Of a stretch of DNA of 64,000 nucleotides, positions 1 to 64,000 are shown in pieces. Source of the DNA: Nitrososphaerota archaeon (GTDB taxonomy: Archaea > Thermoproteota > Nitrososphaeria > Nitrososphaerales > UBA57); the NCBI GenBank assembly GCA_024860875.1, contig JACPSZ010000001.1, positions 83,004 to 147,003 of the forward strand, written 5' to 3'. Position 1 is the stretch's first letter, and every line of letters starts with the position of its first letter. Position numbers and translations under genes: made by a program. The notes beneath the pieces are model-generated. The model saw only the letters and a list, made by a program, of their open reading frames with translations. It was not told the DNA's origin and ran no database searches.

Positions 1-2676
1 GCCTATGCGAGGCAGTTTCTGGGACAGATGGATAAACCCGATGTGGACTATATCGAAGGCCTGTCACCTGCAATATCCATCGAGCAGAGGACAGCAGCCA
101 AAAACCCAAGATCGACCGTTGCCACTGTGACAGAGATCAACGACTATCTCAGGCTGCTTTTCGCAAGGATAGGAAAGCCTCACTGCTACAACTGTGGCAA
201 GCCGATATCTAAGCAGACGGTACAGCAGATGGTCGATCAGATTCTCACTCTACCAACTGACTGCAAGATCAAGATCCTGGGACCCGTCGTAAGAGGTCAG
301 AAGGGCGAGCACAAGGAGCTGATTGAGGGGATCAAAAAGCAGGGATTTGTAAGGTTGAGAGTTGACGGGAACCTCAGGAATATCGATGATGCATTATCTC
401 TTGACAAGAACAAGAAACACAACATCGAGGTGGTAGTTGACAGGATAACAATCAAGGAAGGCATCGAAAAGAGGCTAGCAGATTCTCTGGAAGCGGCTCT
501 TGGCCTTTCACAAGGCCTTGCTTTTGTTGACGTAGCAGGCAACAAAACCATTCTTTTCAGTGAAAACATGTCCTGCCCTGACTGTGGGATCAGCTTGGAA
601 GAGCTTCAGCCAAGAATGTTCTCGTTCAACAGCCCGTTCGGGGCCTGTAAGGAATGCTCTGGACTTGGAACTAAGATGACCGTTGATCCTGATCTGGTAG
701 TTCCTGACAAGAGTAAATCGATAAGACAGGGTGCCATCGTTCCGTGGGGGTTCGAAGAGGACGTCTGGGCAGCATCATTCTTCAAATCGCTCGCAAGGCA
801 CTATGACTTTGACCTGGATACCCCGATAAAAGATCTGGACCCAGAAGTCCTTCGTGTGATTTTGTATGGGTCTGGGAATGAACAGATCCGCTTCAACTAC
901 AGCGGGAGGAACGGGAGATGGAGCTACGAGCAGGTCAGGGAGGCGAAGGGTGTTCTTAACTCGATTGAGCGGAGGTTTAGGGAAACTACCTCGGAACGTG
1001 CTAGAGTGTGGTATGAGAAGTTCTTCCGCGTCGATACTTGCCAGGCCTGTAAGGGGCAGCGGCTGAAACCCGAGTGCCTTGCTGTCACTGTCGGAGGGAA
1101 GTCAATAGCAGAAGCCTCTTCGATGAGCATCGCCAGCGCCGCTAACTTCTTTCTTCGACTTGAACTCCCCGAGCGGGACGAGATGATCGCCAGGCAGATT
1201 CTGAAGGAGATCGGGGCGCGCCTTTCGTTTATGCTAAATGTAGGACTCGAATATCTAACTCTTGATAGACCCACTTCCTCGCTTTCTGGCGGAGAGGCAC
1301 AGAGGATTCAGCTTGCAACCCAGATAGGCTCAAGCTTAGTAGGAGTCCTGTACATTTTGGACGAGCCCAGCATAGGCCTGCACCAGAGGGATAACAAAAA
1401 GCTCATAGAGACTCTCAAAAGGCTTCGGGATATCGGGAATACCGTGCTTGTGGTCGAGCACGATCAAGAAATGATACTATCAGCTGACTATGTAGTAGAT
1501 CTTGGTCCTGGCGCAGGGATACATGGCGGAAGGGTGGTAGCCTCTGGACCCCCGGGGGAGATAATGCGGTACCCCGAATCAATAACGGGGCAGTATCTAT
1601 CGGGGAAGAGGAAAATACCAATTCCCTTGCTGAGGAGGAAGGGGAACGGGAAGTATCTTACTATAGAGGGTGCCCGGCAGAATAACCTCAAAAACATACA
1701 CGCGAGCATTCCGCTCGGCGTTCTTACGTGCATAACTGGAGTCTCGGGCTCAGGGAAGAGCTCCCTGATCGATGACATTCTGCATAAAGCTCTTGCGCAG
1801 AGGCTTTACGACGCGAAAGAAAGGCCTGGAGAACACGACAATATTGTTGGCATCGAATTCATAGACAAAGCGGTGATCATCGACCAGTCTCCCATAGGGA
1901 GGACTCCAAGGTCAAATCCAGCAACTTACACGGGTGTCTTTACGGAGATCAGAGATCTCTTTGCAATGACCCCTGAAGCAAGATCAAGGGGATACAAGCC
2001 AGGAAGGTTCAGTTTCAACGTAAAGGGTGGCAGGTGCGATGCCTGTGAGGGTGATGGCATAATCAAGCTTGAGATGCACTTTCTGCCAGACGTTTATGTC
2101 CCCTGCGAAGTCTGCAAGGGTTTGAGGTACAACCGCGAAACCTTGGAAGTGCAGTACAAAAAGAAGGGCATCTCTGATGTCCTGAGGATGACAATTGAGG
2201 AAGCCTTGGAATTCTTTGAGAACATACCGAGGGTAAAGAGGAAGCTGCAAACTCTGGAAGACGTAGGTCTGGGCTATGTACAGGTCGGGCAGCCAGCAAC
2301 CCAGCTCTCGGGTGGAGAAGCGCAGAGGGTAAAATTGGCGACAGAACTTAGCAAGAGGGCGACAGGCAAGACGCTCTACCTCCTTGATGAACCCACGACC
2401 GGCCTTCACTTTGATGACGTAAACAAACTACTCCAGGTCCTAAACAAGCTTGTGGATAGCGGAAATTCGGTCGTTGTGATAGAGCACAACTTGGATGTAA
2501 TCAAAACTGCTGATCATATCATAGATCTTGGGCCCGAAGGCGGAGACGGGGGAGGCTACATAGTAGCCCAGGGTACACCTGAGCAGGTAGCCGAGGTAGA
2601 TAGATCGTATACGGGAAAGTTCCTAAGGCGGATTCTCTTTGCTGAGCAGGAAAGAGCTCAGGCTCGTGCCGAGTAG
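1..2676 (+). CDS. uvrA: UvrA, excinuclease ABC subunit A (5' end outside window)
   Basis: DNA damage-recognition ATPase of UvrABC nucleotide excision repair. The frame is open from base 1 (Ala-Tyr-Ala-Arg-Gln), so roughly the first 80-90 residues lie upstream of the window; the ATG at 28 is internal. Two ABC modules are visible: the first signature LSGGEAQR near 1280-1305 with Walker B ILDEPS near 1357, then a second Walker [10 protein letters not shown] near 1738, second signature LSGGEAQR near 2305 and LLDEPTTG near 2385. Zinc cysteine pairs appear as CYNC (near 184), CPDC...CKEC, CQAC and CDAC...CEVC. The 3' end overlaps uvrC by 38 nt, so the two are probably one operon. UvrABC in archaea is generally regarded as acquired from bacteria. 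Confidence 0.97.
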
Positions 2677-4309
2677 ACCCGGGGTCTACATCCTGAAGGG
2701 CTCCCAAACGGAGCCTATGTATGTGGGCAAGGCCACAAACATATCCGACAGAATAATGGCCCACCTGAGACCGAATCCTGACGATCCCAGGGCAGTCGCC
2801 CTTGCAGGGAAGATCTCAAGTGTAGATTATATTGTAACTGAAAATCCCATCGAGGCGCTGATTCTGGAGAATACTCTGATCAAGCGCCACAAGCCCAGAT
2901 ACAACATCCGCCTGAAGGACGACAAGAGTTACCCATACATCAAGATCACAGTGTCTGAGCTTTACCCGAAGGTCAGTGTGACTCGGAAGGTTTTCGATGA
3001 TGACAATAGGTACTTCGGTCCCTATGGCGATGTAGGTGCAGCCAGGCGCTCCGTGAAGTTTCTGAGGAGAATCTTTCCCATTTGCGACTGCAAAATAAAG
3101 CTTGACGGCAAAGGGAAACTCAAAGCCTGCCTTGACTATCACATCGGCCTTTGCTCAGGACCCTGCATTCGGGCGATAAAGCCTGACGCCTACCGCAATC
3201 TTGTTGACGAATTCATTCTGTTTCTCGAGGGCAGGTTGCAGCAGCTTGTCACAAAGCTCAGGCAGGATATGATGCACGCGTCGGAGAGGCTCGAATATGA
3301 GAGGGCTGCCAAGATCAGAGATCAGGTAAGAGCACTTGAAGCTACGGCCTTCAGGCAGGGAGTGAGTTCGATTGAGGTCAGGGACAAGGATGTTGTAACC
3401 CTATTCAGGAAGAATGATCGTGTTTCAGCCCTAGTCTTCTTCGTAAGAGGAGGGAAGCTCGTGGGTAAGGATAGGTTTGCCTTAGAGTCGGAAGTTTCAG
3501 ATGATGATTCGCAAGTGTTGGAGGCCTTCGTGAAACAGTACTACCACAGCGCGACGTCGATCCCCAGGGAAATAGTGACATCAAAGAAACTCAAAGATGT
3601 CAAGGTACTTCAGGACTGGCTGATGCAAAAAGTGGGCTCTAAGGTGTTGTTTTTTTCAGGCAGCAGGGGTGAAAACAAGGAGCTGCTCAGACTTGCTCAA
3701 GCGAATGCAAAGGTCCTTGAGGAGCAGGCCTTTGCAGAAGAGGTTGCTAAGAGGAGGGTCCTCCTGCAAGGCATGAAGCTTCTGAAGGAGAAGTTACGGC
3801 TGTACAAACTCCCGAGGAAGATCGAAGCATTCGACATTTCCAACATTCATGGAGAGCAGGCCGTTGGATCTATGGTTGTCTTTAGGGATGGAAAGCCCTC
3901 AAATAATGACTACAGGAGGTACAAGATAGCGACGGTTCAGGGCATTGACGACTACTCCATGATGAGGGAGGTCGTATCTAGAAGGTATAGTAGGGCTTCA
4001 AAGGAAAGAGATCCTCCCGACCTAGTAGTGATTGATGGAGGTCCAGGCCACCTTAGAGCAGCCGTGGAGGCCATGAGAGGAATTGGGGTGTTTGGCCTTC
4101 CTACCGTAGGACTCGCGAAGAAGGAAGAGAAGATTTTCGTTCCGAATAGGTCAGATCCAATCGTTCTTCCAAGAGATTCGAAGGCCCTGCACATCCTTCA
4201 GCACATAAGAGACGAAGCGCACAGGTTCGCAGTAAGCTATCACAGAAGACTAAGGGGGAAGGCATTGCTCAATCAAGTAAAGAATAGCGAAATTGAGCAA
4301 ATACTCTAA
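2639..4309 (+). CDS. uvrC: UvrC, excinuclease ABC subunit C, short C-terminus
   Basis: Dual-incision nuclease of the UvrABC system. The N-terminal GIY-YIG domain shows PGVYIL and MYVGKA in the first 35 residues. A UVR motif lies near residues 205-235 ([16 protein letters not shown]). The C-terminal RNase H-like nuclease shows DISN near 398 and VVIDGGPGH near 463. The protein is 556 aa, and ends soon after [11 protein letters not shown]. The tandem helix-hairpin-helix tail of typical UvrC (about 600 aa) is missing, and I see no remnant of it in the next 290 bp. The TTG at 2639 lies inside uvrA; GTG 2666 is an equally reasonable start just before PSRPGVY. Confidence 0.95.
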
Positions 4310-4601
4310 CATCTAAGGGAAAAGCGCGCGCTCGGTTATCCCGTCTGGGCTATCTGACTGTATCGCGCGCCGCAAATCTTGCAACGAACCTGTAATGCGG
4401 GGGGGGGGGATTCCAGCATTAACTTACCGGTAAACTTCAAGCGGGATAAGTCTTGTTGTGGTTCCAGGGAGATTTCCATTATGCAACAGATTATGAAACG
4501 ATGTAAGGGGGGCGCGCTAATTGTTTCGATTTCACAAAGGAGACTTGGGATTTCATGAATGAAGGATCAGCGTGTGTAAGACGCCACTTGGACAATTGAT
4601 A
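4310..4601. other. Intergenic region, no gene recognised
   Basis: About 290 bp between two genes that converge here. It holds a run of ten G residues near 4399 and two short GC-rich alternating stretches (GCGCGCGC near 4326 and 4367). I found no tRNA, clear terminator or coding frame. Confidence 0.5.
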
Positions 4602-5897
4602 TTACTCCTTCTTGATAACAGCAATGAAGTAGCCGGGAGAATCGTGAGACTTGGGCAAGAATTTCAAAGCCATTTTTTCACAGGCTCCTCCGGTTCTACA
4701 GAGATATGGCTCCAAGTCTACCCCAGTCAATTTGGGTTTTTCTAGTGTAAATTCTCCCTCTCTTACTTTGAGGAAACGTTCTATCTGTATCTCGTTTTCC
4801 TCACGATTCAAGGTGCAAGTCGAGTAGACGAGTCTGCCACCTTTCTTTACGAACCTTGACATCGTCCCGAGTACGTTTCTCTGTGTGTCTATGGCTCTGA
4901 AGTATTGCCACTTGTCCATAATGGCTGGTTCATAGATCTTCGGTCGGGTCCCAAGTGACGAACACGGAGGGTCAATAAGCACGGAATCCACCTTGCTGCC
5001 GTTGAGAATTCTCCGAACCTTCACTTCCTTTGTTGAATCAAGTGCGACCGCAAACATGAAATCATTGATGTTGATTCCAAAACGCTGCGCCCGTTCCCGA
5101 ATTAGAGATTTTCTCCGATAATCAATCTCAAAAGCGTAAAGCTTCCCGCGTTGCTCCATCAACTCTGCTATGTGAATTGATTTCCTACCAGGTCCTGCGC
5201 AGGCATCAATAATGGTTTGGCCAGGTTCTGGTGCTAGGAGTTTGGAGGCAATTATTGATGGATAGGTTTGGATTTCAAAAACTCTCTTCTTAGGAATGGC
5301 TGGGAACTTGTACCTCGGTCGGGTATTATAGAACAGGGGAGCTCTAGAGGGATCAAACGTATCCTTATTGTATTGTTGAGTCCTATCTCCTAAGGCTACA
5401 ACATGCTTATGGGGTCCGACTTTGAGTTCGGTATTGTACTCAGACTCCCTCCTATAGCATTCATAACATCTCCTGCTTTTTGCAATCTCTGTGTCTACTT
5501 GAACGAAGATTGGTACAGAGCTTGTCAACCATTCAGGCAAACTGTGTTTGGTAATGTGATGGCGCATTATGTTGTGCCCCATTAATGCAAGCTCGCCCGC
5601 TCTTGGATCAATGGGAATGCCAGAATCACCTGTTTCAAATTTGTCAAGATCCTCTGTTTGTCGTATTTGTCTTACATAGATAGATTCCTCGGTGATACCT
5701 CGTTCCGCGGAGATGCCCTTATCAGCTAGTATTGCAGCTGCCTTGTCGATGTCGACTGAAGGGTTTACTCTTATGTAGAGTTTCAAAGTCGGCTTTGCCA
5801 TTACATCCCTCGAGTCGTATAGTTCTACCTGGTTAGATCTATCGAGTTCAGCAATAGGCCAGATTCGACCCAAGGTTGTAGCACGTTCAGACGTCAC
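4602..5897 (-). CDS. NSUN/RsmB-type RNA (cytosine-5) methyltransferase
   Basis: SAM-dependent m5C methyltransferase of the NOL1/NOP2/Sun family, acting on rRNA or tRNA; the substrate cannot be read from sequence. The SAM-binding motif DACAGPG lies near residue 230, motif IV with catalytic-loop cysteine (DPPCSS) near 310, and motif VI (STCTLN) near 360, so both conserved cysteines are present. A pre-SAM domain with RVNP lies near residue 44. The GTG start at 5897 gives 431 aa; an ATG 32 codons further in (MAKPTLK) is an alternative. It starts 6 bp after the MazG-like gene ends, which suggests one transcript. Confidence 0.85.
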   Translation of the reverse strand: MTSERATTLGRIWPIAELDRSNQVELYDSRDVMAKPTLKLYIRVNPSVDIDKAAAILADKGISAERGITEESIYVRQIRQTEDLDKFETGDSGIPIDPRAGELALMGHNIMRHHITKHSLPEWLTSSVPIFVQVDTEIAKSRRCYECYRRESEYNTELKVGPHKHVVALGDRTQQYNKDTFDPSRAPLFYNTRPRYKFPAIPKKRVFEIQTYPSIIASKLLAPEPGQTIIDACAGPGRKSIHIAELMEQRGKLYAFEIDYRRKSLIRERAQRFGININDFMFAVALDSTKEVKVRRILNGSKVDSVLIDPPCSSLGTRPKIYEPAIMDKWQYFRAIDTQRNVLGTMSRFVKKGGRLVYSTCTLNREENEIQIERFLKVREGEFTLEKPKLTGVDLEPYLCRTGGACEKMALKFLPKSHDSPGYFIAVIKKE

Positions 5898-5903
5898 GTA
5901 CGA

Positions 5904-6230
5904 TCAACCTCTTTTCATTGGACAGCTACAGGGAATTTGTTGACATTTGGAACATCCATTACCGTACTTCTCGTACGAAGCCGACTCCAAATCAATTTCA
6001 ACCAAATTGGATACAGACGTTAGCCATGCAAAGACATCAGCTGATTCTGCAGAAATTTCTCTTTTCTTTCCTTTTTCTACAGCCATCCTCAGCTCCATTA
6101 TCTCATCATTAAGTCGCTTAAATGCCCAATCAAGTCCTCTGGTTCGGTCTCTTGCCAAATATGTGTGAGCCATCAGTTTCTGAAAATCGGATATAGATCT
6201 AGTTGTTTTTCTAGCGGTTTTCACACCCAA
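5904..6230 (-). CDS. MazG-like NTP pyrophosphohydrolase domain protein with zinc-knuckle tail
   Basis: Small all-alpha protein of 108 aa from a TTG start. The core (RGLDWAFKRLNDEIMELRMAV, then ESADVFAWL) follows the ExxE...ExxD pattern of MazG-type nucleotide pyrophosphohydrolases, which bind Mg2+ and hydrolyse NTPs or dNTPs to monophosphates. After it comes a cysteine cluster CSKCQQIPCSC, likely a metal-binding tail. It lies immediately upstream of the RNA m5C methyltransferase and is probably co-transcribed. Family membership is moderately sure; the substrate is unknown. Confidence 0.7.
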   Translation of the reverse strand: MGVKTARKTTRSISDFQKLMAHTYLARDRTRGLDWAFKRLNDEIMELRMAVEKGKKREISAESADVFAWLTSVSNLVEIDLESASYEKYGNGCSKCQQIPCSCPMKRG

Positions 6231-6342
6231 GATTAATACACCTGATTCTGTTGCGTCTTACAATGGCGCGCGCTAATAAATGGCTCTATATGGCTCCTTT
6301 CCAGACGGGTGAGCATGTGGAGAATTAGGTAGTTATTGAAAA

Positions 6343-6441
6343 TGCGGGGGGTGGGATTTGAACCCACGAACCGCTAACGGACGGGGTTTCTTACAAGAAG
6401 ACCTAAGCCCCGCGCCTTTGACCAGGCTTGGCAACCCCCGC
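6343..6441 (-). tRNA. tRNA-Leu(UAG) with a 14-nt anticodon-loop intron
   Basis: Class II tRNA. The acceptor arms GCGGGGG/CCCCCGC pair perfectly, discriminator A is at 6343, D stem is GCC/GGC, anticodon stem CGGGG/CCCCG, a long variable arm with CCG/CGG follows, and the T arm is GTGGG-TTCAAAT-CCCAC. Anticodon TAG is at 6405-6403. Between nucleotides 37 and 38 lies a 14-nt intron. CCA is not encoded. Mature length is 85 nt. Confidence 0.93.
6388..6401 (-). other. Intron of tRNA-Leu (position 37/38), bulge-helix-loop type
   Basis: Exon CTTA (32-35) pairs with intron TAAG; the 3-nt bulges GG|T and AA|A place both cuts exactly at the expected 37/38 position. A 7-nt loop closes the structure and there is no inner helix, so this is a minimal substrate for the splicing endonuclease. 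Confidence 0.85.
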
Positions 6442-6481
6442 AGAACTTGATTCGTGTAATAACGAGGAGATTTAAGTCTAA

Positions 6482-6946
6482 TTAGGACATCTTCAGCAGG
6501 TATTCCGAAGTGTATTTTCTTCGAGCAGCTCTAATATTTTCTGGCAAAGAAAAGTAATCTTTTATCATACCCCTGCAGTTGGATGTTTTGCATCTACATT
6601 CCATCTTGAAGCCTTCCCAAGCGATGTTAAACGAATAATCCATCGTAATCTCATCCCGGGGCCCAATATTTCTAATAGCAACAATCTGATTCTTCCTGCT
6701 TACATAGCAGTTGGGGCTGCAGGAATGGTTGATGTACCAGCCAGACGAATGGGGTTTAGGAACGATGTAGCGATCAATCCCCACCTGCAGACACCTCTGC
6801 AGTTTCTCCTCTTCAATCTCCCATACCCATCCTTCGTCGCCTTCAAAGACAAAAACATCATCTCCTTCCCCAATGAGTGAGAGGGTAAAGACACCTAAGC
6901 CGGTACTCCCCGTTTGCAATATGACTAGCTTCACTTTGTCCTGCAA
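6482..6946 (-). CDS. SET-domain protein methyltransferase
   Basis: 154-residue protein consisting almost only of a SET domain, the SAM-dependent protein-lysine methyltransferase fold. Diagnostic motifs are NHSCSPNC (near residue 73), the catalytic DYSF after DEIT (near 97), and a post-SET cysteine cluster CRCKTSNCRG (near 116-125) that would bind zinc with the NHSC cysteine. The TTG start at 6946 is uncertain, and GTG a few codons on is possible. Archaeal SET proteins can methylate chromatin proteins such as Alba or histones. No substrate is indicated here, and alba lies 51 kb away. Confidence 0.85.
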   Translation of the reverse strand: MQDKVKLVILQTGSTGLGVFTLSLIGEGDDVFVFEGDEGWVWEIEEEKLQRCLQVGIDRYIVPKPHSSGWYINHSCSPNCYVSRKNQIVAIRNIGPRDEITMDYSFNIAWEGFKMECRCKTSNCRGMIKDYFSLPENIRAARRKYTSEYLLKMS

Positions 6947-6999
6947 TCCAACACCAGCCTACCGATAGTCTTTAATTCAGCCATGACTACAAAAGCACT

Positions 7000-7662
7000 A
7001 TGCCTATTTTGAGAGTTGTCACTCTATTGAGCTTGGGCGTCATCATAGGGCTCGGCGCAGGTCTGGGCGTCGGATACACCATGTTCGGCCCTCAGGTTGG
7101 GACTATGCAGGAAAAGCCTGCTGCTGAGGGAGAGGTAGTTTCTGAAGCCAAATACAATGAAGCAGTTGGCGGCAGAGAGAAGGCAGAGGCTCTGCTCCAG
7201 GAAGCTCTGAAAGAAAATAATGCCAAGATTAAGGCTCTTGAGGCAGATGTCGCATCTAAAAATTCTCAATTATTGAGCTTGCAAAACATCAAGATTGATA
7301 GCGAAAAGATCGTTGCTGAAAGGGCAGCACTTGAAAAGCAGTTAGAGGAAGCCAGGAACCAACTGAAATCTCTAAAGGGAGCTGATCTGGGCCTGGCGCA
7401 ATTTAACATAAAGAGCATAACTAAAGACGGCCCTGATGAGCATATCGTCACAGGCTACCTAATCAACTTCGGGAGCGAAGGTGCAAAGTCTGCTAGTATA
7501 GAAATTGAATGGCAGGGTCCAGGAGGGTGCCCATGCATGCCCGAGATATTGAAAAAGGAGAGGATAGATTTTGCCAACATAGAAGGGCATTCAATTATCG
7601 TGATAAATCAAACCTACTCGACCGATGGGACACCAGTTTGGTACTTTAATTGGCAGAAGTAA
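7000..7662 (+). CDS. Membrane-anchored coiled-coil protein of unknown function
   Basis: One N-terminal membrane segment (residues 3-30, rich in Gly, Leu and Val) is followed by a predicted coiled coil (about 50-130, many Glu, Lys, Ala and Leu heptads) and a C-terminal beta-rich domain (about 135-220) ending in VWYFNWQK. The tail domain resembles small extracytoplasmic FxLYD-like beta sandwiches, but I am not sure of this. A TATA-like CTTTAATT at 6970-6977, about 25 bp upstream, supports leaderless translation from ATG 7000. The product is likely exposed outside the cell. Confidence 0.75.
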   Translation: MPILRVVTLLSLGVIIGLGAGLGVGYTMFGPQVGTMQEKPAAEGEVVSEAKYNEAVGGREKAEALLQEALKENNAKIKALEADVASKNSQLLSLQNIKIDSEKIVAERAALEKQLEEARNQLKSLKGADLGLAQFNIKSITKDGPDEHIVTGYLINFGSEGAKSASIEIEWQGPGGCPCMPEILKKERIDFANIEGHSIIVINQTYSTDGTPVWYFNWQK

Positions 7663-7769
7663 GATGCAATAACGATCCGATTCTAGTCTTAGTTCATGAT
7701 TACGTCAGATGTCGAAATAACTCTGATAAAGTGAGGATTTATAAATAACATCCCGCATATATACGGTAT

Positions 7770-7970
7770 ATGATAAAGTGCTGCTACTACGAAAAGGAGA
7801 CTAAGGAGAAGTCCATAGTTGTGTGCACCACTGGCGAATGTCCAGAAATGCACGGCTGGGCACGAATTGGCGAAGTTAACGGTAGCAACATAGCATTTCA
7901 CAGCCCACGTGGAATAGATGTGGAATACTTTAAGGGACAAAGTGTTGACGGAGAATTCTGCCCCATTTAG
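7770..7970 (+). CDS. Small cysteine-containing protein, unknown
   Basis: 66 aa with five cysteines (CCYYEKE at the N-terminus, then CTTGEC and a final FCPI). A good TATA-like element, TTTATAAATAAC at 7738-7749, lies at the right distance for a leaderless transcript starting at ATG 7770. I do not recognise the family. The CC...C..C spacing suggests metal binding or a disulfide. Confidence 0.55.
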   Translation: MIKCCYYEKETKEKSIVVCTTGECPEMHGWARIGEVNGSNIAFHSPRGIDVEYFKGQSVDGEFCPI

Positions 7971-8158
7971 TAACTAGTCAGGAAATACTAAGTATAGCCC
8001 CTTACAAGGCAGATATTCGCTAATCGCGCGGTCGTCAGCCTGCCGTAGAGAACCTGTTGTCGTGCTACTCCTATCATTAACCCAAAAATAAATAAAGGAA
8101 GAATTGATAGTACGGAAAAGATCCTTAATACCCGAGAATTTCTAGTTTGAACCTGATC

Positions 8159-8326
8159 ATGAAGCAACTGGTCTGCGAGATCTGCAGGTCTGAGTATAGC
8201 GCTCGCCTTATAGAGTTCAGGGATGGCAACCACAGGCTCTGTAATAGGTGTTTGAAAGTAGCAATATCAATTCAAAGGTTAGCGGAGTTGCAAAGATCAG
8301 ATGTATGTCTTTCTGTGCCCAACTGA
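8159..8326 (+). CDS. Small zinc-finger-like protein (55 aa)
   Basis: A short frame starts at ATG 8159 and ends at TGA 8324-8326. It begins MKQLVCEICRSEY and contains a second pair, LCNRC, 19 residues after the first: a C-x2-C...C-x2-C treble-clef or zinc-ribbon pattern in an otherwise basic and hydrophobic small protein. The ordered cysteine pairs make a real gene likely, although no RBS is visible. Function unknown. Confidence 0.5.
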   Translation: MKQLVCEICRSEYSARLIEFRDGNHRLCNRCLKVAISIQRLAELQRSDVCLSVPN

Positions 8327-8598
8327 ATTATTTGTCTACCTTGCAAACAATTCAGTTGATATTAAATCTGCTGACTCTATCAACCTAGAAGTGGCTATTT
8401 TTCTAAGCCTGCGATATTCAACCGATCCGCCATTGTGATGCTATTCGGCATAGGCTATGGACTGACAAGTATAGAATAAGCCTGATCGGGCATAATGACG
8501 ATTTCCTTTTGTTTGGGAATAGTGGGATCGACAAAAGCATGATGCCCGACCGGTCAAACATCTTTCTACGGTTTCTCACAACAGCGGAACATTGCCTG

Positions 8599-9165
8599 CT
8601 AACGAGGAATGCCGTGCAGACCTACGTTCCCTCTCCGCTTGGCCAGCAATATTTGGAGTTTGCTATTTGCATCCTCGAGTTTGTGAACGTATACAGCTCG
8701 GATAACATGTAACAGCAGGCGTTCTTCCTCCGGGTCCTCCAAGTTCATGACGTTAGCGAATAGGCCATAAACCTCCGTGAGTTGCTGGTTCAGCTTAACC
8801 TCATCATCTGTTTCGGTAAAAGGGGTTACTACCACACCTTCGTCAACCAGATATAGAATCATCCTTCCCTCTTCACTTGTTCTGGTGTAAGCTACCCTCC
8901 TATTACAAAAGTCGCAGTAGTACGATTGTGCTATGAAAGAAATTGTGTAGAACTTCTTCTTAGCTTTGGGGAGGTTCTCCAGCTCCTCATCGCTGAGTAG
9001 CGCTGGGCCATACTCCGTCTTAACCTGGCACTTGACGCGAAAGCCTGGAAAGTGATCGACAACTGGTTTCTCACTCACTACGTCAGTCGTTTTGTGTAAG
9101 TGTTCCACTAGGAACGGATAACTTGTCACCATTTCGATGTCAGTCTTTGCCACTTCCGAATTCAC
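8599..9165 (-). CDS. Hypothetical protein with a C-x2-C knuckle, next to the CetZ-like gene
   Basis: 188 aa from GTG 9165. The middle contains YYCDFCNRRVAY, a possible half zinc finger, followed by a hydrophobic beta stretch and a C-terminal helical region. It lies 27 bp downstream of the CetZ-like gene on the same strand and is probably co-transcribed with it. I do not recognise the family. Its neighbour suggests, without proving, a role connected with the tubulin-like protein. Confidence 0.65.
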   Translation of the reverse strand: MNSEVAKTDIEMVTSYPFLVEHLHKTTDVVSEKPVVDHFPGFRVKCQVKTEYGPALLSDEELENLPKAKKKFYTISFIAQSYYCDFCNRRVAYTRTSEEGRMILYLVDEGVVVTPFTETDDEVKLNQQLTEVYGLFANVMNLEDPEEERLLLHVIRAVYVHKLEDANSKLQILLAKRRGNVGLHGIPR

Positions 9166-9192
9166 ATAGCGTAAACATGTGCCATGGTGTCT

Positions 9193-10320
9193 TTAGATGT
9201 CTGTATATGCGGGGTTCTTCTTACTCCTAAGCTGTTGGTATTCCCTAGACATCTCTCGTATTCGCTCAATGCTTCTTAGTGCAGGCAGACCAGAGAATAC
9301 TGTCACAACCATCATCTGCCTCGTTCTGGGTATAGGGTAATCACCTGCCCTAACTTCAGCCCCGCTTGTGAACTCTTCAAGCCATCTTCTAGCCGAGTCC
9401 ATACCTTCTCTACTCAGATCTTCTGGGTGACCCTCAATCAAGCTAAGGGCATACTGGGCTTTGTGCGGGTCTGTTTCAGCAGATAGTTTCCCGCTTGCAG
9501 CACTCTGCACTAGAGCAAGGCATCGAGTAGAAGGCTCCAGCTGATCGAAACTCGTCTTGTTGACAAAGAAGACCTTCTTTGCGAAGCCCTTTACGGTATC
9601 CTTGACACTTCTCGCCCATTCAGAGTATCCGTACACGGCAGATCCGTGGAGCGAGTGCATTATATCCGATGAATCTATAACCTTGACTCCCACTCTACCA
9701 GACGATGTAACCTCTCCAGCTGCGAAGAGTGGGATGAGTGGCTTCACTACGGTGTCATTCATATCCAAGAAGCTATCCTTCAGGCTCTTAGCTTCACCTC
9801 TCCAAAGCTCATTGTCGAAGTAAAATACCGCATCAACGCTCTTCGAAAGTTCGCCGATACATCTGTCCGCATTGGCTGCGTTCAATTTCCCTTCATCAGA
9901 TGATGGAAGTAATGCGAGTGCATATACTGGTTCGCTGTAAACCTCCTTCAAGGCTTTTGCAAAAACCGGTATGCTTCCAGAGCCCGTCCCTCCTCCAAGC
10001 CCGGCAATAAGGAGAAAGGCGTCGACCTTGTGCGTTCCCCTTTCACTAACATATCTTCTAAAGTTCCGAAGCTCTTGTTCCGCTATTCTGCTCCCCAGCA
10101 GAGGATCGCCTCCCACACCGTGGCCTTTTACTGTAGTCTGGCCGATCAATATACGATCCTTCTTAGGTACGAATTTCATGCCCCTTAGATCGGCCTCAGC
10201 AGTGTTCAGGGCGAGAGTGAATGGCAATACATTCTTGTGTCCTAGGACATCATTGTAGTATATGAAAAGGTCAAGAAGTCGTCCTCCAGCCTGACCTAGG
10301 CCTATCAAACCAACCTTCAT
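9193..10320 (-). CDS. CetZ/FtsZ-like tubulin-superfamily GTPase
   Basis: 375 aa. The N-terminal MKVGLIGLGQAGGRLLD and the tubulin signature GLGGGTGSGS near residue 110 place it in the FtsZ/tubulin superfamily; these loops bind the GTP phosphates. The extended N-terminal loop (TTVKGHGVGGDP) and the overall length resemble archaeal CetZ proteins, which control cell shape rather than division in haloarchaea. Which role holds here is unknown. ATG 10320 is preceded by an AT-rich region, and the tRNA-Gly gene lies about 90 bp upstream on the same strand. Confidence 0.85.
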   Translation of the reverse strand: MKVGLIGLGQAGGRLLDLFIYYNDVLGHKNVLPFTLALNTAEADLRGMKFVPKKDRILIGQTTVKGHGVGGDPLLGSRIAEQELRNFRRYVSERGTHKVDAFLLIAGLGGGTGSGSIPVFAKALKEVYSEPVYALALLPSSDEGKLNAANADRCIGELSKSVDAVFYFDNELWRGEAKSLKDSFLDMNDTVVKPLIPLFAAGEVTSSGRVGVKVIDSSDIMHSLHGSAVYGYSEWARSVKDTVKGFAKKVFFVNKTSFDQLEPSTRCLALVQSAASGKLSAETDPHKAQYALSLIEGHPEDLSREGMDSARRWLEEFTSGAEVRAGDYPIPRTRQMMVVTVFSGLPALRSIERIREMSREYQQLRSKKNPAYTDI

Positions 10321-10410
10321 GGTAAGTCAGAATTCGACTGCTGCGTTTGTATTTAAGACTTGTGGAGCTATTATCCATATCACTATTGCTCGTCCGGAGG
10401 TAATTCAAAG

Positions 10411-10526
10411 TGCGGTCGACGGGATTTGAACCCGTGTCATCAGCTTGGAGGGCTGATGTCCTAGACCAGACTTTCCACATGTCATTGACGCAACTTGATA
10501 TTGCACATGCTCTGGACGACGACCGC
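10411..10526 (-). tRNA. tRNA-Gly(UCC) with an intron in the D loop
   Basis: Acceptor GCGGTCG/CGACCGC pairs fully, discriminator A is at 10411, D stem GTCC/GGAC, anticodon stem TCAGC/GCTGA, and the T arm is ACGGG-TTCAAAT-CCCGT. The anticodon loop CCTCCAA gives anticodon TCC, with an unusual C at position 33. The D loop is interrupted by about 41 nt; without them the loop reads AGACTGGTCTA, a normal D loop with G18G19. Mature length is about 75 nt. Confidence 0.88.
10470..10510 (-). other. D-loop intron of tRNA-Gly (about 39-41 nt)
   Basis: Exon TCCA pairs with intron TGGA, the 5' bulge is GA|G, and an inner helix CATGT/ACATG follows: a bulge-helix-bulge outline. The exact 3' cut is uncertain. 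The strict 3-nt bulge rule gives 39 nt, while a normal D-loop length requires 41 nt. Confidence 0.75.
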
Positions 10527-10829
10527 ACACCGACCGCAGGATTTCTGTTGTTTCGAGTGATTAGATAAATCTGTCGAGTTTACAACAGCGAGAAGAATAT
10601 CAAAAAAGTATACAACGATTAGTGCTTTAAATCATCTGAAAGATCTGGAATTAACTCTTGACGATCCCCAAGCATGGCATCAATAATGGGCCATCAGGCT
10701 TTCTAGAGCATTCACAGAATATTTCTTAGGTCTTTCGCTCTTCACATAGAGGTCGACCTAGTGAAGAATTTCAAGCAGGGAAGTGCTGACATGGAGATAA
10801 ATGCTTAGAGTCTCAAGAAATCTGCCAAG
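10527..10829. other. Intergenic region, nothing clear
   Basis: About 300 bp. A minus-strand stretch near 10755-10680 reads as 25 sense codons (VDLYVKSERPKK...) directly after a stop, with no start codon; it may be a gene remnant, but nothing is recognisable. Confidence 0.3.
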
Positions 10830-11078
10830 TTATGCTACGAGAGTGACTCGCGATCCTTTGCTGGATGTAGTTGGCGGGAAAACGTGTTCAAGGGACTCTG
10901 TAATCTGCCCCTTCCCAATCGCTATTTCCCTGATAACATCTGCGATATAGTTACCATATCTATAATCCAAGAGACCTTCTTGCATGAGTTTGAGAATCTC
11001 CAATCCCCTTTCCTGCCCAAAGAGCCTGAAGAGCAGGCGATATTTTGCATGCAAGCTGTTTTGGTCGGTTTTGGTCAT
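10830..11078 (-). CDS. Small helical protein, unknown
   Basis: 82 aa from ATG 11078, mostly alpha-helical by composition (LLFRLFGQERGLEILKLM). A TATA-like TTTATTAAATATCC (complement near 11096-11109) lies about 25 bp upstream, which supports expression. No family recognised. The length and charge pattern would suit a small DNA-associated or regulatory protein, but nothing in the sequence shows this. Confidence 0.5.
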   Translation of the reverse strand: MTKTDQNSLHAKYRLLFRLFGQERGLEILKLMQEGLLDYRYGNYIADVIREIAIGKGQITESLEHVFPPTTSSKGSRVTLVA

Positions 11079-11244
11079 TGCAAAATAGCGTTCTCTGGAT
11101 ATTTAATAAACAAAATGGAGTGAGCGTCTATGTTGGCAATTGGATTCTGCAGATCTCTTCTTATCTCTACAAACTTCCCATAACACTGCCAATATTGCGT
11201 TGATAACTTAAACCTAATCTAGCCAAGATGGATAAGCTAGGCCT

Positions 11245-11598
11245 GTGCTAAACGACGCTAGGCTGAAGCAGCTTTGTGAAGGCGACGAAGACATATACAG
11301 AGCCTTTCACGCTTTGGGATTATTCCTAGATCCTGCAAGAATAAAGCAGAAGACTGAAGAATTTATAGAGCAATCTAATTCGGAGGAGAAAGGTTCCTCA
11401 AAACCTGTAGAAACGGCAAGGCCAACTTATCGAATAATAATGAGAATTGCACTTGCCAGAGGTCTTCCCGAGCTGCTAAGAAAATACGCCGAAAGAGAGG
11501 ATCATTTCTTCCAGGGTAAACTATACTGGCCTTTCATTGATAAGGCAGGAAAAGCAACAGAGATAGCCAAAAAATTTTATCAGGCTAGCCCTTCTTGA
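11245..11598 (+). CDS. Hypothetical helical protein
   Basis: 117 aa from GTG 11245, strongly alpha-helical, with a charged linker near residues 45-60 (SNSEEKGSSKP). There are no motifs that I recognise. Its last 14 nt overlap the convergent FUN14-family gene. The continuous frame and ordinary codon use support a real gene. Confidence 0.6.
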   Translation: MLNDARLKQLCEGDEDIYRAFHALGLFLDPARIKQKTEEFIEQSNSEEKGSSKPVETARPTYRIIMRIALARGLPELLRKYAEREDHFFQGKLYWPFIDKAGKATEIAKKFYQASPS

Positions 11599-11905
11599 AG
11601 CCCAAGAAGAGACCTGCAGCGAAGCTCCCGTAGAATGGTATGCCGGATGTCACAAATGCCGGTATCGCAGGCGTTTGGAACATTTTGCCAGCCCATAACT
11701 CAAAGGCTTCCTGAAACTTCGCATAGTTAATCGTAAGATATCCCTGATACGCCAAGTATTGCAGCGAAACGAAAAAGATTCCCAGAAATATCACTAGCAG
11801 TTTGACAATCTTCTTTGCAGCATATCCAATTACAAAGCCGACTATTGCTCCAAATCCCAGCTGCGTCGTTGCTGAACCAAATACATCTGTGCTCAATTTC
11901 TCCAA
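11585..11905 (-). CDS. FUN14-family membrane protein
   Basis: 106 aa. Hydrophobic segments at about 17-36, 37-56 and 84-103 and the motif GFGAIVGFVIGYAAKK match the FUN14 family. FUN14 is best known from the mitophagy receptor FUNDC1 but is also widespread in archaea and bacteria, where its function is not established. It is convergent with the hypothetical gene at 11245. Confidence 0.8.
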   Translation of the reverse strand: MEKLSTDVFGSATTQLGFGAIVGFVIGYAAKKIVKLLVIFLGIFFVSLQYLAYQGYLTINYAKFQEAFELWAGKMFQTPAIPAFVTSGIPFYGSFAAGLFLGFKKG

Positions 11906-12038
11906 TTGTTAGAACAACACGATGTTAATATTGCTAATGCTTTCTTGCAGAATTGATAGTTTGGCATGTAGGAGCTAGTAAGAATGATTCTACTGTCATG
12001 CTTAATTGGATGGCCAAGTTTGCTTGGCCCGAAAATAT

Positions 12039-13064
12039 ATGCCCGACTCAGAAGATGCAAGGAAAAGAGCGTCTGGAAAGGAAGGGACTCTCGTAGTTTA
12101 TGCCTCCCTCAGGGGAGTGTTGGCTGATGCCGTAAAGGCTTTCCGCTACAAGTACGAAGACCTGAACCTGCACGTGAGCTACTTCTCTTCACACCCCGTC
12201 CCTATATATGAAAAGGTCAAGGCCGAGGTGAAGGCAGGCATCCCAACTGCCGATGTCGTCATGATGCCACAATACATGCTCATGATGATGGCAAAGGAGG
12301 GCCTATTGAAGAGCTATGAATCGCCGGAGCTAAGGATCTTCCCAAAAAACCTTTACGACTCCAAGAACCACATGTGGTCTGCCATGGCAGTTGAACCCAC
12401 AGGTGTCGTCTACAACAATACCAAGATCAAGGAGAGCGAACTTCCTACAAGCCTAGACGGACTCACTGGTTCCAGATGGGTAGGCAAAACAGCATTGCAA
12501 TCAGTGACAAGTTTCCCCGAAGGCAAGATGGCATTCTACTACCTGCTGGCATTGAAGAGGCACTTGGGTGAAAGGAAGTGGGAAACATTCCTGAAGGACT
12601 TCCTCAAAACAAAGCCAGTATCCTATGAGTGCCTGCTCTATATGACCCATATGCTGGGAATAGGACAACACGTGTTCGGCTTCCCCGCAACTCTCAGGAA
12701 GCAGGCTATGGGAGACGACTTCGCACACATGCGTGAAGGAGGAGTGCAACCAGTTCCTCTGATGGATGTTCCACCAGCAGCGATATGCAGAACTGCGGGT
12801 ATAGTCAAGAAGGCACCTCATCCCGCTACTGCAGAGCTCTTCTTCGATTTTATAATGTCGTCAAGATGGCAGGCAGAGATGGGGAGGAACCTCGATGGAA
12901 TGGTTCCAGCGAGACCCGGCATAGTTGCGACTTACTGGGTAAGCCAGCCAATGGCAGAAGGCTTCCTGCACTACCCCAACGAGAAAGAGGTCGACAGCGA
13001 GAAGGAGTATGTGAAGTACTTCAACGACCTCGGCTTTGGAAAGCTACCAAGAGGAAAGGGTTAG
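12039..13064 (+). CDS. Solute-binding protein of ABC type (iron/sulfate-like fold), no signal peptide
   Basis: 341 aa from ATG 12039. It resembles extracellular solute-binding family 1 proteins of the Fe(III)/sulfate/thiosulfate type: GTLVVYASLRG at the start of lobe 1, TADVVMMPQ, VEPTGVVYNN, and a late helix AELFFDFIMS. No N-terminal hydrophobic signal is present from this ATG, nor from the upstream in-frame TTG at 12006. No matching permease or ATPase gene is adjacent; the downstream ABC system is an ABC-2 exporter. Either it works in the cytoplasm, or export is by an unseen route. Confidence 0.75.
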   Translation: MPDSEDARKRASGKEGTLVVYASLRGVLADAVKAFRYKYEDLNLHVSYFSSHPVPIYEKVKAEVKAGIPTADVVMMPQYMLMMMAKEGLLKSYESPELRIFPKNLYDSKNHMWSAMAVEPTGVVYNNTKIKESELPTSLDGLTGSRWVGKTALQSVTSFPEGKMAFYYLLALKRHLGERKWETFLKDFLKTKPVSYECLLYMTHMLGIGQHVFGFPATLRKQAMGDDFAHMREGGVQPVPLMDVPPAAICRTAGIVKKAPHPATAELFFDFIMSSRWQAEMGRNLDGMVPARPGIVATYWVSQPMAEGFLHYPNEKEVDSEKEYVKYFNDLGFGKLPRGKG

Positions 13065-13071
13065 CAAACAA

Positions 13072-13101
13072 TCGCGGCTCTGCCGCGATAATTCCATTTT
13101 T
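13072..13101 (+). terminator. Hairpin followed by T-rich tract
   Basis: TCGCGGC (13072-13078), loop TCT, GCCGCGA (13082-13088), then a T-rich stretch to 13101. It lies 8 bp after the stop of the solute-binding protein gene. Confidence 0.55.
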
Positions 13102-13160
13102 CTTACTGGTAATTTTCTGGAAAGGCTTTATCTCTGTAGTTTTCTGCAAAGCAACATTCT

Positions 13161-14102
13161 ATGGATATAATTGCTGTAGAGAGCCTTTCAAAGCACTACG
13201 GTGACAAAAAAGCCGTTGATGACGTGGGCTTCACTGTAAGCAAGGGTGAGGTTTTTGGTTTTTTGGGCCCCAACGGTGCGGGAAAGACTACAACGATAAA
13301 AGTGCTGACGACCCTAGTGCGTCCAACATCTGGCAATGTTAGGGTACTTGGTCATGACCTTAGAAAAGAAGCCAAGCAAATTCGAAATAAAATTGGCGTT
13401 GTTCAGCAGCAGGAAAGTTATGATCAGAACATATCTGTCGAAGGGGGGTTAGATCTTTACGGTTTCCTTTGGGATGTCCCGAAGCAGAAGAGAGCTGAAA
13501 GAGTTGAGATTCTGTTGAAGCAATTTGGCTTGTACGAGGCAAGAAAGACTCCATCGCTTGACCTTTCGATAGGACAGAGGAGGAGGCTGCAGGTTGCAAG
13601 AGAATTCATGCACGACATGGATCTCTTGTTCCTTGACGAGCCTACAGTAGGGCTCGATTCATTAGCTAGGAGGGCAACTTTGGATTTCCTTAAGGAGAAG
13701 GTCAAGAACGGTCTTACAATATTCTTTACTACACATATACTTGAAGAGGCTGAGTATCTCTGCAACAGAATTGCAGTAATCAATAATGGAAAAATAGTAA
13801 CGACAGATACTCCTCAAAATCTGAAGCGTAAATTCGGCCAGTCAAAATCTGTCGATTTCAAGCTGCTCGAAGGAACATCACCTGAACTGGTTAAGTTAAT
13901 TGAACGGATAGACGACGTCAATAAGATCGTTCAGGATGTATCTGACGGCGCATATCATGTGACGACTGCTAAGCCTGAAGTTGTTATCCCCATGCTTTAC
14001 CAGCTTGCAGCAAGACTGAACTTGCACATAACTTCCATCTACATTGCAGAGCCGACACTTGAGGATGCTTTCATCAGTATCTTGCAGGAGGATAAATCAT
14101 GA
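13161..14102 (+). CDS. ABC transporter ATP-binding protein (DrrA/NodI type)
   Basis: 313 aa. Walker A GPNGAGKTTT (near residue 38), Q-loop VVQQQ (near 83), signature LSIGQRRR (near 137, a variant of LSGGQ), Walker B LLFLDEPT (near 154) and switch His in TTHILEEAE are all present. A C-terminal extension of about 90 residues is typical of DrrA-like ATPases serving ABC-2 exporters. The stop codon overlaps the start of the permease gene (ATGA), so the two are translationally coupled. Substrate unknown: drug, lipid or similar efflux. Confidence 0.92.
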   Translation: MDIIAVESLSKHYGDKKAVDDVGFTVSKGEVFGFLGPNGAGKTTTIKVLTTLVRPTSGNVRVLGHDLRKEAKQIRNKIGVVQQQESYDQNISVEGGLDLYGFLWDVPKQKRAERVEILLKQFGLYEARKTPSLDLSIGQRRRLQVAREFMHDMDLLFLDEPTVGLDSLARRATLDFLKEKVKNGLTIFFTTHILEEAEYLCNRIAVINNGKIVTTDTPQNLKRKFGQSKSVDFKLLEGTSPELVKLIERIDDVNKIVQDVSDGAYHVTTAKPEVVIPMLYQLAARLNLHITSIYIAEPTLEDAFISILQEDKS

Positions 14103-14860
14103 ACGTAATGGTAAGACTTGTCTACAGAAACCTGAGGGCAAATCTTGATAAAGGCTCATTATTCTTTGAGTTGATTTTTCCACTCTTCTTTATCTTCATC
14201 CAGGGAGCCGCAGTCTCCGGGATAGTGCCCCCATTTGATATTGGCAATGGCAGAGTAGTTTCATACTCACTCTTTCTTGCAGCAGGGGCAGTCACCCTCA
14301 CAGTGATTAATGGAGGGACAAATGCGGGAACTCAACTATGGTTCGACAGAAGGCACGGCATGTTCGAACAGATTCTCATGGGCCCGTTCACAAGAGCGCA
14401 GTACATCTTCAGCATAATCATAACCACTCTAATAATAGGGATGGCTGCTTCTATACTTGTATTCGTCTTTGCGCTCCCTGTGCTTTCAGGCATTTCAATA
14501 ACTCTCCAAGCTGCACTGTTAACAGGGTTTGCTCTTTTCTTAGGTACAATATTCTTCGGAGCCTTTGCGATTACGCTCTCAGTGGCATTGAAATCATCAG
14601 AAGCTTTTCAGATAATTTCCACTGTTGCATTCTTTATATTTCTGTTCACATCTTCAGTGTTCTTTCCCGTAGATAGGGCTCCGGGATACATTCAGGCGGT
14701 AAGCCTACTGAACCCGCTGACATACACTACGGATATGTTTAGAGCAGGTCTCTTTGACGCTGCTACTACGATACTGCCACTAGAAATAACAACGCTTTCT
14801 ATAGAAGCAGCAATAATGTTCACTGTTGCTGTCGCGGCTTTCCGCCGGATAAAGGTTTGA
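14099..14860 (+). CDS. ABC-2 type transporter permease
   Basis: 253 aa with about six hydrophobic segments and the ABC-2 motif around LNPLTYTTDMFRAGLF near residue 200. It overlaps the ATPase gene by 4 nt. Together they form a two-gene exporter. No substrate-specific neighbour is present. Confidence 0.9.
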   Translation: MNVMVRLVYRNLRANLDKGSLFFELIFPLFFIFIQGAAVSGIVPPFDIGNGRVVSYSLFLAAGAVTLTVINGGTNAGTQLWFDRRHGMFEQILMGPFTRAQYIFSIIITTLIIGMAASILVFVFALPVLSGISITLQAALLTGFALFLGTIFFGAFAITLSVALKSSEAFQIISTVAFFIFLFTSSVFFPVDRAPGYIQAVSLLNPLTYTTDMFRAGLFDAATTILPLEITTLSIEAAIMFTVAVAAFRRIKV

Positions 14861-14946
14861 AGTCAGATTCGAATGATCCTGAATAAACCAAAGCAATAGC
14901 GACGGTTTTATAGAATAGTAGGTTCTGTGGTGCCAACGCATTGCCT

Positions 14947-15603
14947 ATGAATATTATCATCCTAGGCGGAGGAAACGTGGGCGAAAAGCTCGCCAAGCAG
15001 CTTACTCGATCCAAATACCAAGTCACCCTTTTCGAAAAGGATGCTTCTCTGGCACGACGCTTAGCAGCTGAGTTAGATGCCACAGTATTAAATGCAGATG
15101 GGACAGAGAGACCGAATCTCTTAGATGCTAAGATAGGCGAGGCTGATGTTTTCATAGCTGTCACAGGTGATGATAAGACAAATCTCTTTGCATGCCAACT
15201 GGCTACCAAGTTGGGCGCCCGAAAAGTGATGTCCAGGGTAAACGATCCGGAAGACCTTGAATTCTTTCTGGACATGGGTATTACGGCAATTAACACAACT
15301 CTGGTTACGGTAGCCGCTATAGAGGAATCAGTTAGACACGAAGGGAAGATGCCACAGATTGCTTCCATAGCGGATGACAAAGGGAGAATCATAAGGTTGC
15401 TTTTGATAGAAGAGTCTCCTGCACTGGGGCACAAGGTGAGCGAATTGCCAATTGCAAAGAATATCTTTGCTGTTAGCAGGGGAGAAAGGTTAGTGTTTGG
15501 AGACGAGGCTAGTGTTCTACGCGAAGGCGATGTGCTTTACGCCGTTGTCAGAAATGATGCAGAGATTAAGCAGGCTAGAGAATTAATCGGGGCCAAAGAT
15601 TGA
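14947..15603 (+). CDS. trkA: TrkA-type potassium uptake regulator (RCK domains)
   Basis: Cytoplasmic NAD-binding regulator of the Trk/Ktr K+ channel. Residues 1-8 with IILGGGNVG form the RCK_N dinucleotide-binding motif, and an acidic residue ends the second strand (LFEKDASLA). RCK_C covers about residues 135-215. ATG 14947 is preferred over TTG 14941 because it directly precedes the first beta strand. A TATA-like TTTTATAG lies at 14905-14912. The stop overlaps the TTG start of trkH. Confidence 0.9.
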   Translation: MNIIILGGGNVGEKLAKQLTRSKYQVTLFEKDASLARRLAAELDATVLNADGTERPNLLDAKIGEADVFIAVTGDDKTNLFACQLATKLGARKVMSRVNDPEDLEFFLDMGITAINTTLVTVAAIEESVRHEGKMPQIASIADDKGRIIRLLLIEESPALGHKVSELPIAKNIFAVSRGERLVFGDEASVLREGDVLYAVVRNDAEIKQARELIGAKD

Positions 15604-17093
15604 GACACACACATGTTATCGTCTTCAAGAATCTCGGCTTAATATTACAGGTCAACGGGCTTTTTAGCATAATTCCCGTAGCGTTTGCCATTGCGATAGG
15701 CGAAGAACCTCAAGCTATTGCAATATTTCTGGCATCCTTTGTGTCCTTGGCCTTGGGATTTTTCCTCACCACTACTAAGGGAGCAGAGAAGGCGAATTAT
15801 GCAAACATCTCAATACTTGTAGTAGTCTCATTCATCGTGCTTGGTGTCATAGGTTCCATACCGTATTTGTACTTGCATAATCAGCTATTTCCAACTGCTT
15901 CAATCCTGACCAAAATAACCACAAGCTACTTTGAAAGCATATCCGCAATGACGACAACGGGTCTGACAGTCTTCGACCCTGCAGCCCTACCAAAATCATT
16001 GATATTCTACAGGGCTGTGACGGAATGGCTTGGCGGCGTTGGAATCATATTCTTTATACTGCTTTTCCTTAATACCTCAGGCACTTACACCAGAGCACTA
16101 GAGGCATTCGGGGGTTTTGCAAGGCTAGCTTCCACAGCTAGAGGAACATATCTCCGTATCATGCAGATTTACGCTATGTACACCATTCTATTCTCGATTT
16201 TACTCATAACTTTCGGCTTCATGGACCCCTTTTCTGCAACCATAGTTTCGCTAACAGGCATGTCTACAGGAGGAATGCTGCATACAGGAGACCTCTCAGC
16301 AGAGCTAAACCCTGCGGGCTACTGGCTTGTAATCATTCTGATGATAACAGGTGCTACAAGTTTTCCAATTCATGAAAGGATCTGGAATAGAAAGATTCGT
16401 GGAATCTTTTCAGTCGAATTCAAGACCTTTGTTTCCTACCTTATAGTGATTCTACTGGTAACGCTCGCATTGTCGAACATATGGAATTTAACCAATATAC
16501 AAGGAATCATATTTCATTTGGTTTCTGGTGCCAGTACAACCGGTTTTCAATACATACGTTTAGACATGTTAAGCACTCCAGTCAGACTTGTTCTTACTAT
16601 AGCTATGCTTGTTGGAGGATGCAGTTTCTCCACAGCGGGAGGATTGAAAGTGATCAGAATGATTATAGCGTTTCGCTCTGTGTCTTGGCTTGTGAAGAAC
16701 GATGTCCTTCCAAGCTCAGCAGTTTCTCTTGTGAAGGTTGGGAAGAATACCTTCTTTGAAAAAGAAATTGCCACCATATTGGCACTAATATTTGCAGGTG
16801 TAGCGTCGATTATCGCAACGACCGCCATTGTGATGTTAGCAGGCCATTCATTCTTGAATTCCTTTTTTGAATCTGTTTCAGCCTTCTCTACGACGGGTTT
16901 GAGTACTGGTGTCACAAGCATCAATCTGCCTAATTTTGCCAAGACTGCACTGATAATAGAGATGATAGTTGGGAGGTTAGAGGTTATACCTGTTTTAATA
17001 ACTATTAGGGCTGTTATGAGCTACATAACCCAAAGAGGAAGGCTCAATGCTACTCTGGTGCAGCTTAAAGAAATTTCACATAAAGCACGCTAG
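15600..17093 (+). CDS. trkH: TrkH-type potassium uptake channel subunit
   Basis: 497 aa integral membrane protein with many hydrophobic segments. Four P-loop regions typical of TrkH/KtrB are visible: TTTGLT, STGGML, STTGF and STTGLSTG. It imports K+ together with the TrkA gating ring encoded just upstream. The TTG start overlaps the trkA stop (TTGA), a clear operon. The last 4 nt overlap the convergent VIT1-like gene. Confidence 0.92.
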   Translation: MRHTHVIVFKNLGLILQVNGLFSIIPVAFAIAIGEEPQAIAIFLASFVSLALGFFLTTTKGAEKANYANISILVVVSFIVLGVIGSIPYLYLHNQLFPTASILTKITTSYFESISAMTTTGLTVFDPAALPKSLIFYRAVTEWLGGVGIIFFILLFLNTSGTYTRALEAFGGFARLASTARGTYLRIMQIYAMYTILFSILLITFGFMDPFSATIVSLTGMSTGGMLHTGDLSAELNPAGYWLVIILMITGATSFPIHERIWNRKIRGIFSVEFKTFVSYLIVILLVTLALSNIWNLTNIQGIIFHLVSGASTTGFQYIRLDMLSTPVRLVLTIAMLVGGCSFSTAGGLKVIRMIIAFRSVSWLVKNDVLPSSAVSLVKVGKNTFFEKEIATILALIFAGVASIIATTAIVMLAGHSFLNSFFESVSAFSTTGLSTGVTSINLPNFAKTALIIEMIVGRLEVIPVLITIRAVMSYITQRGRLNATLVQLKEISHKAR

Positions 17094-17677
17094 ACCAACG
17101 AAACTCTCAGAAGGATAAAGAGCAGTGCTACCAGAAAACCAATAGAGACCATTATAGCTCCATAAAGAAACATGTTTGATCTTGCTGACCTCCCCAGCAA
17201 CATACCAAGGACAAAAAGGAATCCAAGGTCGAGTCCTACCGAACTTGCAAAAGCTGAGTTAACATCAACAATATCCCATAGTGTCAGAACGAAGGGAGAA
17301 AGAACAAGAGCCCCAGCTAATATCGGTGCAACGGCATCTACTGCAGCAACCACAAGCACCGTGGCATGCGAGGCTCGTTCAACGATAGAATTGCCAAGTT
17401 TGCTGAGCATGGCCTGTTCAAGTTCCTTAAGGTTTCTAGTTCGTTCCGCTCTTTCTGTCATAAAAGCTCCCGACGCACCAGATATCGCCATTGCTAACGT
17501 TGCTCCAAGACCTGTACTCAAGATAAGTTCTGGCTCAAGCCTTCCCGAAACATAGAAACCCATTATAATACCTAGAGTTGTCAGAGCTCCGTCAAAACCA
17601 TTCATTGCAAGGTATCGGCGAGTAATTTCCCCTGCTCTGGTGATGCGCAGATACTGGCGGAGCTTAGATAATTTCAA
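17090..17677 (-). CDS. VIT1/CCC1-family transporter
   Basis: 195 aa from TTG 17677. The N-terminal motif RRYLAMNGFDGALTTLGIIMG and about five membrane segments match the VIT1/CCC1 family, whose characterised members move Fe2+ or Mn2+. A charged segment (MTERAERTRNLKELEQAM, near residues 73-91) fits the cytoplasmic loop that carries the metal-binding helices in this family. Metal specificity cannot be read here. Confidence 0.8.
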   Translation of the reverse strand: MKLSKLRQYLRITRAGEITRRYLAMNGFDGALTTLGIIMGFYVSGRLEPELILSTGLGATLAMAISGASGAFMTERAERTRNLKELEQAMLSKLGNSIVERASHATVLVVAAVDAVAPILAGALVLSPFVLTLWDIVDVNSAFASSVGLDLGFLFVLGMLLGRSARSNMFLYGAIMVSIGFLVALLFILLRVSLV

Positions 17678-17744
17678 TACATGTACACTATTTCGCCCGT
17701 CTATTATCCGTTAGCTTTAAGCCAAGAGCGATGAAAGACTATTA

Positions 17745-18023
17745 ATGATGAAGACGCAGATCAGAAGAATAGTCGTAGACTCGCTAAAACCGAGAGAAAC
17801 TTCCACGATAGAACTTTCAAAGTCTTTGTGCGATGCAGATGGGGTGGGCGAGGTAGATTTGGTTGTAACCGAGGTCGATTCAAGAACGGAAACGGTCAAA
17901 ATTACTATCAGAGGTCAGCAGATAAACTATGACGCAGTGATGAAGGTCATGGACGATCATGGAGCGACGATAAGAAGCATAGACGAGATTAATGTAGGAA
18001 GAGCTCCCGCACCATCAAAATAA
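17745..18023 (+). CDS. DUF211-family protein
   Basis: 92 aa ferredoxin-like alpha/beta protein matching the archaeal DUF211 family (IRRIVVDSLKP...ELSKSLCDADGVGEVDL...TVKITI...SIDEINVG). Function is not established; structural members form oligomers that may bind calcium or nucleotides. Two adjacent ATG codons at 17745 and 17748 are both possible starts. Confidence 0.85.
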   Translation: MMKTQIRRIVVDSLKPRETSTIELSKSLCDADGVGEVDLVVTEVDSRTETVKITIRGQQINYDAVMKVMDDHGATIRSIDEINVGRAPAPSK

Positions 18024-18104
18024 GCTGGACTATTCATTGTATTAGAACTTTGTCAGCTATCAAAAGATTATGTTAAATATCTGGATCATTACTCTTTTAG
18101 GGCA

Positions 18105-18434
18105 TTGTCCAAAAAGACGAGCAGACCTAAGCTGATCGTATTCGCTGCTGTAACTTATGTTCTGGCCATATTGGCATTCATCTTCCTATGGTATTTCCTG
18201 ATGGCCAACGTTTCGGCGATATCAAGGGCTATAACTGAAGTTGCATCTGTAGGAAGACCCCCTGGAGGCTTTCAAGAAAACATCAAGATTGCAGACGAGT
18301 TATCAGTTATTGTATTGAGATATGGCTGGATTCCTGTCTTCATAGGAGGCTTGGGCGACCTCACTCCATACTACTTTGGATACGGTATTGTCGTAGCAGC
18401 CGCACTAGCGTGGTGGGTTAAGAAGAGATGGTAA
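18105..18434 (+). CDS. Small two-helix membrane protein, unknown
   Basis: 109 aa from TTG 18105. Membrane segments lie at about residues 9-33 and 82-104, with a soluble loop of about 45 residues between them. A TATA-like TGTTAAATAT at 18070-18079 fits a short leader. The next small membrane gene begins 1 bp after the stop, so the two are co-transcribed. No family recognised. Confidence 0.65.
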   Translation: MSKKTSRPKLIVFAAVTYVLAILAFIFLWYFLMANVSAISRAITEVASVGRPPGGFQENIKIADELSVIVLRYGWIPVFIGGLGDLTPYYFGYGIVVAAALAWWVKKRW

Positions 18435-18435
18435 A

Positions 18436-18678
18436 ATGAAGCGTCAGACAATACTGAAGGCTTGGGCCATCTTTGGCGTGTACTGGTTCGTTACTTTTGC
18501 TATTCTGACCTTCGCGACAAGTGCGGCATTACCCGTAATACTGGTAGCGGCGTTGAGCCTTTACGCTGGCGTAATTCTTGCCGTTATTTCCGTTGCTACT
18601 CTGCTTTACGAAATAATAAGGCCAGCTAAGAAGGCTACCGCAGAGCAAAAGCCTGAAGAGGCTAAACCCATGCAATGA
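18436..18678 (+). CDS. Small two-helix membrane protein, unknown
   Basis: 80 aa with hydrophobic segments at about 8-33 and 36-58 and a charged C-terminal tail rich in Lys, Glu and Ala. It is immediately downstream of, and probably translated with, the preceding small membrane gene. No family recognised. Confidence 0.65.
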   Translation: MKRQTILKAWAIFGVYWFVTFAILTFATSAALPVILVAALSLYAGVILAVISVATLLYEIIRPAKKATAEQKPEEAKPMQ

Positions 18679-18758
18679 TTCCGACGCATATACTGGTCTT
18701 GCAAAAACATGCGTTATGCTTAAGTAATACGAATAGGATTTGATTCTGAAAGCGATGT

Positions 18759-19169
18759 ATGTTACTTCCTGCTGAAATTGAAGCTAGAACATCAGTGCCT
18801 GCGATAAGGGCTCTGGTAGCAAGGAAGCTTGTCAAGGAGCACCGCATGAACCAGCAGGACATCGCAAAAGCTTTGGGACTGACGCAAGCGGCAGTGAGCA
18901 ACTACCTTCGAGGCAGAAGAGGAAACATCTTCAGCGACGACGACCTTGCCAGCATTGATGGCATTGTAAGCCAGATATGCACGATGCTGGTTTCTGGCGC
19001 GGACAATCCAAAGATTATCTCAAAATTTGATGAAGCCTGCCAAGTCATACGGCACAACAGGCTCTTGTGCAGCATCCACAAGCAGCTCGATGCTACCCTT
19101 GATGTGGAGAACTGCCATGTCTGCGACGGCGAATCCGAATGGAAGCCCCTAACCTTGAAGCTCAGCTAA
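18759..19169 (+). CDS. HTH transcriptional regulator with cysteine-rich C-terminus
   Basis: 136 aa. A Cro/XRE-like helix-turn-helix lies near residues 28-55 (MNQQDIAKALGLTQAAVSNYLRGRR). The C-terminal half holds five cysteines (ICTML, ACQVI, LLCSIH, NCHVC). The last pair, with a nearby His, could bind a metal or act as a redox sensor. It resembles archaeal XRE regulators of the COG2522 type. The large subtilase gene follows 48 bp downstream on the same strand, and regulation of it is possible but unproven. Confidence 0.8.
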   Translation: MLLPAEIEARTSVPAIRALVARKLVKEHRMNQQDIAKALGLTQAAVSNYLRGRRGNIFSDDDLASIDGIVSQICTMLVSGADNPKIISKFDEACQVIRHNRLLCSIHKQLDATLDVENCHVCDGESEWKPLTLKLS

Positions 19170-19217
19170 CTACAGTTCGACATACCCTTTAATAAAACCA
19201 ATAATACGAGGCGTGTT

Positions 19218-22200
19218 ATGCGTATGGCTAGTCAAATACTAGCGATCTTACTTATCGCTATGTTCGTTCTGACGCCGTTAATATCAGCAATTAACATTCC
19301 AAAGACAAATGAAGAAGATTCTCTGCCCATATTCCCGAAGGATTACGCGGCATATGCCAAGGCCAAAAAGTACACCTCCATTGAGCAGTTCTATAACGAG
19401 GTTGGCTATTGGAACCAGACCTCAGACACACTACGCGCATTAATTCTTTACAATGCTGGGGAGTTGGTGTATGAGCCAGAAGGCGTAAGCATAAAACACG
19501 TTTACAAGATGCTCCCTATGGCTTCTGTAAGCGTAGACAGGAAGAAGTTTACTCAACTTTCGAACCTTGCAGGCATAAAGAAGGTCTACCTTGACCAGAA
19601 ATTTGAAACTACCTCGTTGAACCTGCTTGATCTGGCGAGTGGAAGGCTCAAGGCAGATGTAAACTATCCCTACATAGGCAAGTACCCTACACTGCTCAAC
19701 GACACTACGAAGCTGATAGGGGCGCAAGATCTCTGGAAGAAGGGCATAATGGGCAACGGCACCGTTATCGCAATGCTCGACACAGGCATAGATTCAAGCC
19801 ATCCTAACATGGCCTTCCTTCTAAACTCTCAGCAGAAGAAGGTGATCAAGGAAATTTCAATGGTTGATATCTTTGAGGAGTTTGGAGACGTGAGTGACCA
19901 GTCAGGCCATGGAAGTCACACTTCTGGAATAGCCTCTTCAAGCGGTGCAGTGGGGAGCACGAAGATAATCGCGACCTCTGTTGGAACGGAGATTCTCAAT
20001 GCAACGATCCTGCCAAACACTCAGATGGGAGTTGCGCCAATGTCAAGAATTTACAACGTAAAGGTTCTCAGCAACCAAGGCTTTGGCCTGCTGTCTTGGA
20101 TTATTAGCGGGATAGAATGGGCGTCGGAAAATGGCGCTGATGTGATCTCAATGAGCCTCGGTGCATACCCATTCTTTGTAGATGACGATCCTCTTTCTAT
20201 GGCAGTTGAGAAGGCTGTAAAGAACAATGTTACAGTAGTTACGTCAACGGGTAATGTAGGTCCGACAACCTTCGCCGTAGGCACGCCCGGGATAAGCAGG
20301 GACGCAATAGCAGTCGCGGCAGCATATGGAACTAAATATCCAATATACTTTAGCAGCAGGGGTCCAGCGTCTTACAATCTCATACAGAAGCCGGACATTC
20401 TAGCACCGGGAATGGTAGTCTCTAACTGGGCATTCTACCAGCAATTTGAAGAGACTTTCTATCTTGAGTTGTCAGGAACGTCTATGGCGGCACCACATGT
20501 AGCAGGTGCGGCAGCATTGCTGAAACAGGCATTCCCAGCAGCAAGTCCATATGCGATAAAAGCTGCACTGCTGAAAAGTGCTACCGATCTTGGGCTCGAA
20601 CCCAATGTTCAGGGTGCGGGATTTTTGAACGTCTCAAAGGCTTATGACATACTTGTTGCAGCCCAAGGCGATTTCAGGCAGCTAGAGTACCCAGAGGCTA
20701 AGATAGAGCCAGTCCGCCCAATTTCTAATCTTACAGGTGCTTTAGCAGCAACAAGAATCCGCTTCATCGGAATACCTGGACTGTACAGCAATTTCCTAAA
20801 CAAGCTTATTGAGGAGGGAGCAACGATCTCTGTGCAGAATATCGGCCCTCTAACAGCAGAATCACTAACTAACATAGATGTTTTAGTGCTTGCTGAGCCA
20901 AGCAATATTAAGGATACGCTCTACAACAAGACGGCGATAGATCTCTTTATCGGCTCTGGCAAGTCGCTGCTCTTCATCGGGGATACTCTGAGGGATGGAT
21001 ACGACAACATCACAAGACAGTATAGCATAGCATGGAACATTCTGGCAATGGGAGGCTCTGTTACCAGATTCGGTAACCATCCGATTACTCAAGGCCTGAA
21101 GCAGTTATGGTTCGGAGGGTCAATAGCGAGTCTCAAAGTAGATGCAGGGGCACAGATCATAGCTCAGGACTCCCTGTACCCTGTGGCAGCATTATGGACT
21201 GGTTTTGGAGGTGGCAAGGTCTTCGTTCTTGCGGATGATGACGTCCTAAACGATGCTAATGTTCAGAAGTTTGATAACATGCCCTTCGGATTGAACGTCA
21301 TAGCATTTCTTGCGCTCGACAGGATCGCAAGCAGGCCCCATGTGCACGAAGTTGGTATTGGATTACGCTATCCAAAGTTCATCGTCAATGGAAGCACGAC
21401 AACATTCAAGGTAGATGTTACCAACTTTGGAAGTTTCACGGAGAGAGTGAGCATATCCGTAAACATAACGAACGAGCGAGGGGCACTGGTCCAGCGGCTG
21501 AGCGACACAGTTACCGACCTTTTCCCAGGGTCCACAAAGAGTGCGACGTTCACTAGCAACGCAATAAGAACGCAAAACCAGTTTGCAGAATACAGGATTA
21601 TCGCTCGAGCTAGCACAGGCTTTCCAGAGGTAAGCTCGCAGAACAACCAGCAGATTGCAACGTTCGATGTCATTTCCAGAAACCGACTGACTGGCACAAA
21701 CCCCAGAATCGCACTTTTCGCACCGAGCAAGATAACTTCATCGTTGTACCCAACAATGACCTATTTTCCCGGAGATTTCAAGGTTCTAAACGTGACACTT
21801 CTCTCAAGCTACCAGCTCAACAATGCGAGGGTGCGCATAGTAGGAAATGCATCGCAATTTACGTCGTTTTCAAATGCAAAGCGACTGGCAGAAACTCTCA
21901 TCTTCTTTGACTTCCCAGACAGCACCCCTCTCACATTTAATTACGGCAAGAAGTATGATGCAGGGAAGGAAATTACTCTCGGCTCCGTAATAGGCTACAA
22001 AGGGCTTCCACTCCAGATAATTATCGATGATAATGCAAGACCGGGCAAGTATACTGGTGCAATCGAGCTCGTTGAAGGCAATGCGGTTACCGCAAGGCTG
22101 CCAATCGAGCTTTCAATTTCAAATCCGAAAGGCGTGATACTGTATGACGACGTATTTCATGGAGTTGACTTTCTGGGTACCATAATTCCTATAGAAGTTG

Positions 22201-23789
22201 AGCGGTTGTGGGGAGGATCGTTCAGAGGCACTGCACCGACGGAGTGGTATGCAACACTCGCAAAGAGTGGCTTCCAGCTAATCTCGCTAAAGCAGTACAT
22301 GAACAACAGTGGCATTAAAGATCCTTGGGAGGTATTCACGAGTGGGAAGTTCAAGAATATAGTGCTGCACGACACAGAATTACATGCAGGAAGGACGGGA
22401 ATGTTCCCACTCATGCTCAAGAATGGAACTAACATAGAAATTCACTACGACAACGACTTCAGGGGAGCGTCTTTGGGACAAGTAACAATTGACAAAACAA
22501 CATTCCTTGGTCTAGCAAGGAATTTCAACGCTTCAAATCCGATAGGAAGAGGCATAGCAAATGCAACTTTCGTCTTTGGAGTCGAACTAGCAACGCGGCC
22601 AGGGGCTCAAATCATAGCAACTGCAGCGAGTCCTGCAAGCCCGGAGCTTTCTGGCGTAATAGCGGCGTCGTTCAAGGTAGATGGAGGGGGTAAATTGGTC
22701 GCAATCGGCGACTCGAGCCTCTTTGAATTTACCGAAGACTTCTACTGGCTGATATACAAGGCAGCATTCGGGATTAATGCTACAACTAAAGGAGAGTTCC
22801 AGCTCGGAGCCAATGCAGCAGCATACCTGACCAATAAAGCTCCAGCTATAAACATCTTGGCTACGGACAGGCCATCATACGGAGCCGGAAGCCAGGTGCA
22901 GCTGACATTCAACTCGCCAACATCAAAAACTGCAAGGATAATACTAAAGGATCCCGAAGGCAATATACTTTCTACAATCCAGCAAGCAGCAGCCGCAGAG
23001 AACAGAATTACCATTCCTCTTTCTGACAAGCTTGCCCCAGGATCTTATTTGATAGATGTCAGAGCAATTGATGACATGGGAGACTTTTCGGATAAGGCAA
23101 TATCTTTTGCAATAAGAAATACAGTAGCACCAACACTGCAAATAATTAGCCCGAAGACCGACGATAAAATAATAGGCACAGCTAGGATCGAAGTTCTAGG
23201 AGAGGCAAAATCCCCAGGTACTATGGAGCTGTTCATAGACAATGACAAGGCTGCCACATGGTCCATAGGCGCAAGAGCTTACGTGTGGGATGCCTCAAAG
23301 GCTACAGAAGGGCAGCACAAGATAAGGCTTACAGCGGTTGATCAAGATGGCAATTCTAACGAAGCGACGATAAACGTCCAAGTAGCAAGGCCTCCGAAAG
23401 CTCCTCCACCAAACCTGCAGATAATAAGTCCCATCTCCAACCAGAAGCTCATAGGAGCTGTGAAGATAGAAATCCTCGGCGAAGCGAAGGCTCCAGCAAC
23501 CATGGATCTCTTCATTGACAACGAAAAGGTACAGAGCTGGTCTGATGTCGGATCTAGGAGCTATGTATGGAACTCGTCACTTGCAACTGAAGGCCCTCAT
23601 AAGATAAGAGTCGTTGCAAACGATCAAGACGGCAATACCAAAGAAGCTTCAATAGATGTCATAGCAGCAAGGCCTGAAGTGCCTCCGCCGCCTCCGCTGC
23701 TTACAAACACAGAGATCATAGTAATAGTGATGAACATAATCACTATAGCAGCTCTAGCAGTATTGGTAATCAGAAAGGGTAAAAGATAG
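19218..23789 (+). CDS. Giant membrane-anchored subtilisin-like serine protease
   Basis: 1523 aa extracytoplasmic S8-family protease. Signal peptide residues 1-24, propeptide region to about 150, catalytic Asp188 (MLDTGID), His231 (GHGSHTSG) and Ser422 (SGTSMAAPHVAG). A long beta-rich region follows. Two tandem Ig-like modules of about 92 residues start near 1306 and 1398 (both LQIISP...), then a proline-rich linker and a C-terminal membrane helix (about 1500-1517) with a short basic tail. The layout suggests a protease held on the cell surface. TATA-like CCTTTAATAA lies at 19188-19197. No adjacent substrate gene is evident. Confidence 0.93.
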   Translation: MRMASQILAILLIAMFVLTPLISAINIPKTNEEDSLPIFPKDYAAYAKAKKYTSIEQFYNEVGYWNQTSDTLRALILYNAGELVYEPEGVSIKHVYKMLPMASVSVDRKKFTQLSNLAGIKKVYLDQKFETTSLNLLDLASGRLKADVNYPYIGKYPTLLNDTTKLIGAQDLWKKGIMGNGTVIAMLDTGIDSSHPNMAFLLNSQQKKVIKEISMVDIFEEFGDVSDQSGHGSHTSGIASSSGAVGSTKIIATSVGTEILNATILPNTQMGVAPMSRIYNVKVLSNQGFGLLSWIISGIEWASENGADVISMSLGAYPFFVDDDPLSMAVEKAVKNNVTVVTSTGNVGPTTFAVGTPGISRDAIAVAAAYGTKYPIYFSSRGPASYNLIQKPDILAPGMVVSNWAFYQQFEETFYLELSGTSMAAPHVAGAAALLKQAFPAASPYAIKAALLKSATDLGLEPNVQGAGFLNVSKAYDILVAAQGDFRQLEYPEAKIEPVRPISNLTGALAATRIRFIGIPGLYSNFLNKLIEEGATISVQNIGPLTAESLTNIDVLVLAEPSNIKDTLYNKTAIDLFIGSGKSLLFIGDTLRDGYDNITRQYSIAWNILAMGGSVTRFGNHPITQGLKQLWFGGSIASLKVDAGAQIIAQDSLYPVAALWTGFGGGKVFVLADDDVLNDANVQKFDNMPFGLNVIAFLALDRIASRPHVHEVGIGLRYPKFIVNGSTTTFKVDVTNFGSFTERVSISVNITNERGALVQRLSDTVTDLFPGSTKSATFTSNAIRTQNQFAEYRIIARASTGFPEVSSQNNQQIATFDVISRNRLTGTNPRIALFAPSKITSSLYPTMTYFPGDFKVLNVTLLSSYQLNNARVRIVGNASQFTSFSNAKRLAETLIFFDFPDSTPLTFNYGKKYDAGKEITLGSVIGYKGLPLQIIIDDNARPGKYTGAIELVEGNAVTARLPIELSISNPKGVILYDDVFHGVDFLGTIIPIEVERLWGGSFRGTAPTEWYATLAKSGFQLISLKQYMNNSGIKDPWEVFTSGKFKNIVLHDTELHAGRTGMFPLMLKNGTNIEIHYDNDFRGASLGQVTIDKTTFLGLARNFNASNPIGRGIANATFVFGVELATRPGAQIIATAASPASPELSGVIAASFKVDGGGKLVAIGDSSLFEFTEDFYWLIYKAAFGINATTKGEFQLGANAAAYLTNKAPAINILATDRPSYGAGSQVQLTFNSPTSKTARIILKDPEGNILSTIQQAAAAENRITIPLSDKLAPGSYLIDVRAIDDMGDFSDKAISFAIRNTVAPTLQIISPKTDDKIIGTARIEVLGEAKSPGTMELFIDNDKAATWSIGARAYVWDASKATEGQHKIRLTAVDQDGNSNEATINVQVARPPKAPPPNLQIISPISNQKLIGAVKIEILGEAKAPATMDLFIDNEKVQSWSDVGSRSYVWNSSLATEGPHKIRVVANDQDGNTKEASIDVIAARPEVPPPPPLLTNTEIIVIVMNIITIAALAVLVIRKGKR

Positions 23790-23796
23790 TAGAAGA

Positions 23797-23817
23797 GGGC
23801 TGTAAAGGCCCCTTTTT
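23797..23817. terminator. GC hairpin plus T tract between convergent genes
   Basis: GGGC (23797-23800), 7-nt loop, GCCC (23808-23811), then CTTTTT. Short stem, but placed exactly between the stops of the subtilase and SIMPL genes. Confidence 0.45.
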
Positions 23818-23818
23818 C

Positions 23819-24670
23819 TTAGCCGCTGATGCCGTAGCTCACGTACACGTTGACAGAGACTTGGAACTGGCCAGGGGCTATATCGGTTGGTGGAGCAGCT
23901 GGGGCAGCAGCAACTTCGCGAACTGCCTTGAAGACTGGCGACGGAGTTGGCACGTAGACGTTTTCAGAGATGTTGCTGACACCGAGTATCTTCACGCCCA
24001 GAGCGCCAGATATCGTCGTCGACTTGTCCTTTGCATCATCTATTGCTGACTTGAGGGCCTGAGTCCTGAGGACCTTTATCGTTTCGTCGCCTACGGTGAA
24101 TGTTATTCCGTTGATACCTGTCACTCCAGAGGATATTGCAGCATCAATTACCCTTCCGGCCCTGCTACCAAGCTGCGTAGTGTCCTGCGACTTTACTGTC
24201 ACGGTTATGCTATGATCTAGCCTGTACGATGTAATCTGAGGAGGCTGGTCTTTAGGGTAGAAGTACACGGGACTTAAGTTGATGGAATTCGTCTGTATGT
24301 CGCTTCTTGCTATTCCCTCTGCGGTCATCGCCTGCACTAGTTTGTTGAATATTCCTGCAGCGTTTTCAGTTGCCTGCTGAGCAGTTTTTGATTCTTGACT
24401 TATGGTTAGTGAGACCAAGACTCTGTCAGGGTTTGCCTTTGCAACTCCTGTTCCACTGACTGAAAGGACGTTGTCGAACTTTGCACTATCAGTCTTCGGT
24501 GCAGCTACCTGCTCAGGTGCAGGTACCTGTCCTCCTGGCGGCCTTATGATTATTCCGTCATTTGGCTGACCTATTTGTGTTGGCGATATACTCGATATCA
24601 CCAATATGACAGCGGCTACGAGGGCAAGCGATGCCAGCCCCGCGCCGAACATGATTTTTTCTTTTGTCAT
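23819..24670 (-). CDS. SIMPL-domain (DUF541) exported protein
   Basis: 283 aa. An N-terminal membrane anchor (residues 7-31) is followed by a Pro-rich linker, then a SIMPL domain beginning VLSVSGTGVAKANPDRVLVSLTI, characteristic of the family named for a mouse IRAK-interacting protein. Bacterial members are periplasmic and have been linked to oxidative stress tolerance; archaeal roles are unknown. The gene is convergent with the subtilase gene. Confidence 0.85.
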   Translation of the reverse strand: MTKEKIMFGAGLASLALVAAVILVISSISPTQIGQPNDGIIIRPPGGQVPAPEQVAAPKTDSAKFDNVLSVSGTGVAKANPDRVLVSLTISQESKTAQQATENAAGIFNKLVQAMTAEGIARSDIQTNSINLSPVYFYPKDQPPQITSYRLDHSITVTVKSQDTTQLGSRAGRVIDAAISSGVTGINGITFTVGDETIKVLRTQALKSAIDDAKDKSTTISGALGVKILGVSNISENVYVPTPSPVFKAVREVAAAPAAPPTDIAPGQFQVSVNVYVSYGISG

Positions 24671-24775
24671 GGACGTTATTAGAAAGGCGGAGGGTATAAT
24701 CCTTACATCTGAAACAGGCTGTTCTACCCTGAAGAACGGCTAAGCTTAATTCCTTCTCATCATTTTGCAGCAGTT

Positions 24776-25492
24776 ATGCGACTGGTCTTCTTAGGTACTG
24801 GAGATGCGTTTAACAACGATTCAAGGGGCAACACGTCCCTTCTTTTGGATGGCAAACACAAAATTCTGTTTGATTGTGGCCCTCAAGCGGTTTATTCACT
24901 AAGGAGGAGCGGCTATTCTGTGAACGATGTCAAGCACCTCTTTGTTTCGCATTTGCACGGAGACCATTATGGAGGGATGCCTTTCATTGCATTGAACCTC
25001 TTCTTTAAAGAAAAGGGTAAAATGAGCGTCGGAGGACCAAAGAACCTTGAAGAAAATACACTTGCAGTATGCTCAAAGTTCTATCCTACTATGAAGCCTG
25101 AAGAGGTTTTTGACTTCAGAGGACTTTCGACAGATTATCCATTCAAACTTGACATCATGGAGGGGAAGCATACCATCCCCGATTATGTCTACAAGGTTGA
25201 AGTTTCAAACAAGAGGATAGTTTACACCGGAGATACAGCAAGGCTCGATCTATCCAAGTTTGCCAAAAACGCAGACTGTCTAATCCATGAGGCTGCAGAG
25301 CTTGAAGAGGAGAGGGCGATCAAGTTCGGCCATACAACTCCATTCGAGGCTGCTGAAACTGCCAAAGAGGCGAAGGTGAAGAATCTGGTGCTTGTTCATA
25401 GACCGAGCTTCGACAAAAAGACCATTGAAAAGGTTCGGGAGATATTCCCCAGAACCCTATTCCCTCACGATCTAGATGTAATAGAGGTCTAG
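24776..25492 (+). CDS. Metallo-beta-lactamase-fold hydrolase (RNase Z-like)
   Basis: 238 aa. The MBL motif SHLHGDHYGG near residue 60 supplies the zinc ligands, with further ligands in YTGDTA (near 145) and VHRPS (near 207). The fold and FLGTGDAF start resemble RNase Z, but the true RNase Z candidate lies at 61823, and this copy lacks the exosite region. It may act on a nucleotide or phosphodiester substrate; no specific assignment is justified. Confidence 0.8.
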   Translation: MRLVFLGTGDAFNNDSRGNTSLLLDGKHKILFDCGPQAVYSLRRSGYSVNDVKHLFVSHLHGDHYGGMPFIALNLFFKEKGKMSVGGPKNLEENTLAVCSKFYPTMKPEEVFDFRGLSTDYPFKLDIMEGKHTIPDYVYKVEVSNKRIVYTGDTARLDLSKFAKNADCLIHEAAELEEERAIKFGHTTPFEAAETAKEAKVKNLVLVHRPSFDKKTIEKVREIFPRTLFPHDLDVIEV

Positions 25493-25531
25493 CAGCTGGC
25501 ATTTAAGGCGGCATAGCAGGAAAGAAAGCAG

Positions 25532-26557
25532 ATGGGAGTAGACCTTCGAGAGATAGTAAAGCCCAAGAAGACTACACTCGAGCATCTCTCCGGCAGAACA
25601 GTTGCCGTAGATGCCTATAACGCGCTTTATCAATTTCTTTCAATAATCAGAGGGCAGACTGGAGAACCTTTGATGGACAGTGAGGGCAAGGTTACATCGC
25701 ACCTTAGCGGTCTTTTCTACAGAAACCTGAATCTGTTAACCTTGGGGATAAGAGCTGTTTATGTTCTTGATGGAAAGCCGCCAGAAATGAAGCGTGTAGA
25801 AATAGAGAGGAGGAGAGCTGCGAGACAAGAGGCAATTGTAATGTATGAAAGGGCTTTAGAAAGGGGAGATGTTGAATCGGCAAAAAAATACGCCTCTGCA
25901 ACTTCCATAATGAAAGATTACATGATCGATGACACCAAGAAGATTCTGACGCTGCTCGGCATTCCGTACATAGAAGCGCCTTCTGAGGGCGAGGCTACAG
26001 CAGCAGAATTATGCCAAAAAGGCATCGTAACAGATGTTGCAAGCCAAGACTATGATTCATTATTATTTGGGGCTAAGAGGCTGATCAGGAACCTTACAAT
26101 TTCTGGAAGAAGGAAGTTACCAGGAAAGAATGCTTTCATCAACCTTGAGCCTGAAGAGGTTGAATTACATGCCGTACTTTCCGAGCTGCAGCTCAGCAGG
26201 GAACAGCTGATAGATGTGGCAATATTGCTGGGAACCGATTTCAACCCAGACGGCTTTGAAAAGGTAGGGCCAAAGACTGCGTTGAAGCACATCAGAACGT
26301 ACGGGAAACTTGAGAAGATACCACAGCTCCAAGAACAGCTCAAGCAGATCAACTTCAACGCCATACGAGAAATATTCCTTCACCCTGAAGTGAGCAAGGT
26401 TTCCGAAATAAAGTGGGGCCGTCCTGACATCGAAGGCATAGTAAACTTCCTCTGCGGACAGAAAGACTTCTCGGAAGAGCGTGTTCGAAGTGCTCTCCAG
26501 AGACTGGAGGAGAGGGAGGAAAGCAAGTCAGAGTCCCTTGAGAAGTGGTTTTCTTGA
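25532..26557 (+). CDS. fen: Flap endonuclease 1 (FEN-1)
   Basis: Structure-specific 5' nuclease that removes flaps in Okazaki-fragment processing and repair. 341 aa. N-domain MGVDLREIV...VAVDAYNALYQFL, I-domain APSEGEATAAE and SQDYDSLLFGA, and the H3TH region with GTDFNPDGF show the acidic metal ligands. The C-terminal ESLEKWFS is a PCNA-interacting (PIP) box. The stop overlaps the TTG start of the HD hydrolase gene (TTGA). Confidence 0.96.
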   Translation: MGVDLREIVKPKKTTLEHLSGRTVAVDAYNALYQFLSIIRGQTGEPLMDSEGKVTSHLSGLFYRNLNLLTLGIRAVYVLDGKPPEMKRVEIERRRAARQEAIVMYERALERGDVESAKKYASATSIMKDYMIDDTKKILTLLGIPYIEAPSEGEATAAELCQKGIVTDVASQDYDSLLFGAKRLIRNLTISGRRKLPGKNAFINLEPEEVELHAVLSELQLSREQLIDVAILLGTDFNPDGFEKVGPKTALKHIRTYGKLEKIPQLQEQLKQINFNAIREIFLHPEVSKVSEIKWGRPDIEGIVNFLCGQKDFSEERVRSALQRLEEREESKSESLEKWFS

Positions 26558-27090
26558 TTAAGAAATTTGCAGACTTTACGCTTGAAGCGCAGAAGCTAAA
26601 GGACGAATATAGAAAGGGCTGGAAGGTAAAGGCAGGAGTAAGGAACCCTGAATCCGTAGCAGACCATACGTACGGCCTCGCAATGCTTTCCATGCTTTTT
26701 GGCGACTACAAGGATTTGGATACTGAAAAGTGCTTGCGGATGGCCATATTGCACGATCTTGCCGAAGTTATAACAGGTGATTTATTGCCCGGAGAAAATA
26801 ACAACAAACGGAACGACGAGGACAGAGCCATGAAAAAACTTCTGAAAATACTTCCAAGCAGCATTTCAAAAAAATATCTGCAAATATGGGAAGAATTCAA
26901 AATCGGCAAGTCCAAAGAGGCCAAACTAGTGCATGAATTGGATAAGCTAGAAATGGTCGCTCAGGCTTTAAGGTACAGCGGGCAAGGAGTCAAGAAAGAA
27001 ATTCTGCAGATATTTGTCAAGGGAGCGAAAGGTAAGATTAAAGATGACGATTTAATCAAACTATACAACGAACTTGCAAGGCGTTTGTAG
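26554..27090 (+). CDS. HD-domain hydrolase (YfbR/HDDC2 type)
   Basis: 178 aa from TTG 26554. This start overlaps the fen stop by 4 nt and is preferred over GTG 26545. The HD motif is complete: VADHTYGLA gives the first His, AILHDLAEVITGD the His-Asp pair, and a distal Asp lies in HELDKLEMV. Family members are 5'-deoxynucleotidases. Co-transcription with fen suggests a role in nucleotide hygiene. Confidence 0.82.
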   Translation: MIKKFADFTLEAQKLKDEYRKGWKVKAGVRNPESVADHTYGLAMLSMLFGDYKDLDTEKCLRMAILHDLAEVITGDLLPGENNNKRNDEDRAMKKLLKILPSSISKKYLQIWEEFKIGKSKEAKLVHELDKLEMVAQALRYSGQGVKKEILQIFVKGAKGKIKDDDLIKLYNELARRL

Positions 27091-27171
27091 CGAAATCGAT
27101 ATTCCTAAAAGAATAATAAGACCACGAAGATATTTATTGCTCGGAATTTCGAACGATTCCGAAAATACATC

Positions 27172-28395
27172 ATGGGCAAGGCACAGGTTCTTGAATGCAG
27201 GGAGTGCGGCAAGGAATACGACCCCACCTTCCGATATATATGCGAAGAATGTTTTGGCCCTCTCGAGGTTAAATACGATCTAGCATCAATAAAGGTCAAT
27301 AAGGAAACCTTTGCATCAAGGCCGAAAAGCCTCTGGCGATATTTTGAGCTCCTTCCGCTGGATGCGAAGAGCAGAATTGTTGATCTTGGTGCAGGTTACA
27401 CTCCTCTGCACAGGGCAGAGAGGCTTGCAAAAAAGCTTGGCCTCAAGAATCTATACATAAAGAACGATACTGTCAATCCTACATTTTCCTTCAAGGACAG
27501 GCCTGCAAGCGTGGCAGTTTCAAAGGCTCTTGGATTGGGCTTGTCTGCAGTAGGCTCACCCTCAACCGGCAACCTTGCAGCTGCAACAGCAGCTCACGCA
27601 GCAAGAGCAGGATTACCATGCTACATCTTCATACCTTGGGACATTGAACCTACAAAAATAGTCCAAGCAGCAGCCTATGGAGCCGAGATCGTTGCGATAA
27701 AAGGAACTTATGATGATGCGAACAAGCTTGCAACGCAGGCTGGAGAGATTTACAACATAGGAGTAGTCAATGTGAATCTCAGGCCGTATTATGTAGAGGG
27801 ATCAAAGACGCTTGGTTTTGAAGTCTGTGAGCAGCTCGGATGGGAAGCTCCAGATCATGTCATTGTTCCAACGGGAAGCGGTGCACTGCTCTGCGCAGTA
27901 GGCAGAGGCTTTGACCAGCTCGAAGATGTAGGTTTGATTAGAGAGAACAATGTCAAGATTACGAGTGCACAACCATATGGTTGTTCGCCAATTGTAGATG
28001 CGATAAAGAAGTCTACAGATGTCATCGACCCAGTAGAGAAGCCTAACACGATTGCGAAGAGTCTTGCCATTGGAGAGCCCGGAGATGGAATATACGCTGC
28101 AAGGACGGTTATGGAAACTAAAGGCTTTGGAGAGAACTGCACCGATGGGGAAATTGTAGATGCGATAAAATTACTCGCTAGCACAGAAGGGATATTCACA
28201 GAGCCAGCAGGTGCTGTTACCATAGCAGTTCTAAAGAAGCTTGTCGCCGAAGGTAAAATAGATGCTGATGAAACAATAGTCTGCTATGTGACGGGCAACG
28301 GCCTGAAGACGCCGGAGGTAGTTTCAGCACCAACCTCAAAGCCCGTAGCCATAGACCCGAAGCTCGAAGTGCTTGCACAGATAATCAGAAGATGA
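27172..28395 (+). CDS. thrC: Threonine synthase (PLP-dependent)
   Basis: 407 aa. A short N-terminal zinc-ribbon-like segment (CRECGKEY...ICEECFG) precedes the PLP fold. The PLP lysine lies in FSFKDRPA (near residue 107) and the phosphate loop is GSPSTGNLAAA. It converts O-phosphohomoserine to threonine. A C-terminal GNGLK supports PLP binding. It is followed within 5 bp by a MoaD/ThiS-like carrier and then a MoeB-like E1 gene, which leaves open a sulfur-transfer variant of the reaction. Confidence 0.85.
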   Translation: MGKAQVLECRECGKEYDPTFRYICEECFGPLEVKYDLASIKVNKETFASRPKSLWRYFELLPLDAKSRIVDLGAGYTPLHRAERLAKKLGLKNLYIKNDTVNPTFSFKDRPASVAVSKALGLGLSAVGSPSTGNLAAATAAHAARAGLPCYIFIPWDIEPTKIVQAAAYGAEIVAIKGTYDDANKLATQAGEIYNIGVVNVNLRPYYVEGSKTLGFEVCEQLGWEAPDHVIVPTGSGALLCAVGRGFDQLEDVGLIRENNVKITSAQPYGCSPIVDAIKKSTDVIDPVEKPNTIAKSLAIGEPGDGIYAARTVMETKGFGENCTDGEIVDAIKLLASTEGIFTEPAGAVTIAVLKKLVAEGKIDADETIVCYVTGNGLKTPEVVSAPTSKPVAIDPKLEVLAQIIRR

Positions 28396-28399
28396 GAAC

Positions 28400-28681
28400 A
28401 TGGCAGCCGTCAAAGTAGTAGTTCCAGCAGTACTGGCGAGCAGCACAAAAGGCGAGAGGGAAGTTAGCATTGCAGGGCAAACAGTTTCAGAGATAATATC
28501 GCAGCTTGCAAAGAAGTACGGGGAGACGTTCGAAAGAAGAGTTTTGGATTTGGATGGCAAGCCGAGAAGCGTGCTGAACTTTTACGTCAATGGGAAGAAT
28601 ATCAGGTTCCTCAAGGGGCTTGAAACTCAACTCAAAGACGGAGATGAAGTCATGTTGTTACCAGCGGTGAGCGGAGGGTAG
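28400..28681 (+). CDS. MoaD/ThiS-like ubiquitin-fold sulfur carrier protein
   Basis: 93 aa beta-grasp protein ending in PAVSGG. The C-terminal Gly-Gly is where the E1 enzyme adenylates, and thiocarboxylation or ligation follows. The IGQ-like turn (SIAGQTVSEIISQL) and FLKGLETQLKDGDEVMLLP are typical of MoaD-family SAMPs. The start is 5 bp after thrC, and the moeB-like gene begins 4 bp downstream. It could serve molybdopterin, tRNA thiolation or amino acid sulfur transfer. Confidence 0.88.
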   Translation: MAAVKVVVPAVLASSTKGEREVSIAGQTVSEIISQLAKKYGETFERRVLDLDGKPRSVLNFYVNGKNIRFLKGLETQLKDGDEVMLLPAVSGG

Positions 28682-28684
28682 ATT

Positions 28685-29753
28685 ATGTCGTTTACAGATA
28701 GGGTTTGAAGGGCAAGAGAAGATCAGGAATGCTACGGTCACTGTAGTAGGTACTGGAGGGCTAGGAAGCCCCATCGCACTGCAACTTACTGCAATGGGCA
28801 TAGGGAAGCTCAGGCTCGTCGACAGAGACGTAATAGAGCTCTCAAACCTCCACAGGCAGATACTCTTCAGCCCAGAAGATGTTGGTCTTCCAAAGGCTGA
28901 AATCGCAGTTAAGAAACTTCAGAAGTTGAACCCAGACGTAAAGTTTGAAACTCTAACATCATCATTAAACGATGACAGTGCAGAATACATCGTACGAGGT
29001 TCAGACATAGTAATAGATGGTTTGGACTCTATCTATGCAAGGTATGCTCTGAATAGGGCATGTCTGAAGCTTAACATTCCATACATATTCGGCTCTGCAA
29101 TAGAGACTACTGGTTCAGCATCTACATTCATTCCGAAGAAGACTCCATGCCTTGAATGCCTGTATCCGAACTTGAGGGATGAAGACTTGCCAAAGTGCGG
29201 TACCGAAGGGGTCCATCCATCTGTACTTACAGTAGTTTCCAGCGTCCAGGTCTCTGAAGCCATAAAATTGATAGTTGGAAAAGAGCCGAGCCTTGCAGGA
29301 TATCTATTCTACGCTGACATAAGGGATCTAAATTTTGATAAGATCAAGATTGCAAGGCAAGATGACTGCAAAGCCTGCGGTAATAATGCCAGCCTTTCAG
29401 AGCAAGTGCTTCCTCGCAAACTGGTCGAGGAAATATGCGGGAGGGAGCGGGGCAAGTCCGTTCATGTAGTAACTCCGAAAGAGGATTTGCAATTAGACCT
29501 CATCGCAGTAGAGCATGAGCTCAGCAGGAGGGACCTCAAGATAAAGGCAAGAGGGAACTACGGTGTCACATTCTCTTATGGCCCAGAGATAAGTGTCAGC
29601 TTGGTAAAGAGCGGAGTCGCTACAGTAGTAGGTGCGAACACAGAACAGAAGGCGTTAGAAGTCTTTGACGAATTGGTGGTCTCTGGTTTGAGAACCCCGT
29701 TGAGAAAAGTCGATCCTAAATTCAAGGTAATGCTTGCTTCGCCAGCACATTAG
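28685..29753 (+). CDS. MoeB/ThiF-like E1 activating enzyme, N-terminus disrupted
   Basis: Adenylates the C-terminus of MoaD/ThiS carriers. ATG 28685 starts MSFTDR and then meets TGA. The conserved body resumes one frame over at 28701 with GFEGQEKI, ATP loop VVGTGGLGSP, DRDVIELSNLHRQ, the CLECLYP...CKAC zinc pairs and active-site region PKCGTEGVHPS. The usual segment between them (Arg-Tyr-Ser-Arg-Gln-Ile plus a few residues, carrying the arginine finger) is absent, and the resumed frame has no ATG, GTG or TTG before the ATP loop. ATG 28794 would omit the nucleotide-binding loop. About 100 C-terminal residues form an extra domain. Deletion, assembly error or pseudogene. Confidence 0.7.
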
Positions 29754-29783
29754 AAATAAGATTGTCCGCGGTTAACCCCAACT

Positions 29784-29796
29784 ATTCTGTATCGAT
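29784..29796. repeat. Left attachment repeat with displaced EF-2 gene end
   Basis: Copy of ATTCTGTATCGAT. Read on the minus strand with its flank (complement 29782..29802) it encodes Lys-Phe-Ile-Asp-Thr-Glu-TAG, the EF-2 C-terminus in frame. The stop codon here (TAG) should be the original host stop. Confidence 0.85.
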
Positions 29797-29945
29797 AAAT
29801 TTGTGGAAAAGCCCTAATAAATTAGCACTTAATACATTTTTGTATAATCCCCGAAGTCTAAAACGGCTAGATTTGGGCTTATTTAGACAAAAGAAGCAAT
29901 ATTCTAGGGGGTATATATAGGGTTATCACTTTGCCAAGATTTTCT

Positions 29946-30248
29946 CTACAATTTCGGTCTAAACCACTTCTTATCCGAAGGACACCATAGATCAGCTTCA
30001 TTTGAAAATTTCAGAAGCATACTCCCGCATTTCGGACAAAGAGAACCGCTAGCCTCGCCAGCCATAGAAGGGGGAGACTTACTGACAATCCAGTTGAACC
30101 CCTTGTAAGTAACTTTCGCAGTACCCCGAATCAGCTTGAAGACTACCACAAGAAATATCGTGATCAAAAGTAAGGGTATTCCAAGAAGAGGGATAACAAT
30201 CGCCAAAGCAACAAGGAATATCAACAATAGAAGCGGAAGAACTCCCAA
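29946..30248 (-). CDS. Small membrane protein with C-terminal zinc ribbon (element gene)
   Basis: 100 aa from TTG 30248. A long hydrophobic stretch (residues 2-43) forms one or two membrane helices, followed by a basic region and a zinc-ribbon-like tail (LCPKCGSMLL...LWCPSDKKWF). No family recognised. It lies inside the integrated element near its left end. Confidence 0.6.
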   Translation of the reverse strand: MGVLPLLLLIFLVALAIVIPLLGIPLLLITIFLVVVFKLIRGTAKVTYKGFNWIVSKSPPSMAGEASGSLCPKCGSMLLKFSNEADLWCPSDKKWFRPKL

Positions 30249-30427
30249 TGTATCGCCTTGCGATTATCATTAAGGTAGATTGCTAAATAACTTACCCTTT
30301 GACAAGCTTGACAAGGTTGACACCTCTGACATAAGCCGTTCTACATCCCAAAATCTGAAAATAAGTAAGAGTATATCCGCAGAGCAGAAATGCGGATATA
30401 TTCAATAAATTTAGGGTATTCTCTGAC

Positions 30428-30643
30428 TTGAAGGTAGATTATCACTATCGGAAGGGAAGAGGGCGAGGTTTCTATCGAACAACTAGGTTCTATGATGGAA
30501 CTTTCCTAAGTGTTAAGAAAATAGGTGATTATGAACCCATAATTCAAGACCTTAAACCTCTAGGTCTGAGAGCGAAGATTGCAACATTGCTCTTTTTTAT
30601 TAGCATCCTTCTTAACATCCTCTTCTTTTTGGGGATTCTCTGA
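30428..30643 (+). CDS. Small basic membrane protein (element gene)
   Basis: 71 aa from TTG 30428. A strongly basic N-terminus (YHYRKGRGRGFYRTTRF) is followed by a C-terminal membrane helix (about 50-70). No family recognised. A basic head plus one helix suits a small membrane or envelope protein, but the sequence does not prove it. Confidence 0.5.
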   Translation: MKVDYHYRKGRGRGFYRTTRFYDGTFLSVKKIGDYEPIIQDLKPLGLRAKIATLLFFISILLNILFFLGIL

Positions 30644-30817
30644 TTTTGATGGGCTCTATGATGGGCTCTTGATGGCTAGAAAACCGCTTTTGTTGCATTT
30701 TATCGCATTTTGTACGCTTTTAGAGGGTTTTGATCGCAGAATTGTACGGATATCGTAGTATAAGCTCAATTTAGGGTTCTGTTAACTCTTTCTAACATAG
30801 CTGTTGGTGTTAACTAG

Positions 30818-31519
30818 CTAGAATTCTATCCTGTTCTCTAACTCCTGATTAGCATCTTCGATTTCAGTTTTCCATTTTGCCAGAGTTTCGGGCCTTGCTG
30901 TAATGTAGAGCTTCTTTTGCTGTATGTCTTTATAACGCATCAACGGGCCTTCCGAGCTGGTGATCTTAGCGATGTACCGGCCTGATGTTGTTGGGCTGAT
31001 GCCAAATAACTCTGCACCTGAATTGATAGCTTCGGAGTAGGGTATTCTTTTCTTGGATTTCACGTGTGCCGTAAGCCAGCTCCTTAGATCATCTTCAGCG
31101 AAATCGTTAGCTTGCATTTCAGGTGAACCCTTGCTGTAATCCACGTTTTTGTGCATGAGTGTGGTTGCGTCTAAATTCTCTCTCTCACCTATGGCGGACG
31201 GGGCTGTCTGTTTTAGCAAGGCCGTCTGCTTCCTGTCTTCTTTGGCATTGCAGGAATGGCAAGACAGTCTTAAGTTTGAAGCTACATGCTCTCGTCTTTT
31301 GCCGTTAATGTGATCGACGTCATAGGCATAAGGATTTGGGAGTACTGCCTTGCAGGAAAAACAAAAATTACCATCTCTTATTAGCAGATAATCTATTGCT
31401 CTCTTTCGAGGGTTTCCCCTGAGCCGATCTGCGTAGCTAAAGACGTGTTCAGGGGTTATGGTGATGTTTTGAACAATTTTCTCTCTCTCCGAGGTGGGTG
31501 AGGGTGGCGGAGCTGACAT
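30818..31519 (-). CDS. HNH endonuclease (element gene)
   Basis: 233 aa from ATG 31519. The HNH/McrA-type nuclease motif is clear: CFSCKAV (near residue 53), DVDHINGKRREHVASNLRL with catalytic His (near 68-87) and CHSCNAKEDR (near 90). The four cysteines bind a structural zinc. The C-terminal half is unassigned. It is the last gene of a minus-strand run with the 67-aa protein and the 44-aa zinc ribbon. It could be a homing-type or defence nuclease of the element. Confidence 0.85.
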   Translation of the reverse strand: MSAPPPSPTSEREKIVQNITITPEHVFSYADRLRGNPRKRAIDYLLIRDGNFCFSCKAVLPNPYAYDVDHINGKRREHVASNLRLSCHSCNAKEDRKQTALLKQTAPSAIGERENLDATTLMHKNVDYSKGSPEMQANDFAEDDLRSWLTAHVKSKKRIPYSEAINSGAELFGISPTTSGRYIAKITSSEGPLMRYKDIQQKKLYITARPETLAKWKTEIEDANQELENRIEF

Positions 31520-31534
31520 AGGGTTAGCAGCTCG

Positions 31535-31738
31535 CTAAGTCATTTTTTTGAAGAGTGCATCCCTAGCTTCTTTTTCTGACATCAATCTTAAGCAGATTTT
31601 GACTAGGTTAGCATATCCATGAGAGTCTAGCTGATCATCGGAGGCCAGGATAACCTGTCTTACTGGATCATCGATCGGCCGTTTCCTAGCTAATTCTTTA
31701 AGTTCCGAAATAGAAACTAATCCTTCAAAGACATTCAT
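31535..31738 (-). CDS. Small acidic helical protein (element gene)
   Basis: 67 aa from ATG 31738. Its start overlaps the stop of the upstream zinc-ribbon gene by 4 nt (ATGA), and the HNH gene begins 15 bp downstream. Helical by composition (ISELKELARKRP...VKICLRLMSEKEARDALF). Function unknown; the coupling argues that the three genes form one unit. Confidence 0.6.
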   Translation of the reverse strand: MNVFEGLVSISELKELARKRPIDDPVRQVILASDDQLDSHGYANLVKICLRLMSEKEARDALFKKMT

Positions 31739-31869
31739 CTAGAAGGTTTCTCCTTTGGTTTCTGGTCTAACCGTTTATGGCACCGTGGACACATAACGGG
31801 GTTTGCAACCCGCAAGGGCCATTGATACGAACACTTTGGGCATTCTCCAAATTCTATAAGCTTCTGCAT
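31735..31869 (-). CDS. 44-aa zinc-ribbon protein (element gene)
   Basis: A short frame from ATG 31869 to TGA 31735-31737. It contains ECPKCSY and, 17 residues later, MCPRCHK: two CPxC knuckles of a rubredoxin-like zinc ribbon, then a basic tail. The 4-nt ATGA overlap with the next gene and the promoter-like AT-rich region upstream support a real gene. Element proteins of this size often bind DNA. Confidence 0.65.
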   Translation of the reverse strand: MQKLIEFGECPKCSYQWPLRVANPVMCPRCHKRLDQKPKEKPSR

Positions 31870-31926
31870 TGTTTGCGTATAAATCATCATAAGGTTTATA
31901 TCTATTATAGGCAATGAAGGCTTAAT
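31870..31926. promoter_or_regulatory. Divergent promoter region inside the element
   Basis: AT-rich 57-bp spacer between the minus-strand zinc-ribbon/HNH run and the plus-strand gene at 31927. It contains GTATAAATC and TTTATATCTATTATAG, TATA-like boxes facing both directions, so the two gene sets are probably controlled together. Confidence 0.5.
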
Positions 31927-32487
31927 ATGTCGTCAGAAAAAGGCAATAAGAGGCTCCCACCTATACGGATAAAGAAAATCTTGCCGAACAAGCTAAAGGA
32001 CTTCGAAAAGAGATTACCAAGCAGTGGGGGGTTATTCACTAAGAGAAAGAGGTTAAGGTTGCTTGGAAAGCTTAGGGGTAGAAGGCCCGAAGGAGAGCCC
32101 AGCATTCAAAGCACGGATTTCTGGTTCGATGTAAGACAATCCGTCAAGGCGGGCCTGTATGATCTTGAGATGTTGATCGAAACGGCCCCAGAAAAGGAAC
32201 TAACTAAAGTAATAACAGCTGAAGCTCTAAAGCCATCCGTTCAATCCCTTCTCTGGAATACTGCACTTGGTTTACCTCCTGATCCTAATAGAGCTAGGAT
32301 AGCTCAAATGCTCATTGAGCAAGGTTTCGGATATCTTGGATTGGCGGTGCGAAATAAAATAACTCTATCTCATGGAAGGACAATACAAGAAGCTATTGAT
32401 TTGGCCAACTTCTTGGCTGAATCAGCCAAACCCGAATCAGAGAGAAGGTATAGCCAGCCCAACTTAAAGGCGTTAATGCAGCGTTGA
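31927..32487 (+). CDS. Hypothetical basic protein (element gene)
   Basis: 186 aa. The first 60 residues are very basic (KRLPPIRIKKILPNKLKD, LFTKRKRLRLLGKLRGRR); the rest is helical and neutral. A nucleic-acid-binding N-terminus is plausible. No recognised family. The P-loop ATPase gene follows 38 bp downstream on the same strand. Confidence 0.6.
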   Translation: MSSEKGNKRLPPIRIKKILPNKLKDFEKRLPSSGGLFTKRKRLRLLGKLRGRRPEGEPSIQSTDFWFDVRQSVKAGLYDLEMLIETAPEKELTKVITAEALKPSVQSLLWNTALGLPPDPNRARIAQMLIEQGFGYLGLAVRNKITLSHGRTIQEAIDLANFLAESAKPESERRYSQPNLKALMQR

Positions 32488-32524
32488 AAAGCTTTAAACC
32501 TCTGTTCAGCATAGCATTATCTTA

Positions 32525-33133
32525 ATGCCAACCTCTCAGGTTCATTGGTCTGTCAATGCTGACACTAATCGAAAAGTATCGGCATTGGTAAAAGAGATGG
32601 GTTTCAGGAATAGGGAGCAAGCCCTTTTAGCATTAGTAGAAACTCAAAAAGACAAGATCGTCCCCTATGTTTCCTATGAGAATATATTCAATTCTCCTGC
32701 TCCGTGTATTATAACAGGAGAGCCATATACAGGGAAAACAACTTCGATCAAGAACCTAATTCCTGAGATCAAAGGCTCTATTCTCTGCATCGATCCTCAT
32801 AACGAATATGACATGCTCAAGAAACACTCAGGAAGTTCTATTCAGTTTAACAGATTGCAAAGGATTAGAATTATTCCTTCTCAAAACCCCTTTGTTTCTG
32901 AAGCTCAGATAACTAGCCTCTTCATGAATTTGAATGAAAGTAGGGAAAGAATGAAGGGTTGGACATTAATCATTGATGAAGCTCATAGGTTCGCTAAGGT
33001 TGATCTTGTTAGAAGCTTCATAGCAGAGGCTAGGAAGTTCAACATTAAGGTCATAATCATAACCTCAGACTTTCCGAAATTCTTAGGGCTTGGTTATGTT
33101 CTAAAGCCTAAGCCTTTGGTAGTTTTACAATAA
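32525..33133 (+). CDS. Small P-loop ATPase with ribbon-helix-helix-like N-terminus (element gene)
   Basis: 202 aa. Residues 5-40 (VHWSVNADTNRKVSALVKEM, then FRNREQALLALVE) look like a ribbon-helix-helix segment. A Walker A TGEPYTGKTTS lies near 64, an ILCIDPHNEY strand follows, and Walker B TLIIDEAHRF lies near 148. The core resembles HerA/FtsK-like or A32-type packaging ATPases in minimal form. It might act in DNA partition, replication or packaging of the element. The fusion is unusual. Confidence 0.7.
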   Translation: MPTSQVHWSVNADTNRKVSALVKEMGFRNREQALLALVETQKDKIVPYVSYENIFNSPAPCIITGEPYTGKTTSIKNLIPEIKGSILCIDPHNEYDMLKKHSGSSIQFNRLQRIRIIPSQNPFVSEAQITSLFMNLNESRERMKGWTLIIDEAHRFAKVDLVRSFIAEARKFNIKVIIITSDFPKFLGLGYVLKPKPLVVLQ

Positions 33134-33157
33134 CCGAAAGATCCGAACAAATGCCAA

Positions 33158-33736
33158 TTAAGGTATCTTAGATTCGGCCTTACGAGCAAGCTCTTTCAAC
33201 AATTCGAAGTCAGTTATCGTACCGCTTATGCTGAAGGTTTCGTGAATGTTCTTTTTCTGGAAAACTACCCAGTAGGTTCTCCCAGATGAACTATCTCTTT
33301 TGAATGCAAAACTCCTATCTCCTATGTTAGAAATAGTTAGTTGTTCGTCAGCTGAGAAACCTTCCATGCTCAATTGGAGTACTTGATTCATACTCTCTGC
33401 GGGATAAAATGAAATATGCTGCTCTATTCTTGTTGTGTTCAATAGGCCTCCGATCCTAGCAAAACTTACTTGATATCCCTTGATCCACCCCAATTCCCGT
33501 GCGTCAGCAGATACGTCAATCCTTCTCCGTTCAGATCGATCCACTAAACCAAAACCGGGGGGAAGGTCTGATTGACTGATAGCTAATTCATGTGGTTCCA
33601 CTGGTTTGGCTAGAAGAAGTCGCCCTGCAATAGGCATAGATGTGCTACCTATCTGAAACCCATAGAAAAACGCAACACCTGTGGAAAGAACGGCGAAAAT
33701 TGTGATAATGAGTAAAGTCCTCGATACCGCTCTCAA
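33158..33736 (-). CDS. Membrane-anchored exported protein, unknown (element gene)
   Basis: 192 aa from TTG 33736. N-terminal membrane helix (residues 7-27), then a soluble domain rich in beta strands, probably extracytoplasmic. There are no cysteines and no recognised motif. It is transcribed opposite to the ATPase gene and converges with it. Confidence 0.55.
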   Translation of the reverse strand: MRAVSRTLLIITIFAVLSTGVAFFYGFQIGSTSMPIAGRLLLAKPVEPHELAISQSDLPPGFGLVDRSERRRIDVSADARELGWIKGYQVSFARIGGLLNTTRIEQHISFYPAESMNQVLQLSMEGFSADEQLTISNIGDRSFAFKRDSSSGRTYWVVFQKKNIHETFSISGTITDFELLKELARKAESKIP

Positions 33737-33817
33737 TGCTTTTGAAGTATTTCGCAGTCTCTTTTATAGCTTGTTAGTTTCCCAATTTGACTTAGATCGG
33801 CAGTTTCACAATAAAAT

Positions 33818-34114
33818 CTAGCTTTCCCCTATTAACTTCCGTATCTCAGTTATCCGATTAGGATTAAGAGCAATTTGTGTACCATATCCTGTTGGCTTAG
33901 GAATGATAAAACCGTCTTTGATTAATTCTTTAACGGCCTTCATTGCTTCTCCTTTCAGATGTTTGGGCATACCTCTTACCACGCTTTCAATATGTGCATG
34001 CCTAGCACCTATTATCCCATGTCCATAGAGACGTCGGAGTATTGTAAGCTCCAACTCTTCCAATCTGATAACCCGAGCAAATCCTTGAATTACGGTATTT
34101 GAATATTTCTTCAA
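33818..34114 (-). CDS. Winged-helix-like DNA-binding protein (element gene)
   Basis: 98 aa from TTG 34114. The layout LEELELTILRRLYGHG ... KGEAMKAVKELIKDGFIIPKPTGYGTQIALNP reads as a winged helix with a wing ending in a beta hairpin. Probably a transcription regulator of the element. It is divergent from the second regulator at 34173, with about 60 bp of AT-rich promoter between them. Confidence 0.6.
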   Translation of the reverse strand: MKKYSNTVIQGFARVIRLEELELTILRRLYGHGIIGARHAHIESVVRGMPKHLKGEAMKAVKELIKDGFIIPKPTGYGTQIALNPNRITEIRKLIGES

Positions 34115-34172
34115 GGAAACGATATCATAGTCGAATAGAAGATTTATTTACGTATAGATAGAAGGTAAAATC

Positions 34173-34538
34173 ATGCAGAAGGTTTCCGCTAACCATGAAG
34201 AGGACTTGGTAAATCCAGCTGCGCTTAGAAAGATCTTGGGGGATTCTGCCATGGTAAGGCTCTTAGACTTTCTCACCACTAACAGGAGGCTAGATTATTC
34301 AAAGACTGAAATAGCGAAATACTCTGGCATTGGATGGAAAACGATCTTTAAGCTCTGGCCCATGCTTGAGAAATACAATTTGGTAAAGTTGACAAGGAAG
34401 GTTGGGAGGGCCAAACTGTACAGGCTAAATATCGAATCCCCGATCGCAAAGACTCTGGATAGGTTGGCATTGCAGATAGCAGACTTTGACAATGAACCTT
34501 TAATCAAGAAGCAAATCATGCAGGCAGCTTCACAATAG
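34173..34538 (+). CDS. Winged-helix transcription regulator (element gene)
   Basis: 121 aa. MVRLLDFLTTNRRLDYSKTE, IAKYSGIGWKTIFKLWPMLE and VKLTRKVGRAKLYRLN form a classic archaeal winged helix. A TATA-like GATTTATTTA lies about 30 bp upstream of ATG 34173. The 3' end overlaps the convergent integrase gene by 23 nt. It resembles the broken regulator at 51601 in layout. Confidence 0.75.
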   Translation: MQKVSANHEEDLVNPAALRKILGDSAMVRLLDFLTTNRRLDYSKTEIAKYSGIGWKTIFKLWPMLEKYNLVKLTRKVGRAKLYRLNIESPIAKTLDRLALQIADFDNEPLIKKQIMQAASQ

Positions 34539-35766
34539 CCGAACTGTCAGGGAGGCTAGCAACATATTCCCAACCCTGCACTATGTAGTTTTTGACTTCC
34601 TTCATGGGAATGACCTTCTGTCTCGATCCGTTAGTTGTCATTTTGTTCTTAAGTTTCTGATCTAACCCCTTTTGAATTAGTTCCATGAACTCTTCATTTG
34701 ACAGGCCGGTTATGTCAACTGTGGGCGGAGGTTCAGGTGAATAGGCAATCATCAACATGGTCATTTTCGTATTCATGTTATCAGTCTGCTCAACTCTGTC
34801 CATCGGCCTCACGGCTAGCTTGGGAAGTGCAACCCTGTAAGAGTCCCTTAACTGCTCCTCCGTTGGCCTTGAATATGCTCCTCCTTGTGAACCTCTGGGT
34901 ATGTGTCCTAGCAGATAGTCAACCCAATTCAAAGGAATACCTGAGCTTTCAAGAATAGTCTGAGCTCTCTTCCGTAAAATATGGCCGTGAAATTCCTTCA
35001 ACCCCTTCTTATTGGCATTTAACCCAACCTTGAAACCCAATTTAGCGATCCTTGTTATTGTAGTAGTCTTTGCGAGGGGTTTCCTATTCTTAGAAACAAA
35101 GAGATATGAGTCATTGGTAATTTGCTCTCCCTGTTTCTGTCTTATCTTGATAAATTCCCTTAACGAATTAACGGTATCTCTCCCAATGAAAGCAACGTAG
35201 GGAATATTCCCTTTCGTTATCTTTGAAGGAAACCTGACAATACAGGGAATTTTGTCAGATCCATAATCCTCTTTGATATGTCCATACTTCAACTGTAAAA
35301 CTGAGCCGATCCTAGCACCTGACTCTATCAACATATACAGAAGAGGCCTTAATGCACCTTGAGCGATAGTGCATAGTTTGAAGAGCTCTTCATTTGAAGG
35401 GATCTTCTCAATTTCACGCTTTGGAGCTGGTCTTTGAATTGAAATCTCTAGGGGTAAATGGTTCGCATTATAGAAACTCTTGACATAAGACGCTAGGGTA
35501 TCCCCTCCTTTTGTATTGTTAGCAAACGCCTTTAGGGTATCTTCGGTTCTGAACCTGACTTTTACATTCTTTGAAAGGGACTCTTTTGTCCTTTCGTCAA
35601 TGAGCTGGTCAGGGTTCTTGTCTAGTGCCTTCTCATAACGGTATATCGAATATAGGGCATTTCGAATTGTGTTCTGTGAATTGTTTCCTAGCTCATTGAG
35701 CCATGTTTGTATTGATGAATAGTTTCGAAGTCTTTCAAATTCAACCTTCAGGGAAACGGTTTCCAT
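34516..35766 (-). CDS. Tyrosine recombinase/integrase of the element
   Basis: 416 aa. The catalytic residues are visible in order: Arg in ESGARIGSVLQL (near 172), Lys region KITKGN, His-x-x-Arg in HGHILRKRA (near 266), His in LLGHIPRGSQ (near 290) and Tyr in GGAYSRP. An N-terminal helical core-binding domain precedes them, and a C-terminal extension of about 110 residues follows. The gene lies 58 bp from the right attachment repeat with its own TATA box. It is intact and not split by the attachment site, so it should catalyse both integration and excision at the EF-2 3' end. Confidence 0.9.
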   Translation of the reverse strand: METVSLKVEFERLRNYSSIQTWLNELGNNSQNTIRNALYSIYRYEKALDKNPDQLIDERTKESLSKNVKVRFRTEDTLKAFANNTKGGDTLASYVKSFYNANHLPLEISIQRPAPKREIEKIPSNEELFKLCTIAQGALRPLLYMLIESGARIGSVLQLKYGHIKEDYGSDKIPCIVRFPSKITKGNIPYVAFIGRDTVNSLREFIKIRQKQGEQITNDSYLFVSKNRKPLAKTTTITRIAKLGFKVGLNANKKGLKEFHGHILRKRAQTILESSGIPLNWVDYLLGHIPRGSQGGAYSRPTEEQLRDSYRVALPKLAVRPMDRVEQTDNMNTKMTMLMIAYSPEPPPTVDITGLSNEEFMELIQKGLDQKLKNKMTTNGSRQKVIPMKEVKNYIVQGWEYVASLPDSSAIVKLPA

Positions 35767-35785
35767 ATAGAGCCTTTAGGTTGGC

Positions 35786-35795
35786 ACTATATATA
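35786..35795 (-). promoter_or_regulatory. TATA box of the integrase gene
   Basis: CTATATATAG, about 20-30 bp upstream of ATG 35766 on the minus strand, inside the element. The box is palindromic. Confidence 0.6.
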
Positions 35796-35822
35796 GTTAG
35801 ATAATTCATTGGCATAAAGTAG

Positions 35823-38044
35823 TCATTCTGTATCGATGAACTCGCTTGCCTGAGGAGGTTCTGGCGAGAGGCCCTTCCTCTTCCTGATGTCAGTTATCAG
35901 CGTGGGTAATATTGATGCTGGAACCTGAGACCAAGCCTTGAAGTGAGTGTTCCACAGGGCCTTGCCTGCAGTCGCACCTCTCATGATTTCAGAAAGGTCG
36001 AAGGTTTCTGATGCTGGAACTTCTCCTTCTACAATCGTCACGATTTCCTTTTGCTCAACGTTCAGCATCTTTCCTCTTTTGGACGATATTACGCTTGCAA
36101 TTGCACCTATCTGCTCGGCTGGACATTTGACTTCTATGCCAAGCATCGGCTCGAGGAGTGTTGGTTGTGCAGAAAGCATAGCACCAAGAATGCCCCTCCT
36201 TGAGGCTGGCATCAGCTGCGCGTATGTTCTGTGAGCGGGGTCTTCGTGAGGAACATAATGATGCAGAATTACTTTGACCCCCCTGCAGTATTCGCGGGAC
36301 AGCGGCCCTTCTTCCATAACGTCCTCAAAGCCAGATCTTATGGAATCCATTGACTCCTGGAGGTACTGTACACCTTTTGTGGCGTCTAGCAGGATGTTTC
36401 CTTTGTTGTCGATTGTAACGACGCTCTTGGCTTCGTCAGAATCCCATCCCAAATCTCTTAGCGTCTTTGCAAGCTGCTTCTTATCCGTGTTTTCGTTGAT
36501 CTGACCCGTTCTGATCAATTCGACTATGTTGTCTGGCAATGCTTCTACGCGCATGAATATCTTGTTGTGCCTGTTCGGAGACTTTGACATTATTGGACCA
36601 GCCCTTCCCCTTATGGTCTCCCTGTAGTTGATTAATGGCCGTGAAGTGACAATCTCTAGTCCTGCTTGCTGTATGAGCGTCGTAGCTATTTCTAAATGCA
36701 AAACTCCCATGCCTGAAAGGAGCATTTCTCCAGATTCTTCATCGATTTTTACTACAAGATTAGGGTCTTCGATGCTAAGCTTTCGTAATTCTTCAACGAG
36801 CTTTGGAAGCTCCTTTGGATGCTTCGACTCTATAGCGATTGTGACTACTGGCTCTGAAACGTACTTTATTGCTTCGAAGGAAGCTACGTCTTTGATCGTG
36901 GAGATGGTCTCTCCTGATCTTGCATATTCTAAGCCGAGAAGTGCGGGGATGTTCCCTGCTGACATCGTGCCAATAATTTCCCTAAACGGCCCCATGTACA
37001 TGTTTACAGACTGAATTCTTCCCTCCCTCTTTGCGCCGAGCAAGTAAACTGTATCGCCATCACGTACAGTTCCAGAGTATAATCGTCCTGTGGCGACAAC
37101 GCCTGCCTGAGGGTCAACAACTACATTTGTAACCATCATGACTATGGGCCCTTTTTCGTCGCATGCAAGAAGAGCCTTACCAACATCACTATTCAAATCG
37201 CCTTTCCAGATTTTTGGAATTCTGTAAGGCTGTGCAACATGGGGAGGAGGATGGTGTTTGACGACCATGCCGAGAACCGCTTCGTGTAGCGGAGATTTTT
37301 CCGACAGTTCCTTTACTCCGTCTTCGGTGTAAGCCTTGTATATGTCAGAAAATTTAACGCCTGTCTTCCGTGCCATGTCAAAGTTGAAGCCCCAGCGGTC
37401 TTTTGCAGAACCAAATGAAACTGTACTACTTTGAATGCTTACCTTCCACTTTTCCTTGTACTCTGGCTCTGCATAAGCATCGATAAGGTTGTTAAAATCG
37501 CTGACAATATCTGCCAGCCATGCTTGCATTTTGTCCGCGGTAAGCCTCAGCTCCTTCACGAGACGGTCGATCTTGTTGATGTAGAGAACTGGTCTAACTC
37601 TCTCTTCAAGTGCTTGCCTGGTTACAGTCTCTGTTTGCGTCATTATACCTTCTACAGCATCCGAAACTACTACAGCACCATCAATGGCCCTGAGACTTCT
37701 GGTAACTCTACCTGTAAAATCTATGTGCCCGGGGGTATCGATCATGTTGATGACGTACGGTTTTCCCTCCTGTTCGTAGTATAGAGTAACATTAGCAGCT
37801 TTGATGGTCATCTGGCGCTGCTGTTCAAGTGGCATAAAGTCTAGAGCAAGGGCTTGACCAGCGATTGAGGGGCTTAGCATGCCGCAGGCAGCCAAAAGGC
37901 TGTCGCTCATCGTAGTCTATTCGGCTGAGAGAGGTTTCTCACTCAGTTTCCGTGATCTACGTGAGCTATGACCCCAAAGTTCCTGATCTGGTTCTTATTC
38001 CCTACGACCTTCATTACTTCTGTCGTTGACTTGTACTTTGGCAA
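35823..38044 (-). CDS. fusA: Elongation factor 2 (aEF-2), gene interrupted by a 29-nt candidate intron
   Basis: Ribosomal translocase GTPase. Exon 1 is complement 37948-38044 from TTG, exon 2 complement 35823-37918; joined they give 2193 nt and 730 aa, the normal archaeal size. Exon 1 encodes MPKYKSTTEV through AHVDHG, and exon 2 continues KTTMSDSLLAA. The junction rebuilds the P-loop Gly-Lys-Thr-Thr. Further G-domain motifs are DTPGHIDF and NKIDR. The plain frame from ATG 37910 alone would lack the P-loop and could not bind GTP. Unspliced RNA would stop after 33 residues (…DHGN-TGA). The last codons carry the attachment site of the integrated element. Confidence 0.93.
35825..35837. repeat. 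Right attachment repeat at the EF-2 3' end
   Basis: ATTCTGTATCGAT on the plus strand is Ile-Asp-Thr-Glu plus the first stop base of EF-2 on the minus strand. Bases beyond it towards the element (stop TGA and downstream) come from the element and re-create the gene end. Confidence 0.85.
37919..37947 (-). other. Candidate BHB-type intron in the EF-2 mRNA (29 nt)
   Basis: 5' to 3' on the minus strand: one A, 9-nt arm CTGAGTGAG, loop AAAC, 9-nt arm CTCTCTCAG (one U-U mismatch), then CCGAAT. Exon CGG (37952-37950) pairs with intron CCG; bulge AA|A on the 5' side and AT|A on the 3' side; outer exon helix CGTAG-TC with GA-CTACG, one A bulged. Cuts after the second bulge base give exactly the frame-restoring splice. 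A shift by one base (37918-37946) gives the same product. Confidence 0.85.
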
Positions 38045-38084
38045 CCTTTACACCCGTTGTTATGCCTCTGCAATTCTAGAACTT

Positions 38085-38097
38085 GCTATATATCTTT
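38085..38097 (-). promoter_or_regulatory. TATA box of the EF-2 gene
   Basis: AAAGATATATAGC about 45 bp upstream of TTG 38044 on the minus strand. Transcription from about 25 bp downstream leaves a leader of about 20 nt containing AAAGG just before TTG. Confidence 0.6.
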
Positions 38098-38155
38098 ACT
38101 TCGCTCAATAGCAGAAAGGTATTAACACGCATAGCTCAAGACCCAGAAGACCTTG

Positions 38156-38731
38156 ATGGGTGACAGCAAGAAAGTCGTCGTCGTGGGAATTCCTGGCGTT
38201 GGCAAGACTACGGTAGTGACAAAACTTGAGGAAATGCTGAAAGCTGCAAAGATAAGGACAGAGCAGGTCGTGTTTGGCACTGTAATGTTTGAGGAAGCGC
38301 AGAAGATGGGCGTAAAGAGCAGAGATGATATGAGGAAACTTGATGTTAAAACTCAGAAAAAATTGCAAATCAATGCTGCTTCTGCAATAGCAAAGAAGAG
38401 CGCCCCAATTGTATTAATCGACACACATCTATTCATCAGCACAAAAGAGGGGTATATGCCTGGCCTCCCAAACGATATTCTGAAGGCACTCTCTCCTACA
38501 AACCTTGTGCTTATCGAAGCAAGCCCTCATGATATTATCTCGCGGCGACAAAACGACCCTACTAGAGCAAGAGATGTTGCAAGGCAAGAAGTTATCGAGA
38601 GAGAATTATTGATTGCGAAGGCCATGCTCTCAGCTTCAGCAGTGGTTGCTGGTGCTGCGATAAAGATGGTTACGAATGCCGATGGCAAGGCTGACGAGTG
38701 TGCAAGGGAATTATTTGAAGCGTTAAAGTAG
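38156..38731 (+). CDS. adkA: Adenylate kinase, archaeal type
   Basis: 191 aa from ATG 38156 (the preceding TTG 38153 is less likely). Walker A GIPGVGKTT lies near residue 12; IDTHLFIST and the lid Arg residues in SRRQNDPTRARD follow. It interconverts ATP, AMP and ADP. Cmk begins 13 bp downstream and cbf5 then overlaps, the classic archaeal adk-cmk-cbf5 cluster. Divergent from EF-2. Confidence 0.92.
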   Translation: MGDSKKVVVVGIPGVGKTTVVTKLEEMLKAAKIRTEQVVFGTVMFEEAQKMGVKSRDDMRKLDVKTQKKLQINAASAIAKKSAPIVLIDTHLFISTKEGYMPGLPNDILKALSPTNLVLIEASPHDIISRRQNDPTRARDVARQEVIERELLIAKAMLSASAVVAGAAIKMVTNADGKADECARELFEALK

Positions 38732-38743
38732 GCAGATGGAAGT

Positions 38744-39310
38744 TTGAAGAAGAAACTCAGTATCATCATATCGGGAATGCCAGCGGTAGGCAAGACGACT
38801 CTAGCCAGAGCCGTATGCGACGTGTTCGGATTGGAATATTATTCTGGAGGGGACGCATTGAAAGACCTTGCAGAGGAGGAGGGCTACAAAGTGGGAGATG
38901 ATGAATGGTGGGATACTGACGATGGGCTGAAGTTTCTTGCGTTAAGGAAGAAGAACCCAAAGTTTGACAGGAAGGTTGATGCCAAATTAATCAAAAAAAT
39001 CAAAGAAGGAGGCGTGGTTGTGACAAGCTATCCACTTGCATGGCTATGCGACGATGTATTGAAGATATGGCTGAAGGCCTCTGCAGAGAATAGAGCTAGA
39101 AGGATGTCCAAGAGAGACAAGATTGGATATGAAGAATCTTTGAAAGTTGTTAAAATGAGAGATAAGGAGAATTCCTCTCTTTACAATAGGCTGTATGGAA
39201 TAAAATTTGGAGAAGACCTTTCAGTATTTGATTTCGTAATTTCTACTGATAGATTACCAAGCGGGAAGGTGAGGGAGATTGTGTTCACGATAGTGAGGCA
39301 GCTTGTCTAG
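38744..39310 (+). CDS. cmk: Cytidylate kinase, archaeal type
   Basis: 188 aa from TTG 38744. Walker A GMPAVGKTTLA at residue 11, followed by YYSGGDALKDLA and a lid with RARRMSKRD. It phosphorylates CMP and dCMP. It sits between adkA and cbf5, overlapping cbf5 by 8 nt. Confidence 0.9.
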   Translation: MKKKLSIIISGMPAVGKTTLARAVCDVFGLEYYSGGDALKDLAEEEGYKVGDDEWWDTDDGLKFLALRKKNPKFDRKVDAKLIKKIKEGGVVVTSYPLAWLCDDVLKIWLKASAENRARRMSKRDKIGYEESLKVVKMRDKENSSLYNRLYGIKFGEDLSVFDFVISTDRLPSGKVREIVFTIVRQLV

Positions 39311-40301
39311 CACTCAACTCATAGAGATCGCGCAGGAGGAAACTGATCCAAAATATGGCTGCGCGCCCGAAAGTCGAAACATAAAACGGATTTTGGATTA
39401 TGGGTTGATACCTCTCGACAAGACTGAAGGGCCAACGAGCCACGAAGTTGTTGCGTGGGTAAGGAGAGTCCTGAAGGTAAAGAAGGCCGGGCACAGCGGT
39501 ACTCTAGATCCTCCCGCAACAGGTTTACTTCCAATAGGTTTAGGGGAAGCCACTAAAGCTCTTTCCGTATTATTGCTAGGGCCAAAGGAGTATGTCGCCG
39601 TTGCTAGATTACATGATCCTGTTGACGATGCTAGCCTGAAGAGGGTTATCAAAGAATTCACGGGTGAGATATTTCAAAGGCCTCCTCAAAGATCCTCTGT
39701 AAAGAGGGTTACAAGGACAAGGACTATCTATGAACTTGAGGTTCTGGAGCAGCAGGGAAGGCTACTCATCTTAAGGGTCAACTGCGAGTCTGGGACATAT
39801 GTTAGGAAACTTGTCTACGACATTGGTGAGGTCTTTGGTTGCGGGGCAACTATGGTAGAGCTAAGGAGGACGAAGGTCAGCAACCTCAGCGAGAAAGAAG
39901 GTTTTGTTAGACTGCACGAACTTGCGGATGCCTGTTATGACTATGAAAAGGGAGATGATAGCAAGCTGAAGAAGATGATACTGCCTATAGAATACGGCAT
40001 GAAGACCATTCCAAGCATCGTAATTAGGGATTCGGCAGTTGAGGCAATATGCAATGGGGCGAAGCTTGCAATACCGGGGATTTTGAAGATTTCAGGCAAT
40101 ATTGCGAAAGGAGATGTAATTGGGATTTACACCCTGAAGGGTGAGATTGTTGCTCTTGCCCAAGCCTCTATGAATTCTGCAGAAATAAAATCGCAGAAGA
40201 AGGGAATAGCCGCAGAACCTAATAGAGTGATAATGAAGCAGGGTACGTACCCAAAGATGTGGAAGAGCAAGCCCAAGGAAGAAGTCTCTGAATTAAAGTA
40301 G
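39303..40301 (+). CDS. cbf5: Cbf5, archaeal H/ACA RNP pseudouridine synthase
   Basis: 332 aa from TTG 39303. TruB-family catalytic loop GHSGTLDPPATG with the catalytic Asp (near residue 66), then SGTYVRKLV and a C-terminal PUA domain (about 235-315). It pseudouridylates rRNA with H/ACA guides and acts on tRNA position 55. In several crenarchaea this gene contains a BHB intron; here it is uninterrupted, in contrast to EF-2 nearby. Confidence 0.94.
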   Translation: MSSTQLIEIAQEETDPKYGCAPESRNIKRILDYGLIPLDKTEGPTSHEVVAWVRRVLKVKKAGHSGTLDPPATGLLPIGLGEATKALSVLLLGPKEYVAVARLHDPVDDASLKRVIKEFTGEIFQRPPQRSSVKRVTRTRTIYELEVLEQQGRLLILRVNCESGTYVRKLVYDIGEVFGCGATMVELRRTKVSNLSEKEGFVRLHELADACYDYEKGDDSKLKKMILPIEYGMKTIPSIVIRDSAVEAICNGAKLAIPGILKISGNIAKGDVIGIYTLKGEIVALAQASMNSAEIKSQKKGIAAEPNRVIMKQGTYPKMWKSKPKEEVSELK

Positions 40302-40980
40302 CATTAAACACAAGTTTTGGTTTAGAGTTATCTATTGAGCGTAACGAATTCCCTTGAGTCCTTACCGCTACCCTGATCTTGAGTTGAACTTCGACTTTCC
40401 AAATTTCAGCACTAACCAAAATTTTTAGATGCTCGAATAGACCATCTTACCCTCCGATTTTTTGTCTCTGTATGTAAGCCCTCTAGCACCCATCTTATCC
40501 AATAACCTGCTTCCCTCCGTTTCTTTTACTTCATATTGAAACGTCGTTTTGGAAGACCTTTATGGACTGAAGAGTCTTCATTTTTGTTGATGGACATCCC
40601 CATGATAAGCTCTAGAATGAGCTCTGTCCAACTTGCGTTTGCGTTGCTTCTTAGTACTATTCATGTTTAACCACTACCTCAGTTGATCTTGATCGTATTA
40701 GGTTTTTCTAAGACCATACAATGAAGCTGAGATTTAAACTGACCAGCGTATCTGTCAAGACTCTTAGAAGGTAGGGTATGCATATTTGTCTGGATATGAA
40801 GGCGTACAATATCCGGAATGATACTATTTGGGGGAGGGGCACCATAACCCGCCTCTAGCTGGCGTACTCAAACCAATTAATGGACCAAACCCTAGTTCGA
40901 TCGAGTAGCTCAGACCCTTAAATTAAAAAGACATGACGATGTAAGCATTTTATAATCTAGTGTTCTTAGAACGTCTGAAT
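40302..40980. other. Long intergenic region, no gene recognised
   Basis: About 680 bp. On the minus strand a 28-codon frame near 40671-40585 begins MNSTKKQRKRKLDRAHSR and is followed by further short open pieces in shifted frames, which could be a decayed gene. No RNA gene was seen. A TATA-like TTTATAATC near 40949-40957 serves the next gene. Confidence 0.4.
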
Positions 40981-41223
40981 ATGGCCAAGGCTGAGCAGAT
41001 AACCACGGACAGGAAGACGATGAGAGAGATACTCAGATTTATGGAGGAGGCCGTTAAAGAAGGCCTCAATAGAAAAGAGATAATGAGCCAGATAGACCTA
41101 ATGCTCGATATAGGAGCACAGAGAAACATTAAGCGGAGCGAGAAGGAGATAAGGCAAGGCAAAGCTAAGAATTTCAAGAGCGCTGAAGAAGCAATAGAGT
41201 GGCTGCATTCAGAAGAAGAATAG
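40981..41223 (+). CDS. Antitoxin-like protein of a toxin-antitoxin pair
   Basis: 80 aa from ATG 40981; a TATA-like TTTATAATC about 25 bp upstream favours this over GTG 40960. Helical and charged throughout, with the tail KSAEEAIEWLHSEEE typical of RelB/ParD-like antitoxins that wrap their toxin. A broken RelE-like toxin gene follows. Confidence 0.6.
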   Translation: MAKAEQITTDRKTMREILRFMEEAVKEGLNRKEIMSQIDLMLDIGAQRNIKRSEKEIRQGKAKNFKSAEEAIEWLHSEEE

Positions 41224-41277
41224 TACTCTTAAGCCCCAAGGTCGAAGGGGAAGCCGATAGGATTGCCTTGGATTCTC

Positions 41278-41516
41278 ATGCTGACGCCGACATATAGAAG
41301 GGGGTACAAGAACCTTAGCAGCGATCTTCAGAGAAAGGTGGAGCGAGTTCTCAGGGAGTTCGCAGTCCGAGATCCCCGCTCACTAGGAGTAGGGCAGGCA
41401 AATGGAAAGGAGTTTTCACTTACGAAATAGGTACGGGATACAGACTCTTCCACAAGGTAATTTTCGAACAGAGAACAATACAGGTGTTACATGTCGGAGG
41501 TCATGAGCTATACTGA
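41278..41516 (+). pseudogene. RelE/ParE-like toxin gene with a frameshift
   Basis: Frame 1 from ATG 41278 reads LTPTYRRGYKNLSSDLQRKV...DPRSLGV and then runs to TAG. A shift at about 41391-41405 restores GKWKGVFTYEIGTGYRLFHK...IQVLHVGGHELY up to TGA 41514. Together they form a normal RelE-superfamily toxin (ribosome-dependent mRNA interferase or gyrase poison). Decay or a sequencing indel are both possible. Confidence 0.7.
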
Positions 41517-41626
41517 AAGATTGGCTAAAAAAGGGGGAAAGGCAGGTTGGACAAGTCAACCCTACCCTTTTGAATTAATTATTCCTGAGCCAATACTTAT
41601 CAGAAAATGAGAATCTCGCTGTTGCT

Positions 41627-41701
41627 GGGCCAGTAGTTTAGCTTGGTTAGGACATCGCTCTCACACAGCGAAGGTCGGTGGTTTAAGTCCGCCCTGACCC
41701 C
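41627..41701 (+). tRNA. tRNA-Val(CAC), slightly atypical
   Basis: GGGCCAG/CTGACCC acceptor with one C-A mismatch at 4-69, D arm GTTT-loop-GGAC with GG, anticodon stem TCGCT/AGCGA with loop CTCACAC (anticodon CAC), T arm GGTGG-TTTAAGT-CCGCC. The base after the acceptor is C, where A is expected for valine tRNA. No intron. Either functional with unusual features or a decaying copy. Confidence 0.7.
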
Positions 41702-41786
41702 TTTCAGTAACTATTCCGCTTAGTGCGCGACCTCGTATATCTCGAATCCTTAAAAGATGGATTACGTGGTCTGATTTGTGCCGGGG

Positions 41787-41832
41787 CAGTAAAAACCACT
41801 GCCGGAAAGGGATAGTAAGCCCTTGACAACGG
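41787..41832 (+). other. Non-canonical tRNA-Ser intron between acceptor and D arm
   Basis: 46 nt with two hairpins: CAGT/ACTG (extended by CCGG/CCGG around a GG bulge) and AAGGG/CCCTT. Owing to the GG repeats the cuts may fall anywhere between nucleotides 5 and 8 of the tRNA. It may be one intron or two consecutive ones. Confidence 0.7.
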
Positions 41833-41863
41833 TCGCCTAGCCTGGTAGGGCGCAGGCCTGGAA

Positions 41864-41878
41864 ACTTCCACGCTTGTA
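41864..41878 (+). other. Canonical-position (37/38) intron of tRNA-Ser
   Basis: 15 nt following A37, before A38. Exon CTGG pairs imperfectly with intron CTTG (one U-U mismatch) next to a TA|A bulge: a relaxed bulge-helix-loop. Confidence 0.7.
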
Positions 41879-41986
41879 AGCCTGTGGCCCGCAAGGGCCT
41901 CGTGGGTTCAAATCCCACCCCCGGCGTTCAATTTCGGAAACGACAATATTTCATATAAACCATTGATCCTAACCTCTGGCAGTCAA

Positions 41987-43531
41987 ATGACGCTACTCCA
42001 CTTGGGATTCATAGATAAAAAGAAGTTTGAAGTCGACGCCGATCAAATTGTCACGGGTAGGACTTGCGTAATTGGATCTTCTGGGAGTGGGAAATCTTAC
42101 GCTGTCGGAGTAATCTGCGAAGAACTCTGCAAGAACCACATCCCGTTTGCCATGATCGACACTGAGGGAGAATACTCTGGATTAAAGGAGAAGTATGAAG
42201 CGATATGGATAGGTGAAGAGGAGCAATGCGACCTAAAATGGAGCACTCTCGACCTTGATGAGCTTGCAAGGCAATCATTGTATAGTCCTCCTCTAATTCT
42301 CGATCTATCAGACGTTAGCAATCCGAAGGAGAAGGTAGGAAAATTATTGACGGGAATCTATGCGGAGATTTCGAAGCAGAGAGTTCCATATCTTATTGTC
42401 CTTGAGGAGGCAGACAGGTTCATCCCTCAGTCTGGCGATAAACTCCAGATTTTTAATGAAATTGCGAGGAGGGGGCGCAAGAGAGGCCTGGGTTTGATGC
42501 TCTGCACGCAAAGGCCCTCATTAGTAGACAAAAACGTGCTCAGCCAGTGCGGTAATCAGGTAATCGGGAAACTTGTCATAAGGAACGATTTGCAGTCGGT
42601 CGCGCATTTCTTTCAGGGCAGAACCCTTCCTAAACAATTGACCACGCTTTCGGCAGGGAAGTTCTACACCATGGGTGCACTATCACCAGTTCCATCTCTC
42701 ATAAAGATAAGGAAGAAGATAACAAAGCACGGAGGGATAACGCCGAAACTAGCAAAAAGAATAGTCAAGCCTTCCGCAGAGATTATTGCTAGGCTTCGCG
42801 GCATCAAAGCTCCAGTTCCTGAAACTCTTGGATTGGCTCCGACAATTGCACCGAACGATGTCCCCCTCTTGATCAAAAGGCAGAAGAGCTTCGTTCTTTT
42901 CGGGAAAGAGGAGATAGTTACCAAGGTAAATCTGCTCTATCGACCTCTGATCGAGGTTGCGGTCAGGATAAGGAAAGGAACGCTGAGAAAGAAGTATGAA
43001 ACCATGTCTTTTGTGCTGGACGGAATAACGGGGAAGTTTGCAGAGTTAAGCGGCAGACTATCGCTCAGAGAAGGTTTAGAAAGATTCTTGGGCTTGGCGG
43101 AGCTTCAGGTCAGTTTATTGCGGAAACTTTACCCCAGCAAGGATTCGAGTGCTGAAGATGTTGCAAGCAAAATAGGAATTTCAGGAGGTATGGCAAGGAA
43201 GCCGCTTTCTCAATTGGAGGTTAAGAGGCTTGTAAGGTCTTCGAAGCTTGCAAGGATTAAGGTCTTTAGAAGGCTCGTCGACATTCCAAAAATAAAACTT
43301 GACGAATGGCGTCCTAAGCTTGAGCAGATTGTGCTTGCACAGGCGGAGGTTGAACTTGCAAGGATAAGGGAGAACGAGGTCAGGGATGTAGTCAAAGGGT
43401 TCATCGAAGGCTCAGACGTTGAAAGTTTCAAGCCGTTTTTGTACCCATTGTATCGTGTAGAGTTGGCATTGAAAAACAATAAAAGAACGATTTTGATTGA
43501 TGGTAGAACTGGGAACGAGGTTCAGCTTTAG
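41987..43531 (+). CDS. HerA-like ATPase (DUF87 type)
   Basis: 514 aa from ATG 41987, chosen because a TATA-like CATATAAAC at 41952-41960 gives a leaderless start; TTG 41963 is the longer option. Walker A IGSSGSGKSYAVG, DTEGEYSG, Walker B LIVLEEADRF, arginine-rich RRGRKRGLGLM and CTQRPS are typical of HerA/VirB4-type DNA-translocating ATPases. The C-terminal 200 residues contain a helical, wHTH-like part. No NurA gene is adjacent, so it is not certain to be the end-resection HerA. Confidence 0.85.
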   Translation: MTLLHLGFIDKKKFEVDADQIVTGRTCVIGSSGSGKSYAVGVICEELCKNHIPFAMIDTEGEYSGLKEKYEAIWIGEEEQCDLKWSTLDLDELARQSLYSPPLILDLSDVSNPKEKVGKLLTGIYAEISKQRVPYLIVLEEADRFIPQSGDKLQIFNEIARRGRKRGLGLMLCTQRPSLVDKNVLSQCGNQVIGKLVIRNDLQSVAHFFQGRTLPKQLTTLSAGKFYTMGALSPVPSLIKIRKKITKHGGITPKLAKRIVKPSAEIIARLRGIKAPVPETLGLAPTIAPNDVPLLIKRQKSFVLFGKEEIVTKVNLLYRPLIEVAVRIRKGTLRKKYETMSFVLDGITGKFAELSGRLSLREGLERFLGLAELQVSLLRKLYPSKDSSAEDVASKIGISGGMARKPLSQLEVKRLVRSSKLARIKVFRRLVDIPKIKLDEWRPKLEQIVLAQAEVELARIRENEVRDVVKGFIEGSDVESFKPFLYPLYRVELALKNNKRTILIDGRTGNEVQL

Positions 43532-43570
43532 AACTTTGAGTATTTCACTAAGCATAGTATGCGAACCTTT

Positions 43571-43668
43571 CTACCATCCCAAAAATCCTTCTGGGAACTT
43601 TGGATAGTTCAAGTCGTGTTGGATCAACTGCCTGCTCCACTTACCGTAAACCTCAACGATAGGAATGC
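43571..43668 (-). pseudogene. Remnant of a second geranylgeranyl reductase C-terminus
   Basis: On the minus strand this stretch reads KWSRQLIQHDLNYPKFPEGF then LGW and a stop. The intact reductase gene 600 bp away ends EQLIQHNLKYPNSPEGFVQW plus more. The upstream part of the copy is lost, with stops directly before it. Confidence 0.6.
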
Positions 43669-43803
43669 ATTATCACCGCGTGAGGCATTGACTCATAAAT
43701 CTGAAGGTGAACACATAGCATAGAGAGAAAATGGATAGCGGATTCAGATTCCAAGTCGACAACTCTTATACACAAAATTTGGAGATCGCTAAAATGGTAG
43801 CTG

Positions 43804-44265
43804 TTGGCCTTGGTAGCAAACCCAAGGGTGCGTCGTGCTCATAATGAATCTAGCAATACTTCCGGTATCCTCGAAACTCTAGGGGAAATCAGTGAAGAAA
43901 CAGCAAAAATTTCCGAACTGAACGCGCTTGAAAAGAAATATACTCAAGAACTGTCAGCATTCTTGCACGAATCCATGAAGAATATGGATAAGCCAATTAG
44001 CCTGAGGATAGACACGGTCGAAAAACTTGGCTTGAAGGCATCAAGAGTTTTCCTGACACCACAATTTGAGTTGAAAGTCGTCCTTAGATCTAGGAAGACT
44101 GTCATCGTGAAACTTGCAGATATCTCACCAGAGGTATTTGTATCAATTCTAACATCAATGCTGCCCGCTCTTAAAACAATGCTGGCCTCCCAAGCCAAAG
44201 GCAATGAAAGCCTCTTGACAAGAATGGTCAAGGAGCTCAAGACTCTTCTTTCAGATTCGAAATAG
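43804..44265 (+). CDS. Hypothetical protein
   Basis: 153 aa from TTG 43804; the start is uncertain. Helical N-terminal half with charged segments (ISEETAKISELNALEKKYTQ), then a mixed region (LKVVLRSRKTVIVKLADISP) and a helical tail. No family recognised. It converges with the geranylgeranyl reductase gene, with 3 bp between the stops. Confidence 0.5.
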   Translation: MALVANPRVRRAHNESSNTSGILETLGEISEETAKISELNALEKKYTQELSAFLHESMKNMDKPISLRIDTVEKLGLKASRVFLTPQFELKVVLRSRKTVIVKLADISPEVFVSILTSMLPALKTMLASQAKGNESLLTRMVKELKTLLSDSK

Positions 44266-44268
44266 CGC

Positions 44269-45729
44269 TCAGAATCTAGAGTAGGCCTCTTGCAGAAGCG
44301 AATGTAAGCCCTGTTGCCATTGAACAAACCCTTCTGGAGAGTTAGGATATTTCAAATTGTGCTGGATCAACTGCTCACTCTTCGTCGCAGTGAACCGCAA
44401 TCCTCTTGCAAGGTCTAAATTACCGAGAATCCTGAACCACATAATTGGATTCAATAGAGCAACCCTGTTGAACTTTGGATGCTCCCTTTTTACAATATTA
44501 GCAATATCATCTTCAGAAAGGAAGTGCTTCATTCCATAATCAATCTGCTCGTTGTTTATCGTTTGCAAATATCTCCTCAAAACTTCAAAGCTGGCCATCT
44601 GGTAGCCGTAATAATTCACGTAATCAATATTATATTGCCAAAGGCCCTTCTCGCTAACATCCTTAGCCTCCAAAGCAGCAGCAACTATTCTTCCCAAAAT
44701 TACGCTACCATATATTGAGGGGCCAATGCCTCCAGCATCTATAGGTCTTGGCATCCATGCAGCATCTCCAACCAGAGCATAGCCGTTAGCTACCATGCAG
44801 TCATTTTGTCGTCTCACAGGAACCTGCCAGCTTCCCTTCGCATTTCCCTCGTCGCTCTGCCCCTCTGCAAGCACTGGATTCTTGATGGCAACGTTGCTAT
44901 TTACATACTCATCAATAAGACTCTGTAGATTATCACTCTCGCTATAGCGCTTGTTTCTCTTCTCTAGTGCCCTTTTCTGCACCCCTAACCCAATATTCAC
45001 CTTTTGAGGCCCCTTCGGGAAAGTCCATGCATAGCCTCCCGGGGCAAGATATTGATCCAGATGGATTATGCAGTAATCGGCATCAAAATAGGTCTTGTCC
45101 TCTTTCCCATTTGTAAAACTGTAGATGTATCTGCCAGTAGCTTCCATATCATCCTTATCGATTTCCTTCTGTATGTGGCTCTCAATGGGCAAGTTAACTC
45201 TTAATTTGGATGCAGAACCAGTTGCATCGATGACAATTCTTGCAGTCTTCCTAAACGCACTGCCATCACGGAGGTTTCTTCCCTGAATGCCAGTAATGTA
45301 TCCATTTTCATGCAAAAGAGCTTCCAGAGCAACCTCAAATTGAAACTCAACGCCGAGCTTCTTAGCATCCTTCACCTGTCTTTGTGGCAGAATTTTCCTG
45401 TTAATCGTATAACCAGAACCCTCGAAAAGAACCTTTGTCTGGTGATTTGGTGAATACACATAAACTCCTTTTACTTCGTGCTCCAGCTCAGGCTTGCCAT
45501 ACTTTAAGCCAATGTTCTTAGTGAGATAGTCAACACTGTTCTTGCTGACAGCATCACCACAAGTCCATCCGTTTGCAGTCTTCTTCCCCGCTTCCGGCTG
45601 TGAATTGCGATCAACTACCAGAATCTTAGCTTTCTGCTTCGAATAAGTAGCAATGCTGGCCGCTGAAATGAGCCCCGCCATCCCTCCTCCTGCAATTATT
45701 ACGTCATAGTCTGGCTGCACGAACAACAC
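44269..45729 (-). CDS. Geranylgeranyl reductase family FAD-dependent oxidoreductase
   Basis: 486 aa. The Rossmann FAD motif DVIIAGGGMAGLISA at residue 9, the RxR-type region after it, VIDATGSASKLR (near 168) and GYALVGDAAWMPRPIDAGGIG (near 317) identify the GGR family. It saturates isoprenoid double bonds of archaeal membrane lipids or quinones. A remnant of a paralogue lies about 600 bp downstream. The PqqC-like gene lies upstream on the same strand. Confidence 0.9.
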   Translation of the reverse strand: MLFVQPDYDVIIAGGGMAGLISAASIATYSKQKAKILVVDRNSQPEAGKKTANGWTCGDAVSKNSVDYLTKNIGLKYGKPELEHEVKGVYVYSPNHQTKVLFEGSGYTINRKILPQRQVKDAKKLGVEFQFEVALEALLHENGYITGIQGRNLRDGSAFRKTARIVIDATGSASKLRVNLPIESHIQKEIDKDDMEATGRYIYSFTNGKEDKTYFDADYCIIHLDQYLAPGGYAWTFPKGPQKVNIGLGVQKRALEKRNKRYSESDNLQSLIDEYVNSNVAIKNPVLAEGQSDEGNAKGSWQVPVRRQNDCMVANGYALVGDAAWMPRPIDAGGIGPSIYGSVILGRIVAAALEAKDVSEKGLWQYNIDYVNYYGYQMASFEVLRRYLQTINNEQIDYGMKHFLSEDDIANIVKREHPKFNRVALLNPIMWFRILGNLDLARGLRFTATKSEQLIQHNLKYPNSPEGFVQWQQGLHSLLQEAYSRF

Positions 45730-45858
45730 TCGCCTTGCTTCTGGTTAAAAAGTGGTATGCTTATTATCTCTGCAGCCATACTAAATAGCTCTACTCCTTT
45801 CCTATTGTTTCTTTATATTGTAACCCCCGCCGTCAATTTTTGCGCAGGGGCACGCCAA

Positions 45859-46596
45859 TCAGATAGAAGCTGATAGCGACATCTTTCTGACAACATACGC
45901 AGAGTATATCGCATCAAGTATGCTCCAGAGGACATCGTCCATGTACAGAACAGCGTTGGTGACCATATCCTGCGCCTCCCTTGTTGCCGCATAGCGTTGC
46001 ACTAAATCAAGGGCCATCTTGCTCCCTTCCCTAGCAGCGCTTTGCAGCGACATAAAGTACTCCAAGCCTTTCGGAGAAACATAATCCTCATAATGCTTTA
46101 CAAACGCATTTACCCTCCTTTCGACAAGTCTAGGCAGGAAGACCTGCGTAAGCGATGTCGCTATCCCTTCAAGCCACGTCTTGGATTTAGCATATTGGAC
46201 GTAGGAATCGATTGCAAGCCTTACCCCTGGCAGGAACCTCGCCCTCATTACAGTGTTCCGATCTATGCCTGCAGCCTGGCAAAGTTTCAGCCAGCCTTCC
46301 GTTGCACCCTCAATGTCACCATACCCGTCATGTCTGAGAATCCTTGAAACCCATATCCTCCTGACTTCTGGTATAGGACAATTAGATATAATACCTGCAT
46401 CCTTCTGCGGTATCATCTTCTCGAAATAATACCAGTTTAAGATGTAAGCCTGCAGCTGCGTCTTTGTCAATTTCCCTTCATTGAGTATCTCCGTGAATGG
46501 ATGCTTGTCCTGATACCTGCTCAAGCCCAAGCGCCTGAGCCTCTGGATAAACTGCTGCCTTGTAAGGGGCCGCTTCTGCTCCACCATCATCTGCAT
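45859..46596 (-). CDS. PqqC/TenA-like protein
   Basis: 245 aa all-helical haem-oxygenase-like fold. RYQDKHPF, LTKTQLQAYILNWYYF, RRIWVSRILRHDG and GGxE-like ATEGWLKLCQAAG match PqqC-type proteins. True PqqC closes and oxidises the PQQ precursor. No pqqA, B, D or E gene is present in the window, so the substrate here is probably different. It is 130 bp upstream of the FAD-dependent reductase on the same strand. Confidence 0.8.
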   Translation of the reverse strand: MQMMVEQKRPLTRQQFIQRLRRLGLSRYQDKHPFTEILNEGKLTKTQLQAYILNWYYFEKMIPQKDAGIISNCPIPEVRRIWVSRILRHDGYGDIEGATEGWLKLCQAAGIDRNTVMRARFLPGVRLAIDSYVQYAKSKTWLEGIATSLTQVFLPRLVERRVNAFVKHYEDYVSPKGLEYFMSLQSAAREGSKMALDLVQRYAATREAQDMVTNAVLYMDDVLWSILDAIYSAYVVRKMSLSASI

Positions 46597-46679
46597 AGCA
46601 TCAGAATGTTTGGAATTTAAGAGTGTGTCTTATCAAGCAATGTTAAATATGGCACCTAGTTTGAGCCTATCTATCAGAA

Positions 46680-46874
46680 ATGTCAAGTCCAGTCGAAAAA
46701 CGCCTTAACACGCTGGTAAAGTTTGTAGGGTTGATATTCTTAATATTCGGAGGCATACTAGCAGCGCTTACAGCAACTTCTCCTATAGTTCCGCAAGTCT
46801 CGCCAGTGTTCTATTTCATAGCAATTATAATGATAGTCTCTGGCTTCGTCAGTCTGTACGCTAAACTAAAGTAG
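46680..46874 (+). CDS. Small two-helix membrane protein
   Basis: 64 aa with membrane segments at about 12-31 and 41-60, ending YAKLK. TATA-like GTTAAATAT at 46642-46650 fits a leaderless or short-leader transcript. Unknown family. Confidence 0.65.
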   Translation: MSSPVEKRLNTLVKFVGLIFLIFGGILAALTATSPIVPQVSPVFYFIAIIMIVSGFVSLYAKLK

Positions 46875-46885
46875 TTTCTCTGTAG

Positions 46886-47176
46886 TTAAGCAGACTTTGC
46901 CAGTTTCTCGAACTGCTTAGCAGTTACAGCCGATAGAGTCTCTGACGTTGTTCTCCCCTGACTCGCAACCTTTGCGCTCAGCTTTAGCACAGCATCAAGA
47001 TTTGGAGCGTCGAGGATAGTTATCAGGTCGTACCTGCCTGTCGTGACATACTCTCCGACAACTTTGATGCCTAATTTGCTAGCTGTCTTTGCGAACTCTG
47101 CTCGCCTTGTTCCAAACTGTTTCAGCCCTTTTGCACCTTCTGGTGTGAACCTCAGCAACCTTATGAAAAGAGGCAT
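46886..47176 (-). CDS. GYD-domain protein
   Basis: 96 aa ferredoxin-like fold with the GYD-type centre TTGRYDLITILDAPN and LSAKVASQGRTTSETLSAVT. GYD proteins are small and widespread, of unknown function. The plus-strand small membrane gene converges with it. Confidence 0.8.
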   Translation of the reverse strand: MPLFIRLLRFTPEGAKGLKQFGTRRAEFAKTASKLGIKVVGEYVTTGRYDLITILDAPNLDAVLKLSAKVASQGRTTSETLSAVTAKQFEKLAKSA

Positions 47177-47293
47177 AGTTCTTTCAATTCCGCAGTTACA
47201 TATTAATCCTTCTTAAAGGCTGCAAAAATGTTCGATTTATGGCTGAATTTGTCTCTGAAACAATATGAATGTGTCGTGTGATTCAGCAAGCGA

Positions 47294-47800
47294 ATGAGCA
47301 GGGCGCCGATTATCATCGCTATCATGATTGTTGCAGTTGTTGGAGCAATATTGATTTTGCAGCCGAGTAGCACAAACAGAATAGAAACTCCAAAGCAAGA
47401 AAGCCCTCAAAATTCTGTGGGAAACGTCACGATTGCATGTAAGGGTACAGCAAGATGTTTCAACGATGTTGTTAAGAAGATAGTAGATGGGGACACCCTC
47501 GACATCGGGGATTTTAGAATAAGGCTTGCTCTTGTCAATACGCCTGAAAGGGGAGAGGAAGGATATGCCGAAGCGACAAAATTCACATTGTCAATATGCC
47601 CAGTCGGTTCTAGAGCTACAGTCGATGAGGACGATGGCCAGCAGGAAGGGAGCTATGGGAGGATGGTAGGTATTGTGTACTGCTCTGGAAAGAATCTGAA
47701 TAAAGAACTACTTGACACTGGTCACGCTAAAATTCTCACGGAGTTCTGCAAGAAGAGTGAGTTTGCATTTGAATCTTGGTCCAAACCAATATGCAGCTAA
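47294..47800 (+). CDS. Membrane-anchored staphylococcal nuclease-like (TNase) protein
   Basis: 168 aa. N-terminal membrane anchor (residues 5-23), linker, then an SNase domain: VKKIVDGDTLDIGDFRIRLALVNTPE supplies the Ca2+-binding Asp and catalytic Arg and Glu region, and SYGRMVGIVYC the second Arg. Likely an extracellular nuclease. Three or more cysteines suggest disulfides. Its last 4 nt overlap the convergent helicase gene. Confidence 0.85.
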   Translation: MSRAPIIIAIMIVAVVGAILILQPSSTNRIETPKQESPQNSVGNVTIACKGTARCFNDVVKKIVDGDTLDIGDFRIRLALVNTPERGEEGYAEATKFTLSICPVGSRATVDEDDGQQEGSYGRMVGIVYCSGKNLNKELLDTGHAKILTEFCKKSEFAFESWSKPICS

Positions 47801-50370
47801 ACTATGGCCTTCTCGCCTAGCAGAGGTTCAACAACATTTGTTTCTTCTCCATCTCTAATTCGTTCAAGAACTTCCTTGGCTGCAAGTTTGTGCAAGAATT
47901 CATTGTTGTTACCACACCTGTACGAATAGGTGCACCTTGGGCATCCGCTTATTGAAGAGCAAGGACATTCTGAGAGAATCTTAAGGCCTCTTTCGTAAGC
48001 TTTGTTGAGTCTGTCGTACAGAGCTTTTGATGCTCCATTCCCGCCAGGAGTTCCATCGTGGACGAAAATAAGACCAGAAGTACCCAGTGATATGCCACCC
48101 ATATCTTGAGATGCACCTCCAGTAATCATATTCGAACCTTCTATGATGACATGCTCGGTAGCATGGAAGGCGCTCATCGCAGTTTTATCAACTTCTTCTT
48201 CCTCTGAATTTTCCAAAGCATTCTTTGGCATCGGAGCCCTGAAGACGAAACCCTTTGTCGTGAATTTGTACGACAATGGTTCCTCAAGCATCACTCTATC
48301 TCCTCTTCCAAGCTCCTTGCCAATTTCTATGTTCACATAACCGATAACTTTTTTCTCTATCAGCAGGTTGCAATAAGAAACCTCTATCCCTTTGACGGCC
48401 TTGGTTTCAAAGACATGCGTTATAGTGGGCCATTCGTCCAGCAGAGCTTTGGTGTAATATGGATAGTTTGGCGATATGCGCTCAACTTCAGCATACCCTG
48501 CTCCGCTTTTGAATTCAAACTTCTTTGACCTATAACGTGTCCCAGCAAGGAAGTATATCGCGTCTTTGTGCAGCTCCTCCATTGCTAGAGGCATGTTCCT
48601 CTCTCCGATGGTTTTTCCTGCAAATTTTATTGCGACACTTTCGCCAATTCCCCTTATGTTGTGGTTCTGTAGAAGTTTTCTGACTTCCTTGTAATCTGGA
48701 AACAGTTTATCGCGAATCTGCTTGAGCAAGAAGGACTTCTGCAGCCTTTCAATATTGTTTTCGTACTCTCCAAATTCGTTAAGTTTCAAAGGCTCGTCTA
48801 GCGAAGCCGCAAGGAGGTGGAAGTCAGCGATCACAGGGTTGAACGGGTCAATATATCCAGGCTCTACATCATTGAAATAATCCTCGGGATGGTTCTTGTA
48901 ATACTGGCTTATCGGGTCACTGTCTCTGAGCACCAAAAATGCTAGGCTCTCCTGTCCCCTTCTGCCTGCTCTGCCCGTTCTCTGTATCAGCCTTGTTACG
49001 GGGACAAGGTCTGAAACTATCGCATCCACTCTTCCAATATCTATGCCTAGCTCAAGCGTCGGTGTCGCTGCTATCACAGTAAGCAGTCCCTTCTTGAAGT
49101 TCTCCTCTACAGTCTTTCTGAAATTTGCTAGCAGACCAGCCCTATGGACAGCTATGTTGATCCCTCTTTTGCGGCCGTAGAAAGCAGTTAATTCTGTGCC
49201 CAAATGCGACGATGAAAATACTATTGTGCCATAGTTGTTCTTTGCAGTCTTTTCAACAAGGTCAAGAGCCAATGATCTGTGGGAGCGGAGACTTGGGAAC
49301 AGCATCGTAAAGTGCATCTTGCTCCGCCTTAACTGATCAGATTCAATCAGTTCTGGTTCTTCACCAAATAGCTGCTGGGCAAACTCTTTTGGGTTTTCTA
49401 TAGTTGCTGAGGCTGCTACCCATAGGAAGCCTCCGCAGATTCTTTTCAATCTTTTTAATATGAAATGTACGTTTGTGCCAAAAGTGCCCGTATAAGAGTG
49501 AACCTCGTCAACGACAAGGTACTTTACTCGCCTGAGCAGGAAGGAGAACTTTGTTCTATTCATCAAATGCGCATGGACTGTATCAAAATTGGTCGCTATG
49601 ATGTCTGGAGATTCATCGATTATCTTGTCCCTTTCCCTTTTTGGGATATCACCGTCGAATACAGCAATTTGTACTCCAAGAGGAGCGGCAAGGTTTTCTA
49701 TCTTTGGAATTTGATCTCTTGTTAGTGCTTTAGTAGGATAGACAAAAAGTGCCCTGACACGGCTTGCTGTTATCCCTGCTAGTTTTGCTTCTGAAACTTC
49801 TTGGTGTATCTTGGCTATTATCGGGCAGGCAAAAGCTTCCGTCTTTCCAGCGCCTGTCGGAGCAACTATTACGACGTTCTTCCCATCCAAGATTGCTCTG
49901 CATGATTCTTCTTGAAACTTGTACAGTCTATCAATTCCGATGGCTTTGAGGGAAGGCGATAGAGGCTCGATTGGGGGAATTTCTTCTGGTCTGCAGCCGA
50001 ACTTTGGCTCCTGCGGTTCGAATATCCTGTAAGTTACAATATAATCACTCTTTGAAAGAAGGGCATCACGGAGAGGTGCAGGAATTTTTTCTAATGCAGT
50101 TCCAGCATCCTCTACAAGCCTTCTGATATCATTTTCTTTTCGTATAACTTTCTCTTCCTGCAGAACTTCTTCGTACTTTAGGTCTTTTGGTAATTGGCCT
50201 TTGTCATAGGAAGCAAGGAAAGAGAGGTAGGCTTCGTCTTGATTGTCAATTGATGGAAGTACGATACCAGATAGACTACATTTCGTACAATTCAGAAGGT
50301 ACCTTAAGTCGAATAGCCTCTTGATTTCCAGTTTAGACTTGCAGTTTGGGCAGCGGTACCTTTGAAGCAT
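47797..50370 (-). CDS. MrfA/YprA-like superfamily 2 helicase with zinc-binding C-terminus
   Basis: 857 aa. N-terminal zinc ribbon (CPNC...CTKC), Walker A APTGAGKTEA (near 170), DEVH box (near 290), SATIENP (near 319) and motif VI RTGRAGRRGQ (near 465). The C-terminal DUF1998/MZB region has CPCSSISGCPRCTYSYRCG. MrfA and Hrq1 relatives unwind DNA and act in repair of crosslinked or mitomycin-damaged DNA. The ATG overlaps the stop of the DUF3467-like gene (TAATG), so they are coupled. Confidence 0.88.
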   Translation of the reverse strand: MLQRYRCPNCKSKLEIKRLFDLRYLLNCTKCSLSGIVLPSIDNQDEAYLSFLASYDKGQLPKDLKYEEVLQEEKVIRKENDIRRLVEDAGTALEKIPAPLRDALLSKSDYIVTYRIFEPQEPKFGCRPEEIPPIEPLSPSLKAIGIDRLYKFQEESCRAILDGKNVVIVAPTGAGKTEAFACPIIAKIHQEVSEAKLAGITASRVRALFVYPTKALTRDQIPKIENLAAPLGVQIAVFDGDIPKRERDKIIDESPDIIATNFDTVHAHLMNRTKFSFLLRRVKYLVVDEVHSYTGTFGTNVHFILKRLKRICGGFLWVAASATIENPKEFAQQLFGEEPELIESDQLRRSKMHFTMLFPSLRSHRSLALDLVEKTAKNNYGTIVFSSSHLGTELTAFYGRKRGINIAVHRAGLLANFRKTVEENFKKGLLTVIAATPTLELGIDIGRVDAIVSDLVPVTRLIQRTGRAGRRGQESLAFLVLRDSDPISQYYKNHPEDYFNDVEPGYIDPFNPVIADFHLLAASLDEPLKLNEFGEYENNIERLQKSFLLKQIRDKLFPDYKEVRKLLQNHNIRGIGESVAIKFAGKTIGERNMPLAMEELHKDAIYFLAGTRYRSKKFEFKSGAGYAEVERISPNYPYYTKALLDEWPTITHVFETKAVKGIEVSYCNLLIEKKVIGYVNIEIGKELGRGDRVMLEEPLSYKFTTKGFVFRAPMPKNALENSEEEEVDKTAMSAFHATEHVIIEGSNMITGGASQDMGGISLGTSGLIFVHDGTPGGNGASKALYDRLNKAYERGLKILSECPCSSISGCPRCTYSYRCGNNNEFLHKLAAKEVLERIRDGEETNVVEPLLGEKAIV

Positions 50371-50705
50371 TATGCGTACGGCTTTGTTGTACTATCGACA
50401 GCCCTTACAGGTTGGCCCTCTTCGGGCTTCTTTATCTCGCCCATCGTTTTCTCTATCTCCTTGATGTTAGCATCAAGCCAATCTCTAAGCTCCTTTGCAG
50501 CTCTGAGCGAAAGCAGAACTTCCGTCTGTATTTCTCTAATGCCTATAGGGAGCGTGCTTGGGTCTTCAGCATGGATAACTCGATCGACAAAGAAGGCTAT
50601 GCGGAAATCATAGCCGTTAAAGCCTCCAACTGCACCAGTTGCGTAAATGTTGCTGAACTTATCAGAATATTTCATCTTGACAGGGATTTCTCTCCGTTCG
50701 GTCAT
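50370..50705 (-). CDS. DUF3467-like small protein
   Basis: 111 aa from ATG 50705. YSDKFSNIYATGAVGGFNGY, DFRIAFFVDRV and a helix LLSLRAAKELRDWLDANIKEIE resemble DUF3467 proteins. Its stop overlaps the helicase start, so the two proteins are probably produced together. Function unknown. Confidence 0.7.
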   Translation of the reverse strand: MTERREIPVKMKYSDKFSNIYATGAVGGFNGYDFRIAFFVDRVIHAEDPSTLPIGIREIQTEVLLSLRAAKELRDWLDANIKEIEKTMGEIKKPEEGQPVRAVDSTTKPYA

Positions 50706-51150
50706 ACCAAATCGCTCATTTTAATGATGGATAATTAAGCCTATTTGCAGTTGAAACTTTTGGTGTGATGTCCATGCACCTACATTAGTATGGCTGTACG
50801 GTACACGCCCCTGTGTGCAGAGCTATGACGGGGGGCATGATGAGATCAATTTTCTCTGTTTTGATTATCTCATGGTGCAGAGTAAGCTTCTGCAACTGTA
50901 TGGGATCATTGTTCTGCTATCATTAATCCCTGATTAGTAAATGAGTAGAGTACTATGGTACTCAAGTACTAGAGCATGGTAGTATTAGAGTAAAAGGGTT
51001 ACTAACAAAACAGTACCTATATGCAATTTTTTTCTTGTTTTGAATTTGAACTCAAAACTTGAAGTGATTGTAATCTCTGATGCCGATCATATTTAAACAA
51101 AGATTTCTTTACTTTGTTATAAGAAAACGGATCTTATTGCTTCGATAAAA
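50706..51150. other. Intergenic region with inverted repeats and a promoter
   Basis: About 445 bp. Imperfect inverted repeat ATGAGATCAA (50840-50849) with TTGATTATCTCAT (50861-50873); GAGTAC-TATG-GTACTC at 50948-50963; TATA-like CATATTTAAAC near 51087-51097 in front of the small genes that follow. No coding frame was recognised. Confidence 0.4.
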
Positions 51151-51270
51151 TTGGTTCGAGTTGGGAACATCATCCAGATAGTATTCAGCAGTTCACTTGA
51201 GGCGAAGTACCTCTCCAAGGAATTGGCAGAAAGGTATAAGCAAGCTCAGGACAAAGTAAAAGGTGCCTAA
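51151..51270 (+). CDS. Very small protein (39 aa), first of a pair
   Basis: TTG 51151 to TAA 51268-51270; reads IIQIVFSSSLEAKYLSKEL then ERYKQAQDKVKGA. A TATA-like CATATTTAAAC lies about 55-65 bp upstream. The second small gene starts 2 bp after the stop. No family known; real status rests on promoter and spacing. Confidence 0.4.
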   Translation: MVRVGNIIQIVFSSSLEAKYLSKELAERYKQAQDKVKGA

Positions 51271-51272
51271 CA

Positions 51273-51401
51273 ATGGAAAAGCTCACGCGGAGAAAGAAGA
51301 AGGAACTTAAGCTCATTGCCGAACTTACACTTGATGCTACGCTCGCGGCAGAAGAGAAACTGGCAAAGCTTGCAGAGAGAACGAAGAGTTCCACAGGATA
51401 A
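51273..51401 (+). CDS. Very small charged helical protein (42 aa)
   Basis: ATG 51273 to TAA 51399-51401. Begins MEKLTRRKKKELKLIAELT and continues with an Ala, Glu, Lys and Leu-rich helix. It follows the 39-aa gene by 2 bp and is probably co-translated. Function unknown. Confidence 0.4.
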   Translation: MEKLTRRKKKELKLIAELTLDATLAAEEKLAKLAERTKSSTG

Positions 51402-51600
51402 TAGGTTTATCCGGATCTTTTATGGGCTATTGAACCATCGTTGCCAAATTAAGCGTCCTTCAATGGCTCCCTAATTGGGCTCGTTTCTGGCGACGTACCC
51501 CTGAATCTCTTTATCACTCGGCTCTGAAGATGTCGAGTTCACTTAACCTACCTTTGTAAGTCAACAGTTAACTAAAGCCTGCAAAGACATTTAGGTTCGC

Positions 51601-51905
51601 ATGCCCGAGGAGCTTTACACCAGAAAGGAATACCAATCAATTTTGCTTAGAACACTAGGTGAGTCTCCCAAACTTAGAATCATAGATTTTTTTTGGATAA
51701 TCCCCTATCAGACTTTACCAAGAAGGAAGTTATCAATGCCTTGGGCATGAGCAAGCAGACCTTCTACAAGTACTTTGCTAGCATTGAAGAGTATGGAATC
51801 ATTTGTAAGACCAGAAAGATAGGTAGAGCTACTATGTGCAAAATTAACCTTAAGCATCCCTTGGTAAGTATGCTAAAAGAGTACGAAACCAAAGTTTCAC
51901 TGTAG
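51601..51905 (+). pseudogene. Winged-helix regulator broken by a frameshift in a T8 run
   Basis: ATG 51601 opens PEELYTRKEYQSILLRTLGE, then LRIIDFF at a run of eight T (51687-51694). The rest continues in another frame from TTG 51693: LDNPLSDFTKKEVINALGMS, FYKYFASIEEYGIICKTRKI, GRATMCKIN. With nine T the frame is continuous and the protein is a complete archaeal winged helix of about 100 aa. Real decay or a homopolymer sequencing error. Confidence 0.7.
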
Positions 51906-51972
51906 ATGGCGGAGCAGGAAGAGGCTAGTATAAAATAGCCCGTAGCAGTAAGGGCATAGAGTTCGAATTCGA

Positions 51973-52191
51973 TTGCCAGACAAAAGAATCAGGTTTTCCT
52001 CCCATGCTGAACAGAGAAGAAAGCAGAGAGGGCTTTCTGAAATGCAGATCGTTGAAACTATCAAGCGCCCCGGGTATGTTAAAAAAATGCCTGACGGAAG
52101 AAAAGTCGCTGTCAGGACTATATCGAATAGAACTATAACTGTTGTATACCTTGAAGAGGAAAATGTTATAAGAGTAATCACCGTCTTTTGA
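51973..52191 (+). CDS. DUF4258-like toxin candidate
   Basis: 72 aa from TTG 51973. FSSHAEQRRKQRGLSEMQIVE, RKVAVRTISNRTITVVYLEE and VIRVITVF match DUF4258, a RelE-like BECR-type fold often found as toxin partner. A DUF2283 gene starts 3 bp downstream. Confidence 0.7.
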   Translation: MPDKRIRFSSHAEQRRKQRGLSEMQIVETIKRPGYVKKMPDGRKVAVRTISNRTITVVYLEEENVIRVITVF

Positions 52192-52194
52192 TTT

Positions 52195-52401
52195 ATGAAA
52201 TTTGAATACGATCAGGAAGTTGACGCAGCTTACATCTATTTGGATCGGCAGATAAAGGAGGGCGAGGTTAAGAAGACTATCGCCTTGAACGATAACATAA
52301 TCATAGATTTTGATAAGAATGATAAGCTGATTGGTTTGGAGATTCTAAGTGCGAGCAAGGTGCTTGCGAAGAAGGTTCTGGTTCAAGCCAAATCTCTTTA
52401 G
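52195..52401 (+). CDS. DUF2283 protein, likely partner of the DUF4258 protein
   Basis: 68 aa: MKFEYDQEVDAAYIYL, IIIDFDKNDKLIGLEILSAS is the DUF2283 signature. DUF4258-DUF2283 pairs recur as toxin-antitoxin-like modules. Intact here, unlike the neighbouring modules. Confidence 0.8.
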   Translation: MKFEYDQEVDAAYIYLDRQIKEGEVKKTIALNDNIIIDFDKNDKLIGLEILSASKVLAKKVLVQAKSL

Positions 52402-52517
52402 CTAATCGCCTGATTTCTTGGAGCTCCTCTACTTGTCCGAAGCAAGGTACATAACAACGTTCAAGGCAAGGTATTTACTCTTTGAATCTATTGACCGCCG
52501 CTGACAGTAGAATACGC

Positions 52518-52684
52518 ATGATTGAAGAAAGGTTAGATGGTCCGGAGGGACCAGTTGAAATTTTGGCAGACAAAAACTGCTCAAGGAGATAAATCGATCT
52601 CTCGATGACATCAAAAAGGGCAGGTACAAGGATTACAAGGATGTTAACGAGTATATGGCAAAGTTCGAAGTAGGCATGAGATGA
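52518..52684 (+). pseudogene. Small antitoxin-like gene with a frameshift in an A5 run
   Basis: ATG 52518 starts MIEERLDGPEGPVEILADKN and then loses frame at AAAAA. One additional A would continue as KKLLKEINRSLDDIKKGRYK, DYKDVNEYMAKFEVGMR up to TGA 52682-52684, a typical small helical antitoxin. The stop overlaps the HicB-like ATG. Confidence 0.55.
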
Positions 52685-52887
52685 TGGCAAAAAGCAGATT
52701 CAGAATATACCTCGAAAAAGACAAGGAGACAGGCTTGGTTGCGGCCAGATGCTTGGAGATCGGTGCACTTAGCCAAGGCAAGAACGAAAAAGATGCGCTT
52801 AAGAACATATGGAAGGCCATAAAGCTGCACGTTGAAACAATTGATAAAGAAGTTGCTGGGAAGAAGCTGGTAGAAGTTGAAATCTGA
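52681..52887 (+). CDS. hicB: HicB-family antitoxin-like protein
   Basis: 68 aa. FRIYLEKDKETGLVAARCLE, GALSQGKNEKDALKNIWKAI and a C-terminal helix follow the partial RNase H fold of HicB (DUF1902 type). The TGATG overlap with the next frame is the usual hicB-hicA coupling. Confidence 0.75.
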   Translation: MMAKSRFRIYLEKDKETGLVAARCLEIGALSQGKNEKDALKNIWKAIKLHVETIDKEVAGKKLVEVEI

Positions 52888-52982
52888 TGTCAAAGCTTCC
52901 TCGAAGCTACGACCTAGCGAACCAGAAACAAGATCCTTTCACTACGATACTTCTCGTGAGCCGCCAAGCGTACTCTGGCTGA
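52887..52982 (+). pseudogene. HicA toxin remnant
   Basis: Starts at ATG 52887 as MSKLPRSYDLA, the start of HicA, but loses similarity after about ten residues. A shifted frame near 52968 gives KRTLADLLKLL, like the HicA C-terminus. The dsRBD-like core with catalytic His is gone. Confidence 0.55.
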
Positions 52983-53014
52983 TTTGCTGAAGTTATTATG
53001 CTTGCCTTATGTTT

Positions 53015-54097
53015 CTAAAGGCTTTTCGCTTCCTGCAGTTTCTCTGGCAGATACTTGTCAGTAATTGTAGTCAAGCCAAACTTTGAAAAGGCTTCTAGCT
53101 CGCTCTTCCTCTTTAACTTCAAAAATACATCCAATTCCTTCTGCCATATCCCTCCTTTGTACCTCGGATCCTTCTTCAATTCATAGATTCTCTTTATGTC
53201 AATTTCTGTCATCGGTATCGTCGGAAGCTTGTACTTTATGATATCCGAGCCCCAAACGCCTATCCATTTAGCATCTGAAACTGTCAGTTCACGTAAATGT
53301 GCAGCACCAACAGAACCAGAAATTATCACCATAGCAATATGCTCCCCGTAGACATCTCCATCAGTAAGAATGTACACAGGCAATTTTAGTTCTCTGTTTA
53401 ATCGTCTAAGCATGTACCGTGTCGAGCGCGGTGCTTGCCCTGCAGTGTCTATGATTATGGATTTGTAACGTGAATGCACCTTCTCCTCAACAAACCTCGT
53501 GAACAGACCTCCCTTCTCTATCGCAATGATCATCTCTGCCGATGTATCCCTAAACTCAGCAGTGCTCAAACTTGGACCAATAAGATAGCCGTCTGGATGC
53601 GACGAAAGATTCAGCGTTTTGCCTTCATATCCAGGCACAGTATATTCAATGGTAACATCGCCGAAGATTGCAGACCTCTCTTCTGGATAGATGTTGAAGT
53701 CTTCTCTAGGCCTTGAAATTACCGCTTCAAGATCAGTTATGATTTCATCAGATTCAGGTTGATCAACAAAGTCGACATCGAATGCTTGCGACGAATAGAA
53801 CACATCCCTGAGTGTAGATGTCTTGGATTCTGAAACCAGTTTGTTGGCAAAATAAGCCAGCCAGAATAATTGAGTGAAAGGTCTGATGTGCTTGATGTTT
53901 CCTGCGGAGCGTGTTACAGTGTTCTGCCCGAGTATGTACTGTTTCAGTTTGTTGTCATACACAATGTTTCTTACCGACCTGCTGGGAAAAGCTACCTCAG
54001 GGAACTTCTTTTGATCAAGGTCGCTGTAGACCTTCTTCCCAATCTCTTTTAGAGTTGCCTTCAGCTCTTCCTTCTTAGACGTTTGCGAACTCTTCAA
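53015..54097 (-). CDS. top6A: DNA topoisomerase VI subunit A (Spo11-like)
   Basis: 360 aa from TTG 54097. The 5Y-CAP catalytic Tyr lies in LRDVFYSSQ (near residue 103). The Toprim domain shows IAIEKGG (near 196) and LTDGDVYGEHIA (near 246). Type IIB topoisomerase that decatenates and relaxes DNA with subunit B. It overlaps top6B by 23 nt. Confidence 0.95.
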   Translation of the reverse strand: MKSSQTSKKEELKATLKEIGKKVYSDLDQKKFPEVAFPSRSVRNIVYDNKLKQYILGQNTVTRSAGNIKHIRPFTQLFWLAYFANKLVSESKTSTLRDVFYSSQAFDVDFVDQPESDEIITDLEAVISRPREDFNIYPEERSAIFGDVTIEYTVPGYEGKTLNLSSHPDGYLIGPSLSTAEFRDTSAEMIIAIEKGGLFTRFVEEKVHSRYKSIIIDTAGQAPRSTRYMLRRLNRELKLPVYILTDGDVYGEHIAMVIISGSVGAAHLRELTVSDAKWIGVWGSDIIKYKLPTIPMTEIDIKRIYELKKDPRYKGGIWQKELDVFLKLKRKSELEAFSKFGLTTITDKYLPEKLQEAKSL

Positions 54098-55739
54098 GCT
54101 TGCTCTGTTTCTCCTCTTCTTGCTTCTGCTCTACTGCCTGACCTTCTGCTGTTGCTTCCACCTTTTCCTCAGCACCTTCAGCTTGAGCCTGCTCTCCAAT
54201 CAAACCTCTGTAGCGTGGAGGTCTATTGGCCTGTGAAAGCTCTTGTGCAAATCTGGCTATTAGAGGGAGGTATTTGCCATAAATGTTCAGCTTCCTCTTG
54301 ACCATCTCCATAGAGCCCTTTCTTGAGAGATAGGTTTTGAGCTGGCGCAGAACTTCTCTTGTTGCGTTCTTCAGTTCCCTTTCCAGTTCTGGTCTGTCTG
54401 CAAGGTATTCTTTGCCGACAGTCTTGTACGGAACCTTTGTCGAGCAGACGTGCGTTATAATTGCAATAGGAGCATTCTCAGGAATTTTGTAGTTCTTCCA
54501 GTCTATCCCTTCGTTTAGAACTTTCCAAGCAACATCGTTAGCTTCATCATACAACAACGGAATTCTGTTGGCAAATCTGAACAACCTCCTACCTTCCTGC
54601 AGGAACTTGCCTCCATAGGCAAGGCCGACTTCGACTATGAACGGGAAGCCCGAATACGCCGACGGCGGTCTTATCTCGGTAGCAAGGAATTCTGGCTGCA
54701 GCTCTTTTTGAATACCTGCTCTAAGAATCTCCTCCCCTAAAGGAGATAAACAGCTAGCGTCTGGTGCCAGAAATTTTTCGACACGCCGCTCATCCTGAAT
54801 CTGTTTCACTTCCTGATCGCCGAATTTGTGCATTGCATCTACGATTTTCACAATTTCTTCGTTGGTTAGTGATTTCGGGTTTGCTTGAGGATTAAATTTT
54901 GCAAACTCAAGAAACTTCAGTGCTGTCCGTTCCCCAACTCTGTGGAAGTTTTCAATCAACAGTTTTTGAATTGTTTTTTCATCCGAATCCCTTACCAGTC
55001 TCCTCATAGCCTCAACATCTATCCCATGTGGATGCGGTTTAGTTTCTTGAGGAGGTGGTGGCATAGATTCCGTAGCCCTAGAATAGAAAGAAAGCCTGCC
55101 TAATGGATCAACATATGTAATATTAGCATATGGACTTACTAAAGCAGTCTGTCTAAAGTAATCAGCAATTTTTTGCGAAGAACGCAAATGGTCTCCTTGC
55201 AATGTGATTTCTACTGACGTCCCTGTATTCCCTTCTCCCTCCATTGTCTCCTCCGAAAGTATACTGGGCTTGTTCTCCTGAATTTCAATCAGCATAGTGA
55301 AGGAATAGAACTTCTTGCCGTCAACAGATGTCGTAATTTTAACAGGCTTATTGGTAGTAATCTGGCCGTAAAGTATGGCCATAGTTCCTCCCATGCCGAA
55401 CATTCCCCTTGCCTGCCTTAACTTGAACTTCGAGCCGTAGAAGACTCTCCCGAAGGCGTTTGGGGCCTGTTTGGGTTCTATGCCGGGAGCATTGTCCTGC
55501 ACTCTCAGCACATATGCTCTGGGGTCTGCAGATTCCGCATTCGGATTAAGGGGAGTTATCTTTGCATAAATTTCAGGCACTATCCCTGCAGTTTCGCACG
55601 CATCTAGCGAATTCTCAACCAGTTCCCTCGAGGCCATATAGAGTGCTCTGGCAGGATTACCGAAACCAGCAAGATCTCTGTTTCGATAGAAGAACTCGCT
55701 GGGTGAAATCTCGCTGAAAGTAACTTGGGCGCTAACCAC
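54075..55739 (-). CDS. top6B: DNA topoisomerase VI subunit B
   Basis: 554 aa from GTG 55739. GHKL ATPase: ARELVENSLDACE (N-box), VQDNAPGIEP, RGMFGMGGTMA; then the H2tH and transducer domains with switch lysine region. The C-terminal tail is Glu-, Lys- and Gln-rich. Coupled to top6A downstream and overlapping the KH-protein gene upstream by 8 nt. Confidence 0.95.
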   Translation of the reverse strand: MVSAQVTFSEISPSEFFYRNRDLAGFGNPARALYMASRELVENSLDACETAGIVPEIYAKITPLNPNAESADPRAYVLRVQDNAPGIEPKQAPNAFGRVFYGSKFKLRQARGMFGMGGTMAILYGQITTNKPVKITTSVDGKKFYSFTMLIEIQENKPSILSEETMEGEGNTGTSVEITLQGDHLRSSQKIADYFRQTALVSPYANITYVDPLGRLSFYSRATESMPPPPQETKPHPHGIDVEAMRRLVRDSDEKTIQKLLIENFHRVGERTALKFLEFAKFNPQANPKSLTNEEIVKIVDAMHKFGDQEVKQIQDERRVEKFLAPDASCLSPLGEEILRAGIQKELQPEFLATEIRPPSAYSGFPFIVEVGLAYGGKFLQEGRRLFRFANRIPLLYDEANDVAWKVLNEGIDWKNYKIPENAPIAIITHVCSTKVPYKTVGKEYLADRPELERELKNATREVLRQLKTYLSRKGSMEMVKRKLNIYGKYLPLIARFAQELSQANRPPRYRGLIGEQAQAEGAEEKVEATAEGQAVEQKQEEEKQSKLEEFANV

Positions 55740-56301
55740 TTGGGCTCTCCTCCCACAACTTCAGCCTTTCAAGCTTTGCCTGTGATCTTTTTCTCTGCAG
55801 CATAGAATAAACCGCTTTGTGAGGGCTTCCCGAAGCCAGCATATCGAGCGCTTCCTGAGTCTGCCTTACTTGATTTGTAGTTCCTATCACAGCGACGGTA
55901 TGGCCGTAAACCGAAAGATGGGTTCCAGTCAATTCTTCGATTACTCTCCTCGCCTTCCCGCTATATCCTATGACTCTCCCTTTGATTCGTTCCATCGAAT
56001 TTTTTGACTTGCCAGTGTAGGAAGTAAGGTCAATAATTTCAAGCACATTATCCTCTTTTAGCAATCTTGCAGACCTTTCGGGAGAAAACCCTCTTGCAAT
56101 TGCATTTACAATCTGCACGGCTTTCAAAGGATCGGATTTCTCCAAATCTGGTCCTGAAACTACAGTAACTTCTCCAGAGTCGCTGTCTATCTCCAATATT
56201 ACTGAACATTTTTCTTCCAACCATTTCTTCACCTTGCCCTGCTTGCCGACCAAGGCGCCGAGGCGGTCAGATGACACTCGAACTGACTGGCGAAAGCTCA
56301 T
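55732..56301 (-). CDS. KH-domain RNA-binding protein (archaeal Pno1/Dim2-like)
   Basis: 189 aa from ATG 56301 (an upstream start at 56328 would add nine residues). Two KH-like domains: LGALVGKQGKVKKWLEE and GRVIGYSGKARRVIEEL, the second with GxxG in divergent form. Archaeal homologues of Pno1/Dim2 act in small-subunit rRNA maturation with RIO1, which is encoded directly upstream with a 35-nt overlap. The cluster RIO1-KH-top6B-top6A is conserved in archaea. Confidence 0.88.
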   Translation of the reverse strand: MSFRQSVRVSSDRLGALVGKQGKVKKWLEEKCSVILEIDSDSGEVTVVSGPDLEKSDPLKAVQIVNAIARGFSPERSARLLKEDNVLEIIDLTSYTGKSKNSMERIKGRVIGYSGKARRVIEELTGTHLSVYGHTVAVIGTTNQVRQTQEALDMLASGSPHKAVYSMLQRKRSQAKLERLKLWEESPSG

Positions 56302-57085
56302 CTCCAACAATCTCCCTAACAAGCTCATCTAGCGGTACTATCGGTATTTTGTTTTTAGAAAAGAAACGGTTAACATTGGTTAAATCTCGGATCAAAAATT
56401 GTTGATTCAAAGGATGCCGCACATCAACGGAGGAGCCCATATCGAATATAACGAGCTCCCTTCCCTTGAATACGTTAAACTCAGACAAATCTGCATGGAC
56501 CAGCTTAGCCTTTCTGTACAGTTTTTTGACCATCGCAATAATCTTCTTGTAGTCAGATTTAGTTACTGTAGTCTCTGAAAGTAAAGGCGGAGTCTTGCCT
56601 TTCTCCCCTATGAATTCCGTCACCAAAACATTCCGTCTTACAGCGATGGGCTTTGGAACCCTTACGCCGCTTTCAAACGCAGCCTTGAGGTTCTTAAACT
56701 CTTTTTGGGCCCAGATTTCTACTAGTCTGTGGGACCAGCCCTTCGCAGTCCTGAATCGAGGGTCTCCAACGATGTAGGGCATCCTTTTCTTGAAGTCTAC
56801 AGAAACCATCAGGTAGATTTTCACTGCAACATCCTTGCCTTCATTATTGATCCCCCAATACACTCTTGACTCCTTCCCAGCACCCACGACGCCGTTTAAG
56901 TGTGCGAATATGCCAGATTTCGTCATAGAATATAGAACCATCAGAGTGGGCTTGTCGAAGACTTCTTCAAAGACCTGAAAATCCTCCGATCTTTTGGTCA
57001 GGAAGCGGTCTTCTTTTTCATGTTTGCTTACCTGTCGTAGCGCCTTTCTTGTGGCGATTTCACCTGTCTCTTCTTCAGAATTCAA
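56267..57085 (-). CDS. rio1: RIO1-type serine protein kinase
   Basis: 272 aa from TTG 57085. VVGAGKESRVYWG (nucleotide loop), KIYLM lysine, VHADLSEFNVF (catalytic loop) and IFDMGSSVDVRHP (metal-binding loop) define RIO1. It releases factors from pre-40S/30S particles and fits with the KH protein downstream. Confidence 0.93.
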   Translation of the reverse strand: MNSEEETGEIATRKALRQVSKHEKEDRFLTKRSEDFQVFEEVFDKPTLMVLYSMTKSGIFAHLNGVVGAGKESRVYWGINNEGKDVAVKIYLMVSVDFKKRMPYIVGDPRFRTAKGWSHRLVEIWAQKEFKNLKAAFESGVRVPKPIAVRRNVLVTEFIGEKGKTPPLLSETTVTKSDYKKIIAMVKKLYRKAKLVHADLSEFNVFKGRELVIFDMGSSVDVRHPLNQQFLIRDLTNVNRFFSKNKIPIVPLDELVREIVGDELSPVSSSVI

Positions 57086-57105
57086 AGTATGATCAGTTCT
57101 GCAGA

Positions 57106-57396
57106 CTAAGTAAACCTATAGATGAGAAGGAAGGCAGTCTTGCCCACGAATTTCACCGCTTCTTCGGTAGCCAGATCCTCATTAACAACTAAATCCACAA
57201 TCCTCTTTCCGACCAAGTTAGCAACATCCGATTTCTTTATCATTGCTAGGGCGTCATTTGCACTTACAAGTTCCCCACCGTAATATTCCTTCGAGATGTT
57301 CATTACAAGCCCGTCGCCATTTACAGTAGTGCCAACAAGTTCGGCGTCGCAGATGTTGACGATGGTAGCATTGCTTCCTGCAATAGTTCTCATCAT
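57106..57396 (-). CDS. DUF424-family protein
   Basis: 96 aa from ATG 57396. This start is 20 bp after the aIF2-beta stop; GTG 57456 would overlap it and adds no conserved sequence. ICDAELVGTTVNGDGL, VSKEYYGGELVSANDAL-like text and ANLVGKRIVDLVV match DUF424, a small archaeal family usually next to aIF2-beta. Function unknown; a role in translation is suggested by context. Confidence 0.85.
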   Translation of the reverse strand: MMRTIAGSNATIVNICDAELVGTTVNGDGLVMNISKEYYGGELVSANDALAMIKKSDVANLVGKRIVDLVVNEDLATEEAVKFVGKTAFLLIYRFT

Positions 57397-57415
57397 AAAT
57401 TCGCCATTCACAAAA

Positions 57416-57847
57416 TCAACCTTGCCCCGTCGGAGACCTTGCACCACAAGCTTCACATATCAAAATTTGTACCCTATGCTCCCTGTCTGGATGGGTATCT
57501 GGGCTGCCGCATACCGGACATATTACAAAACGCTTCATGTACCTGTTGATTAAAACGGAAAACGACTGTGGGTCCTTCCTTCCTATGAAGATAGCCCTGT
57601 CGCCATCCTCAGAAGCAGCAGTTGCAAGCTCCTTTGCTAGGAACATCAAAAGATGGTTTGCATCCCTTCGCAGCACCTTCGGGAATTCGCTAAAGTTCCT
57701 GAATATGCTCTTATTGCCTATCCAGAATACGCTTGGATTAGGGATTTCAAGCCTCGTAACCTTACCAGCGGTAGTAACCTTCTTGAGATTATCCCTTAGC
57801 CTTTGAAGTAGAGCATCATATTGTTCTGAAGGCAGAAACTTGCACCG
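57416..57847 (-). CDS. Translation initiation factor aIF2 subunit beta, start unresolved
   Basis: Open frame of about 143 codons after TAA 57848. It shows EQYDALLQRLRDNLKK, the central RDANHLLMFLAKELATA and a zinc ribbon CPVCGSPDTH...CEACGARSP: complete aIF2-beta. The subunit helps aIF2-gamma deliver initiator tRNA. No ATG, GTG or TTG is in frame before KVLRRD, although similarity begins 40 residues earlier. GTG 57845 lies one frame away, and removing one T from TTT at 57838-57836 would join it (MQVLPSEQYDALL). Confidence 0.85.
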   Translation of the reverse strand, partial: RCKFLPSEQYDALLQRLRDNLKKVTTAGKVTRLEIPNPSVFWIGNKSIFRNFSEFPKVLRRDANHLLMFLAKELATAASEDGDRAIFIGRKDPQSFSVLINRYMKRFVICPVCGSPDTHPDREHRVQILICEACGARSPTGQG

Positions 57848-57898
57848 TTATTGCAATGGTATCAATACAATATAACGCTTCCGAAGCCTCCTCGCAGT

Positions 57899-57912
57899 AT
57901 CTTTATATAATT
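57899..57912. promoter_or_regulatory. Shared TATA region between aIF2-beta and alba
   Basis: ATCTTTATATAATT on the plus strand and AATTATATAAAGAT on the minus strand. Positioned about 32 bp before alba ATG 57943 and about 50 bp before the aIF2-beta frame, it can serve both directions. Confidence 0.55.
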
Positions 57913-57942
57913 AGAAGCAGATTTACTTTGTTTAGATCGAAC

Positions 57943-58266
57943 ATGTCAACAGCACCAGAAACCAGTCAGACAGGCGAGGTAAGACCTCTAAGAAATTCCC
58001 CTCCGAACCACATCTACATAGGTAAGAAGCCAGTCATGAGCTATGCAATGTCGGCATTGATTCAGCTTGCCCAGATGGGTGAAGTTGTAATCAAGGCTCG
58101 CGGCATGTCAATATCCAGAGCAGCGGATGTAGCCCAGATAACCACCAAGAGGCTCGGAGCAGATAGCTATGCTATCAAGGATATCAAGATAGACACAGAG
58201 AGGCTTGGAGAGGGTCAAGAAGCAAGGAATGTTTCAACCATCGAAATAATCGTCGGAAAAAAGTAG
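57943..58266 (+). CDS. albA: Alba chromatin protein
   Basis: 107 aa from ATG 57943, supported by the TATA box about 32 bp upstream; the longer frame is not coding. IYIGKKPVMSYAMSALIQL, VVIKARGMSISRAADVAQIT with the Lys region at the usual acetylation site, and TIEIIVGKK at the end. It binds DNA and RNA as a dimer and compacts chromatin. Confidence 0.95.
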   Translation: MSTAPETSQTGEVRPLRNSPPNHIYIGKKPVMSYAMSALIQLAQMGEVVIKARGMSISRAADVAQITTKRLGADSYAIKDIKIDTERLGEGQEARNVSTIEIIVGKK

Positions 58267-58344
58267 AAAATTAGGGGAAGCTAACTCTACATAAACCTCT
58301 ATTTTCCTTATTTCCAATTTTTATGCTCCTGCAATAGCAATTTT

Positions 58345-58386
58345 AATGAGGCTTGCCTCATTCCCCAGAGGGGTAATATTTTTAAG
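58345..58386 (+). promoter_or_regulatory. Operator-like inverted repeats and TATA box upstream of lysA
   Basis: Perfect inverted repeat AATGAGG-CTTG-CCTCATT (58345-58362), directly followed by CCCC-AGA-GGGG (58363-58373) and a TATA-like TAATATTTTTAAG (58374-58386), about 35 bp before TTG 58420. The position just upstream of the TATA box suits a regulator site. The hairpins could alternatively end alba transcription. Confidence 0.55.
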
Positions 58387-58419
58387 CAAATTCTAGTCAG
58401 TGCAACTGACCAAGCAAAA

Positions 58420-59745
58420 TTGGTTGAAACATCGTATCAGCCGCTAACACGAATCAACTCGTATATTCCAATTTTTTCAGAACTGGAAATCCAACAGCTC
58501 GTCGAAAAGTATGGTAGCCCAATCTATGTCATCGACGAGTATACACTGCGCAAGAAGGTTGCAACTCTGGAAAATGCGTACAGCACTTTCAACGGGCCAG
58601 TAAGGGTTGCCTATTCGATAAAGGCCAACTTTAACCCTGCAGTGCTCAAAGTGTTCCACTCTGAGGGCATTATTTTCGATTTAACATCTATAGGAGAACT
58701 GGAATTCTTCCTTAGGACTGAAGGGGCTGTAGAGAATGTCATCTACACAAGCGTCACGGAGGAGAGGCCAGAGTACGAAACTGTGATCAAAGCTGGCGTC
58801 AAAAGAATCGTCGTAAGTTCTTACAACGGGCTCGTGAATCTGGTAGAGGCTGCAGAGAACCTTGGTGCACAAGTAAACACGATGATCAGGATCAATCCAG
58901 AAGTCGGCGTTAAGGCCGAAGTCAGAGCTTCGTACAGGCACGGAAAATTCGGAGTTCCGTTCAACGGAAATACAGTTGACAGCGCTACAAACATGATTAG
59001 AAAAATTATTGCTACTCCATCCCTAAAGTTTGACGGTTTCCACTTCCACCTCGGCTCACAAATTGAAGATCCTACTTGTTTCATCAATGCATTGGACAAG
59101 CTGGAAGCATTTGTCATCAAAATGCGTAAGGAATTTCCTGATCTTGATATCAAAATCCTTGACATAGGTGGAGGGACACCAGTATTCTATGGCACACCCG
59201 TACCGATGCCGGAGGAGATAGGGCTGCTGGTATCAGGAAAGCTAAATGCGCTTTCTGAGGCTTTGAGTTCGAGGTTCACCGTCTTCATAGAGAGCGGAAG
59301 GTATCTTGCTGCTGAAGCTGGACTATTAATCTCAAAGGTTGTGAATACGAAGGTCTATGGAGGGCAGAAGTTCATCATTGTAGATGCAGGATATCACTTG
59401 CTCCTTGACGCGGCTCTGCTACACCAGATGTATCCACAAGAAGTAGTTCCAAAATCTGACAAGGTGGAGGAGATGAAACTGAATCTTGCAGGAAGGCTCT
59501 GCGACACCTACGACATCTTCCCGGCATCTCCTGCATCGAACCTTGCTGCTGCTGAAAAGGACAAGCTCGTGGTCTTCAGGAACATTGGCGCTTACTCAAT
59601 AGTCTTCAATATGCCGTTCCACTGCCAGACGAAGCCCCCAATTCTGATGCGCAGGATGAATGGCGAAATACAAATGGTAAGGAAGGGCGAAACAATCGAG
59701 GAGCTCTTCGAGAACGAAGGCGGAAAACTGCTCGAAAACTTCTGA
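58420..59745 (+). CDS. lysA: Diaminopimelate decarboxylase-like enzyme
   Basis: 441 aa from TTG 58420. PLP-binding Lys in VAYSIKAN (near 66), fold III alanine racemase-like barrel with HFHLGSQI (near 212), DIGGGTPV (near 248), ESGRYL (near 291) and GRLCDTYD (near 363). It decarboxylates meso-diaminopimelate to lysine; related ornithine/arginine decarboxylases cannot be fully excluded. Promoter with inverted repeats upstream. Confidence 0.85.
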   Translation: MVETSYQPLTRINSYIPIFSELEIQQLVEKYGSPIYVIDEYTLRKKVATLENAYSTFNGPVRVAYSIKANFNPAVLKVFHSEGIIFDLTSIGELEFFLRTEGAVENVIYTSVTEERPEYETVIKAGVKRIVVSSYNGLVNLVEAAENLGAQVNTMIRINPEVGVKAEVRASYRHGKFGVPFNGNTVDSATNMIRKIIATPSLKFDGFHFHLGSQIEDPTCFINALDKLEAFVIKMRKEFPDLDIKILDIGGGTPVFYGTPVPMPEEIGLLVSGKLNALSEALSSRFTVFIESGRYLAAEAGLLISKVVNTKVYGGQKFIIVDAGYHLLLDAALLHQMYPQEVVPKSDKVEEMKLNLAGRLCDTYDIFPASPASNLAAAEKDKLVVFRNIGAYSIVFNMPFHCQTKPPILMRRMNGEIQMVRKGETIEELFENEGGKLLENF

Positions 59746-59896
59746 TTTGTTGCAGATTCAAAGCTAAAGTTAGTTCAAGAAACTGTACAAAACCTGCCGA
59801 TAAACAAAAATTAGTCTAATAATGGGACATAATGTAAATAAAAATTTTTTGGATATGGGTTATTAAGGAACTACAAACGCCCTTCTATTGTCTGCG

Positions 59897-60790
59897 ATGA
59901 GCGATTGGCTAGTAGCTCCGGGACCAGCCTCCCCCGAGCTGGGTGAAAAGCTGGCCAAGGCTCTAAATGCGGAAACTATCGGTCTCGAATACAAGATTTT
60001 TCCAGACGGCGAGAACAAGGTCCGCCTTCTTACAGAAGTAAGAAACAGGAGGGTCATCGTTGTCCAGAGCACGTATTATCCTGCTGATTCGCATCTTATG
60101 CAGCTCTTCCTTTTGTGTCACAAGTTGAGCGAAGAGGGGGCAGAAGTCTATGCTTTCATCCCGTATTTGGCATACGCAAGGCAGGACAGGGAGTTCCAGA
60201 AGGGCGAGGTGATCAGCCTTGGCGTTTTGTCGCATTTGCTGCGCTCTATAGGCATAAAATCTCTTTTGACAATCGATATACACAGCACTAGAGGTCTGGG
60301 GTACTTCACGTTCCCAGCGTACAGTGCTTCTGCCATACCGCTCCTTGCGCAGCATGTCAAGAATAACTTCGAACTTTCTAACCCGTTGGCACTCTCGCCA
60401 GACTATGGAGGGCAGAGCAGGGTGCAGGCATTTGCAAAGCTCCTCGACCTAGAGAGTATTGCTTTGAAGAAGGTTCGCGACAGGGTCACTGGCGAAGTTA
60501 CGATAGAGGACAATATACCTCCGCTGGATGGCAGGGATTTGATTATTGTTGATGACATGATAAGTACGGGCACCAGCATACAGAGGGCAACAAGGTTTCT
60601 GAAGAAGAACGGCGCTGGGAGAATTATTACAATGTGCACCCATGCGTTGTTGCTAGGCAGTGCGTTGGACGAAATTTTGGCTTCAGGTGTAGAAGAGGTA
60701 GTGTCAACGAATTCAGTGCCCAGCCCAGCGAGCAAGATTGATGTTGCCCCAATGATAGCAGAGCACTACAGAAGCATTGAAAGCAGTTGA
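59897..60790 (+). CDS. prs: Ribose-phosphate pyrophosphokinase (PRPP synthetase)
   Basis: 297 aa from ATG 59897 (TTG 59888 is possible). FPDGENKVRL, YLAYARQDREFQKGE (flexible loop), TIDIHS and the PRPP-binding loop LIIVDDMISTGTSI (near 218-231) identify the enzyme, which makes PRPP from ribose 5-phosphate and ATP. The stop overlaps the TTG start of the next gene (TTGA). Confidence 0.93.
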   Translation: MSDWLVAPGPASPELGEKLAKALNAETIGLEYKIFPDGENKVRLLTEVRNRRVIVVQSTYYPADSHLMQLFLLCHKLSEEGAEVYAFIPYLAYARQDREFQKGEVISLGVLSHLLRSIGIKSLLTIDIHSTRGLGYFTFPAYSASAIPLLAQHVKNNFELSNPLALSPDYGGQSRVQAFAKLLDLESIALKKVRDRVTGEVTIEDNIPPLDGRDLIIVDDMISTGTSIQRATRFLKKNGAGRIITMCTHALLLGSALDEILASGVEEVVSTNSVPSPASKIDVAPMIAEHYRSIESS

Positions 60791-61812
60791 ATAGCAGTCT
60801 ACAGGAATATTTTTTCGTCTTTTCTGGGGATGGAGGCACGCTCGGACATTCTGAGCTTTATGCTTTGCTCGAAACTTACGGCAATGATTTTTCAGAAGTA
60901 TTCAGGAGGAACAGATTTGCATTATTGAGGGCGGAGAAATTAGAGAACATGGAGAAAGTTTTGGAGAGAGGAGCTTACGTTTTAGCAGGCTGCAAGCATT
61001 TGGGAAACACGAAACTCGATAATATGCACACTGTTCATAGCATAGACCTTTCTGGCGTTTTGAAGGACATAGAGACATTCCGCATTGACTGCTACGACTT
61101 TGCTGACACTAGATCATCTGTTGTTGTAGAAGGAAAGCTGGCTGCAATAATAAAGAAAAACCATCCGCAACTGGAGGTTTCCATGAAAAATCCAGATGCA
61201 ACTTTTGTTGCTGTCATCAGAGGTGACACTATAAGCCTTGGCTATTCTCTGGCAGAAAAGGCTAGGCAGAAATGGGGAGAAAGGAGGCCGAAGACACGAC
61301 CATTTTTCCATGCAGCTGCACTGTTTCCCAAATTTGCAAGGTGCTTGGTCAATCTTAGCAGGACAAAATATGGAGAAATATTCCTTGATCCTTTCTGTGG
61401 CTCTGGCACCATCGTCATGGAAGCAACATTGCTGGGTTTGGATGCGATAGGAATAGACATTTCTGACGAACTCTGCAGGGGTTCGTTGCAGAACTTGAAG
61501 GCTTTAGGGTTGCCAACTTACACTATAGTTCAGGGAGATGCACGAGATATCCCTCTGAGCAGTGTTGGAGGTATAGCAGCTGACATTCCTTACGGCAAGA
61601 TTTCAGCAGGTTCAGGGCTTAACAGCAGGGAATTGATCGAGGATTTCTTCGACAACGCTTGCCAAGTTTTAGAACCCAACAAGCATGTAGCATTGGTTCA
61701 TCCTGAGCTCGTGAAGTTCTCGGCAAAAGGTTTCAGCATTGTTGCCCAGCATAAGATAAGAGTGCACAGAAGCCTTACAAGGGTAGTCGCGGAATACAGA
61801 CGCAACTCGTAG
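60787..61812 (+). CDS. Trm-G10/Trm11-type tRNA (guanine-N2) methyltransferase
   Basis: 341 aa from TTG 60787. A THUMP-like N-terminal half (to about 150) is followed by a SAM methyltransferase domain: RPKTRPFFHAAALFPKFARC, LDPFCGSGTIVMEA and the catalytic N-DPPY-type motif in the form ADIPYG (near 263). Family members modify G10 or G6 of tRNA. Overlaps prs by 4 nt and is 10 bp upstream of the RNase Z gene, suggesting one transcription unit. Confidence 0.88.
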   Translation: MNSSLQEYFFVFSGDGGTLGHSELYALLETYGNDFSEVFRRNRFALLRAEKLENMEKVLERGAYVLAGCKHLGNTKLDNMHTVHSIDLSGVLKDIETFRIDCYDFADTRSSVVVEGKLAAIIKKNHPQLEVSMKNPDATFVAVIRGDTISLGYSLAEKARQKWGERRPKTRPFFHAAALFPKFARCLVNLSRTKYGEIFLDPFCGSGTIVMEATLLGLDAIGIDISDELCRGSLQNLKALGLPTYTIVQGDARDIPLSSVGGIAADIPYGKISAGSGLNSRELIEDFFDNACQVLEPNKHVALVHPELVKFSAKGFSIVAQHKIRVHRSLTRVVAEYRRNS

Positions 61813-61822
61813 ATGTTAGAAT

Positions 61823-62755
61823 ATGGTTGACTTGACTGTCGTGTTTCTGGGGACGTCCTCTGCAGTTCCTACCAAGGAGCGCGGCTTGAGTTCCATTGCA
61901 ATTAGGCGGGGCTCTGAACTCTTGATTTTCGATGCTGGGGAAGGTGCTCAGAGAAACCTGCTCAATGCGAAAGTCGGCTTGAACAGGGATACAAAGATAT
62001 TCATAACGCATATGCACGGCGACCATTCCATAGGTCTGCTGGGAATTTTGCAGAGCATGGCAATGTACGACAGGAGCAGGCCCGTGCATGTTTTTGGGCC
62101 TAAAGGAATAATCGAATTTGTAAAGAAGAACAGGGAGATGCTGGGCTTTGGCCTTACTTACGACCTAACTGTCAAGGAAATAAAAGAGGGTACCGTGACT
62201 AAAACGGATGAATATGAGGTTAGAGCTTGCCAAGGAAAGCATACTGCAACCAATTATGCATATCTCTTGGAAGAGTTCCCTAGAAGCGGCATATTCTATC
62301 CAGAAAAGGCTAAGAAACTCGGCATCCCCAAGGAAAAATGGGGCATCCTCCAGCACGGCAAGAACGTCAAGATCAAAGGTAAGGTCTTCAGGCCGAGTGA
62401 CGTGATGGGCCGTCAAAGACCCAGCAGGAAGATAGGGATATCTGGCGACACTAGGCCGACCGAGAAACTCGTCAAGTTCTTCAGAGGGGCAGATTTGTTG
62501 ATATTTGACTCTACGTTTGACGAAAAACATTCAGAACTTGCCATCGAAAGATACCATTCGACTGCAAAAGAAGCCGCTCAGTTCGCAAAGAAGGCACATG
62601 TCAAGAAACTTATTCTGACGCATTTCAGCACAAGGTACAAGGACGTTTCTCCTCTTGTAGAAGAGGCAAGGACGGTTCATCCAGACACAATAGCTGCAGA
62701 AGATATGTTGAGGATTAGCGTTCCTTATCCAGACGAGGGGCAAGCCAGTCAATAA
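61823..62755 (+). CDS. rnz: Ribonuclease Z, tRNA 3' endonuclease
   Basis: 310 aa. LGTSSAVPTKERGLSS, metal-binding THMHGDHSIGLLG (near 62), HTATNYAY, SGDTRPT (near 212) and LTHFSTRY (near 271) match RNase Z, which cuts tRNA precursors after the discriminator base. All tRNAs in this window lack an encoded CCA, consistent with such an enzyme. Preceded by the tRNA methyltransferase gene. Confidence 0.93.
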   Translation: MVDLTVVFLGTSSAVPTKERGLSSIAIRRGSELLIFDAGEGAQRNLLNAKVGLNRDTKIFITHMHGDHSIGLLGILQSMAMYDRSRPVHVFGPKGIIEFVKKNREMLGFGLTYDLTVKEIKEGTVTKTDEYEVRACQGKHTATNYAYLLEEFPRSGIFYPEKAKKLGIPKEKWGILQHGKNVKIKGKVFRPSDVMGRQRPSRKIGISGDTRPTEKLVKFFRGADLLIFDSTFDEKHSELAIERYHSTAKEAAQFAKKAHVKKLILTHFSTRYKDVSPLVEEARTVHPDTIAAEDMLRISVPYPDEGQASQ

Positions 62756-63125
62756 TTTTTGAGATGTCAGGAGATCTTAAGGTGAGTCTGATAGCACCCA
62801 AAGGCGATTCTGCATCGCTATCACAGATTACTATAGCAGCAGCATAAGCTGCCTGCCTGTTCAAGAGCAGAAAAGTTTCATCTCCATCAAGGTTTCTTAG
62901 CAGCCTCTTGCGGGCTACGCTTATCGTTTGCTTAGATCTGATGCAGTCGTAGATTCTTGAAAGGTCTTCAATGCTGTTTGATTTTAACACAACACTTTCG
63001 TTCTGGTTCACTGGACTGCTTCCAACAAGTACATTCTTGATTGCTGCACAAACCTTTTCAAAACTTTCAGAATTGTTTAGATTTGCAGAAACCTCTATCT
63101 GAACTTCTGCATCTATGCTTTTCAC
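62715..63125 (-). CDS. UPF0201 family RNA-binding-like protein
   Basis: 136 aa. EVQIEVSANLNNSESFEKVCAAI, LLNRQAAYAAAIVICDSDAE and PLGAIRLTLRSPDISKIIDWLAP match the archaeal UPF0201 family (ribosomal L5-like fold). Function unknown. Overlaps the UPF0200 kinase-like gene by 4 nt and converges with rnz by 41 nt. Confidence 0.85.
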   Translation of the reverse strand: MKSIDAEVQIEVSANLNNSESFEKVCAAIKNVLVGSSPVNQNESVVLKSNSIEDLSRIYDCIRSKQTISVARKRLLRNLDGDETFLLLNRQAAYAAAIVICDSDAESPLGAIRLTLRSPDISKIIDWLAPRLDKER

Positions 63126-63682
63126 TGCTTTTCCACTTTGGCGCGGTTCAGGAAATCCCCTGCTTTTTTCTTTAATTCTGCTACAGTAATTCCGTTGTTT
63201 ACTATTACAAAATCTGCCAAGGCAATGGCTTCTCCAATTCCAACCTTCAGCTCCCTTGAATCTCTCGCGTCAAATGATTTTTCATTCATTGGTGCATCTT
63301 TCCTCTTCCTTGAAGATAGAAAACTGAAACGAGTAGACGGAGAAGCCTGTATGGAAAGGACGACAACGTTGCCAAGTTTTTTGAATACGTCGATTTCGTG
63401 AGTGCTCCTTATCCCGTCTATGACAAAATAACTGCTCTTGGAGTTCCTGATTCTGTCGGCACATAATTCTGCAACTGCAGACTGGCCGTACTTTTTTCTC
63501 AGGGACAGCATAATGTTACCAAGATTTCTATCGGATAATTCTAAATTCTGCCTTCGGGCTTCCTCTCTTACGGCATCGCCCATGTTTATTATCTCGAAAC
63601 CCATGGATTGAGCCACCCTTGCAACGGTAGATTTCCCAGCCCCGGGCATGCCAGTGATGCAGATGATTTTGGGCCGAACCAA
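63122..63682 (-). CDS. UPF0200 family P-loop kinase-like protein
   Basis: 186 aa. Walker A GMPGAGKSTVA at residue 11, FEIINMGDAVREEA and VIDGIRSTHEIDVF resemble nucleotide and dephospho-CoA kinases; annotated in archaea as UPF0200. Coupled to UPF0201 by a 4-nt overlap, an arrangement conserved in archaea. Phosphate acceptor unknown. Confidence 0.87.
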   Translation of the reverse strand: MVRPKIICITGMPGAGKSTVARVAQSMGFEIINMGDAVREEARRQNLELSDRNLGNIMLSLRKKYGQSAVAELCADRIRNSKSSYFVIDGIRSTHEIDVFKKLGNVVVLSIQASPSTRFSFLSSRKRKDAPMNEKSFDARDSRELKVGIGEAIALADFVIVNNGITVAELKKKAGDFLNRAKVEKQ

Positions 63683-64000
63683 TAGAACCCAAGCCCATTA
63701 TACAGCATTCTTAATACCATTTCCCCTCAGGCCCGCTCTAAAACTCCTAGGATTATGTGAACACCCTCCCATGCTATGGTCAAAATCTTTACTGAATAGG
63801 GTCCGTTAAGTCCTAGCTAGTAATAATTGCAAACTTTTGTGGGCATATCAAATATCATCTCAATGATGGAGCTGTTTGGAGCTGTCAGAGGATTCTAATT
63901 TGAGCCTCAAACTATAAGACCGTAGAAAGCAGAAATTCAACACAACCGTAGAAATTCTGGGCAAATCGAATGGCAAAGCATGAGCCGGCGAAGGTTAGTT
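63683..64000 (+). other. Intergenic end of window, possible start of a gene
   Basis: About 290 bp without a recognised gene. ATG 63970 opens MAKHEPAKVS to the window edge and could start a coding region, but ten codons are not enough to judge. Confidence 0.25.

What the first reader, a model, noticed from the sequence alone, without database searches (positions are those of the whole stretch)
37911..37961. A 29-nt BHB mini-intron splits the GTP-binding P-loop of EF-2
Seen: two frames, TTG 38044 to AHVDHG and ATG 37910 onward, are separated by a 29-nt piece with a 9-bp hairpin (one mismatch). Without it the text reads HVDHG-KTTMSDSLL, the exact EF-2 P-loop, and the length is 730 aa. Exon CGG pairs with intron CCG; 3-nt bulges AA|A and AT|A sit where the archaeal splicing endonuclease cuts, and these cuts give the correct frame. 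Known: BHB introns in archaeal protein genes are rare, the best-known case being cbf5. I know of no described case in the EF-2 P-loop, but cannot search. Inference: translation elongation here depends on EndA and RtcB acting on mRNA; unspliced mRNA gives a 33-residue stub.
Basis: partly seen in the sequence, partly recalled or inferred. Interest (0 to 1): 0.96.

Follow-up and report, generated by a model that had tools for sequence, protein, structure and literature searches.

The report
Spliced-out mini-introns in archaeal EF-2 genes
In this archaeon the only gene found for the essential translation factor EF-2 is broken, inside its GTP-binding loop, by a 29-letter insert with a stop codon that is predicted to be cut out of the RNA by the tRNA-splicing enzyme, and relatives in the same phylum carry similar inserts at seven closely spaced places in the same gene.

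Summary
Window 37919-37947 (minus strand) is a 29-nt insert inside the P-loop lysine codon (K33) of the only EF-2 gene found. Cutting each bulge after its second base restores G-K-T-T in frame (730 aa), and the RNA folds as a relaxed bulge-helix-bulge (z -3.63, 0 of 200 shuffles).

Of 137 genomes that I could classify, 53 carry a 16-63-nt insert in the EF-2 5' end, at seven sites within 16 codons. In 48 of 53, exon and intron form a complete 4-bp central helix, and exon changes are matched by intron changes. All 53 inserts hold an in-frame stop (shuffled: about 23 of 52). Four other genomes carry an intein in the same P-loop.

Splicing is inferred: no RNA was examined. Two EndA-family genes are present; RtcB ligase is not in this assembly but is in 77 of 81 genomes searched (this one included among the 81). 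Ten searches of an open-licence library found no EF-2 BHB intron; a 2020 paper knows only cbf5. Mechanistically it is a new member of the BHB pre-mRNA introns, in a new, essential host gene, repeatedly gained or lost.

The parts
37919..37947 (-). 29-nt BHB mini-intron, splits codon K33 after its first base
   Evidence: restores the EF-2 P-loop in frame and fits bulge cuts AA^A and AT^A
37948..38044 (-). exon 1 of EF-2 (TTG start to first base of K33)
   Evidence: matches the N-terminus of uninterrupted EF-2 genes
35823..37918 (-). exon 2 of EF-2 (rest of K33 to stop)
   Evidence: dN 0.020, dS 0.573 over 695 codons against same-genus G001
37943..37945 (-). in-frame TGA inside the intron (unspliced frame ends here, 33 aa)
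   Evidence: an in-frame stop lies in 52 of 52 introns and in the 53rd
37947..37949 (-). 5' bulge AA^A, predicted cut between 37948 and 37947
37918..37920 (-). 3' bulge AT^A, predicted cut between 37919 and 37918
37950..37953 (-). exon strand of the central helix (ACGG), pairs with 37921-37924 (CCGA), 3 of 4 pairs
37921..37924 (-). intron strand of the central helix (CCGA)
   Evidence: CCGT (4 of 4) in family f7 at the same site
37925..37946 (-). inner hairpin of the intron (8 of 9 pairs, AAAC loop)
   Evidence: different stems at the same site in G001, G003, f7 and f11
37911..37917 (-). 3' strand of the outer helix (GA CTACG), pairs with 37954-37955 and 37957-37961
   Evidence: CGTAG/CTACG is CGTGG/CCACG in G004 (L150)
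37954..37961 (-). 5' strand of the outer helix (CGTAG A TC, one bulged A)

Best explanation
The only EF-2 gene found carries a 29-nt insert that splits the P-loop lysine codon and folds into a relaxed bulge-helix-bulge, and this is most likely a pre-mRNA intron that the tRNA-splicing endonuclease (EndA) would cut at both bulges, after which a ligase, probably RtcB, would join the exons. Shown by sequence: the insert, its fold, the frame and P-loop restored by its removal, the in-frame stop, a single copy in the assembly, purifying selection on exon 2, and 52 other genomes with the same architecture at seven sites in all, with matched exon-intron changes. Inferred: cleavage, ligation, and that unspliced mRNA yields only a 33-residue stub. 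The family looks old and still changing: the N22 site occurs both inside and outside the class, while the K33 and D30 introns of family f11 sit in an otherwise intron-free clade and look recent.
For: Structure and frame. Single copy. Relatives: one search set, 70 of 81 genomes classified: 28 intron, 1 intein, 41 uninterrupted. Class extras, 25 classified: 5, 3, 17. Phylum extras, 42 classified: 20 intron, 22 uninterrupted. The extras were picked from capped hit lists, partly for short open frames, so they give no prevalence. Central helix 4 of 4 in 47 of 52 and in the 53rd. At least 3 of 4 central and at least 5 of 6 inner pairs in 41 of 49, against 0.0096 per letter-shuffled intron. N22 site, 24 distinct rows: 93.8% of cells paired against 80.8% shuffled, 39 double-change cells against 12.9, covariation score 0.437 against 0.175, slid controls 0-7 double-change cells. 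Exon T/C follows intron A/G in 3 of 3 independent tree pairs. In-frame stop in 52 of 52, shuffled mean 23.0, maximum 34; other frames 11 and 29. Machinery: two EndA-family genes; 8 tRNAs with introns of 12-34 nt by ARAGORN.
Against: No RNA was examined. RtcB is not found in the 25 contigs. The window's own motif is relaxed (3 of 4 central pairs), and G004 and G006 of the same family have 2 of 4, the weakest of the set. In isolation the minimum-free-energy fold shows the BHB in 32 of 49. In one search two of five measures do not exceed the shuffles (pairs with a double change 5 against 4.1; further pair types 14 against 13.3). Swapping exon and intron 4-mers between genomes still gives 4 of 4 in 154 of 598, because U.G pairs count. 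Three independent pairs cannot reach significance (p 0.25). In G003 41 codons are missing right after the intron, unexplained.
Confidence: 0.95

Rival explanations
1. Assembly or sequencing error, or a decaying pseudogene.
For: The genome is in 25 contigs and 91.6% complete. A near relative (G003) has a 41-codon gap beside its intron.
Against: Inserts in 53 of 137 classified genomes with the same cut geometry. dN/dS about 0.036 in exon 2 between G000 and G001. No other EF-2 copy found.
Confidence: 0.01
2. Ribosomes skip the insert (translational bypass or frameshift) and RNA is not spliced.
For: A hairpin and an early stop resemble bypass sites in outline (recalled, no call).
Against: At K33 the gap splits a codon: resuming at ACT would omit the lysine, so only a cut inside the codon yields AAG (sequence). 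This argument does not hold for the phase-0 site H28|V29. Cuts fall on the EndA position of both bulges, and the exon strand of the central helix covaries with the intron.
Confidence: 0.02
3. Translation starts downstream of the insert (here at ATG 37910) and makes an N-terminally shortened EF-2.
For: ATG 37910 opens a 695-aa frame. At the N22 sites a downstream start could even keep the P-loop.
Against: In the window such a protein would lack the G1 motif (profile from position 20). Exon 1 keeps the EF-2 N-terminal sequence in the intron genomes and its bases covary with the intron.
Confidence: 0.02

Closest known systems
cbf5 pre-mRNA intron of Crenarchaeota (Watanabe 2002, not seen; Yokobori 2009, PMC2738675, abstract and section 8 read)
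   Same: BHB, mostly unconventional, inside a protein gene; short (16-44 bp); disrupts the codon of a catalytic residue; linked to hetero-oligomeric EndA; gain and loss in lineages.
   Different: Other host gene (EF-2), seven sites, mostly uncultured lineages, inteins at the same spot in four relatives, an in-frame stop in every intron. The window's own cbf5 (39303-40301) is uninterrupted by ORF and Pfam.
Archaeal tRNA BHB introns
   Same: Same kind of cut geometry and presumably the same enzymes; introned tRNAs are present in this genome.
   Different: Host is an mRNA; splicing must restore a reading frame.
HVO_1309 5'-UTR BHB processing in Haloferax (PMC7714728, passages)
   Same: EndA acts on an mRNA at a BHB.
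   Different: Lies in the 5' UTR, not inside a coding sequence.
Putative 12-bp insertions in protein genes of an archaeal virus (Peng et al., as cited in PMC2738675 section 8)
   Same: Short putative introns in archaeal protein genes.
   Different: By that account splicing was not shown and the reading frame is kept; the EF-2 inserts all carry a stop.
P-loop inteins in translation GTPases (IF2 inteins, recalled)
   Same: Insert exactly at the P-loop; found here in EF-2 of G014, G083, G095 and G099.
   Different: Protein splicing, not RNA splicing.

Membership tests
Archaeal BHB intron | Two 3-nt bulges around a short central helix (canonical or relaxed), with cuts after bulge base 2 giving the exon frame | tested here: met
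   Window relaxed, 3 of 4 central pairs; 48 of 53 introns 4 of 4; frame restored in 53 of 53 (in G003 onto a gene that lacks 41 codons)
Archaeal BHB intron | Structure kept by compensatory changes | tested here: met
   three of five measures exceed 500 of 500 shuffles, two do not; slid controls far lower.: 3 of 3 pairs, too few for significance
Archaeal BHB intron | Splicing endonuclease encoded; two distinct subunits, as in hetero-oligomeric EndA | tested here: met
   Two EndA-family genes with both domains; that they form one enzyme of relaxed specificity is inferred
Archaeal BHB intron | RNA ligase RtcB | tested here: inconclusive
   Absent from the G000 contigs; present in 77 of 81 genomes, same-genus G001 included
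Archaeal BHB intron | Spliced RNA and excised intron observed | not testable with these tools
cbf5 intron | Located in cbf5 at the described site | tested here: not met
   The intron is in EF-2; cbf5 in the window is uninterrupted
Group I or group II intron | Catalytic RNA core | tested here: not met
   29 nt; at gathering scores Rfam finds only three tRNAs in the window
Intein | Open frame through the insert, with splicing motifs | tested here: not met
   The window insert has an in-frame stop; inteins occur in four relatives

The most novel reading that the evidence does not exclude
EF-2 mRNA splicing is an ancient, phylum-wide checkpoint: the EF-2 message can be translated only after the tRNA-splicing machinery has removed a mini-intron placed at or near the P-loop. 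The intron has been lost and regained at seven neighbouring sites while always keeping an in-frame stop. EF-2 output would thereby be tied to tRNA-splicing capacity, with active intron gain still visible in family f11.
Probability: 0.25. Interest if true: 0.96.

Novelty: new member of a known kind. Interest (0 to 1): 0.89.

Why it matters
A 2020 paper states that only one BHB intron in an archaeal mRNA had been reported, in cbf5 (PMC7714728, passage). Here a second, essential gene carries such inserts in 53 of 137 classified genomes of one phylum. If they are spliced, archaeal mRNA splicing is more common than thought, EF-2 genes are probably mis-annotated as N-terminally short, and intron gain and loss in archaea can be followed on one gene with near relatives that differ in site. 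It also raises a testable link between the tRNA-splicing enzymes and translation elongation.

Tried and rejected
Rejected: assembly error; a second EF-2 copy; a general defect of translation GTPases in this genome (three other genes match the GTPase profile from positions 1, 4 and 5 while EF-2 starts at 17; a fifth, weak match covers 82-156 only and says nothing); bypass; downstream start. A first spliced-alignment script timed out and one with too strict an anchor missed most loci; searches replaced them. L264 and L285 had no anchor and were read (one intron, one uninterrupted); they stand as '?' in the tree, so that tree does not hold the S37 site. G003, G437 and G351 were outside the scoring and were added. 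Dropped before counting: 11 of the 81 genomes (no or partial match, or 5' end not fetched); of the capped hit lists only 25 and 42 genomes beyond the set were classified. For the inteins of G083, G095 and G099 only the 3' side was seen. In one search, 24 distinct of the 29 N22-phase-1 arms then in hand were given.

Full report
What is there. On the minus strand, EF-2 reads from TTG 38044 to GGA-A, then 29 nt (37947-37919), then AG-ACT-ACG-ATG. Unspliced, the frame ends at TGA 37945-37943 after 33 residues. Removing the 29 nt gives HVDHGKTTMSDSLL and a 730-aa protein. Pfam GTP_EFTU covers profile positions 20-177 (127.7 bits) in the 695-aa frame and 2-177 (170.4 bits) in the joined protein. The local RNA folds at -25.3 kcal/mol (shuffles -14.96, sd 2.85, z -3.63, 0 of 200) into an outer helix, CGG/CCG, a 3-nt bulge, and an 8-of-9-pair hairpin. 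The central helix is one pair short of canonical (A.A).

Single gene, under selection. The EF-2 domain EFG_III is found once in the genome (1.67 Mb in 25 contigs, 91.6% complete) and once in each of 16 of 16 intron-bearing genomes tested. Exon 2 differs from same-genus G001 at 177 codons synonymously and 28 non-synonymously of 695 (dN 0.020, dS 0.573). Three other translation GTPases of the genome keep the start of the GTPase profile.

Relatives. Of 80 named EF-2 loci, 4 carry an insert: L002 at the same K33 codon with a different stem, L003 and L004 at N22 after its first base, and L005 at N22 after its second; 76 read straight. In the genome collection I could classify 137 genomes: 70 of the 81, 25 more and 42 more. 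53 carry an insert, 4 an intein, 80 neither. The later picks came from capped lists and partly for short open frames, so these are not prevalences. Sites, in the window's residue numbers: N22 after base 1 (30 genomes), N22 after base 2 (5), H28|V29 (7), D30 after base 1 (1), K33 after base 1 (8, with the window), K33 after base 2 (1), S37 after base 2 (1). Lengths are 16-63 nt.

Statistics. With the cut geometry fixed by protein and bulges, the 4-bp central helix is complete in 47 of 52 and in the 53rd. Among the 49 scored first, at least 3 central and at least 5 of 6 inner pairs occur in 41, against 0.0096 per letter-shuffled intron. Exon/intron 4-mers move together: TTCG/CGAA 21, TCCG/CGGA 7, CAGG/CCTG 5, GCCC/GGGT 5, ACGG/CCGA 2 (the window's pair), ACGG/ACGA 2, ACGG/CCGT 2, GCGC/GCGT 2, TTCG/CGAG 1, ACGT/GCGT 1, ATGG/CCAT 1. 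Swapping 4-mers between N22 genomes with different exon 4-mers lowers the mean from 4.0 to 2.5 pairs, but 154 of 598 swaps still reach 4. On 24 distinct N22 rows 93.8% of cells pair (shuffled 80.8%), with 39 double-change cells (shuffled 12.9; slid by 1-3 columns 0-7); the numbers of pairs with a double change (5 against 4.1) and of further pair types (14 against 13.3) do not exceed the shuffles. Exon base T/C follows the intron base A/G in 3 of 3 independent pairs on the tree, p 0.25. Uninterrupted genes use 27 codon combinations at residues 20-21 in 152 distinct 5' ends, with TTCG in 19 and TCCG in 29, so the exon strand is not fixed by the protein.

Stops. All 52 introns hold a stop in the exon-1 frame (43 within codons 1-3 of the splice site). 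Shuffled introns give a mean of 23.0 and a maximum of 34. Frames +1 and +2 give 11 and 29. Of 19 whose length is divisible by three, 19 have one (shuffled 8.6). One per family and site: 21 of 21. The 53rd has one too. Relatedness makes these non-independent, but the bias is strong: the introns look kept so that unspliced message cannot be read through. Whether that is only protective or regulatory is open.

History. On a 100-row EF-2 tree (quick method, SH-aLRT only, built from the part downstream of T35) presence of any BHB intron needs at least 12 changes and all states together 19, two rows left out. N22 after base 1 needs 7 (5 forced by strong branches) and K33 after base 1 needs 4 (3 forced). 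The N22 site lies both inside and outside the class, so one old origin with losses or repeated gains are both possible. In family f11 the K33 (G074) and D30 (G292) genomes are sisters among intron-free relatives, which reads most simply as recent gain. Four genomes carry inteins between K33 and T34 (G014 seen on both sides; G083, G095 and G099 on the 3' side only). The G014 intein matches Intein_splicing and LAGLIDADG_3. The EF-2 P-loop is thus hit by both RNA-level and protein-level inserts.

Machinery. Two EndA-family genes (185 aa each, both with N and C domains): L184 is closest to PDB chains 3p1z and 3ajv, L185 to 5x89 and 1a79. This fits a hetero-oligomeric enzyme, which PMC2738675 links to relaxed mRNA motifs (section 8); assembly and activity are inferred. 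RtcB is missing from the contigs but present in 77 of 81 genomes of the related set, same-genus G001 included, so absence by incompleteness is likely. ARAGORN with introns allowed gives 8 tRNAs with 12-34-nt introns among the 19 tRNA loci of this genome.

What is known. Ten searches (listings seen) gave no paper on a BHB intron in EF-2. PMC7714728 (passages) says that to date only cbf5 had been reported; PMC12397907 and PMC6125680 were seen in passages. The library holds open-licence papers only, so a report elsewhere cannot be excluded. The mechanism is that of the cbf5 intron; the host gene, the number of sites and the spread are new as far as these searches go.

Limits. G004 and G006 have 2 of 4 central pairs. 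The isolated fold shows the BHB in 32 of 49. G003 lacks 41 codons just after its intron, in frame, unexplained.

Noticed in passing
L182 and L225 (G014); L152, L153, L154 (G099, G083, G095): Inteins inserted at K33|T34 of EF-2, the same P-loop as the BHB introns; the G014 intein has a LAGLIDADG domain.
   Followed up: partly
L002 444-477 / L084 (G003): Right after the K33 intron 41 codons (TTMSD...KAA) are missing, in frame; five short peptide words of the missing part were not found in either locus (half of the contig is held). Misassembly or real deletion, unexplained.
   Followed up: partly
window 10411-10491 (minus): A tRNA that reads as TCC anticodon by eye matches Rfam only from position 9; GCG at 10491-10489 plus GTC at 10471-10469 would complete its acceptor stem, leaving a 17-nt insert (10488-10472), perhaps an acceptor-stem intron.
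   Followed up: partly
window 6342-6442 (minus): tRNA-Leu(TAA) with a 14-nt intron by ARAGORN.
   Followed up: no
whole genome G000: No RtcB match in the 25 contigs although EndA genes and introned tRNAs are present; also none in intron-bearing G003 and G036 and in uninterrupted G071.
   Followed up: partly
L209 (G074) and L210 (G292): Sister genomes in family f11 with introns at different sites (K33, D30) in an otherwise intron-free clade: candidates for recent intron gain.
   Followed up: partly
window 38153-40301: EF-2 lies divergently next to two P-loop kinase-like ORFs (by eye) and cbf5, the one gene known for archaeal mRNA introns; cbf5 is uninterrupted here.
   Followed up: yes
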